64,000 bases of DNA from Methanoplanus sp. FWC-SCC4 (GCF_032878975.1 NZ_CP043875.1:310001-374000), one strand, 5' to 3'. Counted from the first letter of the stretch, positions 1-64,000 are shown. Numbers and translations are program-made. The notes: generated from the sequence alone by a model not told the origin.

Positions 1-149
1 TTGGATTAATAATTTTAATTTGCTTCTTCTTTGTATTGGATATAATTATGCTGAGTTGATTTAGACTTTATTTTTTGGCGTAGAATATTCATAAAATATA
101 AAAATTTTTGAAAATATAGGCTAACTATAAATTCTGATATTTTGGAGGA

Positions 150-1274
150 ATGAATATTATAATCAATCTCAGTGTGGCTCTTTTGTTTGTATTCGCAGTC
201 TTATTTACATGCTGCAATACAACAGTTTCAACCCGTAAAAAAGAAGATGTGCTTACCCTTGAGGACCTGAGGGGGAAGGAACTTGGAATTCCTCAGACTC
301 TGCCGCCTTTTGATCCCGACAGGGATGTTCCGGATGCTCCGGATTATACCAGCCGTGAAAGCTGGCTTTCGATGCCTGCAAATTTCAGCAGTGAAAAACA
401 GCCTGTTGATGTTTTCTGGGTTTATCCGACAATTCTCTCTGATAATTCAACTTATTTGATGGATACAAGCGATCCCGATTTGCGTGCCCGGGCATACTGG
501 ACGCTTGTCGAACAGGCCAGCATATTTGACGGGCAGGCAAATATCTACGCACCGCTTTATCGGCAGAACAATGTCAAAATCAACCCGCTGATGCTAACTG
601 ATGCACGACCAATATTTGACCTGGGCCAGCATGACCTTATCTCAGCGTTTGACTACTTCCTTAAGAATTTCAACCGGGGAGAAAGACCGATAATTCTTGC
701 GGCCCACAGTCAGGGGTCTGTCAGGGTGGTTGAACTATCAAAGTCCGGAGAGCTTCTGACAAAGGATTCTGAGTCCCTGAAGCGACTTGTTGCTGCCTAT
801 GTCATTGGGTATTCGATAACACCATCCGATCTTGAGATAAACCCCCTGATTAGGATCAGTGAAAATCCAACCGATACTGGCTGCTTTATTACATACAATA
901 CCATCTCTGATGAGGAAGGAAAGGAAAAGGAAGGCCCGACCATAATTCCCGGAACTTTTGTAGTAAATCCTCTTAACTGGAGTATGGATACTGAATTTGC
1001 ACCTGCATCTATGAATATTGAAGCTGTGTTTTTTAAGCATGAGCACCCGGAAAATCCTGACAGGTATCCGAATTTCGCGGCGGCACAGGTGTCTGGCAAT
1101 GCTCTTGTTATTACTGATATAAAAAATCCCAAAGAGCTTCCGGCAACAAGTGTCACATTCCCAAAGGGCGTGTACCATATGTATGACTATGCAATATTTT
1201 ATGGAAATCTGAGGAAGAATGTCGGGGAGAGAATCAGATCATATCTGGATCCGGAAAAAGAGATCTCCAGATAA
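150..1274 (+). CDS. DUF3089 alpha/beta-hydrolase-like, membrane-anchored or secreted
   Basis: A 374-residue protein with a hydrophobic N-terminus (about residues 4-22) followed by two cysteines, so it is exported or lipid-anchored. The motifs DVFWVYPT near residue 88 and AAHSQGS near residue 187 fit the DUF3089 family, which has an alpha/beta-hydrolase fold; Ser187 would be the nucleophile. The substrate is unknown, and esterase or lipase activity is a family-level guess. A GGAGG lies only 1 nt before the ATG, which is unusually close, so a slightly later start is possible. It converges with hepT, leaving an 8 bp gap. Family confidence is good; function is not established. Confidence 0.75.
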   Translation: MNIIINLSVALLFVFAVLFTCCNTTVSTRKKEDVLTLEDLRGKELGIPQTLPPFDPDRDVPDAPDYTSRESWLSMPANFSSEKQPVDVFWVYPTILSDNSTYLMDTSDPDLRARAYWTLVEQASIFDGQANIYAPLYRQNNVKINPLMLTDARPIFDLGQHDLISAFDYFLKNFNRGERPIILAAHSQGSVRVVELSKSGELLTKDSESLKRLVAAYVIGYSITPSDLEINPLIRISENPTDTGCFITYNTISDEEGKEKEGPTIIPGTFVVNPLNWSMDTEFAPASMNIEAVFFKHEHPENPDRYPNFAAAQVSGNALVITDIKNPKELPATSVTFPKGVYHMYDYAIFYGNLRKNVGERIRSYLDPEKEISR

Positions 1275-1282
1275 AAAAAATT

Positions 1283-1633
1283 TTAGTCGTTCTTAATGTT
1301 GTTAATTATTTCTGAGATTTCTGATTTAAATCCGGGTAGCTGTTCGTTTATTATTACCCATAGTGTGTTGGTATCAACACCAAAATATTTGTGAATAACA
1401 ATATTCCTGACTCCAACTATTCTCTTCCACGGAATATGAGGATATTTATCCCGAAAATCCTCCGGTATGTTTGAGACAGCTTCTCCGATTATCTCAATGT
1501 TTCTTACAACCGCATCAATGGTCTTTTGATCATTTTCAAATTCTTTTTTTGAATAATTGTCTATATAATCTGAAATTCTTCCGGCGGCCTCTGTAATATC
1601 TTCTAGAAATAATGTGATGTCACGCTTTGACAT
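1283..1633 (-). CDS. hepT: HepT-like toxin (DUF86, HEPN ribonuclease)
   Basis: A 116-residue all-helical HEPN protein. The Rx4HxY motif of this family is visible as R76, H81 and Y83 (RNIVIHKY). In known MntA/HepT type VII toxin-antitoxin systems HepT is an RNase toxin, and the partner nucleotidyltransferase inactivates it by adenylylating the motif Tyr. The gene starts inside the end of the partner gene (14 bp overlap), so the two are translationally coupled with the antitoxin first. That is the usual arrangement and supports the assignment. The toxic activity here is inferred from the family. Confidence 0.85.
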   Translation of the reverse strand: MSKRDITLFLEDITEAAGRISDYIDNYSKKEFENDQKTIDAVVRNIEIIGEAVSNIPEDFRDKYPHIPWKRIVGVRNIVIHKYFGVDTNTLWVIINEQLPGFKSEISEIINNIKND

Positions 1634-1961
1634 ATACTATATCCTCTAAAATCCCGTCATACACTCGTTTCCTTTGAATTACACCTGCTTTAAGAACCAG
1701 ATCTATTTTTAATTTAAGCAGTTCCTCGAGTTCATCCCTTAGATCAACCACTTCCCATCCGACAGGCTCAAAAAAGTCGACCATTATATCAAGATCGCTG
1801 TTCTCTGTCTGTTCTCCTCTTGCATATGATCCTATTACGCTGATCTCGGATATTTTGTATTTCTGTGAGAGGCGGGTGTAATTTTTATTCAGGGTCGCAA
1901 CTATTGTATCCAGTTCCTCTTTTCTTTCTGTTTTTTTATAGGAGTATTTGTCAGAATTCAT
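1620..1961 (-). CDS. mntA: MntA-like nucleotidyltransferase antitoxin
   Basis: A 113-residue minimal nucleotidyltransferase. The GSx10DxD signature is present as G44-S45 with D56 and D58 (SDLDIMV), and a likely third metal ligand is D87 in KIDLVL. Proteins of this type transfer AMP to the HEPN partner and so neutralise it. It is the first gene of the pair and overlaps hepT by 14 bp. No strong ribosome-binding site is visible before the ATG. The 890 bp upstream on this strand hold no convincing gene, so the promoter should lie just above 1961. Confidence 0.85.
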   Translation of the reverse strand: MNSDKYSYKKTERKEELDTIVATLNKNYTRLSQKYKISEISVIGSYARGEQTENSDLDIMVDFFEPVGWEVVDLRDELEELLKLKIDLVLKAGVIQRKRVYDGILEDIVYVKA

Positions 1962-2851
1962 ATGACAAAACCAGATAATTAATCAATTTTAATTATAGTG
2001 TTAAATCAGATAAATGATTGCTTAAGATTACTTATGCAATCAATTTTGTGGCCATAAATGCTTACTTTCCACGCTGAGTTTTCAATACATCCAAAATTAA
2101 AGGGTTGTCTATCCCGTCCGGAATCTTTGCTATTGGATGAAAATACGGCTCCCGCCTTGTAAGGTCTGGTGAGACAAACGGATTCTCTGCTGCTTTCTGC
2201 CATTATTGCCTGCGTCTTTGGCTTTTGGGCAGATTCTGCAGTACCTGTTTGTCGGGGGGATAGCGGTCTCCTTTGTAGTGCCGGCGGCGGTTCCCTCGTG
2301 GCTTTTGACATACTAAAAATGTAATTTATTAAAGCTGTTATTAAGCCGGCCCCGTGTGTTGCTGGAGCTCTTCTGAATTAATAAATAAAAAATCCACTGG
2401 ATTGATACCAAAATAAGTGCCTTGAAAAAATCTCAGATTAATAATAAGTACAAAGAAAGAAACCTCTGGAGGGGTTTGGAGAGTATAAAGCTCAAATCTT
2501 CTTTTTTTAGGTGGCTCCGTCACATCAGAAATGGCTCGACAGTCGATGTCATCCGGGCCACAGGTAATGCAAAGCGGGCGGCTGATTTCCTCATCGGGGG
2601 CGGAGAGGAATAAATTCTCTTTTTTTATTGTACCGGCCGGGATTGTTCACTCGTAAAACTCGTTTCACAACACCGGCCTTGTTTTCTCCGGTTGAGCTGG
2701 TTTGTGTTACGCCCGCAGGGCCCTTGCCTGTTCGTCTCGGCCCCTGCCGGCTGTGTGTGTAGTGCACCCCGCTCCGCATCACCGGCCGATGGCCGGCCAT
2801 GCTCCACGGGAGTGTTACGATGACAATTGCCAAAAATGATTATGCAATGAT
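1962..2851. other. 890 bp stretch without a convincing gene; GC-rich patches
   Basis: Short open frames exist on both strands (for example minus 2006-2311 and minus 2341-2523) but none has a ribosome-binding site, family resemblance or natural composition. The stretch alternates AT-rich DNA with GC-rich patches. The heptamer ACCGGCC occurs at 2632, 2672 and 2781. An inverted repeat TGATTGC/GCAATCA sits at 2015-2021 and 2036-2042, and a strong hairpin lies at 2776-2802. It could be decayed coding DNA, a non-coding RNA, or a recombination scar between the toxin-antitoxin pair and the SIR2 gene. I cannot decide which. Confidence 0.5.
2776..2802. repeat. Strong inverted repeat (CCGGCC-GAT-GGCCGG)
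   Basis: A perfect 6 bp GC-only stem (2782-2787 with 2791-2796) closes a 3 nt loop. After a 2 nt mismatch on each side, GCAT (2776-2779) pairs with ATGC (2799-2802). It lies about 50 bp beyond the stop codon of the SIR2-like gene and is transcribed with it on the minus strand. It may act as a 3' stabilising or termination structure, but no T-run follows directly. Confidence 0.5.
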
Positions 2852-4753
2852 CTAAAGAATTCTCCCCTCATGGTATTCTATACCTGTATCCAGAGATTGG
2901 ATTTCAAAGATTTCTTCGATTTTTCTTTTAAATCTTTCAAACTTTTCAGGGTCTCCATTAAAAAAATTTGTTCCCTCAATTTTCCCGCCAATATTAGCGA
3001 AATATGGTTGAATATAGTCTGGGAAAGGCTCAGGAGGGGAGGTGGCCCCTATCCCATGGTATAGTTTAGAGTAAAGCGGGGATACTTTTCTCCATTCAAG
3101 ATCTTCGCGAATCTTTATTGGTTCTCTATTTGTAGTCGAGAGATATGCAATGCCCAGTAAATATTCAAAAACATCATAATATTCTTGATATCTGCTATCG
3201 CTGGGAATTAATTCATTCAATATTGAACGACAGGTTTCGTAAATGAAGGTATAGAAATATCCAATTTTACCAAAAAATGGTTTGTTTATGTATACACAAA
3301 AATCAATTGATGTGATGTTTGAAATATTTACTGTTTCAAAATAGGGAGATCTAGTTCCACTGTTCGATTTATTGAGTTTTGGAGAGAACAGAGCCCCTAA
3401 AGTATTAAATTGATTCCCCTTTGTTGCCGCAATACCGCATGAATAAATTACAATCAATGCTGGAATATGTCTGAGATTATATAGATTTTCACCAAATTTC
3501 TTTTTTGATACCATTCCTGTGAGTTCTAGGTTGTTCACTCCAACATAGGGGTTAGAAAAACGAATATTTATCAGTCTTTCAATCACGTCATATACGAGCT
3601 CATAATAAGAGTCATCGTAATAAGCGATAGTTGCTAACATTGCTGCAAGTGGTTTTGTTTTTTCGGTTAGGGAATTTGTTCTTTGAATAAAGATTTCTGG
3701 TGCATGAACAGTTCCGATAGGGACATATTTCTCCTTAGCCAGTTCATCTAACACAATATCAGTTTGATTATGAATTAACTGGGAGAGTATCAGTTCTGGT
3801 TTGGGTTTTTGTAGGGCATCTGTTACCTTTTTTGTGGCAATAGATACTGTAAGTGGTTGAGTTTTGTCAATAGAATGCATTCGATTGATTACAGTTTGAA
3901 TGTCTGTAAAAAATTGATCTGCGGACTCTATTTCAATAGGTATAGGTTTCAAGTTTGCTTTTAAAGTATCATCATCAGGTATTTTGCCATCAGGACGAAG
4001 GCACCAGAATGTTGGATATCTATGAACATTGTCAAAGGATATCATCTTTCTCAAACCTATGTCATAATCTGCCGACCATCCACATACTACAAGGCCATAT
4101 TCCGAACAGATTCTTATAATATAATCCTTAATTTCTGGCTCATATTTATCCAAGTCTTCAGGTGTAATCTTTAATTTTAGATCCTGAAAATCTCCATTGA
4201 TTTTTATAATTCTGCATTTATCTGGAAATATTGACATCAGAGCAGGATCTGAATCAGCCTTGATTACAACTGGGTGAATACCTGTTTTGTTCTCAATTGT
4301 ATTTTCAAGAAGATTATCAAAATTTGTAGTGATAATTAGGCTTACAATATTGTTTTTTACCAATTCTGCAATTATTTCATGTGCTTCAGTTGTCTGTTTT
4401 GATATAATGTTGCCATCTTCATCTGTTTGGTAGATGAATGGGCGTAAACCTTCACTACGTAATTCTTTTTGAATTATTCGCTCATCAATTAATTTATTGA
4501 GTAATTTGTCAAATGTAGCTGTCTCGTTGTATTCATCATCAAACCATTTAATACACTCCTCGTATTTTTGTTCTCCTTCTATTTCACCGTCTTTCCCTTT
4601 TGCTTTGGCAATCTCAAGAATTATTTTTGTTGCGATTTGCCTGCCACTAGGATAATCTGCAGCGATTGAGATGCCAGCACCTAGAAGTAGAGCGTATCTT
4701 TTTGGAGATGAATTCATGGCATATGCGACAGGAATTGTTGAATCAATTTTCAT
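2852..4753 (-). CDS. SIR2-like domain protein, probable defence effector
   Basis: A 633-residue protein with an N-terminal SIR2-like Rossmann domain: GAGIS (25-29), TTNFD (142-146), KINGD (184-188) and VVCGWS near residue 215. The remaining ~350 residues match no family I recognise. Large stand-alone SIR2 proteins of this kind in prokaryotes (ThsA and DSR-type) are NAD-degrading antiphage effectors. Oddly, the position usually held by catalytic His (K-[IL]-H-G) is Asn186 here, while the NAD-contacting Asn144 is kept. The gene is AT-rich compared with the core genome. Its start overlaps the upstream two-helix membrane protein gene by 11 bp; Met13 is an alternative start. A defence role is inference from family and context. 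Confidence 0.75.
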   Translation of the reverse strand: MKIDSTIPVAYAMNSSPKRYALLLGAGISIAADYPSGRQIATKIILEIAKAKGKDGEIEGEQKYEECIKWFDDEYNETATFDKLLNKLIDERIIQKELRSEGLRPFIYQTDEDGNIISKQTTEAHEIIAELVKNNIVSLIITTNFDNLLENTIENKTGIHPVVIKADSDPALMSIFPDKCRIIKINGDFQDLKLKITPEDLDKYEPEIKDYIIRICSEYGLVVCGWSADYDIGLRKMISFDNVHRYPTFWCLRPDGKIPDDDTLKANLKPIPIEIESADQFFTDIQTVINRMHSIDKTQPLTVSIATKKVTDALQKPKPELILSQLIHNQTDIVLDELAKEKYVPIGTVHAPEIFIQRTNSLTEKTKPLAAMLATIAYYDDSYYELVYDVIERLINIRFSNPYVGVNNLELTGMVSKKKFGENLYNLRHIPALIVIYSCGIAATKGNQFNTLGALFSPKLNKSNSGTRSPYFETVNISNITSIDFCVYINKPFFGKIGYFYTFIYETCRSILNELIPSDSRYQEYYDVFEYLLGIAYLSTTNREPIKIREDLEWRKVSPLYSKLYHGIGATSPPEPFPDYIQPYFANIGGKIEGTNFFNGDPEKFERFKRKIEEIFEIQSLDTGIEYHEGRIL

Positions 4754-4991
4754 CTTTATTCACTCCTTTTACTTTTTGATCCCTCCAAAAATTCCAAATG
4801 CAATATCCCTGAATGACAAACATAATCACAATGCCAACTATCAGAGCCTGATAGACAAACACAAGCATGTTATAGTTTTCAGGAATTTCTGTTAAGTGCA
4901 TTAAAACCAGGCAGAGAAGTGTAAGAGTCAGGAACCGGAGAATCCATTCCGGTGGATAAAAAAGTTCTCTGATCTCTTGCTGAGTTATCAT
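4743..4991 (-). CDS. Small protein with two transmembrane helices, coupled to the SIR2-like gene
   Basis: An 82-residue protein with two predicted membrane helices (about residues 17-34 and 43-65), a short N-terminal segment and a charged C-terminal tail. No family is recognised. It is the first gene of a two-gene unit, and its last codons overlap the start of the SIR2-like gene by 11 bp, which indicates coupled translation and a linked function. A membrane anchor, sensor or inhibitor of the SIR2 protein are the obvious options; nothing in the sequence separates them. Confidence 0.7.
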   Translation of the reverse strand: MITQQEIRELFYPPEWILRFLTLTLLCLVLMHLTEIPENYNMLVFVYQALIVGIVIMFVIQGYCIWNFWRDQKVKGVNKDEN

Positions 4992-5122
4992 GAATGATTC
5001 TTTCTTTTCACCTTTTATAAGAATTTGCGGTGAACTTCAAAACTCTATTAAAAGAGATTAAATTACAGCAAATCTTAAATATGTTCAAATAAAGGCCAAA
5101 TTGCCTTTTTTTGCATCCTCAC

Positions 5123-5191
5123 AGAAGCCTCAGATTGCATGATCTCAGGCCCGGTATAGGTAAACATCGTCTGAGGGAATAGCGGGCTTCT
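5123..5191. repeat. Nested inverted repeat, possible structured RNA
   Basis: AGAAG (5123-5127) can pair with CTTCT (5187-5191), and the adjoining CCTCAG (5128-5133) with CTGAGG (5171-5176). This leaves an inner 37 nt segment and a one-sided bulge of 10 nt. Pairing on this scale in a non-coding stretch is suggestive of an RNA, but no known family is recognised. Confidence 0.4.
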
Positions 5192-5311
5192 ATTTGGCTC
5201 TGTTGAAACAGTCTATTTTAACGGTTTATTTTAAAAAAGGCCCTATATTGTGGAGTTATCCCCCGGTACGTGAATAGAGGTGATTTGGAAGTATTTGAAT
5301 CTAGGAATAGA

Positions 5312-5336
5312 AGGCCAAATCAGGCGTATTTGGCCT
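5312..5336. repeat. Perfect 9 bp inverted repeat AGGCCAAAT-7-ATTTGGCCT
   Basis: The two arms are 5312-5320 and 5328-5336, with a 7 nt spacer. The same word also occurs at 5093-5101 in direct orientation. It could be an operator for a dimeric regulator, a protein-binding site of a mobile element or an RNA hairpin. Confidence 0.55.
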
Positions 5337-5340
5337 AGAA

Positions 5341-5364
5341 AGAGGGGTGCAGGGAGGCCCCTCT
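5341..5364 (-). terminator. Hairpin terminator after the 5384-5887 gene
   Basis: A 7 bp GC-rich stem (AGAGGGG with CCCCTCT) closes a 10 nt loop 20 bp downstream of the stop codon. On the minus strand it is followed by a short T-rich run (TTCT). Confidence 0.5.
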
Positions 5365-5383
5365 CCGGTATTCGATGGTCTTT

Positions 5384-5887
5384 TTAGGCCAGCGCTGCGA
5401 CAGTATCTGCCCAGGCCTCAACATTGGTGCGGATGGCATCGTCAGCATATGAGCTCAGTCTTACAGTGGTTCTTGTGAAGGCCACATAGTAGATCTCACC
5501 ATTCGCATCCATACATTTGAGAGTGCATGAGAAGGCATCGTGTGCAGCGTCTCTGACACAATCTCCGCCCATTACAGTCTCAAGATTGGTATTCGCAAGA
5601 ATCTCGGTGATTACACCGTTAAACTCTGTTATGCTGGGAGCTTTTGCAGATATGCTTCCAACAGTCTCTGCGTCATCATCTTCATAGATGAATTTCGCAG
5701 TATACCTCTGCTTTGATTTTGTCACTCCGGGTATCACCTGACCCCCGGAAACGTAGTCAATACATTCAAAGGGGTTGTTTGCGATAACATCTGAAATGAT
5801 GGAATCAAAGGTTGCAATATTGGCAATCGGGTTTTCAAGAACCCTTGTTGCAGTTTTTGTGTTATTTGTTTCGATAAAGTCAGCCAT
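5384..5887 (-). CDS. Hypothetical protein, small acidic, possibly of viral origin
   Basis: A 167-residue soluble protein starting MADFIETNN, with no family I recognise. I chose the ATG at 5887 because GGAGATGA sits just upstream; an in-frame ATG 36 bp earlier lacks such a site. The middle contains a beta-rich stretch (RYTAKFIYEDDDAETVGSIS) and two Cys in a short loop near residue 120. There is no signal peptide or membrane helix. The next gene upstream is divergent and encodes a small holin-like protein, so the pair could be a remnant of a virus or plasmid. This is a guess from context only. Confidence 0.6.
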   Translation of the reverse strand: MADFIETNNTKTATRVLENPIANIATFDSIISDVIANNPFECIDYVSGGQVIPGVTKSKQRYTAKFIYEDDDAETVGSISAKAPSITEFNGVITEILANTNLETVMGGDCVRDAAHDAFSCTLKCMDANGEIYYVAFTRTTVRLSSYADDAIRTNVEAWADTVAALA

Positions 5888-6081
5888 TTTTTCGTCATCT
5901 CCGACAAAGTTCGTTTTTTGCAAAACGGATTCTGTGGTTTATTAAAGCAGCTCTTTGCTGTCCTAAAAACCGCTGTTGCCTGAACATATCCGGATTATGA
6001 CAGACATATATGAATATGAGTGGCAGTAATATTGATCTGACTTTACGGGGAAATAAATTCATCAGGAAGAGGTGTTTTTCA

Positions 6082-6318
6082 TTGTCAAATAGTAAAAGCA
6101 ACAGAGATATGATTGTCGAAACAAACCGGGATGTGAAGTGGATTTGCAAGACCCTTGCGGAGATGAAGGAGTCTATCGGAGATCACGAAAACAGGATACG
6201 AAGCCTTGAGGGTTCCCGGTCAGAGTCGACTGGTTGGGAGAGGCAGATATATGCCGGAGTCGGTGCAGGTGCAGGTGGAGTTGTGGCTGTTTTTATGAAA
6301 ATTTTTGGTGGTTTCTGA
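6082..6318 (+). CDS. Small coiled-coil/membrane protein resembling XhlA-type holin partners
   Basis: A 78-residue protein with a charged, helical N-terminal part (NRDVKWICKTLAEMKESI, then HENRIRSLEG) and one C-terminal glycine-rich membrane helix (IYAGVGAGAGGVVAVFMKIF). This layout, a short coiled coil followed by one membrane helix, is that of phage haemolysin XhlA-like proteins. I chose the TTG start at 6082 because AGGAAGAGGTG lies 7 nt upstream; in-frame ATGs at 6010 and 6016 lack a binding site. It ends 2 bp before the convergent stop at 6321. The viral origin is inferred. Confidence 0.6.
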   Translation: MSNSKSNRDMIVETNRDVKWICKTLAEMKESIGDHENRIRSLEGSRSESTGWERQIYAGVGAGAGGVVAVFMKIFGGF

Positions 6319-6320
6319 GA

Positions 6321-7073
6321 TTACCAACCACCAAATTTGGGTTCTTTAAAATCTGAATCTATGATATTATACTCGTTTTTCCATTCTTCAAAGAGATTAT
6401 CAAGGAGTTCTAAATAATTATCAATTACTGGTACGAGTTCTTTTTTTATTTGAGAATAATTTTCCATATCTTCTGAAAATCCATTTTCAACAAGGAATTT
6501 CAAAAGAGTATCTCTGTTTTTTATAAAGAATTCATATATATCATGTGTTTCTTCTAAATTTGATGATGCTATTATACAGGCAAACATTTGGTTGAGGTAA
6601 ACATCGATGCCATATTTTGCTTTCTCATCTTCTTTTCCTAAGTTATGGCATAAATCAGAAAATTGGGTTTTAAATATCTCAAATTTTTTAAATGAGTGAT
6701 TAATTATTCCTTTTCCTTCATCCAAGAGTTTATCATATTTTTCTGAATATTCTAAAAATTTCTCGTTATATTTTTTTAGGATTTCATCAGGAGGGCGAGT
6801 TTGTCCTTTAATGTATGGTGTTAATGGTGATAAAAAGGAACTCAGGTTACCATGTTCTAAGGAATATTTACAGGATTCTAATTGTTCATTGACTAACCAA
6901 TATGTGTTTTTGAGTATGTCAACAATTACGCGGCGATAATTCTCTTTTCCAATATATTCAATTTGTTTTGCAGATGCCTTAGCTAATTTACTGGTAGAAA
7001 TAGCATATGCAATTGTAACTATTACAAGGATGATCGCAAATATTGCTTGAACCCATTCTGGAGATAAATCCAT
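6321..7073 (-). CDS. Hypothetical protein with one N-terminal membrane helix
   Basis: A 250-residue protein with a single N-terminal membrane helix (about residues 8-26) followed by a long, charged, largely helical cytoplasmic part with no recognised motif. The DNA is markedly AT-rich, unlike the core genes to the right. It lies between a small virus-like gene and a GC-rich non-coding patch, so it is probably part of the accessory region. Membrane-tethered helical proteins of this type are common in defence and mobile loci, but no function can be assigned. Confidence 0.6.
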   Translation of the reverse strand: MDLSPEWVQAIFAIILVIVTIAYAISTSKLAKASAKQIEYIGKENYRRVIVDILKNTYWLVNEQLESCKYSLEHGNLSSFLSPLTPYIKGQTRPPDEILKKYNEKFLEYSEKYDKLLDEGKGIINHSFKKFEIFKTQFSDLCHNLGKEDEKAKYGIDVYLNQMFACIIASSNLEETHDIYEFFIKNRDTLLKFLVENGFSEDMENYSQIKKELVPVIDNYLELLDNLFEEWKNEYNIIDSDFKEPKFGGW

Positions 7074-7344
7074 AGATATGAATTATTTCTTTGAGAAAAA
7101 AGGCTTTTGAAATCCTTTACGATTTATTGAATTTGAGATTTTTCGAATTCCAAAACCCAGATGAAATTTCCGACAATCCGGCAGGCAAACCCGGCACGTC
7201 TGAACTCCGAACTTTTCGCAGCGACAAGGGCTGCACCCGATATTCCAAGGATTACCGCTGCACTCGATTATTGGATCGGGAAGTGTGAGAGTCGTGGTAA
7301 ATATGATTGCGATATTTTCTTTTTAGTAGTCCATATTCATTCAT
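7074..7344. other. Gene-free stretch with a GC-richer patch
   Basis: The segment 7160-7300 is richer in G+C than the AT-rich genes on both sides and reads open in two plus frames (from 7091 and 7161), without a ribosome-binding site or family match. It looks like a fragment of a foreign or decayed gene rather than a functional one. Confidence 0.4.
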
Positions 7345-8112
7345 TTATAGCTTTTTTGCCATGCACAGATCAATTGTGTCCTGAATTTTAATGCAGTTTC
7401 CGTGATTCTCAATTGAATTTGTGACTTCTGATTCAAATTTAGGTTTAATCTCATGCTGCATTTTTAAGTGATCTGAGTAGGTGTTTAAAAGGCTGACATA
7501 CTCTTTAGAATTAAATTCTCTTTTAGTGTAATATTTTTTAAAAACAATGTCCTTGAATCCAAATTTTTGCAATTTTTCTTCTATATTGTCGTAATGATCT
7601 TTTTTCGCATTTTTTTGTTTTGATTTTGGCATGTATCTGGCATATATTTCCTGTATATCATCGTTTAGTTCTTTGCTTAAATTATCTATTGCAGGAGTGT
7701 TTTGAAATATGGCGAGAACTGCGTCGTTTTTTAAAAGATCATATGATTTGATAAATCCTGTATTGCCTTTAATCCAGTGAAAAGCAGAGGCTGAATATAT
7801 GAGATCTTTGCTGTTTTTTTCGCCCTGATATTCTTCAAATGATATGTTTTCAACCGTAAAATTAGAAAGATCTCTGTATTTTTCTTCTAAAAAGTCAGAA
7901 AAATTGTTACCTATTTCAATTGCCGTTATGGTGCATCCGGTTCTCAGAAAAGGAAGTGTTGCCTGTCCTGTACCTGCACCTATTTCTATAACATGGCTGT
8001 TTTTTGAAACTGCGGCATATTGAATAATATCCTTAAATACTTCAGGCAGATATCGTGGCCGCCATCTATCATAGCCTTCCGGGTTTGAATCAAATATACA
8101 ACTAAGATTCAT
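7345..8112 (-). CDS. Class I SAM-dependent methyltransferase
   Basis: A 255-residue protein with the Rossmann-fold AdoMet-binding motif I, VIEIGAGTGQA (residues 41-51), the acidic end of strand 2 (ITAIEIG), and the motif around SASAFHWIKG typical of the type 11/ubiE-like group. The substrate cannot be predicted. The gene is AT-rich, stands alone and lies next to tRNA-Thr, so it is likely part of the accessory segment. Its N-terminus (FDSNPEGYDRWRPRYP-like) is the usual start of small-molecule methyltransferases of this group. Confidence 0.8.
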   Translation of the reverse strand: MNLSCIFDSNPEGYDRWRPRYLPEVFKDIIQYAAVSKNSHVIEIGAGTGQATLPFLRTGCTITAIEIGNNFSDFLEEKYRDLSNFTVENISFEEYQGEKNSKDLIYSASAFHWIKGNTGFIKSYDLLKNDAVLAIFQNTPAIDNLSKELNDDIQEIYARYMPKSKQKNAKKDHYDNIEEKLQKFGFKDIVFKKYYTKREFNSKEYVSLLNTYSDHLKMQHEIKPKFESEVTNSIENHGNCIKIQDTIDLCMAKKL

Positions 8113-8205
8113 GATTGTTTTCTTAAAACTCTGTATTATAAGAAACTAATTAGTATCGTATTATTGATATCTGAAAAAAGAAGGCATTGAACCTTTTATT
8201 ACCAA

Positions 8206-8277
8206 AGCCTCAGGAGGGAATTGAACCCCCGACCTGCTGATTACAAATCAGCCGCTATGCCGCTAAGCCACTGAGGC
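8206..8277 (-). tRNA. tRNA-Thr (anticodon UGU)
   Basis: Read on the minus strand, GCCTCAG pairs with CTGAGGC to form the 7 bp acceptor stem. The anticodon stem GCTGA/TCAGC closes the loop TTTGTAA, giving anticodon TGT, and the T arm has GGTTCAATTCC. The discriminator is U, as expected for archaeal tRNA-Thr. CCA is not encoded and no intron is present. Its 3' end faces the accessory region, the usual side for integration of mobile elements. Confidence 0.93.
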
Positions 8278-8404
8278 GCACTACTTAGGTTGACCTTTAA
8301 GTATAAAAAATATTATGGTTTGATCTTTTGTGTTTTCAAAAACCTGTTGTGAAAACCTACCAATTAATCCCTGAAAACTGACAAAACAATATTCTGACAC
8401 AAAC

Positions 8405-9640
8405 ATGGCGCATCTTACCGTAGACATAGGAGGGAGCCCCGGAACTGACTGCCGCGGGTTTTGCAAATACTGTTATTTCAAGCGCCTCAAAAAAGAGGAA
8501 AGCCCTGAAGCATTCGGATGTAAATACTGCCTTCCTTTTTCCAAAGGCTGTGAATACTGTACAAATGGTGTTCGTGAAAAATACGAGGGATTTAAGGATT
8601 TAAAGGATGTCGCTGATGACATCCTTGCAAATCTTCAGATAATGGACGGTGACCTTGAAAGAATCACCATCAGCGGAGGAGGAGACCCCTCATGCTATCC
8701 GGAATTCAAAGACCTGATGGAAATCCTTGGCAGCATGCAGGTTCCGCTGCACATCGGCTATACAAGCGGAAAAGGGTTTGACGAACCTGAAATGGCGGAC
8801 TTCCTTGTCGAAAACGGCCTCACCGAAATATCATTCACGATTTTTGCGAGTGATCCAAAGCTCCGTGCCGATTACATGGGAGACCCTACCCCTGAAGCCT
8901 CACTTGAGGTATTCAAAAGGCTCTGCAAAAAAATAGATGTATATGCGGCAGCAGTTGTTTTGCCCGGGGTAAATGACGGTGAAATCCTTGAGGAAACATG
9001 CCGCTGGGTTGACGAGTGCGGTGCAAAGGGAATGATACTCATGAGGTTTGCAAACAGGGAGGATCAGGGCCTTATACTCGGAAATGCACCCATCATAAAA
9101 GGACAAAGGCTCCACACCGTCCGTGAATTCGGTAAAATTGTCGCACGGTTAAATTCAAAATACAATATGAAAATCAACGGAACACCTCTTGGTGATCCTG
9201 AAATCGGCTCTCCCTTTGCCCTCACCGATGAACCTGAACTGGTTGAAAAACTCCCGAAAGTCACAAAGAAGGCAACGATAATAACCGGCAGCATCGCGGC
9301 AAGGGCCATACAGAAAATCCTTGACGGCTGTGGCAATGAATCCTGGGTAGTCGGAACAAAAAAAGAGATTGCATGCCTGATGACAATAGACGACCTTAGG
9401 GAAGTGGATTTAAGCCGTGTCGAAAACACCGTAATCATTCCCGGAAGGGCCTTCGTTCATGAAAAAGAGGCTTGTGAAGTTCTCTCCGCAGATGGTGTCA
9501 GCAGAGTCGTAATAAGGGGGCCTGACATGCTCACTGCTGATGCCGAAACAAGCATGGGTATGACCAAAAATGAGGTTTTACAGATGGAAATGGATGGTTT
9601 TGCCGAACTAATCCGTTTAATCAACATGTATGGCAACTGA
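8405..9640 (+). CDS. mmp10: Methanogenesis marker 10, radical SAM arginine methyltransferase of methyl-CoM reductase
   Basis: A 411-residue radical SAM protein. The cluster-binding motif is CRGFCKYC (C16, C20, C23), an atypical Cx3Cx2C at the very N-terminus. A second cysteine group follows (C39, C42, C49, C52), and SGGGDPS (near residue 83) is the AdoMet-binding GGE-like motif. This pattern is that of Mmp10, the cobalamin-dependent enzyme that C-methylates an arginine in the active-site subunit of methyl-coenzyme M reductase. It marks the organism as a methanogen. No clear Shine-Dalgarno is seen, so the mRNA may have a very short leader. It is convergent with gdhA. Confidence 0.9.
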   Translation: MAHLTVDIGGSPGTDCRGFCKYCYFKRLKKEESPEAFGCKYCLPFSKGCEYCTNGVREKYEGFKDLKDVADDILANLQIMDGDLERITISGGGDPSCYPEFKDLMEILGSMQVPLHIGYTSGKGFDEPEMADFLVENGLTEISFTIFASDPKLRADYMGDPTPEASLEVFKRLCKKIDVYAAAVVLPGVNDGEILEETCRWVDECGAKGMILMRFANREDQGLILGNAPIIKGQRLHTVREFGKIVARLNSKYNMKINGTPLGDPEIGSPFALTDEPELVEKLPKVTKKATIITGSIAARAIQKILDGCGNESWVVGTKKEIACLMTIDDLREVDLSRVENTVIIPGRAFVHEKEACEVLSADGVSRVVIRGPDMLTADAETSMGMTKNEVLQMEMDGFAELIRLINMYGN

Positions 9641-9650
9641 AATCAGGGAT

Positions 9651-10940
9651 TTATACCCATCCCCTGTATTTCATAGCTTTTACAACCCGTGAAACCGCAA
9701 TCGTATATGCCGCTTTTCTCATGGAAATATTGTACTCCTTTGCCGCCCCTATAACCGCCCTGTAACACATGGTCATTTTTTCATCAAGACGTCTGAAAAT
9801 CTCATCCTCAGTCCATTTATCCATGTTCAGATTCTGCACCATCTCATAATATGATACAATCACCCCTCCGCCGTTACAGAGAATGTCCGGAATTATGTTA
9901 ATCCCCATATCCAGCAGAATGTCCTCCGCTTCATTCGTAATCGGCCCGTTTGCAAATTCAGCAATGATTTTAGCCTTAACTCTGCGGGCATTATCTTTTG
10001 TTATCGCGTGTTCAAGGGCTGCCGGGATCAGTATGTCCACATCAAGCTCTAAAAGTTCCGCATTTGAGATGTTTTCTGCCCCTGCAAAATTCAAAACCGA
10101 ACCCGTTTCCTTTTTGTGTTCAATAACACTCCTCGGGTTCAGGCCTTTTTTTGAATATATGCCTCCCCTGCTGTCGCTAATTGCAACAATTTTGCATCCT
10201 GCAAGTTCCTTTCCAAGCAGTGCCGCGTGATAACCGACATTCCCAAACCCCTGTATGGCGACTGTCAGTTTTTTCTGATCCGGAATATTTTCCTGTTCTG
10301 AACCTTTAAAATCAAGATGAAGTCCGATTTCTTTTGCACCCTCCCTTATAGCATACCATCCCCCGCGTCCTGTTGCCTCCTCCCTTCCTTTTGAACCGCC
10401 TACTCCAATCGGTTTCCCTGTAATTACGCTGAAGTTGGCCTTACCTGTGATTTTTGAGTATTCGTCAAGCATCCATGCCATTACTTCACTGTTTGTGTAC
10501 ACATCAGGTGCCGGAATATCGATATCAGGACCTATGAAATCAAGCATCGATTTCATGTATGCCCGTGAAAGTCTCTCAAGCTCGGATTTGGACATATCCT
10601 TCGGGTTGCATATGATGCCTCCCTTTGCACCGCCAAGAGGCAGATCATGAAGCGCACACTTCCATGTCATTATTGCCGCAAGACCCCGTATTATATCCGC
10701 ACTCTCTCCCGGATGATATCTTATTCCTCCCTTTGCCGGCCCTCTTGCGTTGTTATACTGAACCCGGAATCCCTGAAAAGTTTTAATTGTGCCGTCATCC
10801 ATCCTGACCGGAAGTGAAACATGAAGTTCGCGCATGGGCTGTTTTAGAATCCCCTCGATATTGGGAGTTAATTCAAGCTCTACAGAACATTTGCAGATAT
10901 GTATTTTAACAGATTCAAACAGGTTATCTTCCTGTGTCAT
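9651..10940 (-). CDS. gdhA: Glutamate dehydrogenase
   Basis: A 429-residue Glu/Leu/Phe/Val dehydrogenase family enzyme that interconverts 2-oxoglutarate plus ammonium and glutamate. The active-site loop PLGGAKGGI carries the catalytic Lys106, GGIRYHP lies near residue 71, and the dinucleotide-binding GFGNVG is at 231-236. Length and motifs are typical of hexameric archaeal enzymes. The use of NAD or NADP cannot be read with certainty. It stands alone with GGGGAAA before the ATG. It links to the 2-oxoglutarate made by the kor genes at 25-27 kb. Confidence 0.92.
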   Translation of the reverse strand: MTQEDNLFESVKIHICKCSVELELTPNIEGILKQPMRELHVSLPVRMDDGTIKTFQGFRVQYNNARGPAKGGIRYHPGESADIIRGLAAIMTWKCALHDLPLGGAKGGIICNPKDMSKSELERLSRAYMKSMLDFIGPDIDIPAPDVYTNSEVMAWMLDEYSKITGKANFSVITGKPIGVGGSKGREEATGRGGWYAIREGAKEIGLHLDFKGSEQENIPDQKKLTVAIQGFGNVGYHAALLGKELAGCKIVAISDSRGGIYSKKGLNPRSVIEHKKETGSVLNFAGAENISNAELLELDVDILIPAALEHAITKDNARRVKAKIIAEFANGPITNEAEDILLDMGINIIPDILCNGGGVIVSYYEMVQNLNMDKWTEDEIFRRLDEKMTMCYRAVIGAAKEYNISMRKAAYTIAVSRVVKAMKYRGWV

Positions 10941-11098
10941 GAAATTTCCCCCGGATATTCATATTCCTGAAATAACCGACTGAACAGATAATGTTTTTCC
11001 GCCGGTTATCTGCCTGTGCATTATTTGAAAAAAAAGAATTCCGGCAAATCCGGGTGTCTGTCTCAAAGAATTTGTATAAGTCAGGATAAAAAAAATAA

Positions 11099-11437
11099 TT
11101 ACAGGAGTTTTGTCTGTGAAACCGGACTGGGCACCTTAACAACAAGAACCCTGAAAGGCTCGGGACTGTCATTGAACCACCTGTGAGGGATGTTGGCAGG
11201 ACTCTCTATCACTGTGTCTTTTACTGCCGTTTCCCTTTCGTTTCCGATCTCAACAACACCTTCTCCTTCGAGAACATAGAAAAATACATCTACGGGTGTC
11301 TTGTGTTTCTTTAAGGATTCTCCAGGTTGGAGGGTGATTACAACTGCCGTTGCATCCTTTGTCTCGTAAATTTTTCGTGCATCCACATCATGCGGATTTT
11401 TATGAACAGGAATATCCAGGGTATTTGTAATTTTCAT
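11099..11437 (-). CDS. Small cupin-domain protein
   Basis: A 112-residue single-domain cupin. The core motifs LQPGESLKKHKTPVD and IPHRWFND supply likely metal ligands (His57, Glu or Asp, and His88 by position). Stand-alone cupins like this bind a metal and often a small ligand; their roles vary. The gene is monocistronic, with 158 bp before gdhA downstream and 186 bp before gatE upstream. No specific function can be assigned. Confidence 0.8.
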   Translation of the reverse strand: MKITNTLDIPVHKNPHDVDARKIYETKDATAVVITLQPGESLKKHKTPVDVFFYVLEGEGVVEIGNERETAVKDTVIESPANIPHRWFNDSPEPFRVLVVKVPSPVSQTKLL

Positions 11438-11623
11438 AATATTATCAGCTCCGCGGTATCTGAATTAATTTTGTGTAAATGCTATACATATAAAAAAGTC
11501 TTTCCCCCTTTTGGAAATCAATGCGTGAATAATCAGGATCTTTTGGTAATATTTTCTTTGGTAAAATTCCGGATGGGTGAAAAATAAAGGGTATAATTCT
11601 TATAATACAAAAATTTGTTAAAA

Positions 11624-13456
11624 TCAGAGCATATTTTTTATTTCTGATTTTAGGATTTCACTAATGACTTTACCGTCAGCTCTTCCTCTGGCTTCCTTCA
11701 TCACAACACCCATGACGGGGCCCAGGGCTCTCATGCCCTGTTCTTTTACGAAATCAGAACGCTCCTTTAATATATTCTGAATCATTTCGGTAAGCTCCTC
11801 CCTTGAAATAGAAGGTGCAATCTTTTCCATGGCATCAGTGACGGATTCGCCCTTTGAGACTGCGCGAAGAAGATCCGGAACTGCCTCCTTTGCCGTATCA
11901 CCTTTTTCCACAGACTTTAGGATATCGAGAATATCACTTTCGCTGATGGATTTTGTATCAATTCCTTCACGCCTCAACTCTCTTAATGTTGAATAGAGAG
12001 TTCTTGCAGCGAGGTTTGGTTTGACGCCTTCTTCGATTGCACGCTCAAAAAGAGTGCACCTCACAGAGTATGCCATATTCTTTGCAAGTGCAGGGTCAAG
12101 GCCCAGTTCTTCAAAGAAGCGTTTTTCTTTTTCGGTTAAAAGCTCGGGAATCGATAGTGAATCCCAGTATTTCCCTGTAATGTTAACCGGGAGAACGTCT
12201 GTTTCAGGGTACATCCTTGCAGCGCCCGGAAGTGGCCTCATATATGCGGTTGATCCCTCTTCAAGCATCTTTCTGGTCTCTTCGGGGACTCCCTCAAATG
12301 CCATGCCTGCACGCTTTATGATCTGTCCTATTGCACAGTTTGCCTTTTTCTTTGTGTCTGCTACAAGAATTACACAGTCCTCAGGTTCTGCACTGACAAA
12401 TTCACGAAGTTTGTCAACCTCTTCCTGTGTAACTCCGTATGCCGGAAGTTCATCTGTATGGAACAATCCTCCGACACCGCACTTTTTGGCGTAGTCTGAC
12501 ATCTCACTTCCAAGTCTTCTCCCCGGCTGGATTTCATATCCCACAAGGCCGTTAAATCCGGGGAGACGAATTGCAAGTATGCACTTTGCACGTTTCAGGA
12601 TTGCAGAGCCTGTCTCCTTAAAGAGCTCTGTCACATCAAACTTATCTTCGGAAACGCATGCCCCGCGTTTCTTTAGTTCATCCCTGATGTACAAAAGACT
12701 CTGCTGTCTTTTGACCTCACGCCTGACAACCTCGTCAATCAGGTTTAGGTCCTGAACACCCTTTATCTCAACCCTTGCGCCGTCCCGGATTGAAATATTA
12801 ACATCCTGGCGTATTGTTCCAAGACCGCGTTTTACTTTACCTGTGGAGCGGAGAAGCATTCCGATATATCCAGCGACCTCTCTGACCTGCTCAGGTGTAT
12901 TCATGTCAGGAGCGGTTGTAATCTCTGCAAGAGGAATTCCAAGACGATCAAGTGAGAAAGTATCTCCCTCAACACGCTGTGCCGCCTCTTCTTCAAGGCA
13001 TATTGATTCTATACGTGCTCCTGCCGGGATTTTCCCGTTGAGTGCAACAAGTGAGGTTCTCTGAAAACCGCTTGTGTTTGAGCCGTCAATCACAAGTTTT
13101 CTCATTATGTGAATCTGCTCTACCGGTTTCATTCCCATCATCTTTGCAATGGTAAGTGAAAGGTCAAGGGCTTCGGGATTCATCGGTGAAGGAGGCTCTT
13201 CATCGTTTTCCACAAGGCAGGTGGTATCGTAGGCGTAATAGGTGTAGATGCGGTTTTGTTTTTTCATCTCCTCTTCTGCCGCACGATCGATCTCGCCCAT
13301 CTCACTCTCTGTCGCTCTTAAGTAACGCTGGAATTCACCGTTTTTCTCGGCGGTATCGCGAAGAACCGTCGGGCAGCGGCAGAAAAGCTTGGTCTTTGTA
13401 TCAAGCTGCTGGTGAATTTCAATTCCGGCTTTCAGGCCAATTTCCTTATAATCCAT
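11624..13456 (-). CDS. gatE: Glutamyl-tRNA(Gln) amidotransferase subunit E
   Basis: A 610-residue GatB/GatE-family subunit that activates Glu on Glu-tRNA(Gln) for conversion to Gln; the archaeal enzyme is GatDE. The N-terminal signature GLKAGIEIHQQLDTKTKLFCRCP is present in shortened form (GIEIHQQL, residues 10-17 of this start), followed by an aspartyl-tRNA-synthetase-like insert and a YqeY-like helical tail. I chose ATG 13456 because AGGAGGGTG lies 7-8 nt upstream; an in-frame start 24 bp earlier lacks this. It overlaps the end of gatD by 11 bp, so the two subunits are translationally coupled. Confidence 0.95.
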   Translation of the reverse strand: MDYKEIGLKAGIEIHQQLDTKTKLFCRCPTVLRDTAEKNGEFQRYLRATESEMGEIDRAAEEEMKKQNRIYTYYAYDTTCLVENDEEPPSPMNPEALDLSLTIAKMMGMKPVEQIHIMRKLVIDGSNTSGFQRTSLVALNGKIPAGARIESICLEEEAAQRVEGDTFSLDRLGIPLAEITTAPDMNTPEQVREVAGYIGMLLRSTGKVKRGLGTIRQDVNISIRDGARVEIKGVQDLNLIDEVVRREVKRQQSLLYIRDELKKRGACVSEDKFDVTELFKETGSAILKRAKCILAIRLPGFNGLVGYEIQPGRRLGSEMSDYAKKCGVGGLFHTDELPAYGVTQEEVDKLREFVSAEPEDCVILVADTKKKANCAIGQIIKRAGMAFEGVPEETRKMLEEGSTAYMRPLPGAARMYPETDVLPVNITGKYWDSLSIPELLTEKEKRFFEELGLDPALAKNMAYSVRCTLFERAIEEGVKPNLAARTLYSTLRELRREGIDTKSISESDILDILKSVEKGDTAKEAVPDLLRAVSKGESVTDAMEKIAPSISREELTEMIQNILKERSDFVKEQGMRALGPVMGVVMKEARGRADGKVISEILKSEIKNML

Positions 13457-14672
13457 GTGGTGTACACCCTCCTGTTTCACCGCGAAGGTTTGTCTGCATT
13501 AGCTCCTTTATTCTGTCATGATCATTTTCCTGTCCGAGAACCCACATCAGTTTAACAAAGGCGGCTTCAGGGAGCATATCCTCGCCTTCGATGATTCCTG
13601 CGGCGAGAAGATCACGTCCTGTATCATAAACGCGGTCACATACACGGCCGTTTAGGCACTGTGATGTCATGACAATCTCTGTTCCGTTCTCACAAAGCTC
13701 TCTTATCGAATCGATGCAGGCTGATGATGTATGGCCAAGACCGGTACCTGCAATAATCAGACCTTTGTATCTGTCATGTGCCCTGATAATTTCAGGAGCC
13801 ATTCCCGGGTAGAAATAGATGAGTCCTACCTTTTCTTCGAGTTTGTCATTTAAGACAGGCTCGTTTGTGCCTCTCCTGACCGCGTGGCTGTCAAGCTTTA
13901 CGTCAAGTGACGGGTAATCCACTTTTCCAAGAGGCGGGGTGTTCACACTTCTAAATGCATCACGTCTTGATGTGTGCATCTTCCTGACTCTTGTTCCCCT
14001 GTGGATTGCGCATGTGTCGTCGTTTGTCGTTGCATGCATGACCACGGCCACCTCACCGAGATCCGATTTTGCCGCAGCCGCACTGCACATGCCGTTCATC
14101 ACATTGTCACTTGAGGGCCTGTCGGCGGAACGCTGTGACCCGACAAAGATGACAGGAACAGGAGTCTCTACCATAAAGCTCATTGCAGCTGCCGAGTAGG
14201 CAAGTGTGTCCGTTCCGTGTGTTACAATAATTCCCTCAACACCTGAATTGATCTCGTCATAGATGGTCTTTGCAAGAGTCCTCCAGATTGTCGGAGTCAT
14301 GTTTTCAGAAAGGATTGTTGCAGGGACGTGTGCGTTGAAGAATGCAATGTCCTTTAGTCCGGGAATTGCACGGATTATGTCGTCAGCCTCAAACTGACTT
14401 GTGACAGCTCCTGTCCTGTAGTCTATCTTTGATGCGATTGTTCCGCCGGTTGAGATGATGGAGAGTTTTGAGAGTTTTTCATTCTGCTCAATCTTCTTTG
14501 GTTCCGGATGTTTTGCCGGTACAGACTCTGATTTTTCAACAAGAGCGGGCTCCACTCCGATATTGTAACCGCTGTCAAGTTTTATCACAGCTTTTCCGTC
14601 ACGTTCTGTTATATATGTGCCTTTTAGCCTTGTGTCCGCATACGTGCAGAACACCTTGTCGCCTGAATTCAT
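13446..14672 (-). CDS. gatD: Glutamyl-tRNA(Gln) amidotransferase subunit D
   Basis: A 408-residue asparaginase-type subunit that releases ammonia from an amide donor for GatE. After a ~65-residue N-terminal beta domain come STGGTIAS (74-81) and THGTDTLAY near residue 150, the two catalytic Thr-containing motifs of L-asparaginases. The long N-terminal extension and the adjacent gatE distinguish it from a plain asparaginase. The start is 2 bp after the argH stop, with its ribosome-binding site (GAGGAG) inside the argH end, so argH-gatD-gatE is one transcription unit. Confidence 0.95.
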   Translation of the reverse strand: MNSGDKVFCTYADTRLKGTYITERDGKAVIKLDSGYNIGVEPALVEKSESVPAKHPEPKKIEQNEKLSKLSIISTGGTIASKIDYRTGAVTSQFEADDIIRAIPGLKDIAFFNAHVPATILSENMTPTIWRTLAKTIYDEINSGVEGIIVTHGTDTLAYSAAAMSFMVETPVPVIFVGSQRSADRPSSDNVMNGMCSAAAAKSDLGEVAVVMHATTNDDTCAIHRGTRVRKMHTSRRDAFRSVNTPPLGKVDYPSLDVKLDSHAVRRGTNEPVLNDKLEEKVGLIYFYPGMAPEIIRAHDRYKGLIIAGTGLGHTSSACIDSIRELCENGTEIVMTSQCLNGRVCDRVYDTGRDLLAAGIIEGEDMLPEAAFVKLMWVLGQENDHDRIKELMQTNLRGETGGCTPHGL

Positions 14673-14674
14673 TG

Positions 14675-16153
14675 TTATGAGATCAACTCCTCTGCCTTTT
14701 TTATCATCTTATCGTTTGATTCTTCAATCCGGCACTTAAGATCATTTAGCCATTCCTTATCTTCCTCGAGGGCAAGGCTTCTTCTATCTATGCTTTTTTG
14801 GACTGCAACAGGTGCAGGACCGCCTGTTGCCGCTCTCTCACTGACTGAAAATTCAACGTCCAGAGCCCTTGCAACAGCTTTTTCATCCATGCCCTTTCCT
14901 TTAAGCGATATTCCCGCCATTTCAACTGCTGCTTCCTCAAGTGTATCAATATCGAGTTTACCCAGTCTGACAGCCCTTCCAACAATACCGTGTGCTGTCC
15001 TGAAGGGAAGTCCGAACTCTCTGACCATTACGTCAGCAAGCTCTGTTGCAGTTGCAAAACCTTTTCCCGCCTCTTCTTCCATCCTCTCTTTGTTATACTC
15101 CGCAGTTTCGATCATGCCAGTCATAATCTTAAGAGAAAGTTTAGTGTCGGATATGGCTCTCCACAGGTGAGGCCACAAATCCTGCATGTCGCGGTTATAG
15201 CTCATTGGAAGACCTTTAACAAGCGTAATTGCAGCAGAAAGTGCTCCTGCAACGGATGCGGTTTTTCCGCGCATAATCTCTGCACAGTCCGGGTTTTTCT
15301 TCTGTGGCATGATTGAGCTTGTGGAGCAGTATGCATCAGCAAGATTTACGAATCTGACAAATGACGAACTCCACAGAATAATCTCTTCGCACATGCGGCT
15401 CAGGTTTGTCATTGCAATCGAGAAGTCTGATATTACTTCCAGGCAGAAGTCACGCCCTGAAACGCAGTCCATTGAGTTCTCCAAAACTTCTGAAAATCCA
15501 AGAAGTGCTGCCGTATATTCCCTGTCAATCGGATAACCGGTTGATGCAAAAGCCGCTGCACCAAGGGGGCACTGATCCACTCTCAGATAACTGTCCCCAA
15601 GCCTCTCAAAATCACGTCCGAATGCCTGCTCATAGTTCATAAAATAATGTGCAAGGGTTGTCGGCTGTGCATGCTGGAGATGTGTAAAGCCCGGCATGAA
15701 GGTCTCTTTATTCTCTGAGGATTTTCTTATCAGAAGAGACCTGAGATACAGAATTTCGTCCAGAATTTCAATTATGTCATTTCTTAATCTGACTCTGACA
15801 CATGTTGCGACCTCATCATTTCTGGATCTGCCGACATGCAGTCTGCCGCCTTTATCAATACCTGTTTTGTCTATGATGTGTGCCTCGATTCCTGCATGGA
15901 TGTCTTCGTATTTGTCATCATAAACGGAATCGGGAAGACCGTTTTTATGAAAATCCAAAAGAACCTTCATTATTTCTTTTGCAGAATCCCTGTCAACAAT
16001 TTCCTGTTTTTCAAGCATCAGAAGGTGGCTGATGTCAACAAGAATATCTGCCTGACCAATATTCCGGTCTGCCTGCATTGATGAGAGATACTCCCAGACT
16101 TCGGCAGGTCTTTCATCACCAAGACGACCTTCTCTTAAAGGGTCTTTGCTCAT
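14675..16153 (-). CDS. argH: Argininosuccinate lyase
   Basis: A 492-residue member of the fumarase/aspartase superfamily that cleaves argininosuccinate to arginine and fumarate. The hallmark SSIMPQKKNP (279-288) holds the catalytic Ser in the mobile loop, and HVGRSRNDEVAT (106-117) and THLQHAQPTT near 157 complete the active site. It is the first gene of the argH-gatD-gatE unit. AGGAGTG lies 11 nt before the ATG. The fumarate released could enter the fumarase encoded at 23.4-24.7 kb. Confidence 0.95.
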   Translation of the reverse strand: MSKDPLREGRLGDERPAEVWEYLSSMQADRNIGQADILVDISHLLMLEKQEIVDRDSAKEIMKVLLDFHKNGLPDSVYDDKYEDIHAGIEAHIIDKTGIDKGGRLHVGRSRNDEVATCVRVRLRNDIIEILDEILYLRSLLIRKSSENKETFMPGFTHLQHAQPTTLAHYFMNYEQAFGRDFERLGDSYLRVDQCPLGAAAFASTGYPIDREYTAALLGFSEVLENSMDCVSGRDFCLEVISDFSIAMTNLSRMCEEIILWSSSFVRFVNLADAYCSTSSIMPQKKNPDCAEIMRGKTASVAGALSAAITLVKGLPMSYNRDMQDLWPHLWRAISDTKLSLKIMTGMIETAEYNKERMEEEAGKGFATATELADVMVREFGLPFRTAHGIVGRAVRLGKLDIDTLEEAAVEMAGISLKGKGMDEKAVARALDVEFSVSERAATGGPAPVAVQKSIDRRSLALEEDKEWLNDLKCRIEESNDKMIKKAEELIS

Positions 16154-16480
16154 GATCTTTGATACACTCCTGACTAATTATTTTGATTCGTTAAATGATT
16201 AAAGCGACGATAAAGTGGATGGTTTAAATGAGCCGGTACAGCACTTCAAAAAGTCCCTGTTGTAAATTATTTTTTTGTGGCCTGCAACAGGTTCCTGATC
16301 TGAATTTTATGGAGGGTTATGGAAAAATTGTGTAACAGCCCACATAAATTATACATTTGTCACAATATGTATTCTCTATGGTGTACTTTTGGGATAATTG
16401 GTCTGTTAAAATGAATAAATTATATTATAATGAGTCTAATGGTATTTATCCAATAGTTTATTTTTAAGGAGAAGATTGTT
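16154..16480. other. 327 bp divergent promoter region between argH and the ABC importer
   Basis: No gene is seen. The right part is very AT-rich and includes the TATA-like run at 16415-16430. The short frame starting ATGGAGGG near 16310 is only eight codons and is not supported. Confidence 0.5.
16415..16430 (+). promoter_or_regulatory. Candidate TATA box for the TauABC-type importer
   Basis: ATAAATTATATTATAA lies about 50-65 bp before the start codon, in a suitable position for an archaeal promoter with a short leader. AAGGAGAAG at 16466-16474 is the ribosome-binding site of the binding-protein gene. Confidence 0.4.
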
Positions 16481-17512
16481 ATGAAAAAATCACTATACTG
16501 GTTTGCAATTGCACTTTTGGCGGTTGCACTTGTTCTGGTGGCCGGGTGTACAGGCACCGGCGATGATAACGGAAAAGACACAGTTGACGGCACTGCTGCA
16601 CCTGCAATAAACTCACTCTCATTTGGCTATCAGCCTTCAACCCACCAGATCGCATACATGGTTGCATCTGATAAGGGAATGTGGAAGGAAGATCTTGCAC
16701 AGTTTGGAATAACCGAAATTACAGATCACAAGTTCCCTACCGGTGCACCTGAGATGCAGGCAATGATGGCAGGGGAGATTGATGTTGCATACGTTGGCGC
16801 AGCACCTGTTATATCAGCACTCGCAAACGGTCTTGACGCAAGGATCGTTGCAGGCGTTCAGGTACAGGGATCTGATCTTGTAATCAGACCTGACATAAAA
16901 TATGAAAGCCCTGCTGATCTCAAAGGTCTGATTATTGCAACATTCCCTGAAGGAACAATCCAGGATACGCTTCTTAGGAACTGGCTCTCCGAAAACGGTC
17001 TTGATCCCGAAAAGGATGTTGACATACGCCCAATGGGCCCCGGCGATGCAACAGTTGCAATAGCAGAAGGTGCTGTTGATGCTGTATTCCTCCCACACCC
17101 CGCTCCAAGTGTGATTGCAAATGAGGGCAAGGGTGTAACAATTGTTCAGTCAGGTTCAATGGAAGAGAATCATGCATGCTGTGTTCTGCTGGTCTCCGGC
17201 AATCTTATCAGAAACCACCCTGATGTTGTTGACCAGATCGTAAAAACACACATCAAGGCAACAGAATACGCAATGGAAAATCAGGATGAGGCTGCGGAAA
17301 TTTTCCAGAAAATGAACAAGATCGATATCGATGTTGTAAAGAAGTCATTCAGCGAATGGGATGGCAAGTGGATTGAAGATCCAAACATGATTACAGACTC
17401 TGTTGTCAACTATACAGATATTCAGGCTTCACTTGGATACATCAAAAAACCTCTGGCAAAAGATGAGATATTTGATCTCTCTTTTTATGAGAAAGCTGTA
17501 GAAACAGCCTGA
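16481..17512 (+). CDS. ABC importer substrate-binding lipoprotein (TauA/SsuA/NrtA-like)
   Basis: A 343-residue lipoprotein: signal peptide with lipobox VAGC (Cys23), then a Gly/Asp/Thr linker and a periplasmic-binding-protein domain of the NMT1/TauA type (GYQPSTHQIAYMVASDKGMW, EIDVAYVGAAPVISAL). Family members bind nitrate, taurine, alkylsulfonates or pyrimidine precursors. For a methanogen a sulfonate related to coenzyme M is conceivable, but the sequence does not decide this. It starts a three-gene operon with a permease and an ATPase; the 103 bp gap after it may give differential expression. Confidence 0.85.
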   Translation: MKKSLYWFAIALLAVALVLVAGCTGTGDDNGKDTVDGTAAPAINSLSFGYQPSTHQIAYMVASDKGMWKEDLAQFGITEITDHKFPTGAPEMQAMMAGEIDVAYVGAAPVISALANGLDARIVAGVQVQGSDLVIRPDIKYESPADLKGLIIATFPEGTIQDTLLRNWLSENGLDPEKDVDIRPMGPGDATVAIAEGAVDAVFLPHPAPSVIANEGKGVTIVQSGSMEENHACCVLLVSGNLIRNHPDVVDQIVKTHIKATEYAMENQDEAAEIFQKMNKIDIDVVKKSFSEWDGKWIEDPNMITDSVVNYTDIQASLGYIKKPLAKDEIFDLSFYEKAVETA

Positions 17513-17615
17513 ATGATCAAAAAATTTTTTTTAAAACTTTTTTTGGTTTAATTGCAGCCGGCTTTAAAACTGCAAACTGATTTAATTTTGAAAAACAAAT
17601 GATTAGCATTCTGGC

Positions 17616-18416
17616 ATGATAAAAAGAGATAAAGAGAAACTGATCAGATATCTTCTGCCTGTTGTTACTGCAATAATTTTTCTTATACTATGGCAGTTAA
17701 CCGCGGTGTACATAGTTGGAGATTCCCACAGGCTCCCAAGTGTTGTTGAAGTTTTTGATTCATTTCTATACAGTATATTCGGGGAAAAGGGTTCTCTGCT
17801 GTTAGACCTTGAGATCAGTCTTTACCACTTCATTATCGGTATGTCTGCCGCCATAATTGTCGGAATACCTGTCGGTATTGCAATGGGGTGGTTTAAAAGA
17901 ATTGATCAGGCAATAAATCCTATTGTTGAGATTCTTCGTCCGATACCCCCGCTTGCATGGATTCCTTTTGCAATTATATGGTTCGGGCTTACACACCTCT
18001 CGGCAGGTTTTATAATATTTGTCGGGGCCCTCTTTCCGGTTTTGGTAAATACATATTCCGGATTTAAGAATGTTCCAAAGGTCTTTGTCGAGGCAGGAAA
18101 GGTTCTTGGGTGCAGCAGCAGCCTGAGTCAGATCCGCTATATTGCATTTCCATCAGCCATTCCTTCAATTACAACCGGTATCAGGATTTCAATGGGTGTC
18201 GGCTGGATGTGTCTTGTAGGTGCTGAAATATTTGGTGCAGGCACTGGACGAAACGGTCTTGGAAAAAATCTCTGGACTTATTACAACCTCTACAATATTC
18301 CGATGGTTGTTGTTTACATGCTTGTGCTTGGCCTTATCGGTCTTGCAATTGACATGGCATTCAGATATTATGTGGACAGGCTGACCCTGAAATGGCAGGA
18401 AGAAGAGGTGAGATAA
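17616..18416 (+). CDS. ABC importer permease (TauC/SsuC-like)
   Basis: A 266-residue integral membrane protein with about six membrane helices. The cytoplasmic EAA loop, which docks the ATPase, is visible as VEAGKVLGCSSSLSQIRYI (about residues 155-173) ending in FPSAIP. The family is BPD_transp_1 of the nitrate/sulfonate/taurine group. Its stop codon is followed immediately by the ATG of the ATPase gene, so the two are co-translated. It forms the channel for the lipoprotein encoded upstream. Confidence 0.88.
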   Translation: MIKRDKEKLIRYLLPVVTAIIFLILWQLTAVYIVGDSHRLPSVVEVFDSFLYSIFGEKGSLLLDLEISLYHFIIGMSAAIIVGIPVGIAMGWFKRIDQAINPIVEILRPIPPLAWIPFAIIWFGLTHLSAGFIIFVGALFPVLVNTYSGFKNVPKVFVEAGKVLGCSSSLSQIRYIAFPSAIPSITTGIRISMGVGWMCLVGAEIFGAGTGRNGLGKNLWTYYNLYNIPMVVVYMLVLGLIGLAIDMAFRYYVDRLTLKWQEEEVR

Positions 18417-19172
18417 ATGGGAAGTGTTTCTGTTAAAAAGGTGGTCCGCGTATTTGAAAAGGAGGGTCAGGAACCTGTCGTCGCCCTTCAGGATGTCAGC
18501 CTCGATATAAGTGATAAGGAGTTTGTATGCCTTGTAGGGCCTTCGGGCTGTGGCAAGACGACACTTCTCCGGATAATTGCAGGTCTTGACACCCCTGACT
18601 CAGGTGAGGCAGCCTTAAACGGTGAACCCATAAAAGGACCTGATCCTGAGAGGGGCATGGTCTTTCAGGAGTATTCCCTTTTTCCCTGGCGAAATGTGAC
18701 TGACAATATCGCATTTGGTCTTGAGATGAAAGGCATGTCAAAGGCGGAGAGGAGAAAGATTGCAGAGGAATATCTGAACATTGTGAATCTGGAATCTTTT
18801 GGGAAAGCTTATCCGCACGAGCTCTCGGGCGGTATGCGTCAGAGGGTTGCCATTGCCCGTGCACTTGCAAATGAGCCTAAAGTTCTTTTAATGGACGAGC
18901 CTTTTGGTGCTCTTGATGCCCAGACCCGGAATACGATGCAGCGTGAACTTCTGGAAATCTGGAGAAAGACGAAGAAGACAATCATCTTTGTCACACACAG
19001 CGTTGATGAGGCTGTGTTCCTGGCTGACAGAATTGTTGTATTTTCAGCAAGGCCCGGGAAGATAAAGGAAATTGTCGAGGTAAAGATACCCCGATGCAGA
19101 GATCGCACTGCGCCTGAGTTTGCACACCTGCGTAAGTACGTCTTATCTCTCATGGGTGAAGGAACATCATGA
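18417..19172 (+). CDS. ABC importer ATPase (TauB/SsuB-like)
   Basis: A 251-residue ATP-binding subunit with Walker A GPSGCGKTT (41-49), Q-loop VFQEYSLFPW, signature LSGGMRQR, Walker B VLLMDEPFGALD and switch His in VTHSVDEAV. The sequence is typical of the nitrate/sulfonate/taurine group. It follows the permease gene without a gap and ends the operon; the ribosomal gene downstream has its own promoter-like sequence. Confidence 0.92.
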   Translation: MGSVSVKKVVRVFEKEGQEPVVALQDVSLDISDKEFVCLVGPSGCGKTTLLRIIAGLDTPDSGEAALNGEPIKGPDPERGMVFQEYSLFPWRNVTDNIAFGLEMKGMSKAERRKIAEEYLNIVNLESFGKAYPHELSGGMRQRVAIARALANEPKVLLMDEPFGALDAQTRNTMQRELLEIWRKTKKTIIFVTHSVDEAVFLADRIVVFSARPGKIKEIVEVKIPRCRDRTAPEFAHLRKYVLSLMGEGTS

Positions 19173-19227
19173 TTAAAATATACTGATTCGGGATATTACA
19201 TAGTTAGATTTATTAGGATACATCCCC

Positions 19228-19238
19228 ATTTTTTATAG
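19228..19238 (+). promoter_or_regulatory. Candidate TATA box for rpl10e
   Basis: The T-rich run ending in TTTATAG lies about 30-40 bp before the ATG. GAGGAG at 19253-19258 is the ribosome-binding site. Confidence 0.4.
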
Positions 19239-19267
19239 CACATTCAGATAGCGAGGAGTTCATACAA

Positions 19268-19783
19268 ATGGTCCGAAAACCAGCAAAAATGTACAGGGCA
19301 ATCTCGAAAAGGGCATACACCAGACGTGAATATATGGGTGGTGTGCCCGGTTCGAAGGTTGTTCAGTTTAATATGGGCAACACAAAACAGCAGTTCCCGG
19401 TAGAGATTTCGATTCTTGCAGATGAAGCATGTCAGATTCAGCACAAAGCTCTTGAAGCAGCACGTATGGGTGTAAACCGTAAGCTCATGAAAGAGATTGG
19501 AAGGATGAACTACCATTTCAAGCTTCGTACATTCCCACACCAGGTGCTTCGTGAGAACAAGCAGGCTACCGGTGCAGGTGCTGACCGTGTGTCAGAAGGA
19601 ATGAGAATGGCATTTGGAAAGGCAGTAGGAACAGCAGCACGTGTACAGCCACGCCAGAAAGTGTTTACAATTTACACCTCTGAGGCAAATGCGGAGAAGG
19701 CAAAGAAGGCTCTTAAGAGTGCCGGTTACAAACTTCCGACTCCTACACGTATTGTTGTTGAGAAAAGGGAAATAGAAGCCTAA
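19268..19783 (+). CDS. rpl10e: Large ribosomal subunit protein uL16 (archaeal L10e)
   Basis: A 171-residue ribosomal protein of the archaeal/eukaryal L10e branch of uL16, located near the tRNA sites of the large subunit. The N-terminus [10 protein letters not shown] and the segment [20 protein letters not shown] are characteristic, and the length is normal. It is monocistronic here, apart from the main ribosomal clusters. A 7 bp hairpin (GAATAAT/ATTATTC, 19814-19832) lies shortly after the stop. Confidence 0.95.
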
Positions 19784-19813
19784 TTATTAGGTTTCTGTAA
19801 AATATCCTTTTTT

Positions 19814-19832
19814 GAATAATTTTTGATTATTC
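19814..19832 (+). terminator. Possible terminator hairpin after rpl10e
   Basis: GAATAAT (19814-19820) pairs with ATTATTC (19826-19832) around a TTTTG loop, and a T-rich run precedes it. The stem is AT-only and weak; the T-rich stretch itself may be the signal. Confidence 0.3.
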
Positions 19833-19950
19833 ATTTGAACTGTGTATTTCCTGATATGGATTTTTCAGTTCATCTTCAGTCTTTAACTGTTTTGAGGCAT
19901 TACCCTTTTCTGTATATCTGGCAGATGTGAGTTCTTTCACAGGGGTGATT

Positions 19951-20703
19951 TTGATTACAGAACAGCAAATTTTCAGTTCAGCAGATTCTTTTCAGGATAT
20001 TGCTGAAAAAATTATTGAAGAGCTTAAGGCATACGCAGATCACGAGTACGCAGAGCGTGAGACGGCTCTGAACGGAGTTCCTGAAAAGGGTTTTATTGGT
20101 GTCAGAAAACCCCATATCCGGCTGATTGCAAAAAAGTGGTGGCAGAATGAGGTAAAATACATGTCCGGTGCTGATATTTTTTTGCTGTGCCAGTATCTTG
20201 TTGATAAGAACATTTTTGAGCTTCGTGCAGTTGCATTTGACTGGGCAAAACGAGCAAAAAAGCATTATTCCCCCGAATCATTTCAGTTCCTTGAGAGGTG
20301 GGTGAATGAAAATATTTTCTGCTGGATTGACTGTGATGATCTGTGCACAGGGGCAGCCGGTGAATTTCTCGAGAAGTATCCTGAGTTCATTTCGAATGTT
20401 TTAGAATGGACAAGTTCACAAAACCGCTGGGTGAGGCGTGCATCTGCGGTGTCCCTGATTCGTCCGGCACGAAATGGTTCTTTTCTCCCGGAAATATTTC
20501 GGATATCTGATGCTCTTCTGACCGATAGTGATGACATGGTTCAAAAAGGATACGGGTGGATGCTTAAGGTAGCCTCACAAAAGCATCCTGACGAGGTTTT
20601 CTCCTATGTCATGGAAAACAGGCTTTCCATGCCGCGAACCTCTCTTCGTTATGCGATTGAGAAGTTTCCGCCTGATATGAGGAAGCAGGCTATGAAAAAG
20701 TGA
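19951..20703 (+). CDS. DNA alkylation repair protein (AlkD-like HEAT-repeat glycosylase family)
   Basis: A 250-residue helical-repeat protein of the AlkD/AlkC superfamily. Recognisable segments are ELRAVAFDWAKR, FCWIDCDDLCTGAAGEFL (with the conserved Asp of the DNA-binding cleft), NRWVRRASAVSLIRPAR and DDMVQKGYGWMLKVAS. These proteins remove bulky or cationic N-alkyl adducts. I chose TTG 19951, because AGGGG lies 5 nt upstream; GTG 19927 is the alternative. It stands alone between rpl10e and a small secreted protein. Confidence 0.8.
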   Translation: MITEQQIFSSADSFQDIAEKIIEELKAYADHEYAERETALNGVPEKGFIGVRKPHIRLIAKKWWQNEVKYMSGADIFLLCQYLVDKNIFELRAVAFDWAKRAKKHYSPESFQFLERWVNENIFCWIDCDDLCTGAAGEFLEKYPEFISNVLEWTSSQNRWVRRASAVSLIRPARNGSFLPEIFRISDALLTDSDDMVQKGYGWMLKVASQKHPDEVFSYVMENRLSMPRTSLRYAIEKFPPDMRKQAMKK

Positions 20704-20885
20704 TTTTTAAAAAAGTTATTTCATTATCTGAACCATCCGGTTCATACTATCAACTTCTGATATTTTGCTAATATAAACCTGATCTGAGTCAACATATATT
20801 CTGTAGGGAACAGAAAAAAACCATTACGGGGAAATTCTCATTTCCCGCAGGTTTATTCTTTCCGCAAAAAAAGGAGATTAAGAAA

Positions 20886-21197
20886 ATGAAAAGAAATATT
20901 GTAATCGTTGCAGGACTTGTTCTTCTTGCAGCAGCACTAATCGCAATGCCTGTTAGTGCATGGCAGGGAAACGCCGGCAACACCGGAAGCGGATGCCACG
21001 GACAGATGTATCAGAACTGTGTCGCAAACACAGGTGATGACACACAGATCTCAGGACAATACTGCAACCAGAACGGAGAATGCCAGTATGACTGCCCGAA
21101 CAACGGTGTAAGACCTCTTGACGGAACCGGCTTTAAGCACGGTCAGGGCAACGGACACCGTATGGGTAATAATGCAGGCAACTGCCCCTATCTCTGA
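20886..21197 (+). CDS. Small secreted cysteine-rich protein
   Basis: A 103-residue protein with a clear signal peptide (about residues 1-25, ending VSAW). The mature part of about 78 residues is rich in Gly and Asn and contains six Cys, which could form three disulfides or bind metal; its His content (GCHG, KHGQGNGHRMG) would allow metal binding. No family is recognised. A strong ribosome-binding site AAGGAGAT precedes the ATG. It converges with a receptor-like kinase gene (26 bp gap) whose external part is also rich in Gly, Gln and Asn. Confidence 0.7.
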   Translation: MKRNIVIVAGLVLLAAALIAMPVSAWQGNAGNTGSGCHGQMYQNCVANTGDDTQISGQYCNQNGECQYDCPNNGVRPLDGTGFKHGQGNGHRMGNNAGNCPYL

Positions 21198-21223
21198 CGG
21201 GCACTGCCTGAAATAATACTTTT

Positions 21224-22363
21224 TTAACCTGTTACTGTTGAGCCTGAGATGGAAAGAATCTCTTCAAGAAGTTCTTCTGCTGTGGCGTAACGCTTTTCCG
21301 GATTTTTTTGAATACATTTCATTACGATTCTGTTTATCAGAGGGTATTTGATGTCCCCTGAAGTTTCAATGCCGGACATTTCCTCTTCAAAAGATGTATT
21401 CCCAAAAAGCATCCAGTAAATAAGCATCCCTGTCTGGTATATGTCTGTCCTTACTGTGCAGACTTCTCCTGTAACTGATGACATCTGTTCGGGTGCCGCA
21501 AAAGCCGGAGTATAACCTGATATCCCTGAGCTTTTCCTCCCAAGATCCCTGCCCACTCCCCAGTCTGCAATTTTAGGTATGAAATCACTGTCAATCAGGA
21601 TGTTGCCCGGTTTTATATCGCAATGTATGATTCCCTTACTATGGGCGTAGGAGAGGCCCCTGAGTATCCCTGCCGCAATATGCAGTGCAATATCGGGTTT
21701 GACAGGTACGTGCAGGTCGTTTAGAGAATCAGGAACATATTCCATCTCTACATATGGCACAGGAAAAACATTTACTGACTTTATTGAAACAATGTTCGGG
21801 TGGCTCAGTCCTTCCCAGATTTTAATCTCCTGCAAAAATATTCTGCCTGATTTTTCATCCTTTAATGCCGGAATTTTTACAGCTACGATCTCTTCCGTAT
21901 CTTTTATTTTTGCCTGAAATACAAATGAAAGCCCCCCTTTTCCAATAAGCTCCACATCAGAATACCTGTTTTTTAGTTCCGGTGGAAAATTTGGGGGCAT
22001 GTTTTTATTCTCCTCTAAAACTGTCGTTTTGCCGTATTCATAAAGGGATTTTTGTTTTTTGTTTTCTTCACCGTATTTTTTCCGGGGCCTTAATCTTACA
22101 AATATGATGTAGAGAATTATGGCAACAAGCACAATTAAAGCAATAAAAAGTCCGTATATGACAGGCAGTGCGGTCTGTGTTCCCTGTCCCTGCCCTGAAT
22201 TGCCCGGTGCATTATCTGTTCCATGTGCCGGAATGTTACGTTGTCCGTTATCAGACTGGCCCTGGTTTCCAAAGCCCGCCATCGCCGGTGCTGTTGTGGC
22301 CAGAATCAGAAAAATAGCAGAAATAATTATCAGAATGGTCTTTTTATGTGCATCTGTTATCAT
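21224..22363 (-). CDS. Receptor-like Ser/Thr protein kinase
   Basis: A 379-residue Hanks-type kinase. It has a signal peptide (about 10-29), a short external Gly/Gln/Asn-rich stretch (30-65), one membrane helix (66-89) and a cytoplasmic kinase domain (135-370). Catalytic elements are the Gly loop GKGGLSFV (141-148), Lys163, HCDIKPGN (247-254, Asp249), DWG in place of DFG (267-269), and AAPEQ (289-293). All essential residues are present, so it should be active. It follows an FHA/winged-helix gene on the same strand with a 16 bp gap, suggesting kinase and phospho-reader work together. Confidence 0.88.
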   Translation of the reverse strand: MITDAHKKTILIIISAIFLILATTAPAMAGFGNQGQSDNGQRNIPAHGTDNAPGNSGQGQGTQTALPVIYGLFIALIVLVAIILYIIFVRLRPRKKYGEENKKQKSLYEYGKTTVLEENKNMPPNFPPELKNRYSDVELIGKGGLSFVFQAKIKDTEEIVAVKIPALKDEKSGRIFLQEIKIWEGLSHPNIVSIKSVNVFPVPYVEMEYVPDSLNDLHVPVKPDIALHIAAGILRGLSYAHSKGIIHCDIKPGNILIDSDFIPKIADWGVGRDLGRKSSGISGYTPAFAAPEQMSSVTGEVCTVRTDIYQTGMLIYWMLFGNTSFEEEMSGIETSGDIKYPLINRIVMKCIQKNPEKRYATAEELLEEILSISGSTVTG

Positions 22364-22379
22364 TTAATCACCCGGATTT

Positions 22380-23162
22380 TTAGGAATTTTGTGATTTTTT
22401 CTGATGGAATACAAGGGTTGCTTTTCCCTCACCCTTCCCAAGATCTATCATGTCACCGTCTTTTAGAATTGCCCCTGATGATTTTATTAGATCGTGATTG
22501 TTCAGAAAAGTCCCTCCTGCGCTTCCGGCATCTTTAATGAGCCAGTATTCTTTATCTTTGAATATTACCGCATGCGGTTTTGAAACACGGGTGACTGCCC
22601 TGTAACTGTCCTTTAGGACAATATCCGAGTCTTCATCAAAGAGCCCTTTTGCAGTAGGGTCATATCTGCCTAATTTTGATTCATTTCTTTTTAAGATATA
22701 CGCCCTGCCGTCATCCTCTCCCCCGAGCAGAACAAGTACCGGCATGTCTCCTGCCATCTCATCATCGATCATCTTCCTGATATTTTGAAGTCTTTCCTGA
22801 ATATCGGGATTTTTGATTTCCATGTTGCAGAAATTACCTATGTTCCTTGCGACAAGCTCCATTCCTCCGGGAATGGTGGAATATTTCCATACTGCATGTA
22901 TTCCCTTTGAGGTTGGTTTTCCCATTCCTGCTTCTTTTTTAATTATTCCTATTCTGAGGAGTTTGTCAAGGTGTTTTTTTGTATTTTCATAACTTGTTTC
23001 TATTCCGCCTGAGATCTCCCTGATGTCTTTTGGATTGTTCTCTATTAGTTTGAGTATTTTGAGTCTTGTTGGATTCCCGAGTACGTTTAAGTATTCGGAA
23101 AGGTTCTCGAAAAAACCGCTTTCATCATCGCTGACTATTGTCTTGTAAGTGTCATCGGGCAT
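22380..23162 (-). CDS. Winged-helix/FHA fusion, probable phospho-responsive regulator
   Basis: A 260-residue protein with two recognisable domains. Residues 20-95 form an ArsR-like winged helix (LGNPTRLKILKLIENNPKDI, then TKKHLDKLLRIGIIKKEAG). Residues 142-253 form a forkhead-associated domain with LGRYDP (164-169), RVSKPHAVIF (192-201) and GTFLNN (217-222), which bind phosphothreonine. It is the first gene of the unit with the membrane kinase. The simplest reading is that the kinase phosphorylates a target recognised by the FHA domain and thereby changes DNA binding. Domain calls are firm; the pathway is inferred. Confidence 0.85.
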   Translation of the reverse strand: MPDDTYKTIVSDDESGFFENLSEYLNVLGNPTRLKILKLIENNPKDIREISGGIETSYENTKKHLDKLLRIGIIKKEAGMGKPTSKGIHAVWKYSTIPGGMELVARNIGNFCNMEIKNPDIQERLQNIRKMIDDEMAGDMPVLVLLGGEDDGRAYILKRNESKLGRYDPTAKGLFDEDSDIVLKDSYRAVTRVSKPHAVIFKDKEYWLIKDAGSAGGTFLNNHDLIKSSGAILKDGDMIDLGKGEGKATLVFHQKKSQNS

Positions 23163-23381
23163 ATGTCACCGGCAAATATTGATATTCCTGATTATTGCAT
23201 TTGTCAGTCAGGGAAAAAAAGTCTAACCTGTGAAATTCATATGACGAAGGGGCAAAAGGGTACCGTTTATAGTCTCCGGATACTGTTGTCTGAAATCTTT
23301 TTGTCCTTATTATATGCGCATATTTAAGAAATATCGCGTAAATGATCTATAAATTCATATATTTGTCTGGTGGAGAAGAAA

Positions 23382-24209
23382 ATGCTTATCGAAAATATTT
23401 CCCGTGCGACTGAAAAGGCAATCAGGGAGGCTGAAATTCATCTCCCCGGTGATTTCATGCGTGCCCTTGAAAAGACTATTGCAAAAGAGACCAGCCCTGT
23501 TGCAAAGGCTGAATATGAAAATATTCTGGAAAATATCATACAGGCCGGCAGACTGGAGGTTCCGATATGCCAGGATACAGGGCTTCACATATTTTTTGTA
23601 ACTCTTCCGCCGGAAATACCTCTTACCTCTGAGATTTATGAAGGAATATACGAAGGCGTCAGAAGGGCAAATAAGAGTGTCCCCCTAAGGCCCAATGCCG
23701 TTGATCCTATAACACGTAAAAATTCAGGTGACAACACAGGTGTAAATGTCCCTGCAGTACACATAAGGCCTGGTGAAAAATTTACAATAACTGCAATGCC
23801 AAAGGGAGGCGGCAGCGAAAACATGTCGCGTCTTGCAATGTTTCTCCCGTCAGAAACCGGCAGGATCAAAAGTTTTGTTGTTGAGACGATGCTGATTGCC
23901 GGCGGAAGACCCTGTCCCCCCGTTGTGCTGGGTGTGGGTATCGGAAGTACTTTTGACGGTGTGTGTTCGCTTGCAAAAGAAGCATTGCTTGAACCGGTCG
24001 ATTCGATGGATGAGTTTGAACAGGAGATTTGCGATGCTGTAAATGAACTTGGAATAGGTCCTATGGGTCTTGGCGGTGACACAACCTGCATTGCGGTAAA
24101 GGTGAAAAAAGGGCACTGCCATACAGCATCCCTTCCTGTGGCGGTCAATGTTCAGTGCTGGGCATGCCGTCATGCAACAGTTGAGGTGGAGGTGCCCTGT
24201 AATGACTGA
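23382..24209 (+). CDS. fumA: Fumarate hydratase, alpha subunit (class I, Fe-S)
   Basis: A 275-residue N-terminal subunit of the two-subunit class I fumarase/tartrate dehydratase family, which interconverts fumarate and malate using a 4Fe-4S cluster. ICQDTG, GGDTTCIAVKVKKGHCHTAS and the final WACRH provide the family cysteines. I chose ATG 23382, preceded by GGTGGAG; an in-frame GTG 12 bp earlier is less likely. It overlaps the beta-subunit gene by 8 bp. It supplies the malate/fumarate step of the reductive TCA segment completed by the neighbouring kor/suc genes. Confidence 0.92.
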   Translation: MLIENISRATEKAIREAEIHLPGDFMRALEKTIAKETSPVAKAEYENILENIIQAGRLEVPICQDTGLHIFFVTLPPEIPLTSEIYEGIYEGVRRANKSVPLRPNAVDPITRKNSGDNTGVNVPAVHIRPGEKFTITAMPKGGGSENMSRLAMFLPSETGRIKSFVVETMLIAGGRPCPPVVLGVGIGSTFDGVCSLAKEALLEPVDSMDEFEQEICDAVNELGIGPMGLGGDTTCIAVKVKKGHCHTASLPVAVNVQCWACRHATVEVEVPCND

Positions 24210-24738
24210 ACTTAAAACGCCTCTCGGGGACGAAATACTCTCCCTTCGGGCAGGTGACAGGGTCTCTCTTTCAGGCACTATTTATACAGCCCGTGATGAA
24301 GCCCACATGCGAATGATGGAGGAGGGGATACCCTTCAACCCCGAAGGTGCGGTGATATACCATTGCGGCCCTGTTGTTAAGGATTCAAAAATAGTTGCAG
24401 CAGGACCAACCACTTCTGCAAGAATGAATGATCTCTCCGGTTTTTTGATTGATGCAGGTGTCCGCGGCTTAATTGGCAAAGGGGGAATGGGAGAAAATCT
24501 TCTCAATCAGATAAGGGGGCGTGCGGTATATCTTGCCTTCACCGGAGGCTGCGCGGCGCTGGCTGCATCGCGTATGACATTAAAAGGCGTATATTTTGAA
24601 GATCTCGGCATGGCAGAGGCAGTCTGGGAAATCTCTGTTGAAAATCTCCCTCTCACTGTCGGGATGGATTCGGCAGGGGGTGATCTCTACCAAAAGGTAA
24701 GGGATAATGCCCGCGATAATTATGAAAGGATGTTTTAA
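24202..24738 (+). CDS. fumB: Fumarate hydratase, beta subunit (class I)
   Basis: A 178-residue C-terminal subunit. Family landmarks are LRAGDRVSLSGTIYTARDEAH near the start, GPTTSARMND, and IGKGGMG. The ATG at 24202 overlaps the alpha-subunit stop by 8 bp, as usual for this pair; an upstream in-frame ATG at 24148 lies deep in the alpha gene and is rejected. A clear terminator hairpin overlaps the stop codon. Confidence 0.92.
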   Translation: MTELKTPLGDEILSLRAGDRVSLSGTIYTARDEAHMRMMEEGIPFNPEGAVIYHCGPVVKDSKIVAAGPTTSARMNDLSGFLIDAGVRGLIGKGGMGENLLNQIRGRAVYLAFTGGCAALAASRMTLKGVYFEDLGMAEAVWEISVENLPLTVGMDSAGGDLYQKVRDNARDNYERMF

Positions 24739-24763
24739 CCGGCAAAACCGGTTTGCATTTTTA
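24737..24763 (+). terminator. Terminator after the fumarase genes
   Basis: AACCGG (24737-24742) pairs with CCGGTT (24748-24753) around a 5 nt loop and is followed by TTGCATTTTT. The stem starts within the fumB stop codon. Confidence 0.6.
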
Positions 24764-24764
24764 G

Positions 24765-24774
24765 CATATATTTA
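24765..24774 (+). promoter_or_regulatory. Candidate TATA box for the kor-suc operon
   Basis: CATATATTTA lies about 60 bp before korD, just after the fumarase terminator. It is the only TATA-like element in the 91 bp gap apart from AT-rich DNA around 24790. Confidence 0.4.
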
Positions 24775-24829
24775 GTAGTTTTAGCGCGCAATAATATAAT
24801 CAGCATAATTTAGATGCGGGTCGTGCCTG

Positions 24830-25102
24830 ATGAAACTTGTTATAGAAGAGAAACTCTGCAAAGGATGCAATCTTTGTACAATGGTCTGTCCCTACAATAT
24901 TTTTCAGGAAGGAACGAAACTCAATGAAAAGGGTATAGTAGTTCCTGTTCTTGACAGACCCGAAAGATGCACAAATTGCAGACTTCAAAAACTGTACCAA
25001 AGGCGTTTGTGTGGGGTATGTCAGCTTATATGCCCTGATCAGGCAATAAAATGGGTTGAGGAAGGTCCATATGAACCTCATAAAGTGGTGATAGAGTTTT
25101 GA
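24830..25102 (+). CDS. korD: 2-oxoglutarate:ferredoxin oxidoreductase, delta (ferredoxin) subunit
   Basis: A 90-residue ferredoxin-like subunit. The first cluster motif is regular: CKGCNLCTMVCP. The second region is unusual, with CTNC followed by ten residues and then CGVCQLICP, so five cysteines are available and the spacing is stretched relative to the classic CxxCxxCxxxCP. It carries electrons between ferredoxin and the KorAB catalytic subunits. Its stop overlaps korA by 4 bp. No good ribosome-binding site precedes the ATG. Confidence 0.88.
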   Translation: MKLVIEEKLCKGCNLCTMVCPYNIFQEGTKLNEKGIVVPVLDRPERCTNCRLQKLYQRRLCGVCQLICPDQAIKWVEEGPYEPHKVVIEF

Positions 25103-26199
25103 GCAGAATAGAATTTATGCAGGGCAATATAGCCTGTGCTGAAGGTGCTCTTGCGGCAGGGTGCAGTTTTTTTGGCGGTTATCCAATCACTCCCTCTACT
25201 GAAATCGCCGAACATATGGCAAAAAAACTGCCAAAACTTGGTCGGACTTTCATTCAGATGGAGGATGAAATCGCCAGTATATCGGCAATAATCGGTGCAT
25301 CCTGGACAGGTGCACGTGCAATGACCGCAACAAGCGGGCCCGGTTTTTCCCTGATGATGGAAAACCTCGGCTATGCAATAATGACCGAGACACCATGTGT
25401 TATCGTAAATATTCAGAGGGGGGGACCCTCAACAGGTCAGCCCACCATGTCGGCACAGGGGGATATGATGCAGTGCCGGTTTGGCTCACACGGGGATATC
25501 AGCATAATTGCACTTACTCCGTCAAGTGTTCAGGAGATGTATGAACTGACGGTAAAAGCATTCAATCTCGCAGACAGGTTCCGCTGTCCTGTGTTCGTTA
25601 TGTCTGATGAGACAATCGGTCATATGCGTGAGAGAATTACAATCCCTGATGAAGTTGAAATAACGCAAAGAAAGCCCCTTTTGAAAGGCAGACTGCCTTT
25701 TGAACCTGAAGATGACATGATCCCGGGTTTTCCTGTATTCGGGGAGGGTCACCGTGTACATGTGACTGGTCTTACTCACGACATGAGGGGTTATCCTGAC
25801 ACTACAAACCATGAGACACATGCGACGCTTGTAAAAAGGCTTGTTAATAAGATTGAGTCCAAAAAATACGAGATTGCGGATTACGATCTTGTCAACCCTG
25901 AGGCAGAGGTCGTTTTTGTAACCTACGGTCCTGCGACAAGGACTGTAAGGCAGCTCATGAAAAACAGGTCTGATCTTAAGATCGGACATCTGAATCTCAG
26001 GATGGTCTGGCCTTTCCCTGAAAAACTACTTTACGAGTTTGAAAATGCCAAAGCATTCATAGTTCCTGAAATGAATCTCGGCCAAATCTCAAGAGAAGTG
26101 GAGAGGCACACTGATGTAAGGGTTGTATCCGTTCCTAAAATCGGCGGTGAAATTCATACAACAGAAGAACTTCTAAAAGCGATGGAGGACTTCATATGA
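25099..26199 (+). CDS. korA: 2-oxoglutarate:ferredoxin oxidoreductase, alpha subunit
   Basis: A 366-residue pyruvate/2-oxoglutarate oxidoreductase alpha chain. The N-terminal GCSFFGGYPITPSTEIAEHM and the loop MEDEIASISAIIGASWTGARAMTATSGPG are diagnostic, and RGGPSTGQPT follows. The lack of fusion to the gamma domain and the kor gene order identify KorA. In methanogens the enzyme makes 2-oxoglutarate reductively from succinyl-CoA and CO2 for glutamate synthesis. It overlaps both neighbours by 4 bp. Confidence 0.93.
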   Translation: MSRIEFMQGNIACAEGALAAGCSFFGGYPITPSTEIAEHMAKKLPKLGRTFIQMEDEIASISAIIGASWTGARAMTATSGPGFSLMMENLGYAIMTETPCVIVNIQRGGPSTGQPTMSAQGDMMQCRFGSHGDISIIALTPSSVQEMYELTVKAFNLADRFRCPVFVMSDETIGHMRERITIPDEVEITQRKPLLKGRLPFEPEDDMIPGFPVFGEGHRVHVTGLTHDMRGYPDTTNHETHATLVKRLVNKIESKKYEIADYDLVNPEAEVVFVTYGPATRTVRQLMKNRSDLKIGHLNLRMVWPFPEKLLYEFENAKAFIVPEMNLGQISREVERHTDVRVVSVPKIGGEIHTTEELLKAMEDFI

Positions 26200-26993
26200 C
26201 CGGAGATGTCAGCGACTGGTACCGCCATGACAGAATGCCGCATATATTCTGTACAGGATGCGGCAACGGAACCGTCATAAACTGTACCCTTAATGCCGTA
26301 AACGAGATGGGCTGGGATATAGACAATACAATATTTGTTTCAGGAATCGGCTGTTCTTCACGATCACCGGGATATATCGTAACCGATTCACTTCATACAA
26401 CTCACGGGCGTGCCCTTGCGTTTGCAACCGGTGTCAAGATGGCAAAACCGGAATTTAATGTCGTTGTGTTCACAGGGGACGGTGATTTGTCTGCAATCGG
26501 AGGCAACCACTTCATACACGCCTGCCGGAGAAATATCAACATGACGGTAGTCTGTATGAACAATATGATTTACGGCATGACAGGCGGACAGGGGAGTCCG
26601 TGCACACCTGTCGGGGCAATTTCAACCACAACTCCGTACGGTGCAAGAGAGCCTGTATTTGATCTTGCAGAGCTTGCAGTGGCCGCAGGTGCAAACTATT
26701 CTGCAAGATGGACATCATATCACGTAAAAGAGCTTACAAAGGCGATAAAGACAGGTATGGAAACAACCGGCCTTTCTTTCATCGAAGCAATGACACAGTG
26801 CCCGACATCGTTTGGAAGAAGGAATAAACAAAGAAAGGTAACAGATATGATTGATCATATGAGGACTCACTCAATTCTTCTCTCCAAAAAAAGAAGGATG
26901 GAGGAATCAGGTGAAAAGGTTCCTGATGATTTATTCACAGTAGGTGAGTTTGTAAGGCGTTACCGCCCTGCTCTCGGAGTGGTTGAAGAATGA
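26196..26993 (+). CDS. korB: 2-oxoglutarate:ferredoxin oxidoreductase, beta subunit (TPP-binding)
   Basis: A 265-residue thiamine-diphosphate-binding chain. FCTGCGNGT near residue 18, SGIGCSSR and the TPP motif GDGDLSAIGGNH ... CMNNMIYGMTGGQ are all present. It carries the catalytic cofactor and part of the Fe-S cluster ligation. Overlaps of 4 bp on both sides place it firmly in the korDABC-sucCD string. Confidence 0.94.
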   Translation: MTGDVSDWYRHDRMPHIFCTGCGNGTVINCTLNAVNEMGWDIDNTIFVSGIGCSSRSPGYIVTDSLHTTHGRALAFATGVKMAKPEFNVVVFTGDGDLSAIGGNHFIHACRRNINMTVVCMNNMIYGMTGGQGSPCTPVGAISTTTPYGAREPVFDLAELAVAAGANYSARWTSYHVKELTKAIKTGMETTGLSFIEAMTQCPTSFGRRNKQRKVTDMIDHMRTHSILLSKKRRMEESGEKVPDDLFTVGEFVRRYRPALGVVEE

Positions 26994-27532
26994 GGCATGA
27001 GATTTTGTTCTCAGGCTTTGGCGGTCAGGGAATTATTCTCTCGGCAGTGATTCTGGGACGTGCTGCGGCAATATATGATAAAAAATTTGCCGTACAGACG
27101 CAGGTTTACGGCCCTGAAGCAAGAGGCGGCGCTTCAATGAGTGCCGTTGTCATTGATGAGGATGATGTGCTTTATCCGGAGGTAACAAATCCGGATATTT
27201 ATGTAATCATGTCCCAGCAGGGATTTGAAAAATACGGTACCGGGGCAGGTGCTGATTCTTTCATGCTACTTGACAAGGGACTGGTCTTTTCAAGGCCGGA
27301 AACGAGATATTTTGAGGTTCCGGCAACAGAAGAGGCCAAAAATACAATGGGCAGGGTAATTGTCGCAAATATTATAATGCTCGGCGCACTGGTGAGTTCC
27401 ACCGAAGTTGTCAGTCGTGAGGCAATCGAAATGGCGGTTCTTGACAGCGTACCGAAAGGCACTGAGCAGCTTAACATGAAAGCACTCAATGCAGGATTTG
27501 ATCTTGGGAAAAAGGGAGGAAACTGGATTTGA
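26990..27532 (+). CDS. korC: 2-oxoglutarate:ferredoxin oxidoreductase, gamma subunit
   Basis: A 180-residue gamma chain with the family signature FSGFGGQGIILSAVILGRAA at residues 7-26 and the substrate-side motif TQVYGPEARGGASMSAVV. It binds coenzyme A in related enzymes. It completes the four-subunit complex and overlaps sucC by 4 bp. Confidence 0.93.
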   Translation: MRHEILFSGFGGQGIILSAVILGRAAAIYDKKFAVQTQVYGPEARGGASMSAVVIDEDDVLYPEVTNPDIYVIMSQQGFEKYGTGAGADSFMLLDKGLVFSRPETRYFEVPATEEAKNTMGRVIVANIIMLGALVSSTEVVSREAIEMAVLDSVPKGTEQLNMKALNAGFDLGKKGGNWI

Positions 27533-28617
27533 AACTATTGGAATTTGAGGCGAAAAAGATCTTTAAAGAGCACGGCATACCCGTGCCTGAAAGTTTTGTC
27601 ATAAACAGTCCTGAAGAGATTGGTGATCAGGCTTCTTCACTTGGCAGTGAAGTTGTGTTAAAGGCACAGGTTGATGTAGGGGGAAGAGGAAAGGCAGGCG
27701 GTGTAATAATTTCCGATGTTGCATCAGCTAAAAAAAATGCAGAATTGCTCTTCTCAAAAGAGATAAAGGGAATTCCTGTTGAAAAAATACTGGTAGAGGA
27801 AAAACTGCCGATTGAACAGGAATACTATGTGAGCATAACAATAGATCGTGCAAAAAAAGAGCCGGTAATTCTTTTCTGTGCAACAGGCGGTGTTGACATT
27901 GAAGAGACTGCAAAGAACAATCCTGATGCTCTTCACAGGGTAAGAGTTGCCCCTATTTTACATGATATTCCTCCTTTCATGATGAGGAGACTTTTAAGAG
28001 GTGTTCCTGCGGAGATAGGTCCTGTCCTGAATTCACTATACCGTGTCTACTGTGACAGTGATGCACTGCTTGCGGAAATTAATCCTCTTGTCACAACAAA
28101 AAAAGGTGTCTATGCAGCTGATGCAAAGCTCATCATTGATGACAATGCCCTGTACCGCCAGGGTATCAGGGTAAACCGTGATTTAACCCCGCGTGAACGA
28201 AAGGCTGAGGAATACGGCTTTTCATATGTGGAGCTTACAGGTAACATAGGCGTAATCGGAAACGGCGCAGGGCTTACCATGTCAACTCTTGATTTAATTG
28301 AGCTTTCCGGAGGAAAAGCGGCAAACTTCCTTGATGTCGGCGGAGGTGCAAATACCGAAAGGGTGTGCAATGCAGTCAGACTTGTAGCCGATATGCCTCT
28401 TGTAAAAGTCATCGTTGTAAACCTTCTTGGAGGAATCACACGCTGCGATGAGGTGGCAAAGGGAATTGTTGAGGCAGGTGTCAGCCAGCCTGTTGTTGTC
28501 CGTCTTGCAGGTACAAACGAAGAAGAGGGAAGGCGTATTCTAAAAGAGAACGGCTATCATATGCTTGATACTATGGAAGAAGTCGTCATGTGTGCAGTAA
28601 AGGAGGCAGGCAAATGA
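27529..28617 (+). CDS. sucC: Succinyl-CoA synthetase, beta subunit (ATP-grasp)
   Basis: A 362-residue ATP-grasp subunit; KAQVDVGGRGKAGGV (residues 44-58) and GNIGVIGNGAGLTM plus GGGANTERV mark nucleotide and subunit-interface regions. It forms succinyl-CoA from succinate, CoA and NTP, the step directly before KorDABC in the reductive direction. It is slightly shorter than bacterial forms (about 388). The TTG start overlaps korC and the stop overlaps sucD by 4 bp. Confidence 0.93.
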   Translation: MKLLEFEAKKIFKEHGIPVPESFVINSPEEIGDQASSLGSEVVLKAQVDVGGRGKAGGVIISDVASAKKNAELLFSKEIKGIPVEKILVEEKLPIEQEYYVSITIDRAKKEPVILFCATGGVDIEETAKNNPDALHRVRVAPILHDIPPFMMRRLLRGVPAEIGPVLNSLYRVYCDSDALLAEINPLVTTKKGVYAADAKLIIDDNALYRQGIRVNRDLTPRERKAEEYGFSYVELTGNIGVIGNGAGLTMSTLDLIELSGGKAANFLDVGGGANTERVCNAVRLVADMPLVKVIVVNLLGGITRCDEVAKGIVEAGVSQPVVVRLAGTNEEEGRRILKENGYHMLDTMEEVVMCAVKEAGK

Positions 28618-29489
28618 TTTACGGGGATAAAAATACCGGTGTTATAGTTCAGGGTGCTACCGGAAAGCAGGGCAGATTTCACATTAACCTGATGAACCGT
28701 TATGCGGATGAGGTCGGAGGAAAAGGAGTTGTGGCAGGAGTCACCCCGGGCAAGGGCGGCCAGGAAGTAGACGGCGTTCCTGTATATGACTCCTTAAGAG
28801 AGGCACTCGCCGAGCATGATGCTTCTGCAAGCGTTTTGTTTGTACCGGGTTTTGCAGCCGGGGACTCCATTATGGAGGCTGCATACAACGGTCTTGAGAC
28901 TGTTGTTGCGATAACCGAACATATTCCTGTTCATGACGCAATGTGCGCAATATCATATGCAAGACTGGAGGGTTGCAGCGTAATCGGACCAAACTGTCCG
29001 GGAATACTCTCCCCTGGTGAAATTAAGATGGGTATCATGCCTGCACACCTTGCATTTAAGGCAAATACCGGAAATGTGGGGATAATTTCCAGAAGCGGCA
29101 CACTGACTTACGAGGTTGTAAATGAACTGACCCGTGCGGGAATAGGTCAGAGCACGATAGTAGGAATTGGCGGTGACCCTGTTATCGGCCAGACATTTGT
29201 GGACGTTCTTGAAAGGTTTGAAAACGATCCTGAAACTAGGGGAATTGTTTTGATTGGAGAAGTTGGCGGAAACCTTGAGGAGGAAGGTGCATCATACACA
29301 GATCTTCCGATTGTAACCTATATTGCAGGTGTTTCGGCACCCCCTGAGAAGAGAATGGGGCATGCTGGTGCAATTGTTGAGGGCGGTGAAGGAGATGCAG
29401 GGTCAAAGATCAGGCGTCTTGAAGCTCAGGGTGTCACGGTCGCAAGTAAGCCGTCTTTAATTCCGACACTGATTAGGGAAATGCTTTAA
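28614..29489 (+). CDS. sucD: Succinyl-CoA synthetase, alpha subunit
   Basis: A 291-residue CoA-binding subunit. The N-terminal VIVQGATGKQGRFH is the CoA-binding turn, GPNCPG follows in the middle, and GHAGAIV holds the His that is phosphorylated during catalysis. ATG 28614 is chosen because AGGAGG lies 7 nt upstream and it overlaps the sucC stop (ATGA); an earlier in-frame ATG at 28590 lies inside sucC. The diadenylate cyclase gene begins 16 bp after its stop. Confidence 0.94.
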   Translation: MIYGDKNTGVIVQGATGKQGRFHINLMNRYADEVGGKGVVAGVTPGKGGQEVDGVPVYDSLREALAEHDASASVLFVPGFAAGDSIMEAAYNGLETVVAITEHIPVHDAMCAISYARLEGCSVIGPNCPGILSPGEIKMGIMPAHLAFKANTGNVGIISRSGTLTYEVVNELTRAGIGQSTIVGIGGDPVIGQTFVDVLERFENDPETRGIVLIGEVGGNLEEEGASYTDLPIVTYIAGVSAPPEKRMGHAGAIVEGGEGDAGSKIRRLEAQGVTVASKPSLIPTLIREML

Positions 29490-29505
29490 AAAAATTCTGA
29501 AAAAA

Positions 29506-30306
29506 ATGGTTGATAATGAACTGATGATGCAGCATGCATCTGAAATTGCAGGGGATATAGGGGCAAAGGCAATTGTTTCATTTACAGAGCCATTTCCTTT
29601 TGAATCTGATAAGCCTGTGATCTGGGTGGAAGATCTTCAGCTTGATATTTTAAGGGATCTGACAATGCATGATATCCTTGAGATATCCCAAAGGCATCTG
29701 CACGATGCTGCTATCCAGATATATCTGACCAAAAATTTTGACGAAGGACTTGTGGTCGGGGTTTTCCCGTATGCCATTTTGGTATATGACATAAATGAAG
29801 GCAGGAATTTTATTAATGTCAGGGATTATGACGACATCGTAAGCCGTGAAGTAATGTCCGCAGTACTGAGGCTGGCACTTGATATTGCAGTCGAGGGGCG
29901 TGAGGGCAGACACATAGGCACAGCATTTATCATCGGAAATTCCGATGAAATAATGAAAAATTCACACCAGGCAATAATCAATCCTTACAAAGGTCAGCAT
30001 CCTGATGACTGCGATATTAAAAACAGGCATAACTGGGAGAGCATAAAGGAGTTTTCGCAGCTTGACGGTGTTTTTGTAGTCGATCCTAATGGAAGGATTG
30101 TCGCCGCCGGAAGATACCTCAATATAAACACCGGCTCAATAAACCTTCCCGGAGGGATGGGTGGCAGACACCTTGCGGCAGCGGCAATAACACTGGATAT
30201 TCCGGTAATTGGTGTAACCGTTTCCGAATCAGGCGGAATTGTAAGGATATTCCGTGACGGCAAATGTGATCAGACCATACGATCTGATGTACGCGTACGC
30301 TGGTAA
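29506..30306 (+). CDS. dacZ: Diadenylate cyclase (DacZ, c-di-AMP synthase)
   Basis: A 266-residue archaeal diadenylate cyclase. The C-terminal DAC domain has the DGA-type motif LDGVFVVDPNG (Asp187-Gly188) and the GGRHLAAAA motif (219-227), together the active site that condenses two ATP into cyclic di-AMP. The N-terminal ~125 residues form the pyruvate-kinase-C-like domain typical of DacZ. In archaea c-di-AMP affects osmotic balance and potassium uptake. It follows sucD by 16 bp and may be read from the same mRNA. No good ribosome-binding site is seen; starts at residues 7-8 are possible alternatives. Confidence 0.9.
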   Translation: MVDNELMMQHASEIAGDIGAKAIVSFTEPFPFESDKPVIWVEDLQLDILRDLTMHDILEISQRHLHDAAIQIYLTKNFDEGLVVGVFPYAILVYDINEGRNFINVRDYDDIVSREVMSAVLRLALDIAVEGREGRHIGTAFIIGNSDEIMKNSHQAIINPYKGQHPDDCDIKNRHNWESIKEFSQLDGVFVVDPNGRIVAAGRYLNINTGSINLPGGMGGRHLAAAAITLDIPVIGVTVSESGGIVRIFRDGKCDQTIRSDVRVRW

Positions 30307-30470
30307 AAGGATTTAAACGGATTCTTTTGAAAAATAATCCTCTCTTCTTTTTTAAATTTATTTTAACCCTGCCGGTCCCGTGCTGTTTTTGATCAAAGCG
30401 AATAATAATTTATTATGTGAATAAATACTACTATTAATAATCAAATGTTCCCGGGAGCATGAGCAGTAAT

Positions 30471-31676
30471 ATGGTACGAAATATCGCAATAGAAAAAATC
30501 CTTCAGACACCGATAGAAAAGCAGAATACGGAAATTGCAGAGAGAAAGTGTATAGGACACCCTGACAGCCTTGCAGATGGTATTGCAGAGGCCGTTTCAA
30601 GAGCACTTTCAAAGGCATACCTTGAGGAATGTGATGCAGTTTTGCACCACAACACAGACCAGGGAGAGATCGTTGCAGGAGAGTCCATGCCGAAGTTCGG
30701 CGGCGGAACTGTAACAAAGCCTGTCTATGTTCTTCTCACAGGCCGTGCAACAAAGAGTTTCGAAGGAAAAACAATTCCGACAGATGCAATTGCAGTTAAT
30801 GCTGCAAGAGATTACCTGAGAAACACTCTTGAATACCTTAACATGGAGCATGACGTAATCGTCGACTGCCGTATGGGTGTCGGATCATCTGATCTTCGTG
30901 ATGTATTCAAGGCAAACGGAAGCGGCAGAATACCGCATGCAAATGACACATCATTTGGTATAGGACACGCTCCTTTTAGCGATCTTGAAAATATTATTCT
31001 TAATGTCAGTGATCACATTGACAACAATGTAAGGGCAAAGCATCCTATAATCGGTACCGATGTAAAAATCATGGGTCTTCGTCAGAACGATGACATAACA
31101 CTGACTCTGTGTGTACCTATGATTGACCGCTTCTGCTCCGATATGGGCGAGTATATTGAGGCTGTCGAGTTCATTAAAGAAGAAGTCAGGAATGTTGCAT
31201 CCGGCTCAACAAAGAGAAATGTGAATGTGGCTATCAACACAGGTGACAGAATAGATCAGGAAAGTATCTTCCTGACAGTTACCGGCACATCTGCAGAGAT
31301 GGGTGATGACGGTAGTGTCGGCCGTGGAAACAGGTGCAACGGACTTATCACACCACAGCGCCCGATGAGTATGGAAGCAACAAGCGGAAAGAATCCTATA
31401 AACCACATCGGAAAGATCTACAACCTTTTGTCAACCGAGATTGCAAAGAAATGTGTTGCAGAGGTTGAAGGCATAGACGATCTGTATATCCGCCTCCTTT
31501 CACAGATTGGAAAGCCGATTGATCAGCCTCTTGTTGCAAGTGCGCAGTACATTGCAAACGGAATCGAAGAAGCTGACAAGATGGAAAAGGAAATTTATGC
31601 AATAATCGATGACTCTCTTGCAAATGTAACAGATATTACAGAAAGGGTAATTCGCGGTGAACTCAGAACCTTCTGA
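30471..31676 (+). CDS. mat: S-adenosylmethionine synthetase, archaeal type
   Basis: A 401-residue archaeal methionine adenosyltransferase, unlike bacterial Met[27 protein letters not shown] and KFGGGTV near the start and [11 protein letters not shown]-like [12 protein letters not shown] are characteristic. It makes AdoMet, needed by Mmp10 and the methyltransferases of this window. I prefer ATG 30471 (MVRNIAIEK), matching the usual archaeal N-terminus; an ATG 12 bp upstream has GGGAG too close to it. It is monocistronic. Confidence 0.94.
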
Positions 31677-31814
31677 TTCTTAAAACTCATAAATACAATC
31701 AACTTTTTTAAAAAGAATGAATATTCTCATTATTTGATCAGTGATTTCTATTTCGGGTGTCTTCAGGGCTTAATGGTAAATATCCTAATATTACTAGCAC
31801 CAAAATTTAAATGA

Positions 31815-32699
31815 ATGAATCCTGACGGAAAGAAGAGGGATGTACTGAGACTTGCAATACCAAATAAGGGAAGGATTGCAGACCCTATTATCCAGCTTAT
31901 CGAAAGCAGCGGCCTGAAACTTCAAGATACAAAAAGCAGGAAGCTTATTACAAAAACCTCTGATCCCAAAATCGAGGTTCTTTTTGCAAGACCTATTGAC
32001 ATTCCTGAATATGTTGCAAACGGAGCCGCGGATCTCGGCATCACGGGAAGGGACATGGTCATGGAAAGGGGTTCTGATGTTAAAGAGCTTCTTGACCTGA
32101 AATCAGGCAAAGCAACCCTCGTGATTGCCGTCCCTGATGATTCAGCAATAAAAGGGCCGGAGGATTTGAAAGGTCTGAAGGTTGCAACGGAATTCCCGGG
32201 AATATGCGAGCGTTACTTTGAGAAACTCGGAATTGAGGTTACACTTGTTCCGGTCGGGGGTGCCTGTGAGGCGGCGCCATATCTCGGGATTGCTGATGCG
32301 ATTGTTGATCTTACAAGTTCCGGGACGACTCTTGCAACAAACAATCTGAGAATTGTATGCGAGATACTGACATCCACTACAATCGTTATTGAAAACAGGA
32401 ATCTGGGAAAACTGTTCTCTGAAAAGGTTGGTGATTTTTGTCTTGCACTTGAGAGTGTCCTGCATGCAAGAGGCCAGCGCTATTTGATGATGAATGTGGA
32501 GCGTTTGCACCTCGATGAAGTGAGGAATGTTCTGCCGGGACTTTCAGGGCCGACTGTTATGGATGTCGTATCAGATGATAATCTTGTAGCCGTTCATGCA
32601 GTGGTTTCAGAGGAACACCTGTATTCTCTCGTTGGAGACCTGAAAAAAGCCGGCGCAAAAGACATCCTTGTTGTACCGATTGAAAGGATGATCCGGTGA
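31815..32699 (+). CDS. hisG: ATP phosphoribosyltransferase (long form)
   Basis: A 294-residue HisG, the first enzyme of histidine synthesis. [15 protein letters not shown] at the start, [13 protein letters not shown], and the phosphate-binding [14 protein letters not shown] are typical. The ~80-residue C-terminal domain (from about residue 215) is the ACT-like regulatory part of the long, HisZ-independent form, which gives feedback inhibition by histidine. It starts the hisG-hisA-hisB run, with a 4 bp gap before hisA. No clear Shine-Dalgarno is seen, so the leader may be short. Confidence 0.93.
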
Positions 32700-32703
32700 T
32701 TGT

Positions 32704-33414
32704 ATGAGGGTTTTTCCTGCGGTTGACATTCTCGGCGGAAAGTGTGTCCAGCTGGTTCAGGGTAAAAGAGAGAATTCTACCGCATACGGCAGTCCTCTTG
32801 AGTGTGCCCGGAGGTGGACTGATGAAGGAGCAGACTCACTGCATATTGTAAATCTTGACGGTGCATTTGGTGACTCCGGTAAAAATGCAGAGCAGATAAA
32901 GTCTGTAATCGATGAGACCGGAGCCTTCGTTCAGCTTGGAGGAGGTATCAGAAGCCTTTCTGACGCTGCAGGATGGCTTAATGCCGGTGTTGACAGGGTA
33001 ATCATCGGAACACTTGCAATAAAGGAGCCTGAATGCATAAGGGAGCTTTCGGCTGAATATGGAAGTGACCGTGTTGTTGCAGGAGTCGATGCCAGAGACG
33101 GTCAGGTTGTTGTAAGCGGATGGGAGGAGCCTGCCGGAGATTATATCGGATGGGCAAAAAGGTTTGAGGAACTCGGGGCAGGAGCTCTTCTTTTCACCAA
33201 TGTTGATGTGGAGGGGCTTCAGGAAGGGATTGCTGCAGATCCTGTCAGAAGACTTCTGGAAAGCACGTATCTTCCGGTAATCATTGCAGGAGGCATATCC
33301 CTGCCCTCAGATGTCGTAACACTAAAGAAGATGGGTGTTGATGGAATAGTTATGGGATCAGCACTTTACAGTGGTAAAATTTCGCTTAAAGAGGCTTTGG
33401 AGGTTTGCAGATGA
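32704..33414 (+). CDS. hisA: ProFAR isomerase
   Basis: A 236-residue TIM-barrel isomerase of the fourth step of histidine synthesis. [17 protein letters not shown] at the N-terminus contains the first catalytic Asp, and NLDGAFG, QLGGGIR and the second half [11 protein letters not shown] with IIAGGIS complete the two half-barrels. Length is normal. It overlaps hisB by 4 bp. Confidence 0.94.
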
Positions 33415-33986
33415 GGTGTGCAGAGGTCTTCCGGGAAACAAAGGAGACTAAGGTCCGTGTTCTGATCAATCTTGACGGACAGGGTGAAGTGTGTGCGGAT
33501 ACAAAAATTCCCTTCCTGGATCATATGCTAAGTGCCATGGGCAGGCACGGGGGCTTTGACCTGACTGTTGAGGCTGACGGCGATTTGGATATAGACTGCC
33601 ACCACACAGTTGAGGATATAGGAATTGTCTTTGGGCAGGCACTAAAAGAGGCCATCGGGGAAGGCCGCGGTATTGTCAGGTTTTCACACATGGCTGTTCC
33701 GATGGATGAATCAATAGCATATGCAACACTTGATCTCGGAGGCCGCTCGTATTTAGTGATGGACGGAAGATTTTTTGGAAGCCCCGGAGATATCCCCGGT
33801 GATCTCTATGAGCATTTCTTCTACAGCATATGCTCAAATGCAAAAATTACTGCAAACCTTTCATTTACAGGAAGAAATGATCACCACATTTGTGAGGCGC
33901 TGTTCAAGGTTTTTGGTATTGCTCTTGGTATGGCAACAAGGGTCGATCCAAAGAAAGGCATCCCAAGCACCAAGGGAACATTATAG
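33411..33986 (+). CDS. hisB: Imidazoleglycerol-phosphate dehydratase
   Basis: A 191-residue dehydratase of histidine synthesis. The metal-binding motifs [18 protein letters not shown] and [11 protein letters not shown] are present in the first half and repeated as [12 protein letters not shown] and [12 protein letters not shown] in the second. ATG 33411 overlaps the hisA stop (ATGA), with GGAGGTTTG upstream. It lacks the phosphatase domain found in enterobacterial HisB, as expected. Confidence 0.94.
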
Positions 33987-34146
33987 GCCAGGTTAACATA
34001 TCAATACAATAACTTCTTTTCAGGCTGTTTTTGTTATCGTTTGTTTGTTATCTGATATTTTTTAAAAGAGATTTCTGTGTACGGAATTTATTTTTGTTAT
34101 CTGATTTTTAATTTTAAGCTATGATTTTTTTTGAAAAAAGAAATGT

Positions 34147-34353
34147 TCAGGCGTTTACCGCCATGTCAACATCTTCCTTTTTGATTGTCTTACGTCCTGC
34201 GTGCTGTGCGTACTTGCTTGCCTCTTTTGTAAGGTTTGCAATGTATGCTTCAGATGCCTCAACTATTGCCTGTGCTGCGTCGCTTCCGACTCTCTCTGCA
34301 CCGTTCTTCTTTGCAATTCTTACTACTGCTGCAATTGGTAGATCATTTGCCAT
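34147..34353 (-). CDS. Archaeal histone (HMf family)
   Basis: A 68-residue histone-fold protein: LPIAAVVRIAKKNGAERVG, then the long central helix and RKTIKKEDVDMAV. It matches minimal archaeal histones that dimerise and wrap DNA without tails. The segment is monocistronic, with GAGGTGG (34361-34367) before the start, a good TATA box further up and a T-run on the coding strand after the stop. Confidence 0.95.
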   Translation of the reverse strand: MANDLPIAAVVRIAKKNGAERVGSDAAQAIVEASEAYIANLTKEASKYAQHAGRKTIKKEDVDMAVNA

Positions 34354-34386
34354 ATTAATTCCACCTCAAATGAAAGTATATCGGTG

Positions 34387-34396
34387 AATATAAATA
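34387..34396 (-). promoter_or_regulatory. TATA box of the histone gene
   Basis: Read on the minus strand, TATTTATATT is preceded by an A-rich BRE-like run and lies 34-43 bp before the ATG, which gives a short leader containing the GAGGTGG ribosome-binding site. Confidence 0.6.
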
Positions 34397-34546
34397 CTTT
34401 TTGGGAAAACAGGACTTTTAAAGGTTTGAATACGTTTATGGAATGATTATATTCATTTATTTACTCATCGTGTCTATAACGGGGTATTTGGTAAAATTAT
34501 ATATTAATTGAAGTTTTTTTTCAAAAATCTCTCTAAATTGGCGACA

Positions 34547-35299
34547 TTATTTTTTTGCCAGCGATTCGGCGATTAAAATGGCATTGGAATAATCCTTGTT
34601 GGCGCGCGATGTATCCACGAAAATTCTGTCGATATTTAGCACTGGTGCACCATGTGCATTTCCGTCTCCAAGGAGTGCAAGGGTCCTGAAGATCAGGTTG
34701 CCTGAGATGCCATCGGGGGCAATGATTATTCCATGTTGCCGCACTGCATCTTCTATTAAAATTTCACAGTGATCAGCACCTGTTTTCTCTGCGATTTCTA
34801 TTGCATCCGTTATGGTTTTGTCAACAATTTTATGCCGGCCGAGATCCCCTGTCCTGCCGCCTGAAAGTACTGCCACCCTGTCGTTTATACCGAACTTTTT
34901 TGCAACAGGCCGCGAGGCATTTATGAAAGATATCTTTTCATCTACAGTCCACCCCTCGTCAACTCCGACAGGTGCCAGAAGAAATCTTGTCCCGTCTGAG
35001 GTCTCAATAATGGCAGCCCTTTCAAGACTGCTTACACCTGCATGTCTTTTCAGGTTTTTCATCATTTTGTTTGCCGGAAGTGTCCCTCTCACAGCGGCAT
35101 CTATACTCTTGTCATAGAGTGCGTCTATTAGTGCTTCTTCAGGGTTTTCACATTTGTGGATTTCAGGATTTGTACCGTTAAACTCAAGGTCAAGACTCGT
35201 GAATATTCTAATCCTGACTTTATCCCTGACAGAATTTATAGAATTAAGTATTTTTTCATTATTTTCGCCAACACCGATGCCGACAATCAAATTCGTCAC
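34547..35299 (-). CDS. mtxX: Methanogenesis marker 4 / MtxX-like protein
   Basis: A 250-residue protein with a phosphotransacetylase-like fold, found in methanogens and called MtxX or marker protein 4. Recognisable segments are [42 protein letters not shown] and [16 protein letters not shown]. It is often described as a methyltransferase-related protein, but the reaction is not established. It lies 11 bp downstream of mmp2 in the same direction, so the two markers probably form an operon. Confidence 0.88.
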
Positions 35300-35310
35300 C
35301 CTAAAAAAAA

Positions 35311-36312
35311 TTAATCGAAAAGGCGCATTATGCCTTCTTTTTCCAGATCAAAAACAGAACTTTCTTTCCGGTTGTATGTAATAGTCAGATTTCTGCTGTC
35401 GTTTATGTATCCAATATCCGAGGCGGTAATTCCGACTTCTTCAAACATCTCAATGACTTTTGAAACATTTTCTTCCTTTGCGGTTACGATAAATCCCATT
35501 CCCGGATATATCCTGACCCACTGTGAAAACGGTATTCCCAGGCTTAAAAGATCAGGCCTTGGGATTTTGCCGAGATCTATTACAGCACCCGCGTTGCTTG
35601 TTTCAAGAAGCATTCCAAGAGTTCCGATAACTCCGGGGTTGCTGATATCCTTTCCTGCTGTTAAAAGATGCATCTCCCCGAGCCTTTGCATGACCCTTAT
35701 CTGCCCGCGGACTTCATCCTGACTTCTTATTGTGGCCGAATCCCAGTTAAGAGCACATGAAGGGTGAATTCTGCCATTGAGATCGATCGCTGCAATAATA
35801 TGGTCATCGGGTCCTGCCGTATGGGAGAATATTGCATCTTCCATTTTTACAATGCCCATTATAGCAACATCAATTGCCGAAAAATCCGAGTCGGGATGCA
35901 GATGGCCGCCGACTATCGGGACACCGAATTTTTTTGAAGCATCTGCCATGCCTCTTAAAACCTCATGGCATATTTTTTCGTTCTGGATTGAGAGTATGTC
36001 AACCATTGCAAGTGGTTTTCCTCCCATTGCAGCGATATCATGAACATTTACGAGTACTGCGCAAAATCCCGCCCAATAGGGATCCGCTTCCATTAACATG
36101 CTCCATATTCCATCTGCCGCCAGAAGTAGTCCGTCGTCATTATTTTTTATTAATGCAGCGTCCTCACCAAAGGATACGACCACATCGTCTGATTCAATTC
36201 TCAGACAGTGGATTATCTCTCCTATTGCGTGCTTTCTTGTAACGCCTGCGTATTCCCTGACTGCTTTCGCAATCGCTTCTGTGGAACATGTTTCCTCCAC
36301 ACTAAACACCAA
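35311..36312 (-). CDS. mmp2: Methanogenesis marker 2, AIR-synthase/ThiL-like protein
   Basis: A 333-residue member of the PurM/ThiL/SelD superfamily in the methanogen-specific marker 2 group. VVVSFGEDAALIKNNDD (about 49-65) and LVNVHDIAAMGGKPLAMVD (about 96-114) are the ATP- and metal-binding motifs, followed by VGGHLHPDSD. The family uses ATP to activate a carbonyl or phosphate; the substrate of marker 2 is unknown. It precedes mtxX with an 11 bp gap. Confidence 0.88.
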   Translation of the reverse strand: MVFSVEETCSTEAIAKAVREYAGVTRKHAIGEIIHCLRIESDDVVVSFGEDAALIKNNDDGLLLAADGIWSMLMEADPYWAGFCAVLVNVHDIAAMGGKPLAMVDILSIQNEKICHEVLRGMADASKKFGVPIVGGHLHPDSDFSAIDVAIMGIVKMEDAIFSHTAGPDDHIIAAIDLNGRIHPSCALNWDSATIRSQDEVRGQIRVMQRLGEMHLLTAGKDISNPGVIGTLGMLLETSNAGAVIDLGKIPRPDLLSLGIPFSQWVRIYPGMGFIVTAKEENVSKVIEMFEEVGITASDIGYINDSRNLTITYNRKESSVFDLEKEGIMRLFD

Positions 36313-36495
36313 CTAATTAAGTTGTTTGTAGTTTTGGATACAATAAATTATATTATCTTGTTTTGATCGACTTTTGATAGGGGTCTTAACTTTTAGTATA
36401 TCTGAATTTTATTTTTTAAGAGGCGGGAGTGATCCCTGTTTTTCATCCCGAGCATTCATTAAATAGCCTTCACGGTGATAATTATTAATACGGTT

Positions 36496-37941
36496 ATGCA
36501 GGACTGGGTGGAAAAATACAGACCGCAATCGGTTTCGGATATTGTCGGCAACAAAGAAGCCGTGCGTCAGATGGTTGAATGGGCTAAGAACTGGCAGAGA
36601 GGGCAGGAGCCCCTTTTACTATATGGAAAGCCGGGTATTGGAAAGACCTCTGCTGCATATGCACTTGCAAGAGATATGGGGTGGGAAATAGTTGAGCTTA
36701 ATGCAAGTGACCAGAGAACAAAGGGAATAATTGAGAGGATTGCAGGCTCAACCGCGACAACAATGAGTCTTACAGGTGCTTCAAGAAAACTTCTGCTTTT
36801 TGATGAAGCAGACAATCTTCACGGCAGTGCTGACCGCGGCGGTGCGCGTGCAATACTGGACATCATAAAAATTTCAATGCAGCCGATTATACTAATAGCA
36901 AACGATCTGTACGGCATTGCAAAGGAGCTCAAGGGTGCCTGTGAACCGGTTCAATTTAAGGCGATACAGGCAAGAAGCATTGCTCCGCGTCTTCGTTACA
37001 TCTGTTCCGCTGAAAAGATATCATGCAGTGATGACTCGATAAGGGATATTTCAGAGAGCTCTTCTGGTGATATGAGGGCTGCTGTAAACATGCTTTTCGC
37101 AGCTTCGGCCGGTAAGGATACGCTCTCTGAAGACATGATTGCAACAGCAGAGAAGGACGAGAGGTCTACTATTTTTGAGCTTGTGGGGGCTGTTCTAAAA
37201 GGGCAGAGTGACCGTCGTTTAATGGAGCTCTCTTCAAATATTTCCGACACTCCTGATACGACCGAGCAGTGGGTGGAAGAAAGCATCTTTCAGATGAAAG
37301 GCATTGAAAGTCAGTATCTGGCTTACAAAAATCTTTCAGTTGCTGACACTTATGTAGGGAATACCTATCGCAGGCAGTATTACACTCTCTGGAAGTATGC
37401 ATCGTCACTTATGCTCATCGGGTGCGCAGATGCTGCCGGCGGATGCGGGGTTTTTGAGAGAATCATGCCTCCTTCAAGATGGAGGAAGATGGCAGGCGGA
37501 AAAAAACAGAAAAATCTTCGTATAAGAGTACTGAACAAACTCTCGGAAGGCTACCATGTGCCTGAAGATACACTTCGCGATGAACTTTTAACCTCCGTCT
37601 CGGTGCTTGTGGATTTAAATCCCATGAAATTTGCCAAAGATTTCGAACTTGACAAAGATGAGCTCAATTTTTTTCTTCATGACAACACGCGGTCTGCTGA
37701 AATAATCAAGGAAATAAAAAAAGAGATCCGCGAGAGAGAAAAAGCAGAGAAAAAGAAGGAAAAATCTCTCTCTTCAAAGAAAACCAAAAAATTAGTCGAG
37801 ACTGTTAAAGAAAAACCGCCCGCTCAGCCTGAAATATCTGAAAAAACAAAAGATGAAAAGAAAGACACGATATCTTCTGATGAAGAAAATGAAAACGGAA
37901 AAAAACAGGCGGAAACCCAGTCCACACTCTTTTCATTTTAA
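36496..37941 (+). CDS. rfcL: Replication factor C large subunit (clamp loader)
   Basis: A 481-residue AAA+ clamp-loader subunit that, with RfcS, loads PCNA. WVEKYRP at the start, Walker A GKPGIGKT (44-51), Walker B LLLFDEADNL and the sensor region are clear. The Lys/Glu-rich C-terminal tail ends in QSTLFSF, a PCNA-interacting (PIP) box at the extreme C-terminus. I chose ATG 36496, giving the usual MxDWxEKYRP start; a GTG 21 bp upstream is less likely. No Shine-Dalgarno is present, but TTAAATA about 35 bp upstream suggests a near-leaderless mRNA. Confidence 0.93.
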   Translation: MQDWVEKYRPQSVSDIVGNKEAVRQMVEWAKNWQRGQEPLLLYGKPGIGKTSAAYALARDMGWEIVELNASDQRTKGIIERIAGSTATTMSLTGASRKLLLFDEADNLHGSADRGGARAILDIIKISMQPIILIANDLYGIAKELKGACEPVQFKAIQARSIAPRLRYICSAEKISCSDDSIRDISESSSGDMRAAVNMLFAASAGKDTLSEDMIATAEKDERSTIFELVGAVLKGQSDRRLMELSSNISDTPDTTEQWVEESIFQMKGIESQYLAYKNLSVADTYVGNTYRRQYYTLWKYASSLMLIGCADAAGGCGVFERIMPPSRWRKMAGGKKQKNLRIRVLNKLSEGYHVPEDTLRDELLTSVSVLVDLNPMKFAKDFELDKDELNFFLHDNTRSAEIIKEIKKEIREREKAEKKKEKSLSSKKTKKLVETVKEKPPAQPEISEKTKDEKKDTISSDEENENGKKQAETQSTLFSF

Positions 37942-37952
37942 TATTTTAAAAT

Positions 37953-38357
37953 TCAGGGTTTGTAGTACCTGTTAAGAATAACACCGCATTCTATTTTTTC
38001 TCCGCCGTTTTGGTAGATTTCATTCCCCAGGTGATAGACAATAAGTTCACTCCCTGCCTCTTTTGCAATATTTACAAGGGACGGGATCATCTCAATGCCG
38101 GGTCTTACTGAGTATATGAGATTGCATCCATTGTAGAGCGAAATATCGGGTTCGAAAACATCATCCTGATGAAAATTTTCGCCGTAATCAGGAAGGTTTG
38201 TTTTAATGTCAACTGCTGATACATCAAAACCATTTTTTTGGAGACTAAAGAATATGTCGGGATTTTTGCCAATTCCCACCTCAATTATTTTCCTGTTTTT
38301 GTAATTGGCGGAGATGTAAGTGTAAATTGCCTCTTCAATACTCTTATAGTAGTCCAT
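37953..38357 (-). CDS. UPF0146 family protein
   Basis: A 134-residue protein of the archaeal UPF0146 family, which looks like a short Rossmann fold: IIEVGIGKNPDIFFSL (24-39), VSAVDIKTN and LIYSVRPGIEM. The fold is that of AdoMet-dependent methyltransferases, but no activity is known. It converges with rfcL (11 bp gap) and diverges from archaemetzincin, with only 18 bp between the start codons. Confidence 0.85.
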   Translation of the reverse strand: MDYYKSIEEAIYTYISANYKNRKIIEVGIGKNPDIFFSLQKNGFDVSAVDIKTNLPDYGENFHQDDVFEPDISLYNGCNLIYSVRPGIEMIPSLVNIAKEAGSELIVYHLGNEIYQNGGEKIECGVILNRYYKP

Positions 38358-38375
38358 AGCCTAATTAATTCTAAA

Positions 38376-38918
38376 ATGAGTATTCTTATTTTTTGGGATA
38401 ATGACGTACCTGAAGGGTTGCAGCAGCCTGTTGCACGAGTCATCTCGGACGTTTTGGATATGTCTGTTCAGGTGCAGGAAAATCCTATAATGCTAAGGGG
38501 CTATGATCGTTTGCGAAATCAAAACGATGCCAGCAAAATTCTTGGTGACATGCAGGATTTTTATACCCGGAAAATGGGTTGCAGGGATTCTATTCTGATT
38601 GTAACCGGAAAAGATCTTTACATAAGAGGACGGGATTTTGTATTCGGACTTGCAAGGCCGGGTGTGAATGTATCAATCGTATCATCTGCAAGGCTTCAAA
38701 ACAGCTGGTACGGACGGCCTGACAGGGATGAGGATCTAATTGACAGACTTGTTAAAGAGGGTTCGCATGAATTATGCCACTGTATGGGGCTTGATCACTG
38801 TAATAATCCCGAATGTATCATGTTTTATCCCCAGACACTTGACGAGCTTGACAGGAAAAGGAAAACACTGTGCCCGAAATGCCGTGAAAATCAGAATATT
38901 TACAAATTTACAGATTGA
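38376..38918 (+). CDS. amzA: Archaemetzincin zinc metalloprotease
   Basis: A 180-residue member of the M54 family. The zinc motif HELCHCMGLDHC (about residues 131-142) has the HExxHxxGxxHC form, and a downstream CPKC near the C-terminus with C149 of PECIM forms the second zinc site. ATG 38376 gives the normal MSILIFW start; an upstream in-frame ATG at 38238 would run through the divergent UPF0146 gene and is rejected. Substrates are unknown. Confidence 0.9.
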   Translation: MSILIFWDNDVPEGLQQPVARVISDVLDMSVQVQENPIMLRGYDRLRNQNDASKILGDMQDFYTRKMGCRDSILIVTGKDLYIRGRDFVFGLARPGVNVSIVSSARLQNSWYGRPDRDEDLIDRLVKEGSHELCHCMGLDHCNNPECIMFYPQTLDELDRKRKTLCPKCRENQNIYKFTD

Positions 38919-39110
38919 ACGGATTTCTGTTTCAGAGATTAATCAAATCAGTATTCTTGCATAACATCCGATATGCCTGCCGGAATTTTAGGGATTTACA
39001 GGAAACTTCGGTATTATTTAAGTGGCGGAATGCGGAGTGATTTACATATCAAATCAATTTATAAATAGAAAAGTTCAAAAATTGGTAACGGATTTTACTG
39101 TTGGTTGAGG

Positions 39111-40175
39111 ATGAATTCACGCTTTCTGGATATACTGTCTCTTGTTGCTGCTGTTATTGTGGTTGTCATAATCGCTGTTTTAATGAACAATCCACCTGCA
39201 GGAGATGAATTGAAGGTCAATACATCGGTTGACGTGACGGATTCCCCTGCGGTAATAGTTTCTGAAAATATCTCTCTTCAAAAGGATTTTCTGACAAAAG
39301 AAGATCAAAAATGGATTATTGCGAGCCGTATCTCAAAGGCCATGGATTACTATGAGCCTGATGTCAGGGATTTTGCCGCAAGGCTGATCCCAAAAGAACA
39401 CGGTGGAGAATATTCAATACGGCAGGTCTCTGACATATGGGATGGGGTAAAAGAAGACTGGACCTATAAAGCGGACAAGGGCAGCATTATGGATGTTTCA
39501 CCTGCAAGCCGGACTGTACATCTTGGTCTTGGTGGTGATTCAAATGATTTTGCGGTATTTATGGCATCAATGATCAAGGCTGTGGGTGGTCAGGCAAGAA
39601 TAAAAACAGTGCCCCGTGATGACGGAAGTTGTCATGTATATGCCGAAATATCTCTTGGAAGCAGTGCAGACCTGGATAAAAAAATAATAAATTCTTCAGC
39701 ACTCTCAGAACTAAAGTCCTCATATTCCTTTGCCTTCGCGAATGATCCTATGGGACTTAATGTTTTTAAATACAAATCCGGTGAGATCTGTACCGGGGAG
39801 AGCTGCTGGCAGTATGTTGAGCCCTTTTCCATGATTCTCAATGATCCTGTGAAATACAGTGATATCTGCTATGAAAATCCTAAATTAATAGAATATCTTC
39901 TTTTGGCCCCGTATACCAACGAGATTGAATTTCAGGCGATGTATCTTAAACTGCGTTATGGCAGTTACCGAAAGGATAGTACCCGTGCATCCGTTTTGAG
40001 GGATATAGAATACAATTACGATTACGAAGATAACGGTGATAAGACGTACTGGCTGCCGCTCGACTGGTTTGGAAGTTATCCGGGTGATGGCTCCAATAAT
40101 GCTGGTGGTGCTTTTAGTGTGTATTACTCAGACGGCTCATGGAATGATCAGAGATTTGCTGGAATCGGGTTATGA
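39111..40175 (+). CDS. Membrane-anchored transglutaminase-like protein lacking the catalytic Cys
   Basis: A 354-residue protein with an N-terminal membrane helix (about 8-27) and an external domain. The region VHLGLGGDSNDFAVFMASMI aligns with the transglutaminase-like motif GDCxDxA but has Ser instead of Cys. The downstream His (CHVYAEI) and Asp (WLPLDWF) of the triad are kept. It is therefore probably a non-protease binding module or an unusual serine variant. A paralogue follows at 40235 with the same change. ATG 39111 is chosen over a TTG 6 bp upstream. Confidence 0.7.
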   Translation: MNSRFLDILSLVAAVIVVVIIAVLMNNPPAGDELKVNTSVDVTDSPAVIVSENISLQKDFLTKEDQKWIIASRISKAMDYYEPDVRDFAARLIPKEHGGEYSIRQVSDIWDGVKEDWTYKADKGSIMDVSPASRTVHLGLGGDSNDFAVFMASMIKAVGGQARIKTVPRDDGSCHVYAEISLGSSADLDKKIINSSALSELKSSYSFAFANDPMGLNVFKYKSGEICTGESCWQYVEPFSMILNDPVKYSDICYENPKLIEYLLLAPYTNEIEFQAMYLKLRYGSYRKDSTRASVLRDIEYNYDYEDNGDKTYWLPLDWFGSYPGDGSNNAGGAFSVYYSDGSWNDQRFAGIGL

Positions 40176-40234
40176 AAGCCCTCTGATTCATGTAACAACA
40201 TATATATTTTAAAAAAATCAGAGTTTTGAACAGA

Positions 40235-41050
40235 ATGAATAAGGGTTTTGAAAAAATAAGGTATCCTCTGATTTTGCTGTTTATTGCAGCCGGATTGTAT
40301 GTAATATTCATGCCCTTATCTGCAGGTGCACAAACCGCCGGATATCAGGATCCGGTCTTTCCTGGAACTATTGCAAATGAAGCCCGGATGGCTGATGTCA
40401 TCTCAGATGCTCTTGATTATCAGAATCCTTCGATAAAAAATCATGCTCAGTTAATTACTATTTCTAAAAATTACAGTATCAAAGCCGCATGTGATCTGTG
40501 GGATTATGTAAATTCTGACTGGACTTATCTAAATGATCCACAGGGCCCCGAATATGTATCCTCGGCAACGCAGTCTGTAAAATCCGGGATGAGAGGGGAA
40601 AGTGATGATTATTCTGTTTACCTCTCATCACTTATTCTCTCTCTGGGCGGGGAGATCAGGATTGTTTCTGTTCAGGGAGACAGGGATTCATCTGTTCATT
40701 TATATCCTGAACTTTTTGCAGGAAATGATGAGACTGAATTAAAAGAAGCCTGCAAATATGTCTATTCGAGGTATGGCTGTGAAAAAGTCTATTACAGCGT
40801 TGAAAACACTGAAGGCAGGAAGAAGTACTGGATGAATCTTGACTGGAGTATTCCAAAAAAAGGTGACTTTAATTATTACATATATGGAAACTCTGAATAT
40901 CTGATTAACAGATATCATCCCGGAGAGCAGTATTTTGGTGGGGAACAGACAACAGTATATTTCCCTGACGGTACCTGGAAGACAGAATCACGTATCACTG
41001 GCTATTTCTCAAGAACAATGTACGGAGTAGATAAATTCAATGTTCTCTAA
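40235..41050 (+). CDS. Second transglutaminase-like protein lacking the catalytic Cys
   Basis: A 271-residue exported protein with a hydrophobic N-terminus (about 7-27). Residues around 110-135 (MRGESDDYSVYLSSLI) match the transglutaminase core with Ser in place of Cys; HLYPEL and YWMNLDWS supply the His and Asp positions. It is similar throughout to the preceding gene product (LWDYVNSDWTY against IWDGVKEDWTY), indicating tandem duplication. It overlaps the downstream lipoprotein gene by 11 bp. Confidence 0.7.
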   Translation: MNKGFEKIRYPLILLFIAAGLYVIFMPLSAGAQTAGYQDPVFPGTIANEARMADVISDALDYQNPSIKNHAQLITISKNYSIKAACDLWDYVNSDWTYLNDPQGPEYVSSATQSVKSGMRGESDDYSVYLSSLILSLGGEIRIVSVQGDRDSSVHLYPELFAGNDETELKEACKYVYSRYGCEKVYYSVENTEGRKKYWMNLDWSIPKKGDFNYYIYGNSEYLINRYHPGEQYFGGEQTTVYFPDGTWKTESRITGYFSRTMYGVDKFNVL

Positions 41051-41636
41051 TTCCGGTATATCTAAACTGACCCTGGTTCTTGTCATAATTTCATTTATTC
41101 TTGTATCGGGGTGCACTTCGGAGGGAGATGCATGTATTAGTGTTCTCTCGGATATCAACTCCCTTGAAAATACAGCCAACGGCCGTTTGAAGGTTATGGA
41201 CTTTGAAGAGCCCGATGAATTGTTAAGGGCCCAGTCTGAAGCATCCCTGACACAATATTCTGAAGCTCTCTATTTGATGACCGATTCCGGAGCATCATCG
41301 TGTATGCCTGATATAAATTACAAAAACAGAATCAGATCAATTCAGTTAAAAACCGGTCTTCTTGAATTGTACATGAGTCTTGACGATGCAGATAAGACAA
41401 TAAAAACTCTCTCTGTTTTAGACTACCCCGAATACAGGGCTGCTCTTAAGGATTCAATAACCCTTCTTAATTCACTTCGTGATGAATCACTATATCTTTT
41501 GGTAATGGCGGGAGAAATTGACCCTGAATTACTCTCCCCGGAGAATGCTGCCATGATCCCTCTTGTAAAAAGTGACATTGAACTGCTGAAAAAGCAAATT
41601 GATGCAAAAATCTCAATCCTGCAGAAGTATCAGTAG
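41040..41636 (+). CDS. Small lipoprotein of unknown function
   Basis: A 198-residue protein with a signal peptide and lipobox VSGC (Cys at about residue 25); the mature part is helical and has no recognised family. Its ATG lies 11 bp inside the end of the transglutaminase-like gene, so they are co-translated and likely work together at the cell surface. Confidence 0.7.
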   Translation: MFSNSGISKLTLVLVIISFILVSGCTSEGDACISVLSDINSLENTANGRLKVMDFEEPDELLRAQSEASLTQYSEALYLMTDSGASSCMPDINYKNRIRSIQLKTGLLELYMSLDDADKTIKTLSVLDYPEYRAALKDSITLLNSLRDESLYLLVMAGEIDPELLSPENAAMIPLVKSDIELLKKQIDAKISILQKYQ

Positions 41637-41796
41637 TTAATAATATTTTTTGCTCTCTTTTGCCGTTCCCTGTATTAATATTGTGGAAATATCCCCCAAA
41701 ATTAGGTTTTTTGTCAGATAAAACCTGTGTGGTTGGCGAAAGGTTAAGAATCAGGGGGTCAAATAGGGTACTATTCATAAAATCCGGACGATTAAG

Positions 41797-42336
41797 ATGG
41801 GATACTATTCTTCACTAATCAACAGAAAATTCAAGGATGTAGTGGGAAGCCGCTACGAAGATGTACTCAAAGAGTACAGGGAATTCCTCCTCACAGAGGA
41901 GGATGTGGTAAAGGAAGTAAAGACCGTTCTGATGCCTCTGGATATATTTGTCAGCGGAATTTCAGAAGACCTGTATAAACTTTTCAGACTCTACGATGCC
42001 GAGGTTACGCTTGTCTACATAACCGACAAAGACGTCGTTTCTATTGTCAGTGAGATTCTCGGAGAGGATGCAGGTGGAGAATACATCCGGAAAAAAGAGG
42101 ATTACGGACACAGACTGCTTGAAAAAGTCAGCAGTGAACTTGAGATGAATGAGGTCCGTTCTAAGACCAAATTATTTTCCGGGCATAAATGGGATGATAT
42201 AGAAAATCTCTCGGAAAAGTATGACATGGTGGCTATTTCCAAGTCATATGGCGGAGGCAGAGGGGACGATAATGAAATAAGCCCTGTTGCGCAGAGACTT
42301 GTGCAGCAGATGAGTACTCTGACGGTTTTGTATTAA
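41797..42336 (+). CDS. UspA-like protein with N-terminal extension
   Basis: A 179-residue protein whose central and C-terminal part resembles a universal-stress-protein fold (VLMPLDIFVSG, DAEVTLVYITDKDV, YDMVAISKSYGGGRG, final MSTLTVLY). An N-terminal ~45-residue helical segment precedes it. The ATP-binding glycine motif is altered to YGGGRG, so nucleotide binding is uncertain. It is the first gene of a set with a permease and a second Usp protein. Confidence 0.65.
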   Translation: MGYYSSLINRKFKDVVGSRYEDVLKEYREFLLTEEDVVKEVKTVLMPLDIFVSGISEDLYKLFRLYDAEVTLVYITDKDVVSIVSEILGEDAGGEYIRKKEDYGHRLLEKVSSELEMNEVRSKTKLFSGHKWDDIENLSEKYDMVAISKSYGGGRGDDNEISPVAQRLVQQMSTLTVLY

Positions 42337-42361
42337 TGGATAAAGCAAAGGTAAGATTTCA

Positions 42362-43690
42362 ATGATACCAATAGAAACTCTTGTAGCCATAGTCATTTTT
42401 CTTTTGACTTATGCGCTGATTATTGATGAGAGGATTCATCGTGCAGTAGCTGCAATGGCGGGTGCAGCCCTCCTTGTGTTTGTAGGAATCGTCCCGTGGG
42501 ATAGTATTTTAGAGCACATTGACTTTGGTACTATATTCCTGCTGATGGGAATGATGATTATTGTCAATGTCGCCGGCAACAGTGGCCTTTTTGAGTACCT
42601 TGCGATAAGAACGGCAAAAGCCGCACACGGCAGTCCTTTCATGGTTTTGATTTTGTTCTCAATTGTAACGGCAGTTACAAGTGCGTTCCTTGACAATGTC
42701 ACGACCGTTCTTCTCCTGACACCAATGTTGCTCTACATAGCCAAGGTGATGGACTTAAATCCTGTTCCATTCCTGCTGGCAGAGATTATGGCTTCAAATG
42801 TCGGTGGAATGGCAACCCTGATTGGTGATCCGCCAAACATCATGATTGCATCATCGGCAAAACTTACTTTCAACGAATTCCTGTTCACCATGGGGCCGAT
42901 TGCACTCGTTGATCTGGTTCTTGTTCTGATCATATTCGTGTTTATGTACAGGAAGCAGATGCATGTTGATGAGAATGAAAGGGCGGCCATAAAGAAGACA
43001 ATTGATTCCCTTGACGAGCGTGCGGCAATTCAGGATATAAGGCTGTTTAAGAAATCAATAATAACACTTCTGATAGTGATATGTCTCTTCTTCGTTCACA
43101 GCAACATCGGAGAATATCTGCACTACATCATTCCGTTTGTTGATCCGTCAATGACGCTTGAACCGGCGGAAGTGGCACTTATCGGTGCTGCATTGATATT
43201 GTTCTGGTCAAGAACTGCTCCGGAGATGATCTTTGAAAAGATTGAGTGGCCTGCTCTTTTCTTCTTCGGAGGTCTTTTCGTACTGGTGGGTGGTCTTGTA
43301 AACACAGGTGTTATAGCAGATATTGCACAGTTTGTCATTGCGAATGTCAACACCACCGGCGAGGCGATGTTTGTGATAGCATGGTTTTCGGCCATTGCTT
43401 CTGCAATTGTTGATAATATCCCGCTGACTGCGGCATTAATTCCGCTTATTCACGATATAGGAGCAACCTCAACAACTATTGACATCTATCCTCTCTGGTG
43501 GGCCCTTTCTCTTGGTGCCTGTCTTGGAGGAAACGGGACTGCCATAGCGGCATCTGCAAATGTTGTGGTGCTTGGAATAGGGGATAGAGAAGGTATAAAA
43601 ATCACATTTGTTGATTTCTTAAAGGTCGGCCTTCTTATTCTGTTTGTGACTGTGGCAGTAGGTCTTGGAATACTGTATCTGATATTTTAG
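42362..43690 (+). CDS. ArsB/NhaD/SLC13-type ion transporter
   Basis: A 442-residue membrane protein with about 11 helices in the ion transporter superfamily that includes ArsB, NhaD and citrate carriers. The conserved half-repeats are SAFLDNVTTVLLLTPM with SNVGGMATLIGDPPNIM, and SAIVDNIPLTAALIPL with GACLGGNGTAIAASANVV. The two DN-containing loops are typical for the substrate site. Ion selectivity (Na+/H+, arsenite or anion) cannot be read. It lies between two Usp-like genes (25 and 15 bp gaps), suggesting regulation by these proteins. Confidence 0.85.
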   Translation: MIPIETLVAIVIFLLTYALIIDERIHRAVAAMAGAALLVFVGIVPWDSILEHIDFGTIFLLMGMMIIVNVAGNSGLFEYLAIRTAKAAHGSPFMVLILFSIVTAVTSAFLDNVTTVLLLTPMLLYIAKVMDLNPVPFLLAEIMASNVGGMATLIGDPPNIMIASSAKLTFNEFLFTMGPIALVDLVLVLIIFVFMYRKQMHVDENERAAIKKTIDSLDERAAIQDIRLFKKSIITLLIVICLFFVHSNIGEYLHYIIPFVDPSMTLEPAEVALIGAALILFWSRTAPEMIFEKIEWPALFFFGGLFVLVGGLVNTGVIADIAQFVIANVNTTGEAMFVIAWFSAIASAIVDNIPLTAALIPLIHDIGATSTTIDIYPLWWALSLGACLGGNGTAIAASANVVVLGIGDREGIKITFVDFLKVGLLILFVTVAVGLGILYLIF

Positions 43691-43705
43691 GGGAGGTGTG
43701 ATAAA

Positions 43706-44158
43706 ATGAAGATGATGGTCCTTTTGGACGGTTCAAAGTGGAGTCAGAAAGCGGCTATGCATGCACTTATGCTTGCAAAGAAGAACGATGAGGCAGAAGT
43801 TGTGCTTTTTGCGGTTCTTGACAGCTCCGAGATTAAGGCTGCCGCTTTTTATCTCTGCATGCAAAGTGACATGTGTGATATGATAGGTGAACATGAAGCC
43901 AAAATTCTGCGTGATTTAAGGAAGAACATCAATGATGACATTGCAGATCTTATGCTTCAGCTTAACAAGGCAGGGGTGAAGTGTTCATCAAAGGTTGTCA
44001 CCGGCAAAAGAGTGGAAGAGATTGTAAAGGAGTTTAATTCCGATGGCTACAACCTTGTCGTTATGGGAGCATTTGGCAAGAAATCAAATATTAAGGTCGG
44101 AACACTTTACGGTGATATTGCAAAGGAAATCGATGCTCCGATTTTAATTGTGAATTAA
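43706..44158 (+). CDS. Universal stress protein (UspA family)
   Basis: A 150-residue Usp domain: MMVLLDGSKWSQKAAMHAL at the start and VVMGAFGKKSNIKVGTLYGDIAKEIDAPILIVN at the end in two parts (VVMGAFGKK and GDIAKEI). The GxxGx9G region partly fits the ATP-binding type. GGGGAGGTGTGA before the ATG is a strong ribosome-binding site. It is the last gene of the Usp-permease-Usp group. Confidence 0.85.
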   Translation: MKMMVLLDGSKWSQKAAMHALMLAKKNDEAEVVLFAVLDSSEIKAAAFYLCMQSDMCDMIGEHEAKILRDLRKNINDDIADLMLQLNKAGVKCSSKVVTGKRVEEIVKEFNSDGYNLVVMGAFGKKSNIKVGTLYGDIAKEIDAPILIVN

Positions 44159-44433
44159 ATCTCAATCTTTTTTTTTCTGTCTGTATTAATTTAAATTTTA
44201 AAAAAGAGACATAATGGTCCTGTAATTTTTTTCTATCGGCTGCTGATCTGTATATTAGTTTATATTATATACATGAGTGCACAAAAATATACATTGATGA
44301 TTAGTAATATTAGTTCATACACCAGATTATTTTTAAATCTTACATTCCCAAACACGGAATTTTCTGGTTTAGGATCAGCGGATTTCCCTGTCCGGCCTTT
44401 TGCCTCTCTTTTTAGAGGAGGTGATTTTGAGCG

Positions 44434-46461
44434 ATGAAATCAAGGGATATCGCAATTGTCGGAATTTTGCTTGCGATAGGTGCCATCCTTAGATATCTTT
44501 CAAATATAGTTCCCGGAGCCATCGTAGCAAATCCGATAATTGCTCTTTACTGTCTGGCAATTATTCTGATTGTCCCGAAAATCAGGGACGCTCTTGGAAT
44601 AGGAATTGTTGCCGGAGTAGTTTCTGCACTTATTAGTCACTCAATCTTCCCGCCGGCAAATCTGATATCCGAACCCCTGGGTGCTTTGGTATGTCTCGGA
44701 GTATATCTGGCTGCAAGAAAAAGAGTTCCGTTTGCTCCGGGAATATCCACCTTTGTTGCAACGCTTGCAAGCGGTTTTACCTTCCTTGCAATCAGCATAT
44801 TTGTAATAGTGTCGGGAATCATCGGACAGCCCGGTGAATCGTTTACAGTCGGTGCCTTTGTAATAGCAATATCCCCGATTATTATTCTGACTGCCATTGC
44901 AAACTCCGTAATTGCACAGATTCTCTATATTCCTTCTTCAAGAATATTGATGAGAAGTGCATCGGGAAGTGATTCTGTCAGTGAAATATCCAAAAACCAG
45001 ACAGACAATTCTGATGAAAAATGTGCAATAGATTTTGATAATTATTCCTTTAGGTATCCTCTCGAAAAGACAGGTTCACTCAATGAAATAAATCTGAAAA
45101 TAAAAAAAGGCGAATGTGTTCTCGTAAACGGAACAACGGGTGCAGGGAAAACAACACTCTGTCTTGCAGCTGCGGGTATTCTTCATCATGAATATGAGGG
45201 TGAGTCTTTTGGCACTGTTTCAATTTTTGGAAAGAATGTCTCCAAATATGCCGATATGGGTGATATCGGGAGAAAGGTCGGTGTTGTTTTTGATGACGCT
45301 GATGCACAGCTTATTTTCACAACAGTTGAGGAAGAGGTGTTATCAGGGCTTGAAAACCGTGGTCTTCCTCCCGAAGAGGTTAAGCAGCGTCTTGAGGAGA
45401 TAATGGAGCTTACAAACATAGAGGGCCTGCGTTACCGTGCCCCCCATACTCTTTCGGGCGGGCAGAAACAGCGTGTCGCCCTTGCCGCAACTCTCGCATC
45501 GGGAACTGAATGTCTGATACTTGACGAAGCGACAGCCGAACTTGATGAAGATGCAACAGAGATGATAATTTCCGTTTTAGAGAGGCTGAAGTCACAAGGA
45601 AAAACCATAATCGTGATCGAACAAAAGCCCGGGCAGATGTCCGGCATTGCAGACCGGATAATAACCCTTGATAAAGGATTTGTAAAGTCTGTGACCACGC
45701 CTGACAAATATTATCCGGAAATTCCCGTTGAAACGGAAGAGTGTATGAAGGATGTATTCCAAAAACCAACGCACCTTCCCAAAGATCCGGTAATATCCAT
45801 AAAAAATCTGGTTCACAGATACGGGAATGAGAGAGGTCTTGACGGAGTTTCACTTGAGATATATCCCGGAGAACTTGTTGCAATAATCGGAGAGAACGGT
45901 TCAGGGAAGACAACTCTTTCAAAGCACTTAAACGGACTATTAAAGCCTGATGAAGGTGAGGTGCTTGTTTGCGGGATTAATACCCAAAAAGCATCCGTAA
46001 CAGAGCTTGCAAGGCATGCAGGGCTTGTCTTTCAGAATCCTGATACAATGCTTTTTGAGGATACAATTGAAAAGGAGATTCTTTTCGGGTTGAAAAATAT
46101 TGGGAAGGATTTGGATCCGGATTCAGACTATATAAAAGAAGTTCTTGATGAGGCAGGTCTTCTGCACCAGTCCGGGAAGTTCCCCCGTTCAATGAGCAGG
46201 GGAGAGCGGCAGAGGCTTGCAATCTCCTGTGTTACCGCGATGAATCCCGAAGTGATCATACTTGATGAGCCTACGACAGGGCTTGATGAAAAGGAGGCTT
46301 CAAGGGTTATGAAAATTTTAAAGAGGCTTGGTGAAAGCGGGCACACTGTGATTATGGTCTCCCATGATATGGAGGTTGTAAAGAATCATGCAAAGAGAAT
46401 AATCAAAATGACTGACGGAAAGATCTCTGCTGATTATACAAACACCGGAGGGTGCTTTTAA
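44434..46461 (+). CDS. ECF transporter: S component fused to two ATPase domains
   Basis: A 675-residue fusion. Residues 1-180 form about six membrane helices resembling a substrate-binding (S) component. Two ABC ATPase domains follow. The first (about 197-430) has GTTGAGKTT, LSGGQKQR and LILDEATAELD; the second (about 450-670) has GENGSGKTT, the variant signature MSRGERQR and IILDEPTTGLD. The T component is the next gene, overlapping by 1 bp. The S domain does not match a vitamin-specific family that I can name, so the substrate is unknown. GAGGAGGTGATTTTGAGC precedes the ATG, a near-perfect ribosome-binding site. Confidence 0.85.
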   Translation: MKSRDIAIVGILLAIGAILRYLSNIVPGAIVANPIIALYCLAIILIVPKIRDALGIGIVAGVVSALISHSIFPPANLISEPLGALVCLGVYLAARKRVPFAPGISTFVATLASGFTFLAISIFVIVSGIIGQPGESFTVGAFVIAISPIIILTAIANSVIAQILYIPSSRILMRSASGSDSVSEISKNQTDNSDEKCAIDFDNYSFRYPLEKTGSLNEINLKIKKGECVLVNGTTGAGKTTLCLAAAGILHHEYEGESFGTVSIFGKNVSKYADMGDIGRKVGVVFDDADAQLIFTTVEEEVLSGLENRGLPPEEVKQRLEEIMELTNIEGLRYRAPHTLSGGQKQRVALAATLASGTECLILDEATAELDEDATEMIISVLERLKSQGKTIIVIEQKPGQMSGIADRIITLDKGFVKSVTTPDKYYPEIPVETEECMKDVFQKPTHLPKDPVISIKNLVHRYGNERGLDGVSLEIYPGELVAIIGENGSGKTTLSKHLNGLLKPDEGEVLVCGINTQKASVTELARHAGLVFQNPDTMLFEDTIEKEILFGLKNIGKDLDPDSDYIKEVLDEAGLLHQSGKFPRSMSRGERQRLAISCVTAMNPEVIILDEPTTGLDEKEASRVMKILKRLGESGHTVIMVSHDMEVVKNHAKRIIKMTDGKISADYTNTGGCF

Positions 46462-47258
46462 TGGCTGAAATTCTGCAATATAAAAGGATAGACGGTATAT
46501 TCCACCGGATGAATGCACTGACCAAGATAATTTTGCTTGGATTCATCATTGTCCTGGCAGTTATCTCAACAAATCCTTTGTTTTTGGGAGGAGTTGTTGT
46601 ATTTTTGTTCTGCCTCTCCGTAGCCGGCAGATTTGCACGTGAACTGCTTGCCCAGATCCCGATGATTATGTTTCTGAGTGCAGGTCTTTTACTGCTTACA
46701 ATACTGACCATGCAGTCCGGGGATGTAATCGGATACCTGATACCAACAGGCATTCCTGTAATCGGAGGTCATATTCCCATAACAGAGGGGGCTTTGAATT
46801 TTGCACTTATCCTCTCACTCCGGTTCTTTGTGATGCTCTTTGCATTTCAGGTTCTGATTGTCTCAACCCAGCCGAGGGCACTTGTGAATGCACTTCAGAA
46901 ATTAAGGCTTCCTGTGGACTACACTCTCATGCTTTTGATTGCGATAAGGTTCATACCGAGCCTTCAGCTTGAGGGTAAAAGAATTCAGGAGGCTCAGCTT
47001 GCAAGAGCCTATAATCCGGGGACGGGAGTTTTGGGAAAGGTCAGATCACTGACCCCGATTATGATACCCCTTGTTTCAAATGCACTTGGGAAGGCAAATG
47101 TCCTTGGGCTTACGATAGATCTCCGGGGCCTGCGTACAATGAAGAGAACACCCGATTTAAATGACAAATTTATCTATGCTGATTATGCAGCGTTCATATT
47201 TGTCGGGCTGTGTGTGGCTGCACTGGTTTACAGCCTTTTATCTGGAAGCCCGGTTTGA
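46461..47258 (+). CDS. ecfT: ECF transporter T component (EcfT)
   Basis: A 265-residue membrane protein of the CbiQ/EcfT family with about six helices. The cytoplasmic coupling helices carry the expected Ala-Arg-Gly-type motif in EAQLARAYNPG and GLTIDLRGLR. ATG 46461 overlaps the TAA stop of the S-A-A gene by one base, with GGAGGGTG upstream. An in-frame start 9 bp earlier is rejected. It couples the two fused ATPases to the S component. Confidence 0.88.
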   Translation: MAEILQYKRIDGIFHRMNALTKIILLGFIIVLAVISTNPLFLGGVVVFLFCLSVAGRFARELLAQIPMIMFLSAGLLLLTILTMQSGDVIGYLIPTGIPVIGGHIPITEGALNFALILSLRFFVMLFAFQVLIVSTQPRALVNALQKLRLPVDYTLMLLIAIRFIPSLQLEGKRIQEAQLARAYNPGTGVLGKVRSLTPIMIPLVSNALGKANVLGLTIDLRGLRTMKRTPDLNDKFIYADYAAFIFVGLCVAALVYSLLSGSPV

Positions 47259-47299
47259 ATGCCGGTATAAAAAAAAGGGATTCTATTGTCATATTTTAG

Positions 47300-47317
47300 A
47301 GGGATAATCTTATCCCT
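47300..47317. terminator. Terminator hairpin between convergent ecfT and cobO
   Basis: AGGGATA (47300-47306) pairs with TATCCCT (47311-47317) around a 4 nt loop, 42 bp after each stop codon. T-rich or A-rich runs lie on both sides, so it can serve both directions. Confidence 0.5.
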
Positions 47318-47358
47318 TATTATCTGAATTCAAACTCAGGGTCAGTAAAAAATATTTT

Positions 47359-47874
47359 TTAGTATTCAATACCGCGTCTTGCCTTAACGCCGTTGTCAAA
47401 GTAATGTTTTACTTTTTTCATCTCTGTTACGAGGTCTGCAAGTTCTATAAGTTCTTTCGGAGCATATCTTCCTGTAAGTATGACTTCGGTGTTTTCCGCC
47501 TTTTCACTCAGAACTTTAATTACTTCATCAGTTTTTAAGAGCCCGTAGTATATTGCGACATTTATCTCATCAAGAACAACAAGGGAATAATCACCTGAAG
47601 AAAGAATCTCTGAGCATCTGTTTAGTCCCTCCCTCGCGATTTTTATGTCACTTTCTGTTGGCTCATCAAAGATGAAACAGCCTTTTCCAAACTGCTCTAT
47701 CTCAAAATTTGGAAAATATTCGCTTAAGCGGAGTTCTCCGGTTTCAACTCCTTTAATAAACTGCCCGAAGAAGACCGTTTTTCCGGAAACAAGTGTCCTT
47801 ACTGCTGTTCCAAGTGCTGCTGTGGTTTTTCCTTTACCATCGCCTGTGTTGATCTGGATGTATCCTTTATGCAT
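47359..47874 (-). CDS. cobO: Corrinoid adenosyltransferase
   Basis: A 171-residue P-loop enzyme of the CobA/CobO type that transfers adenosyl from ATP to cobalt(I) corrinoids. GYIQINTGDGKGKTTAALG contains the Walker A motif (GDGKGKTT, 11-18), with FFGQFIKG and LVVLDEINVAIYYG completing the site. It is convergent with ecfT and lies downstream of the corrinoid-uptake genes on the same strand, which fits salvage of imported corrinoids. Confidence 0.93.
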   Translation of the reverse strand: MHKGYIQINTGDGKGKTTAALGTAVRTLVSGKTVFFGQFIKGVETGELRLSEYFPNFEIEQFGKGCFIFDEPTESDIKIAREGLNRCSEILSSGDYSLVVLDEINVAIYYGLLKTDEVIKVLSEKAENTEVILTGRYAPKELIELADLVTEMKKVKHYFDNGVKARRGIEY

Positions 47875-48094
47875 TGTTTTTCAAATCCCTGTATATTTTG
47901 TCTTTAGGTTCATTATGACTTCATTCACACTGTTTTGAGGCACAATTATAAGCTGAATGTCATAGATTGTTGCCTGATTCTGCTTAATTTATTTGCAGAA
48001 TAATATTCTCTGTTATTCTGAGTTCATATTACTTTTTTGTGCCTTTAAGTCTGAAAATTTAATATTAATAAATGCCTGAAATCTGAATATATGT
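47875..48094. other. 220 bp AT-rich spacer between the TIM-barrel gene and cobO
   Basis: No open frame of note is present. It presumably contains the cobO promoter; a TATA-like run cannot be singled out because the whole stretch is AT-rich. Confidence 0.4.
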
Positions 48095-49081
48095 TTATTT
48101 AATATTAAGGGAGGATTTCTGCAAAGAAAGGCATTTCTCTATTTCCTCAACAGATTTATTCGTAAATTCATGTGTTATAAAGTCCGGCTCTGTAAATTCA
48201 ACGATCTCCCTGCATTTTTCTGATGTAAAAGGCCTGTGTTCATCAAAAAATTTAAGGTGCCCCATTATTGCAGAAAACTTTTCGTTAATATCAAGTTTCT
48301 GAAAATTCTCAGGCTCTTTGAGGTTTTTCTGGTATTCGGCTGATGTGCTCTGGTGAAAGTGGAGGCCGGCAATTTTATCGATAACTTCCTTGTCCTGTTT
48401 TTCAAGCACCGACATAACACATTGTATTGCGTTCTTTTCATCACGGCATTTTCCGGTTGCGTTCATGAGGTGCCCTGTGTCAAGCATAAACTTCCACTTT
48501 TTGAATTCAAGCATATCCATGAATTCCGCTGTAAGTGACTCATCAAGAAACGTAAGTCCGGGCCACCAGAGATTTTCAATGAAAATGTCATATGGTGGTT
48601 CGCCCAAAGGAAAACCTGCCGCTGTTTCATTGAGCATTTCAGCGTTTGCTCTCAGAACATCCCTGTCTGTGCATCCGTGGTTTCCGGAAAATGTGTTTTC
48701 CGCCTCCATATATCCGGCATGATAAACACCGTATGCAGGGTTTGTCACCTCTGCAAATTTTATGCAGTCTGTGAAATTCTTTATAATCTCTGATCTGGTT
48801 TTCCCGCCGTAGAAATATCTGAGAGAATCCTGATCAATAAACCCCGGGACTTTGAATTTATTATCAGTCCAGACCCTGTACCATCCCATAAATGAAGGAA
48901 GATGAACACCGCCAACGATATTTTCTGGAATGTTGTCAGGCAGCGGATCAAAATTTACCAAAAGCTCAACGCCGTCGATATCATTTTCCCTTAAAAACTC
49001 TGAAAGGCAGTTCCAGTCTCCGTTGAATTTTTCAATGTCAAAACTGTATATTGAAAAGTTAAGAAATTCTTTGTAATTCAT
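48095..49081 (-). CDS. Xylose-isomerase-like TIM-barrel protein
   Basis: A 328-residue sugar-phosphate isomerase/epimerase-type (AP endonuclease family 2) barrel. Likely metal-ligand motifs are GGVHLPSF, GVYHAGYMEAE, IFIENLWWPG, MLDTGHLMNATG and GLHFHQS. The family includes isomerases, epimerases and endonuclease IV; nothing fixes the substrate. It lies 69 bp downstream of the propeller gene of the corrinoid locus and upstream of cobO, so a role in corrinoid handling is possible but unproven. Confidence 0.75.
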   Translation of the reverse strand: MNYKEFLNFSIYSFDIEKFNGDWNCLSEFLRENDIDGVELLVNFDPLPDNIPENIVGGVHLPSFMGWYRVWTDNKFKVPGFIDQDSLRYFYGGKTRSEIIKNFTDCIKFAEVTNPAYGVYHAGYMEAENTFSGNHGCTDRDVLRANAEMLNETAAGFPLGEPPYDIFIENLWWPGLTFLDESLTAEFMDMLEFKKWKFMLDTGHLMNATGKCRDEKNAIQCVMSVLEKQDKEVIDKIAGLHFHQSTSAEYQKNLKEPENFQKLDINEKFSAIMGHLKFFDEHRPFTSEKCREIVEFTEPDFITHEFTNKSVEEIEKCLSLQKSSLNIK

Positions 49082-49150
49082 GTTTCATCCCTAAAAAATT
49101 ATTATTGCGGATATTTCCATACCGGTTTAAACCGGTAATATGCATCTGAT

Positions 49151-50242
49151 TTATTTTCTGAAAATCATAATCAGGAACAGGGCCCCAAATAATGAAAATA
49201 ATCCTGCCGGTGCTGACTGATTTTTTAAATTAGTATTATTTGTATGGCCTGATTCACTGCTTTTAGAATCAGTCTTTGTAATATCATCTGCATTTTTGTC
49301 ATTTTCATTATTTGTATCAATATCACTTTTAGTATCCGAATCAGTTAATGAATAGCAATAAAGTTTATTTTCAGCAGACACAGCAATAATCTCACTGTTT
49401 TTATCTGCGGCAATGGAGGTTGCAGGCTTGTTTAATTCTATATGGCCTTTAATCTCACCTTTATTGTCGAGGAAAAGAAGACCGGGATTTACCGCGACTG
49501 TAATTTTTTCTCCCGCACTGCTGATGGCAATATCTTTTGGACTGTCAACATTTTTTGACCATAAAAGTCGTCCTGCCCTTGACAGCAGATATACAGTATT
49601 GTCGGATGAACAGGCAGCTATCATATTGCCGTTGTTTGTAACCGATATTCCTGTAACGGGCTTAAATGTTGCTTTGTATTTCCACTTCCTGTTAAGTCCG
49701 CTGTCAAATAAAAGAATGTTCCCCTCTTTAGTTCCTCCTGCAATGTAGTTGCCATCCCCGGATATCTCAAGGGACATCATATCCTCATCAGTTTCGGCAG
49801 ACAGGGTTTTGTCACTTTCAATTGAATAGGAGTATATTTTTTCATCATCCATCCCTGCATATGCATATTTTTGGTCACCGGACAGCCCGGCGGATAATGC
49901 CATATATTTTGATTTATCGTTCCACAAAATATCCGCATTCTGATCAATTAGTGTAAGACCAAAACTGGCAAGAAGAATTTTTTCTCCATCCAATGAAATA
50001 TCAAGCGATTTGAGATTACCTGATTTTTTTTCGGTTATCAGATTTCCTGATGAGTCATATACGTAAACTGTATCCGATGTGATTGCAGTTATAAAATCAC
50101 CGGACTCTGATATTGCAGTGTCCCGAATAAGTTCACCCGGATTTTTTTCAAATATGAGGTTTGCTTCCATATCTGATGCTGATACAGATGCGCTTAATAG
50201 CAGAATAAAAGTCAGAAAAAAAGTTAAAAATATTTTTTTCAA
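49151..50242 (-). CDS. Secreted beta-propeller protein with C-terminal anchor
   Basis: A 363-residue exported protein. A signal peptide (1-22) is followed by about seven WD40/PQQ-like blades (residues 30-300), each with a YVYDSSGN- or LLFDSGLN-type turn. Then comes a low-complexity Asp/Asn/Ser/Thr linker, and a final hydrophobic helix with a basic end (GLFSLFGALFLIMIFRK), which resembles archaeal sortase-type C-terminal sorting signals. The TTG start overlaps the stop of the toroid-BtuF gene by 4 bp and AGGAGGAAAG precedes it. The linked genes suggest it helps to bind corrinoid at the cell surface, as the BtuG propeller does in Bacteroides; this is inference. Confidence 0.75.
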   Translation of the reverse strand: MKKIFLTFFLTFILLLSASVSASDMEANLIFEKNPGELIRDTAISESGDFITAITSDTVYVYDSSGNLITEKKSGNLKSLDISLDGEKILLASFGLTLIDQNADILWNDKSKYMALSAGLSGDQKYAYAGMDDEKIYSYSIESDKTLSAETDEDMMSLEISGDGNYIAGGTKEGNILLFDSGLNRKWKYKATFKPVTGISVTNNGNMIAACSSDNTVYLLSRAGRLLWSKNVDSPKDIAISSAGEKITVAVNPGLLFLDNKGEIKGHIELNKPATSIAADKNSEIIAVSAENKLYCYSLTDSDTKSDIDTNNENDKNADDITKTDSKSSESGHTNNTNLKNQSAPAGLFSLFGALFLIMIFRK

Positions 50243-52266
50243 TCTTTCCTCCTCCTGATAAATCCTGTCATAAAGACGGAAAGGATTACTGAAACTATTG
50301 CAACGACGGGATACACAGGTGTGGTCTGACTGTTTATTGTTTCTGTTTTTGTGTTTGTGTTTTCAAACATTTCAGGATGAATGTCAGCTGCAACTTCTTC
50401 TAATGCATCGACAATTCTTGGTCCCCCTCTGTCGATTGTATCCGAATCTGCAATGTAGACTCTTCCCTCCTTTACCGCCTTTATATTCTTAAATCTGGGT
50501 TCATTCATTATGTATTCATAGATACAGTCTCTGCTGTTCTGGTCCATGCCTGAACCGGAATTTACAATCAGAACATCAGGGTTTTTGGTAATGAAGTCCT
50601 CCATTGAGACAATTACCCAGCTGTCCATGTCACCGAATGCATTATTTCCGTTTGATGTTTTGATAAGTTCGTCCTGGAATGTGTTTTTCCCGCTTATCCA
50701 GATTGGATCGTACCATACTATATGTGCAACTTCAGGGGTGCATTCATCCTGTTCAGCTATGCTTTTTACATTTTCAATCCTTTTTGAGAGTGATGATACA
50801 AGTTCCCCGGCCTCTTTTACATTTCCGGTTGCTTTCCCGAGAAGTGTGATGTCTGATAAAACACTGTCAAGGTCTGTCGGGTTTAGTGTAATTACAGACA
50901 TCCCAAGATCTTTCAGGTGGTTTACAACATCCTCTGTGTTTCCGTATGCGGCAACTACGAGATCAGGCTTTAATGATACAACCTTTTCAATATTTACAGA
51001 ACTAAAACCGCCTGCCTTCTCTTTTGACTGTGCTTCTTTTGGGTAGTTGCAGTAATCCGTAACTCCGACAACCCTGTCGCCTGCACCTATTGCGTAAAGA
51101 ATTTCCGTATTTGAAGGTGCCAGTGATATAATTCTCTCCGGAATTTTTGAAATCTCTGTTGTATAGCCCATGTCGTCTGTGATTTCTACATGGTATTCAA
51201 TATCCTGATTTGCAGAGTCAGCTGAAGAAGAATCTGATTTAACTGTGTTTTCCGGTTTGAGAGTTTCTTTTTGATTTGAATTATCAGGTGTTTTGGATGT
51301 GACAGTGTTTTTTAATGAATCAGTTTTCTGATTCTTCATAACAGGGTAGGGTTTTCCCATAAGTGCCGGAATTGCATTTGTTGACATCCTGCATTTATTG
51401 TCCTCAAGGTAATCTGTCCATTTGAAATATCCTTTATCTGCCTGCAGGCTCAGGAGATGTGATACAGGATTATTACCACTTTTTGTTGTCCATGATTCCG
51501 GATTTTCTCCTGCAGCGACTATTGCCTGTATTGCCCATGAATCAGATGCTGAATTGGCCTCACTTGAGCCTCCGTAATTGAATCCCCCGTTTTCCTTTTG
51601 GGATATTTTAAGGAAGGAAATTGCTTTCTGAACTGATTCTGAATCCTGCGGTTCACCGCCTGCAATCAGGGCCATCAGAGTGGAGGATGTATCGTCACAG
51701 TCACTTTCAGCCCCTTTTGTCCATCCAAAACCCCCGTCTTCATTCTGAACTGATTTTAGCCATTTTATTGAATCTGATGCATCAATACCGTTTGCAGAGA
51801 GAGCTGTCACTGCCCAGCTGGTTGTATATATGTGGTCACCGAACTGACCGTTTTCTTTTTTCTTCCCTGATAAAAGGGTGATAAAATTATTACCTGCAAA
51901 ATTTTCCGGATCATATCCGGCAGCAGTAATGGTCATAATCATTTTGGCTGTTTCTGTTGTGCCGTCGATTGAATATGTCTCATCCGAGATGCTGTAAAGA
52001 TAATCTATTGCACTTGTGCCGTTTTTCTTCCAGTCTTTTGGATCCTGACCTGCAGATACAATGGCCATTATTGCCCATGTTGATGTTGCAGGATTTGAAC
52101 CCCTGTCTGATTCTCCAAAACCGCCGTCATCCTTCTGGCAGGTTTTGATATAATCAAGTGCATTTTCCACATTGTTGTCATTTTGTGTAAGCGGATAAGC
52201 ACATGCGCATGCAACCGCCATCATAAAAATCAAAAAAATAGTTGTGAAAGTTGTAAATTTACTCAT
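50239..52266 (-). CDS. Alpha/alpha-toroid fused to BtuF-type binding protein
   Basis: A 675-residue exported fusion. After a signal peptide (about 1-24), residues 30-320 hold helical repeats with QxDDGGFG-type turns (KDDGGFGES, NEDGGFGWT, KENGGFNYG), as in squalene cyclases, prenyltransferase beta chains and the N-terminal half of intrinsic factor. A linker follows, then a periplasmic-binding domain of the BtuF/FepB class (385-640: ERIISLAPSNTEILYAIGAG, VVGVTDYCNYP, LKPDLVVAAY), and a terminal membrane helix. ATG 52266 is chosen for the GGAGAT before it; it starts 1 bp after the DUF4430 gene stop. With BtuCD nearby, B12 or cobinamide is the likely ligand. Confidence 0.85.
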   Translation of the reverse strand: MSKFTTFTTIFLIFMMAVACACAYPLTQNDNNVENALDYIKTCQKDDGGFGESDRGSNPATSTWAIMAIVSAGQDPKDWKKNGTSAIDYLYSISDETYSIDGTTETAKMIMTITAAGYDPENFAGNNFITLLSGKKKENGQFGDHIYTTSWAVTALSANGIDASDSIKWLKSVQNEDGGFGWTKGAESDCDDTSSTLMALIAGGEPQDSESVQKAISFLKISQKENGGFNYGGSSEANSASDSWAIQAIVAAGENPESWTTKSGNNPVSHLLSLQADKGYFKWTDYLEDNKCRMSTNAIPALMGKPYPVMKNQKTDSLKNTVTSKTPDNSNQKETLKPENTVKSDSSSADSANQDIEYHVEITDDMGYTTEISKIPERIISLAPSNTEILYAIGAGDRVVGVTDYCNYPKEAQSKEKAGGFSSVNIEKVVSLKPDLVVAAYGNTEDVVNHLKDLGMSVITLNPTDLDSVLSDITLLGKATGNVKEAGELVSSLSKRIENVKSIAEQDECTPEVAHIVWYDPIWISGKNTFQDELIKTSNGNNAFGDMDSWVIVSMEDFITKNPDVLIVNSGSGMDQNSRDCIYEYIMNEPRFKNIKAVKEGRVYIADSDTIDRGGPRIVDALEEVAADIHPEMFENTNTKTETINSQTTPVYPVVAIVSVILSVFMTGFIRRRKD

Positions 52267-52267
52267 T

Positions 52268-55200
52268 TTATCTCCTGTTTTTAGTTGTATAAAATAAAAT
52301 TCCTGCCACAATTATAATGACAGATATCAAAACCAGCGGAGATATGCCGGAACTGTTTGTTTTCTCTGTTTTTATCTCCTCTGGTATTTTATCTGCTATT
52401 TTATTATATGTACCTTTTTTATCAGATATACTGTTTTCATCGACTTCCTTTACCCAGACAAGGGCAAATCCCGAGAGTCCGTCCGGTGAAACAGCCTTAA
52501 ATCTGTATCTTCCTGATTCATCTTCACCGATAAATTCTGTTTTTAGAATCTCTGTTTCGCCGTTGTCTTTAATGTGGATGATTTTAATTAAATCTGCATT
52601 TTCTTTATTCTGCATCCATATTTTATCAACAGTAAATATTATGGCTGAAGTTCCAATGTCAATTCCGTCTTCAAGATTTTTCTTTTGAACATCTACAAAT
52701 GCACCAACTGATGCAATCTCCTGGTTTTCTCCAGCTAAAAGGTAATTGAATTCTCTTAATTTGTCTTCAGATACATCATCATACACAAGAGTTGTAAGTT
52801 TTGCGTCAACAGGGACTGCATAAAGGTCTGCATTAATGTTGACTGAAAAACTTCCCAGGTTTTTATTATTGGATTCGAGCTGACCGGTCTGAAGTGTTAT
52901 TGACTCCACAGGGCCGAAAAGCTGACCGTCTTTTTCCTTGTAATCCTCGAGTTTTATCTCCATTGTGGTTTCGCCGTATGAAAAAGAGATTGTGTTTTTG
53001 TCTTTTTTAACATTATATCCTTCATTGAGAGCGGCATCAAGGCTGAGAGATAGATATGTTCTGCTTTCCTGAAGTGACAGGTCTGCCGAGTCAGGAAGTC
53101 CTATATTATAACTGTATGTTGATCCGGGACTCTCTGTTGATTCATCTCCCAAACCGGAGTTCTCGTTCTGTTGTTTTGAGTCTGTGGTCTGACTTTTCGA
53201 AAATGCTGCCTTTAGACCAATTTTGTCATATGAGTCCTCGGGTTTGTCAGTCATTGACTCACTCCAGTACCAGAGAACCTCGTCCCCTTCTTTTAATTCA
53301 TAGTTGTTAGGACCAGTGCCAGGTGAAATTCCATTAACCTGATACATCCATCCTGTTGTACCTGTGGTCTTTTTCCCCTTTATGGAGTCAATAAACAGAG
53401 AACCATATTCTTCAAAGGCACTGTCTGTCACGGTGTATGAATACCCTGATTTTATGAGTATGCCAAGTGCGGTATTTTCTTTAACCAAATATTCGCTGCC
53501 GCTGATTGCAGTGACATTTAGTGTTCCCTTTCCAATTAATGTCGATTTATAGGTGACTGAGGAAGTGGACGGGGAGGAATCAGAGCTGTCTTTGCCTCCT
53601 GTATCCGGATTATTGATAACTGTGTCTCCTGCACCAAAGCAGTAGACCTTATTGTAATATTCGCCGCCGATATAGAGCCTGTTATTGTATATTGCCGGTG
53701 ATGAGGAGTAAAATGATGCCCAGTTTCCGTCATCAGGTGCAGTTTGTGTGTAACTCCATATTACGTTCTGAGTGGAAATATCAAGGGCTATTACCTTTCC
53801 TGCCTTTTCTGATGTTGCAAAATAAACTGTTTTGTCAGATACTGCCGGAGAACCGCTTATGCTTCCTGATTCATAGTGCCAGTTTTCAACGCCGTTTGAA
53901 GTGTCATAGCAGTGAAGTCCGTCTGTCTCCCCGACAAAAAGTGAGCCGCCGGAGATTGCGGGTGTTCCCGAACCCGGACTGGCAGCTATATTCCATAAAG
54001 ATGCTCCTGTGTCTTTATTAATGCAGTAAATGCCTGATTTGGTTGTGAAATATATATTTGAGTCATCCAAAACCGGTGAAGACCTGATGAAATCATCCAC
54101 GGTCACATTCCATTTCCATGCATAGCTGTAAATGTCGATGCATGAGAGTTTTTTAGATCCCCCACAGGCAAAATACACATTATCTCCGTCACCAAGGGGT
54201 GAACTAAAGTATGTACTGTTCCCTGTATTCATTGAATACTGAATATTCCCTTTTAAGTCAAAGATGCTAAGAATGCCTGATTTCTGGCCTGTTACAAATA
54301 TTCTGTCTTTGTAAACCAGAGGAGCTGAATTTACCTCTGACCATGGCGTAGGGTTCTCATCAATTGTCCTGATCCATTCGGTTGTGCCTGAAGTGAGGTT
54401 TACTGCATAGAGTTTTCCGTTTGTACCCCTGACAAGAATGTTACCGCCGCCAATTGCAGCGCCTGCAACAGATCCGTATCCGTCCTCAAGAGTATTTTTC
54501 CAGACTTCGTTTCCTGTATCAGCATCAAGACAGTACAGGTACATCTCATCTCCGTCTCCAAAGTCCATGTCGGGCCATGTCGATACGTAGATTTTTCCGT
54601 TGTAAATCAGGGGCTTTGTGTCAGGTGATTCCGGAAGTGTTGTTGTCCATTTAAGGTTGGCAGTTGAAGGGCCGTCTCCGGTCTGTGGTTTCTCAGGGTC
54701 ATCTATCCCCGGTATCACTGAGCCGACTTTAATGGTAACCATTTTGTCTGCAGTATCCGGTGTTACCATTTCAGGGTAGTTGCATAACCCGTAGCAGAAC
54801 TTTATTACATCATCTTTGACCACTTTATTGCCTCCCAGACCTGAGGATACAGGTTCTCCATTGATGTAAATAAGCCAGTAATTGTTCTGTTCTGCTGAAC
54901 TGTTTATGTCTGCAATTCCGTCCAGACTGAATGTGCCGTAATCCTGATACCAGCTGTCACTGACATTCAGACTAAAAAACCCCTGTTCTGAAGCTTTTTT
55001 TAGTGCGCCCAAATCAGTGTTTTCTAAAACCGTGTATGTATTTGAGATATTGTTTAACGGGTGGTATTCAAAACCGGAATCTGACAGGGAAACTGTACCT
55101 TCCCAGGTTTTGAACGGCAGAACACTAACTGAGATGTTTACAATACACTCTGATTCTGAAATTGATTGTGGCTGCCAGTTTCCGGGAGTGACTTCTTCCC

Positions 55201-56296
55201 ATACGCCTGTATAAAAGGACAGTTTGTCTCCGTCTTTACATATGTAATTCTGAATGCCTGTCCGGGCTGTTTGCCCGTTTACAAGGAAAATCCATTGTGA
55301 TGAGTCCCCTGTGTTTCCTATTGTATCCAGCTGGTATCCCCATCCCCCATAAGACACCTGGTACTCAAAATCTCCTTCTTTTGATGCAGCATCAAGGGCT
55401 GCGAGTGCTGATATATTAGATGCAGGATGTTCTGAGTCGGGAACCAGGGCTATGCTTCCTTTTGTGAGCTGAACACTTCCTTCAAAACCCTCAAACTTTT
55501 CGACATTTGTGACATTGATTTTTATCAGAGCCGTTGCGTTGATTTCATCTGTGCCATCGGCACCATATGCAAAAACAATTGTGTCTCCGGTATTTGCTTC
55601 GTAATCTGAAGCACCCGTCATCATGTGGTTATTATTGACCAGAAAATTCCAGTATTCCCCGGTATCTGAATTGTACCCGATTCCGTTAATTGGATCAATA
55701 AATGCTCCCCATTCGGAATAGGTAACTGTATAGGGGAAGGATTCCTGTATGGATAAGATTTCCAGAGCGCCAAAAGCCGAGGTGTTTGACTCAAAATGTA
55801 TTCCGTCTTTTGAAAAAGTGCCCTGTATCAGCTCCACATCACCTTCATATTTGAAATAATTTCTGACATCTGATACTGTAATATTTACAAATCTGACCGG
55901 ATTATTCTCATCTGTTCCGTCAGGACCGTATGCGAAAATGATGTTGTCATCTTTTTTGCATTCGTATCCGGCAGGGCTGGTGTTTACAATGTTTCCGTTT
56001 ACTATAAGATTCCACCTGTTCCCGCTTGTTATATTAACGGAGATGCCGTTTATTGATTTGATATCAGGAATATCACCGGTATAATTCAGTTCATAATTGA
56101 AATTCAGGCTCTTTGACAAAGAATTCAAAGCCGAAAGGGCTGATGACTGTGACTCAAAATGTATTCCGTCTTTTGTAAAAGTGGTCCCGTTTGTAATCCC
56201 AACATTTCCTGTATAATCAGCAGATTCTGCCAAAACAGGCGTTGTCATCAATAAACATAATAAAATTAATAAAAAAATCCCTGTTTTTGGTATCAT
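52268..56296 (-). CDS. Giant surface protein: five DUF4430 modules around a PQQ-type beta-propeller
   Basis: A 1342-residue exported protein. After a signal peptide (1-24) come four DUF4430-type modules (about 28-143, 150-263, 271-390, 397-525), each with a W..xVNG core and a GDxIxFxYG end. A PQQ-type propeller follows (about 545-885), then a fifth DUF4430 module (905-1015). Next is a PGF-pre-PGF-like domain (about 1075-1290, ending in GLSGFALVW), and finally a membrane helix (1318-1337). The first two modules share KDGIHFES. DUF4430 is the fold of the C-terminal domain of transcobalamin and intrinsic factor. It heads the operon, divergent from btuC, and probably presents several corrinoid- or ligand-binding modules at the surface. 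Confidence 0.82.
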   Translation of the reverse strand: MIPKTGIFLLILLCLLMTTPVLAESADYTGNVGITNGTTFTKDGIHFESQSSALSALNSLSKSLNFNYELNYTGDIPDIKSINGISVNITSGNRWNLIVNGNIVNTSPAGYECKKDDNIIFAYGPDGTDENNPVRFVNITVSDVRNYFKYEGDVELIQGTFSKDGIHFESNTSAFGALEILSIQESFPYTVTYSEWGAFIDPINGIGYNSDTGEYWNFLVNNNHMMTGASDYEANTGDTIVFAYGADGTDEINATALIKINVTNVEKFEGFEGSVQLTKGSIALVPDSEHPASNISALAALDAASKEGDFEYQVSYGGWGYQLDTIGNTGDSSQWIFLVNGQTARTGIQNYICKDGDKLSFYTGVWEEVTPGNWQPQSISESECIVNISVSVLPFKTWEGTVSLSDSGFEYHPLNNISNTYTVLENTDLGALKKASEQGFFSLNVSDSWYQDYGTFSLDGIADINSSAEQNNYWLIYINGEPVSSGLGGNKVVKDDVIKFCYGLCNYPEMVTPDTADKMVTIKVGSVIPGIDDPEKPQTGDGPSTANLKWTTTLPESPDTKPLIYNGKIYVSTWPDMDFGDGDEMYLYCLDADTGNEVWKNTLEDGYGSVAGAAIGGGNILVRGTNGKLYAVNLTSGTTEWIRTIDENPTPWSEVNSAPLVYKDRIFVTGQKSGILSIFDLKGNIQYSMNTGNSTYFSSPLGDGDNVYFACGGSKKLSCIDIYSYAWKWNVTVDDFIRSSPVLDDSNIYFTTKSGIYCINKDTGASLWNIAASPGSGTPAISGGSLFVGETDGLHCYDTSNGVENWHYESGSISGSPAVSDKTVYFATSEKAGKVIALDISTQNVIWSYTQTAPDDGNWASFYSSSPAIYNNRLYIGGEYYNKVYCFGAGDTVINNPDTGGKDSSDSSPSTSSVTYKSTLIGKGTLNVTAISGSEYLVKENTALGILIKSGYSYTVTDSAFEEYGSLFIDSIKGKKTTGTTGWMYQVNGISPGTGPNNYELKEGDEVLWYWSESMTDKPEDSYDKIGLKAAFSKSQTTDSKQQNENSGLGDESTESPGSTYSYNIGLPDSADLSLQESRTYLSLSLDAALNEGYNVKKDKNTISFSYGETTMEIKLEDYKEKDGQLFGPVESITLQTGQLESNNKNLGSFSVNINADLYAVPVDAKLTTLVYDDVSEDKLREFNYLLAGENQEIASVGAFVDVQKKNLEDGIDIGTSAIIFTVDKIWMQNKENADLIKIIHIKDNGETEILKTEFIGEDESGRYRFKAVSPDGLSGFALVWVKEVDENSISDKKGTYNKIADKIPEEIKTEKTNSSGISPLVLISVIIIVAGILFYTTKNRR

Positions 56297-56472
56297 AATA
56301 TCATCTCATGTTTAATTGTCTTCAATAATTAAATATAACTTTACTTAATTTAATTTTTTTGGATAATGATGATTATTTAAAATATGTGCCTTTTATTTAA
56401 AAGGTGAGGGTCAAGATCAAAAAAATAGATAATCAGATCAATAAAATCTGAATATACAAAAATTAATTTGTA
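56297..56472. promoter_or_regulatory. Divergent promoter region of the corrinoid locus
   Basis: A 176 bp AT-rich spacer with TATA-like runs for both directions (near 56325-56335 for the minus genes and 56372-56382 for btuC). Two inverted repeats are visible: CCTTTT-ATTT-AAAAGG at 56389-56404, and TTTAATT with AATTAAA flanking 56310-56333. A shared regulator acting on both sides is plausible. No cobalamin riboswitch is recognised. Confidence 0.5.
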
Positions 56473-57519
56473 ATGGTGGTGAATACCTTTTGGGATTGCA
56501 TGAAAAATAAAAAAATATTCTTCTCACTGCTGGTGCTGACCGGATTAATCACCTTTATAATATCATTATTATGGGGTTCAAGTACAGTAGAGCTGAAGAA
56601 TATTTTTCCAAATGATCTATGGGGCTTTATCGGGAGTCTGATTTTTAATAATTCACCCGAAGGGCCGTGTGCATTTTTTGACGACCCGACAACTTATCTA
56701 ATTGTATATGACATAAGGCTTCCAAGAGCAATTATTGCATTTTTTGCAGGATGTGGCCTTGCAGTTGCAGGGACTGTCATGCAGGCTCTTTTTAAAAATC
56801 CGATGGCAGACCCGTATATCATAGGAACATCTTCAGGAGGTGCACTTGGAGCGGCGATATCGATAGTTGCAATAGGTGGCTTATTCCTGCCGCTGTTTGC
56901 ATTTTTTGGTGCAATGGGTGCAACCTTCCTTGTATATGGAATATCAAAGAGAAACGGGAGAGTTCCGGTTGAAACACTTTTATTATCAGGTATTGCAGTC
57001 TCGATGTTTCTATCCGCTTTTTTGTCTTTTATAATGTACAACTCCGGAAAGAGTCTTCATCAGATAATGTTCTGGATGATGGGCGGATTTTGGAATGCGG
57101 ACTGGGGGGATGCATATCTTGCCCTGATAATTCCTGTATTGTCAGTAATCCTTTTTGCAGTAGCAAGGGATTTGAATGCACTTTCACTGGGGGAAGAAGA
57201 TGCGGTCCATCTTGGAGTAAATGTTGAAATCCTGAAAAAAGCCGTGCTTGCAACCGGATCTTTCATTACCGGGATTGCGGTTGCCATATCAGGTGCAATC
57301 GGATTTGTCGGGCTTATCGTTCCGCATACCATGCGTTTAATAGCAGGCCCTGATCACCGGGTTCTTCTGCCGGCATCTATGATAGCGGGCGGAATTTTTC
57401 TGATGTGTGCAGACACTCTTACAAGAACATTTTTCAACGAAATGCCTGTGGGAATAATAACAGCATTTGTCGGAGCACCCTTCTTTGTATATCTTTTAAG
57501 AAGGAGGATGTCAGCATGA
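56473..57519 (+). CDS. btuC: Corrinoid/siderophore ABC permease (BtuC family)
   Basis: A 348-residue FecCD-family permease with about ten membrane helices. Conserved elements are IRLPRAIIAFFAGCGLAVAG, QALFKNPMADPYIIGTSSGG and GLIVPHTMRLIAGPDHR. It pairs with the BtuF-type domain encoded divergently and with the ATPase downstream, whose gene overlaps by 4 bp. The family transports B12, haem or siderophores; the context (CobO, BtuD C-terminal domain) favours corrinoids. An alternative start is the Met at residue 10. Confidence 0.88.
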   Translation: MVVNTFWDCMKNKKIFFSLLVLTGLITFIISLLWGSSTVELKNIFPNDLWGFIGSLIFNNSPEGPCAFFDDPTTYLIVYDIRLPRAIIAFFAGCGLAVAGTVMQALFKNPMADPYIIGTSSGGALGAAISIVAIGGLFLPLFAFFGAMGATFLVYGISKRNGRVPVETLLLSGIAVSMFLSAFLSFIMYNSGKSLHQIMFWMMGGFWNADWGDAYLALIIPVLSVILFAVARDLNALSLGEEDAVHLGVNVEILKKAVLATGSFITGIAVAISGAIGFVGLIVPHTMRLIAGPDHRVLLPASMIAGGIFLMCADTLTRTFFNEMPVGIITAFVGAPFFVYLLRRRMSA

Positions 57520-58760
57520 TAAAAATAGAGAATCTTTTTGCCGGTTACGGCAGTGAAGATATTTTAAAGGACATCAGCACCGGATTTTACGGGGGAGAAT
57601 TTATAGGAATTCTCGGAAGAAACGGTTCAGGCAAAACAACTCTTTTAAAAACAATAAGCAGGGTTCTCGATTATCGCTGTGGAAAGATTGAGTTGTTTCA
57701 AAAACCTCTTGAAAGTTATTCTCCAAAAGAGATTGCGGGTAAATTAAGTGTTGTGCCCCAGGAAACCCTGATAAACTTTGATTATTCGGTATATGATATT
57801 ATCATGATGGGGCGGTATCCTCACATGAAAAGATTTTCAGGGGAAACAGCGGTTGACAGAAGAATTGTCGATGAAGTGATGGAGAAGACCAATGTCTCGC
57901 GTTACAGAAATAAATCCGTAACGGAGATAAGCGGAGGTGAAAGACAAAGAGTTTTGATTGCAAGGGCACTTGCACAGCAGCCGCAGATTCTTCTTCTCGA
58001 CGAGGCCACATCACATCTGGATATCAATCACCAGATTGAGATACTTAACCTTATAAAAAATCTTGATGACAAAGTAACCAGGATTGCAATATTTCATGAT
58101 TTAAATCTTGCCTCACAGTACTGTGACAGACTCATTATAATGAATGAGGGAAAAATTGTCGCAGGAGGAAAACCGGAGAGTGTTCTTACAAGAGAAAATC
58201 TGGCTTTATATTTTGGTATCGAAGCTTTTGTTGAGAAAAACAATCTTTCAGGAAAGCCTTACATAAGGCCTTTGATAAATCCGCTGAAAAAATTCAGCAG
58301 TGTTGAAAAGGTTCATATTGTCTGCGGAGGCGGAACAGGCTCAGATCTCATGCAGATGCTTAAAGGAGCAGCTTTTAACATTAGTGCCGGAATTTTGTGT
58401 GCAGGTGATACCGATTACAAGACTGCAAAGGAGCTTTTGATCGATACTCTCTGCGTTCCTCCTTTTACTGAAATTACTGAAAATAATATTGCCTCGTTAA
58501 AAGATATGATTGAAAAGTCTGATGCCGTAATTTTAACGATGATGCCGGTTGGACCTGGCAATATATGCAATATCGAAGCTTTAAGGGATATTAACAAGCC
58601 TGTGTTTATATTTCAGCCTTCATCCATGGATATTTCCTGTTATGATTTTTGTGAAGGCAGGTTTGCAGATCAGCTCATGTATCTTATTGAGAATGGTGCA
58701 AAGGTTGTAAAAAGCATAAATGAACTCTCAGATTCTCTGAGTCAAAAATACACAGAATAG
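57516..58760 (+). CDS. btuD: Corrinoid ABC importer ATPase with C-terminal extension (BtuD)
   Basis: A 414-residue protein. Residues 1-250 form the ATPase: GRNGSGKTT (34-42), VVPQETLINFDYSV, ISGGERQRVLIARAL and ILLLDEATSHLD, with His in FHDLNLAS. Residues 265-414 form an extra domain beginning VHIVCGGGTGSDLMQML and containing AGDTDYKTAKEL. As I recall, BtuD proteins of haloarchaea carry a similar extension, supporting B12 as substrate; the function of the domain is unknown. ATG 57516 overlaps the btuC stop, with AAGGAGG upstream. Confidence 0.88.
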   Translation: MIKIENLFAGYGSEDILKDISTGFYGGEFIGILGRNGSGKTTLLKTISRVLDYRCGKIELFQKPLESYSPKEIAGKLSVVPQETLINFDYSVYDIIMMGRYPHMKRFSGETAVDRRIVDEVMEKTNVSRYRNKSVTEISGGERQRVLIARALAQQPQILLLDEATSHLDINHQIEILNLIKNLDDKVTRIAIFHDLNLASQYCDRLIIMNEGKIVAGGKPESVLTRENLALYFGIEAFVEKNNLSGKPYIRPLINPLKKFSSVEKVHIVCGGGTGSDLMQMLKGAAFNISAGILCAGDTDYKTAKELLIDTLCVPPFTEITENNIASLKDMIEKSDAVILTMMPVGPGNICNIEALRDINKPVFIFQPSSMDISCYDFCEGRFADQLMYLIENGAKVVKSINELSDSLSQKYTE

Positions 58761-58794
58761 AAGTTTAATAAAAATTTGGGTTTATGGCCCATTT

Positions 58795-59322
58795 TTATTG
58801 GTTGATATTTTCAACTGCAATATCGACGACTGATGCCAGTCCTTCTTTATTCCATTTCTCAGAACTTATTACAAGATCATATATTGAAAGGTTATAGATA
58901 TCGATATCATAGTATTTTTTGTATCGTGCAGCTTCGGATGCTTCGCGTAATACTGTCTCGTTCTTTGCGGATTCAAAAATCACATTTTCACGTTCAGCAA
59001 TTCTCTCAGCCCGACATTCAGGTGATGCCAAAACCCAGATTTTCAAATCTGCATTCCGGATCATATGTCCGGCAAGTCTGCCTTCGATAATTATATTGTC
59101 TTTTTGTTCTCCAATCTCTTTTTGTCTCTTATCAATTAAACTGTCGACAGCGGGATCCTCTTCACACAATTTTCCGAAATCAATTAAATTCATATCTTTT
59201 TCACTGGCAAGTGAACGAAAGACTTCCCCTGCTGATATGAGTTCAAAAGAATATTTTTCGGAAAGATGTTTTGCAAGTGATGTTGTCCCGCTGCCCGGAG
59301 GACCGCTGACAGTAATTCGCAA
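58795..59322 (-). CDS. cmk: Cytidylate kinase
   Basis: A 175-residue archaeal CMP kinase. ITVSGPPGSGTTSLAKHL (3-20) is the P-loop, RSLA and IIEGRLAGHMI mark nucleotide recognition, and RAERIAERE the lid. It uses a TTG start at 59322, preceded by AGGAGG, one base after the DUF106 stop. It is the last gene of the ribosomal/secY operon in this window. Confidence 0.92.
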   Translation of the reverse strand: MRITVSGPPGSGTTSLAKHLSEKYSFELISAGEVFRSLASEKDMNLIDFGKLCEEDPAVDSLIDKRQKEIGEQKDNIIIEGRLAGHMIRNADLKIWVLASPECRAERIAERENVIFESAKNETVLREASEAARYKKYYDIDIYNLSIYDLVISSEKWNKEGLASVVDIAVENINQ

Positions 59323-59323
59323 A

Positions 59324-59929
59324 TCAAAGGCCTCCTATATCCAGAGTTTTGCGAATTACCTGACTTAGTGTCAGTGAACAGATCATGTACCAGAGAATCC
59401 ACGCCGGGAGGAATGAGAAAGTTGGATCGATCAGATTTAATTCTCCCAGATAGGGAAATGTTATTGTTCCCATTTCAGGAGCTTTTTGCAACAGCCACAG
59501 AAATATGGGTATTGTGATTATCATGATCCATCCCATTGGCTTGAACTGTTCCTGGGACATTTGAAGCTGATCCTGCATCATCTTGTCGCGTTTTTCGTTT
59601 AATTTGCGTAATTTCTTTTCATCTCCGGAAAGCTGAGCCTCTCTGAAAACTTTCTGGAAATCACGCATCTTCTTTTGCACTCTCTGCATCTTCTCATAGT
59701 CAATAGTGTACTTTTGAAGAAGAGATGAATAACATCCTGTTATTACTGCAAGAATAAGAATCATAACAGGCCATGAAACACCCAAAAATTGATGTATCGG
59801 ACTTAAAATAACATCCGCAGCGTTTGCGATTCCATTTCTTAAAAAAGGAACGCTGTACACAACCATGGCAAGGACCATTATAATGAGGAATGTAAACATT
59901 CCTGCAGGTTTTGCATTTGTCTTTGCCAT
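59324..59929 (-). CDS. DUF106 membrane protein (archaeal YidC/EMC3/TMCO1-like insertase)
   Basis: A 201-residue protein with three main membrane helices and a cytoplasmic coiled-coil of charged residues between the first and second pairs (KKMRDFQKVFREAQLSG, RKLNEKRDKMM). This is the layout of DUF106 proteins, the archaeal relatives of YidC/Oxa1 and EMC3. It is thought to insert membrane proteins alongside SecY, whose gene is two positions upstream. ATG 59929 is preferred because GAGGTGAG lies 7 nt upstream; an in-frame Met 12 bp earlier lacks this. Confidence 0.88.
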   Translation of the reverse strand: MAKTNAKPAGMFTFLIIMVLAMVVYSVPFLRNGIANAADVILSPIHQFLGVSWPVMILILAVITGCYSSLLQKYTIDYEKMQRVQKKMRDFQKVFREAQLSGDEKKLRKLNEKRDKMMQDQLQMSQEQFKPMGWIMIITIPIFLWLLQKAPEMGTITFPYLGELNLIDPTFSFLPAWILWYMICSLTLSQVIRKTLDIGGL

Positions 59930-59937
59930 AAAAATGC

Positions 59938-60513
59938 TCACCTCAGAAGTGCTACCATTTCACCGACTGCATTTTCAAGAAGGAAGTCAAGATTCTTAAC
60001 AATCTTAACAGTACATCCTGTCATCATTGCATATGATGCTGCCATGTAACGGTTAAAGCGCTGATGATCCTTAATTGTTGAATATCCTTCCATATCCCTT
60101 GTGCGTGAAGTGTCTGAAAGACGACGCTTTAAGATCTGATCTTCATCAGTTTCAACCAGCACAATGATATCCGGGTTTAATTCCTGTAATACCCACGATG
60201 GCAGGCCTGCAAGGTAACCATGTGGAGTACTTACTGTGCAGTGTGTGTCAATTATGACATTATCCTGTATTTTTGCGATGACCTGTGCTGCAGTTTTCTG
60301 CAAAGCTCTCTGGAGTTCCTGATCCAGTTTGCGCATTTCATCACGGTCGTTAACAATTCCCTGATCACATGCAACTTCAAACATACATGTGCCGAAATTG
60401 ATAGAGGTGTAATTGACACCTTCTTCTTTTAATGCTTCAAGTGAAGAGTCAATTACTGTAGTCTTTCCAACGCCCGGTACCCCTGTTATGACAACTTTTT
60501 TTCCTTTTGACAA
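59938..60513 (-). CDS. adkA: Adenylate kinase, archaeal type
   Basis: A 191-residue archaeal adenylate kinase, unrelated in detail to bacterial Adk. KKVVITGVPGVGKTTV contains the P-loop, and NFGTCMFEVA and DTHCTVSTPHGYLAGLP are typical. I chose TTG 60513, preceded by AAAGGAGTGAT with 4 nt spacing; a GTG at 60522 lies within the ribosome-binding site itself. The gene follows secY with a few bases between, the standard order in euryarchaea. Confidence 0.92.
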   Translation of the reverse strand: MSKGKKVVITGVPGVGKTTVIDSSLEALKEEGVNYTSINFGTCMFEVACDQGIVNDRDEMRKLDQELQRALQKTAAQVIAKIQDNVIIDTHCTVSTPHGYLAGLPSWVLQELNPDIIVLVETDEDQILKRRLSDTSRTRDMEGYSTIKDHQRFNRYMAASYAMMTGCTVKIVKNLDFLLENAVGEMVALLR

Positions 60514-60518
60514 TTTTA

Positions 60519-61952
60519 TCACTCCTTTCCGAAGAAACCACGCATGACCGGATACATTTCCATGATCTGCTCACTTGCAATTTCCTCATAGAGACGGTAG
60601 ACAATACTGACGGTCAGCAGGAGACCGGTACCTCCAACAGCTCCGATAACACCAAGATAGTTTGCAAGAACACTTAAAATACCCACAGCAATACCACCAA
60701 TGACTGTTACACGGGGGATATAGCGGTCAAGATATTTTACGAGAACCTGCTCGTTTCTACGGTATCCCGGAATGTGCATACCACTCCTCTGGATCTGTCT
60801 TGCAACATGTGATGAATCAAGGCCTGCTGTTTTTACCCAGAACAGAGCAAAGATTGCACCACCGACTACCATTACAAAGAAATCAATTCCCATACGTAAT
60901 ATGACTTCCCATACCGGATGGCCGAGATCAATAACCCACCACATCCAGTCAGTCGGCCTGTTGATTGGTGCTGTGATATACATAATTCCGTTTACAGGAT
61001 TCTGACCATCAAACTCTCCGAGGATTGTAATTCCCATGTTATTGAGGAACAATCCGAGCATCTGCCAGTTAGCCTGAAGAACACGAACAAGAATCATTGG
61101 CAGAACACTTGCGTAAATAAGTTTTACAGGGAATCTGCCTCTTGCACCTCGTACAGCCGAGTGTGCAAGCGGAATTTCAATTCTTGTTGATTCTGCATAT
61201 ACTACAAGACCAAATATTATGAGTGTTGTCAGAAGGGCAAGTACATCAAGCCCGAAGTATTCTACAAAATTGGCTCCTTCTCCTATAACTGCGAACAGAC
61301 GGGGGAAGAAACCAACAGGATATGCATCGTTTACAGGAGCCCAGTTAAGGAAACCGTTAATCAGCCCCTGTGAAACACCTGCCACAATGAAGAGACCTAC
61401 ACCGGAACCGACACCCCATTTGGTAACTACTTCGTCCATCAGGAAGATTAGAAAACCACCGATACACAGCTGGATAAATATCAGTAATGATACCAGACCC
61501 ATACTGCCTCCAAACAACTGCATTGCAATTGCAGGGTCAGGTGTTAAGAAACCTCCAATGACATTTGGTGCAGCTTCAAAAATGATCATAACGAATATGA
61601 GCAGTTTCTGAAGGCCCATGTACATGACCTGGCCACGTGCGTCTGAAGTGTTAATACCAAGAAGGTCAGCACCGTTTAATAGCTGGAGAACAATTGATGC
61701 AGTGACGATCGGTCCGATACCCAGGTGGACAATCGTTCCACTTGCACCGGCTAGCAGGGCACGGTACATACCGAGCCAGTCCTGCGTGTCGGGACTGAGA
61801 CCGAATATCTGAACATTAGTTAACAAAAAATACAATATCAGAACTGCAACTGTCCACATCATCTTATTTTTGAAGTGGACGTGCCCCTCCGGACTCCTGA
61901 CAGCGGGCATTGCCGCCAACAGGGGTTCCATTCTATCCAGCATTGCTCCCAT
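60519..61952 (-). CDS. secY: Preprotein translocase subunit SecY
   Basis: A 477-residue ten-helix channel protein. The plug and lateral-gate regions (LFGLSPD-like IFGLSPDTQDWLG, GIGPIVTASIVLQLL) and the cytoplasmic loops VYAESTRIEIPLAHS and GYRRNEQVLVKYLDRYIPRVTVIGG are diagnostic. ATG 61952 (MGAMLDRMEPLL) has GGTGA about 8 nt upstream; a GTG 15 bp earlier overlaps that site and is less likely. It forms the membrane pore for the Sec pathway. Confidence 0.95.
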   Translation of the reverse strand: MGAMLDRMEPLLAAMPAVRSPEGHVHFKNKMMWTVAVLILYFLLTNVQIFGLSPDTQDWLGMYRALLAGASGTIVHLGIGPIVTASIVLQLLNGADLLGINTSDARGQVMYMGLQKLLIFVMIIFEAAPNVIGGFLTPDPAIAMQLFGGSMGLVSLLIFIQLCIGGFLIFLMDEVVTKWGVGSGVGLFIVAGVSQGLINGFLNWAPVNDAYPVGFFPRLFAVIGEGANFVEYFGLDVLALLTTLIIFGLVVYAESTRIEIPLAHSAVRGARGRFPVKLIYASVLPMILVRVLQANWQMLGLFLNNMGITILGEFDGQNPVNGIMYITAPINRPTDWMWWVIDLGHPVWEVILRMGIDFFVMVVGGAIFALFWVKTAGLDSSHVARQIQRSGMHIPGYRRNEQVLVKYLDRYIPRVTVIGGIAVGILSVLANYLGVIGAVGGTGLLLTVSIVYRLYEEIASEQIMEMYPVMRGFFGKE

Positions 61953-61982
61953 ATTTAGGTTCACCAAAAAAATGAATTAATT

Positions 61983-62408
61983 TTAAGCAGCCAGAATCTG
62001 GCCGCCGTTCTCTTCGATTTTTGCTTTGGCAGTTTCGGAAAATGCCTCGGCGGTTATGTTCATCTTATGTGTAACTTTTCCACCGCCAAGTATTTTATTA
62101 ATTCCGATCTGCTCTGCATCTAAGATTATTGTGTCGCCATCGACAGTGGCGAATCCCCTTGCGACAAGTGAATCGATCATCTGATCGATATCGCCGATAT
62201 CAAGGACTTTGTTTGCAGATCCGGTCTGGTTGAAAAATCCGTGTTTTCCATTGTGAACCTGACCTGCAAGGAGGAAGTGTGTGAAACGGTGGTCTCTGTG
62301 ACCTGCACGTCCTTTTCCTCCACGATTTCCTGCACCACGACGATTTTTGTGTGTTCCACCACCGCATGTACGGGAACCACGGTATTTTGATCTTTTGTTT
62401 ACAGGCAT
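61983..62408 (-). CDS. rpl15: Large ribosomal subunit protein uL15
   Basis: A 141-residue archaeal L15. The basic glycine-rich N-terminal extension SRTCGGGTHKNRRGAGNRGG threads into rRNA, and KVLDIGDIDQMIDSLVARG marks the globular part. It precedes secY by 30 bp, the conserved spc order. The C-terminus GGQILAA is complete. Confidence 0.95.
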   Translation of the reverse strand: MPVNKRSKYRGSRTCGGGTHKNRRGAGNRGGKGRAGHRDHRFTHFLLAGQVHNGKHGFFNQTGSANKVLDIGDIDQMIDSLVARGFATVDGDTIILDAEQIGINKILGGGKVTHKMNITAEAFSETAKAKIEENGGQILAA

Positions 62409-62415
62409 CTCCTTT

Positions 62416-62877
62416 TCACCTCATTCTGTAAAGAAGGTTGTTTATCTCGCTTCCATAGTTACCAAGTGCTCCACCCTGCTGGTATGTGCGCTTGATAGAC
62501 TTGTATCCTTTTCTAGGCGGGTGAAGGCGCAGAACTGGTTTTAATCCCGGAAGATCTGTAAGCTGTGCTTCTCCTGAACAGATTGCATTTGCAAATGAAC
62601 TGATGTCTGCGAACTTTGAGTTCTCTTTGACATATTCATCTGTAAGTTTTACGTCTCCTGTCAGGCGTCCGCGTGTTTCAAGGATTGTTGCAAGTACTTC
62701 TGAGTTTACTTCGCCGTATGCCACGTAATCCTTTACTTTCCTGATCATACCTGCATATGCAGGTGTGTCAGGGATAAGGACACAGTGGTTTATGTGGTGG
62801 AGGCGGAGCATTTTGAGTGTGTCTTTGATCTCTTTTCTGGTGTTTACAACACCACGAACCTGAACAACGACGTACAT
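62416..62877 (-). CDS. rpl30: Large ribosomal subunit protein uL30
   Basis: A 153-residue archaeal L30 with the longer C-terminal region typical of archaea and eukaryotes. [24 protein letters not shown] and the ending [21 protein letters not shown] are characteristic. Its ATG overlaps the rps5 stop by one base. Confidence 0.95.
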
Positions 62878-63494
62878 TATTGTGAGCCTCCCATTCTTAC
62901 AAGGTTAGCCTGCTTGAGTGCATCGTAAGTTGCTTTTGCATAGTTTATGGTTGTACGTGTGTTACCGCTTGAGTAAGTCCATACATCACGAATACCTGCA
63001 AGGTGTAATACTTTCTTTCCGATGTCACCCGTTACAAGTCCGATTCCCTGTGGTGCCGGCACGAGTGTAACTTTTACACTGCCTGCCTTTCCTGTAGCAC
63101 GGACGGGGATTGAATGACCCTCACCACATGCACATTCCCAGCTGCCACAGCCTCTTTTGACTTTGATTATATTGATTTTTGCATTGGCAATTGCCTTTTT
63201 AATTGCATTTCCGACCTGGGCATCCTTTGCCTGGCCAAAGCCAATGTAACCATTGCTGTTTCCTACTACAACAGCACAGCGGAATTTAACACGTCTGCCA
63301 CTGTCGGTCATTCTCTGCACCATGTTGATGTCGAGTACTTCATCTTCAAGATCCGGGAGGAAGTAGTCAACGATCTGTGGCTCTTTGATTGGTCTTCCGC
63401 TTTCAAGCACAGTGTCAAGGCTTGGGATTTCTCCGGCGGCTACCTTCTTTCCGAGACCGGTGAGAGGAATCCATTCTTCCTGTTCAAAGGCCAT
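62877..63494 (-). CDS. rps5: Small ribosomal subunit protein uS5
   Basis: A 205-residue archaeal S5. [17 protein letters not shown] at the N-terminus, [21 protein letters not shown] (double-stranded-RNA-binding region) and GFGQAKD are typical. It overlaps rpl18 and rpl30 by one base on either side (TAATG junctions), so translation is coupled through the string. Confidence 0.96.
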
Positions 63495-64000
63495 TATCTC
63501 AGCTCCTTCATAATTGCATCTTCAACTGCTTCGACATTTTCTACAAGATCGCCTGCTCTCTCAGGAGCGTATTCTGCGATGTGTACTCCTTTTACCCTGT
63601 CATCATCAGGAAGGATATCCTCGCCATGAGGAATGTTGAAGCCTGCATTTACAGCTCCTTTCAGTGCTGCAAATATTTTTGCGCCGTATGTTGCACGGTG
63701 AAGACCAATGTCCAGAATTGCTTCTTCGTAGCCTGCATTGAATGCCTTGACTGCAAAGAGCATACCTGTAAGGTATGCAGCTGGTGTGTTTCCGGTTGCA
63801 CCTTTGTAGCCATATTTTTCAAGTTCACTTGAATATGCGGCAACAAGTGTTCTGTCACCATCAAGGTGAGCTTCAACAAGCTGACAGATGATCTGTTTGT
63901 TAGTCTTACGAACGACCATACGTGGTTTCTCGGAGAGGAGAAGTTTTAAGCGCTTGTAGTAGTCTGTTTTGCCTTCTCTGCGTCTGCGGAACTGGACAAA
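63494..64000 (-). CDS. rpl18: Large ribosomal subunit protein uL18, 5' end beyond the window
   Basis: The C-terminal 168 residues of archaeal L18 are present. The frame stays open to the window edge; the 27 codons before the internal Met at 63919 encode [17 protein letters not shown] and then [10 protein letters not shown], the normal N-terminal region of this protein. About ten residues and the start codon are therefore missing. It binds 5S rRNA. The Met at 63919 is internal and not a start. Confidence 0.95.

Follow-up and report, generated by a model that had tools for sequence, protein, structure and literature searches.

A toroid-BtuF fusion linked to DUF4430 proteins and btuCD in Methanomicrobiales: a probable surface system of corrinoid salvage

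A locus of the archaeon Methanoplanus sp. FWC-SCC4 (genome of 2.31 Mb, single contig) encodes an exported protein in which an alpha/alpha toroid is fused to a BtuF-type substrate-binding domain, next to an exported DUF4430 protein and the genes for the permease BtuC and the ATPase BtuD. The assignment of this locus to corrinoid uptake is well supported by comparative sequence evidence, namely conserved linkage in relatives, alternative domain fusions and riboswitches in bacterial relatives. Furthermore, we consider it probable that the locus serves corrinoid salvage at the cell surface, with the toroid and the DUF4430 modules clamping the ligand and relaying it to BtuF and BtuCD. Since the same gene set recurs in relatives, the arrangement is not a chance one. 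The window, to which all positions refer, is the whole stretch of 64,000 nucleotides that was analyzed (NZ_CP043875.1:310001-374000).

Gene content and products of the locus

From position 56296, the minus strand carries the genes for P1, P2, and P3, in this order and tightly spaced; P1 and P2 lie one base apart and the start of P3 overlaps the stop region of P2, whereas the overlapping btuC and btuD genes are divergent from this run (Table 1). Both this arrangement of a BtuC/BtuD pair and three coupled genes for exported proteins, and the domain content of the three products, had been proposed from inspection of the sequence, and gene calls, Pfam, and NCBIfam bear them out, as they do the presence of CobO downstream on the same strand. 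A signal-like segment at the N terminus and, at the C terminus, a hydrophobic one followed by basic residues are common to P1, P2, and P3, which are predicted to be exported, membrane-anchored proteins. No Rfam riboswitch was found in the window, including the region between P1 and btuC.

Table 1 Features of the locus and its surroundings in the window
Feature	Position	Strand	Description
ECF transporter	44434..47258	+	Two CbiO-type ATPases in one chain with a membrane domain (44434-46461), and CbiQ (46452-47258)
CobO/CobA	47359..47874	-	Corrinoid adenosyltransferase; PF02572, 2.7e-64; TIGR00708 above cut-off
TIM-barrel protein	48095..49081	-	AP endonuclease 2 superfamily; PF01261, 1.2e-6, 28.9 bits, below cut-off of 31.1
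P3	49151..50242	-	363 aa, predicted exported WD40/PQQ-type propeller, C-terminal hydrophobic anchor
P2	50239..52266	-	675 aa, predicted exported, toroid and BtuF-type domain, C-terminal hydrophobic anchor
DXDDT motif (DCDDT)	51688..51702	-	In the toroid of P2, aa 189-193 (numbering from start 52266)
P1	52268..56296	-	1342 aa, predicted exported, C-terminal hydrophobic anchor
P1-btuC intergenic region	56297..56472		176 bp between divergent genes
BtuC	56473..57519	+	Corrinoid ABC permease, FecCD family; PF01032, 1.4e-91
BtuD	57516..58760	+	Corrinoid ABC ATPase; PF00005, 1.1e-30; likely start 57516
BtuD C-terminal extension	58290..58757	+	About 155 aa

P1 contains five DUF4430 modules (PF14478, 4.5e-38; aa 28-127, 150-248, 271-368, 398-506, and 916-1014), which are all the DUF4430 matches of the genome, a PQQ_2 propeller (4.8e-51, about aa 540-880) and a weak PGF-pre-PGF region. 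P2, which is likely to start at ATG 52266 rather than TTG 52311, combines a toroid (about aa 25-310; Pfam Prenyltrans/SQHop_cyclase, 4.3e-16), mostly above pLDDT 85 in the predicted structure, with a BtuF-type domain (about aa 355-636; Peripla_BP_2, PF01497, 1.3e-38). The NCBIfam BtuF model scores 119.5 bits on P2, below its cut-off of 234. In a fold search with the predicted model, the BtuF domain matches solved BtuF structures with Z of 25.5-27.1, those of Escherichia coli and Vibrio reaching 27.0 and 27.1 over 242-250 residues; in this search, binders of haem and siderophores reach similar scores.

The best NCBIfam models for the transporter genes are those of vitamin B12 BtuC (346.7 bits, below the cut-off of 461, followed by F420-0 with 252.1) and of the corrinoid ABC ATPase PRK09536 (329 bits, below the cut-off of 537). 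Thus, the locus shares with the BtuCD-F importer of B12 a FecCD-type permease, an ATPase, and a BtuF-fold binding domain, but differs from it in that an anchored protein carries BtuF as its C-terminal half, fused to a toroid, and that BtuD is extended at its C terminus. The extension has no Pfam match and is conserved in archaeal BtuD relatives.

The TIM-barrel gene between P3 and CobO, which the sequence-only reading had passed over, is probably part of the locus. In five genomes a relative of this gene is encoded no more than 2 kb from cbiZ, and in a further genome one adjoins btuF. CbiR, a cobamide-cleaving remodelling phosphodiesterase, is likewise a member of the AP endonuclease 2 superfamily (PMC7733943), and this shared superfamily, together with the proximity to corrinoid genes in several genomes, marks the protein as a candidate CbiR-like corrinoid remodelling enzyme, an assignment which gene context supports but does not prove. 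In one relative (locus L039), a different AP-endonuclease-2 protein follows P3. The ECF transporter genes are separated from P3 by about 2 kb, which holds the TIM-barrel and CobO genes, and run on the opposite strand; no Pfam family was detected at E 0.5 in the first 200 aa, the membrane domain of the transporter. Relatives of this transporter adjoin btuFCD or toroid loci in many Methanoculleus relatives, and it may therefore carry a corrinoid, a precursor, or cobalt, which makes it a possible associate of the locus.

The genome also encodes CbiC, of the anaerobic de novo corrin pathway, and the salvage amidohydrolase CbiZ, the latter being present in nearly all relatives as well. Judged for the pathway from CbiC alone, the host can thus probably both make corrinoids and salvage them; corrinoid uptake is then probably not obligatory and the locus would serve salvage.

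Conservation in archaea and riboswitches in bacteria

A search of 60 related genomes, that of Methanoplanus sp. FWC-SCC4 included, recovered the toroid-BtuF fusion in 26, of which 24 (the present genome and 23 relatives) encode it at full length, one has a copy at a contig end and one a fragmented copy. The fusion spans four families of the order, the relatives including Methanogenium, Methanofollis, Methanoculleus, Methanocalculus, and Methanocorpusculum. DUF4430 matches above the cut-off occur in all 26 fusion genomes as opposed to 1 of the other 34 (Fisher p 3.9e-16), a co-occurrence which largely reflects operon membership and shared descent and thus measures one linkage rather than many. 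Within the neighbourhoods examined (up to 20 kb around 25 fusion loci), a DUF4430 protein, sometimes split in two genes, stands beside the toroid in every case, and BtuC and BtuD are encoded within 7.3 kb in 20 loci, with contig ends in 4 others. A lack of btuCD linkage in relatives had been named at the outset as evidence that would speak against a corrinoid-capture locus; instead, wherever the contig reaches far enough, the linkage is conserved in 20 of 21 loci. The exception is the Methanocorpusculum locus L043, in which btuCD is absent from the 20-kb stretch. The btuCD genes are divergent in Methanofollis, as in the present locus, and co-directional and upstream in most other genera. Most fusion loci include a linked P3 homolog, and the copy number of DUF4430 modules differs between loci. 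Neither a toroid nor DUF4430 was found in any of the 15 BtuF-only loci. Three loci (L039, L041, and L042) hold a BtuF-only gene and a toroid-BtuF fusion beside one btuCD, which suggests that one importer is served by two binding proteins.

A scan of species genomes located the toroid in Methanomicrobiales, Archaeoglobi, Clostridia, and a few other groups. In Archaeoglobi, a propeller-DUF4430 protein is followed by DUF4430 and toroid in one protein and then by btuF, often with btuC and btuD nearby. The toroid is thus fused to DUF4430 in Archaeoglobi and to BtuF in Methanomicrobiales, which argues that the three domains act together. The Archaeoglobi toroids form one group in a phylogenetic tree, and archaeal and Bacillota toroids are largely separate. 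The clostridial toroids are encoded behind DUF4430 proteins, CbiQ, and a double CbiO, an operon type known from Burroughs et al. (2007), who proposed that bacterial proteins with a toroid and a transcobalamin-like beta-grasp domain scavenge B12 (PMC1796856).

The cobalamin riboswitch RF00174 (Rfam) is present in 14 of the 15 bacterial toroid/DUF4430/ECF loci scanned, and in 11 of them it precedes the first DUF4430 or toroid gene by 90-214 bp; none was found in the Clostridia locus L104, the contig of which starts inside the first DUF4430 gene, or in the six Archaeoglobi loci scanned. A published survey recorded 535 cobalamin riboswitch sites in 197 genomes, under three per genome, so that the frequency in the bacterial loci is far above chance. 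The riboswitches tie the toroid/DUF4430 family to corrinoids independently of the BtuF annotation. Two of the bacterial loci (L107 and L109) encode DUF4430 and toroid proteins with C-terminal regions matching the C-terminal part of NF033190, which suggests anchoring to the cell wall.

These patterns bear on an explanation under which corrinoids are taken up by the BtuF domain and BtuCD alone, and the toroid, DUF4430 modules, and propellers are structural, making no direct contact with the ligand while spanning the S-layer, anchoring the complex, or binding surface glycans or partner cells. BtuF-only genomes do retain btuCD in the absence of the additional genes, BtuF-only and fusion genes coexist in some Methanoculleus and Methanocalculus loci, and propellers together with variable numbers of DUF4430 modules resemble a surface scaffold. 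However, the toroid has many invariant residues in the Methanomicrobiales alignment and is tied to corrinoid genes both when fused to BtuF and when fused to DUF4430 before btuF, and it recurs, there unfused to BtuF, in riboswitch-bearing ECF operons. A solely structural role is thus unlikely.

Import of a different molecule (such as haem, F430, or a siderophore) instead of corrinoids is, in our judgment, more improbable still. Burroughs et al. doubted that B12 is the ligand of the archaeal family members, since archaea synthesize B12, and considered another metabolite possible (PMC1796856). Consistent with such a ligand, the host has CbiC for de novo synthesis and BtuF-like folds bind haem and siderophores, but the best-scoring models for BtuC and BtuD are corrinoid ones, the operons of bacterial relatives carry cobalamin riboswitches, and the host encodes CobO, downstream on the same strand, as well as the salvage enzyme CbiZ. 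Surface corrinoid salvage would also accommodate an incomplete corrinoid, for example cobinamide, as ligand. The evidence from Methanomicrobiales and Archaeoglobi counters the doubt about the archaeal ligand, because the linked transporter is that of btuF and btuCD.

Affinities of the toroid, DUF4430 modules and propellers

The toroid is the part of the system for which the comparison with animal proteins is least direct. A fold search with the whole of P2 was dominated by matches of the BtuF domain and revealed little about the toroid, although a squalene-hopene cyclase was matched with Z 25.8. Cyclases rank first in profile searches with the toroid, and transcobalamin and intrinsic factor are absent from the toroid-only profile matches (one complete list and the best 60 of 84 matches in the other). 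At the same time, the toroid falls far below curated cyclase cut-offs (TIGR01507, 52.8 versus 431.1 bits; TIGR01787, 57.9 versus 322.7 bits). For the Archaeoglobi DUF4430-toroid fusion, the predicted structure of which is of low overall confidence (pTM 0.52), squalene-hopene cyclases are the closest solved structures (Z 25.9), and cobalamin-bound intrinsic factor scores Z 21.6 over 247 residues. The latter match is confined to the toroid, and neither intrinsic factor nor transcobalamin matched over both domains. Hence, the likeness of toroid and intrinsic factor anticipated by the sequence-only reading is present in the fold, yet the cyclases appear nearer. The intrinsic-factor-like clamp built on that likeness finds no counterpart to the two-domain packing of transcobalamin or intrinsic factor, but stays plausible.

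The DXDD motif is common to class II terpene cyclases and provides the catalytic acid of squalene-hopene cyclase. In the toroid, the residues D189, D191, D192, and T193 of the DXDDT motif are invariant among 24 aligned Methanomicrobiales sequences, and the motif is frequent in archaeal and bacterial toroid relatives, including those in cobalamin-riboswitch loci. Despite this conserved motif and the cyclases as best matches in sequence and fold, it is very improbable that the toroid acts on a terpenoid, as an exported enzyme like the class II terpene cyclases or a descendant of one, and has no part in corrinoid capture. The protein has only one toroid and a signal peptide, lies outside the cell, and is fused to BtuF or DUF4430, and in archaea and bacteria alike it is linked to genes of B12 transport or to cobalamin riboswitches. 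The fold, moreover, is common to prenyltransferases, complement proteins, and intrinsic factor.

For the DUF4430 modules, the affinity with the animal proteins suspected from the sequence is borne out: a search of the PDB with the DUF4430 profile places human transcobalamin-1 first (E 0.0014), with intrinsic factor at E 0.09, and the Archaeoglobi profile matches transcobalamin-1 at 5e-4 and intrinsic factor at 0.003, the latter with its best stretch in the toroid. A tree of 128 archaeal modules is divided by a branch with SH-aLRT of 96. One side consists of 59 upstream repeats, among them modules 1-4 of P1, and the other holds the last modules of P1-type proteins, the toroid-fused Archaeoglobi modules, and 19 further upstream modules. 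Module 5 of P1 is thus grouped on the side of the toroid-fused modules, apart from modules 1-4, which suggests that it is the counterpart of the Archaeoglobi toroid-fused module, a lead drawn from a short alignment of 109 columns. Tandem DUF4430 arrays also occur in large proteins away from the btu locus, with six modules in one genome (G005:C1:39095-41317) and three in another (G011:C1:2168473-2169459), indicating other uses of DUF4430 in these genomes.

A parallel drawn earlier between the propellers and the B12-capturing BtuG of Bacteroides gains no support from the sequences. Searches by phmmer with the P1 propeller and P3 yield matches to BamB, designed, and WD40 propellers, so that by sequence the two are of BamB/PQQ and WD40 type, and no relationship to BtuG was found. 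The locus resembles those of the Bacteroides lipoproteins BtuG and BtuH in having accessory surface proteins, a propeller included, encoded together with btuFCD, but its archaeal host has neither an outer membrane nor BtuB, and its propellers match, by sequence, the other types just named.

Proposed mechanism, known systems and implications

Under the salvage reading, P1, P2, and P3 would be exported and held by their anchors at the outside of the cytoplasmic membrane. A corrinoid would be gripped between the P2 toroid and one DUF4430 module of P1, most likely the fifth, much as in transcobalamin and intrinsic factor. The ligand would then go directly to BtuF, a hand-over proposed because toroid and BtuF domain share one chain, and pass through BtuCD. 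Inside the cell, CobO would adenosylate the corrinoid, and the CbiR-like TIM-barrel protein and CbiZ may remodel it, whereas the propellers would provide a scaffold. The identity of the ligand, the geometry of the clamp, the hand-over, the scaffold role of the propellers, and the remodelling role are inferred parts of this explanation. As to the surface corrinoid apparatus that had been claimed, uptake through toroid and DUF4430 proteins feeding BtuF and BtuCD gains from the btuCD linkage, the Archaeoglobi fusions, and the riboswitches; the clamp-and-relay mechanism may reasonably be deduced, and an animal-like clamp is plausible. Against the salvage reading count the greater proximity of the toroid to cyclases than to intrinsic factor in sequence and fold, together with its retention of DXDDT, the variable number of DUF4430 modules, the locus without btuCD, and the binding of haem and siderophores by BtuF-fold proteins.

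More tentatively, it is possible that the locus encodes an archaeal counterpart of intrinsic factor, with the toroid half tethered to BtuF and the beta half supplied by a partner protein, so that the relay would take place on a single scaffold. Animal intrinsic factor, transcobalamin, and haptocorrin likewise consist of an alpha/alpha toroid and a DUF4430-type beta domain. Unlike in the animal proteins, toroid and beta domain reside on separate chains in the window and are joined to transporter parts, and the toroid is closer to squalene-hopene cyclases; the Archaeoglobi relatives have both domains in one chain, in reversed order.

It should be noted that the view of this arrangement as previously undescribed was overstated, since B12 scavenging by toroid/DUF4430 proteins, archaea included, was predicted by Burroughs et al., who listed euryarchaeal members and reported propeller fusions (PMC1796856). 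Their figure includes Methanospirillum hungatei and Methanosarcina. The systems have in common exported toroid and DUF4430 proteins, multi-module proteins, propeller fusions, and more than one such protein per operon. The operons of Burroughs et al., however, use CbiO/CbiQ (ECF), whereas the present toroid forms a fusion with BtuF and shows linkage to btuCD; the ECF genes, which usually adjoin the toroid/DUF4430 genes in bacterial loci, stand about 2 kb off on the opposite strand; and the host does not lack the one B12 synthesis gene tested, CbiC. Our search of the open-access literature brought up no paper describing a toroid fused to BtuF, which is not proof of absence; the coupling of toroid and DUF4430 to BtuFCD, with direct fusion of toroid to BtuF, is apparently the new part.

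If the salvage reading is correct, the two-domain B12 clamp of animals has prokaryotic relatives which can be studied beside their own transporter, and a testable scenario for the origin of intrinsic factor and transcobalamin would follow. The published doubt on B12 binding by archaeal members of the toroid/DUF4430 family would be revised, and a function would be assigned both to DUF4430 modules and to those exported toroids for which cyclase and prenyltransferase models are the only matches. It would further mean that archaea able to make corrinoids still invest in salvage at their surface, and would hint at how methanogenic communities share or compete for corrinoids.
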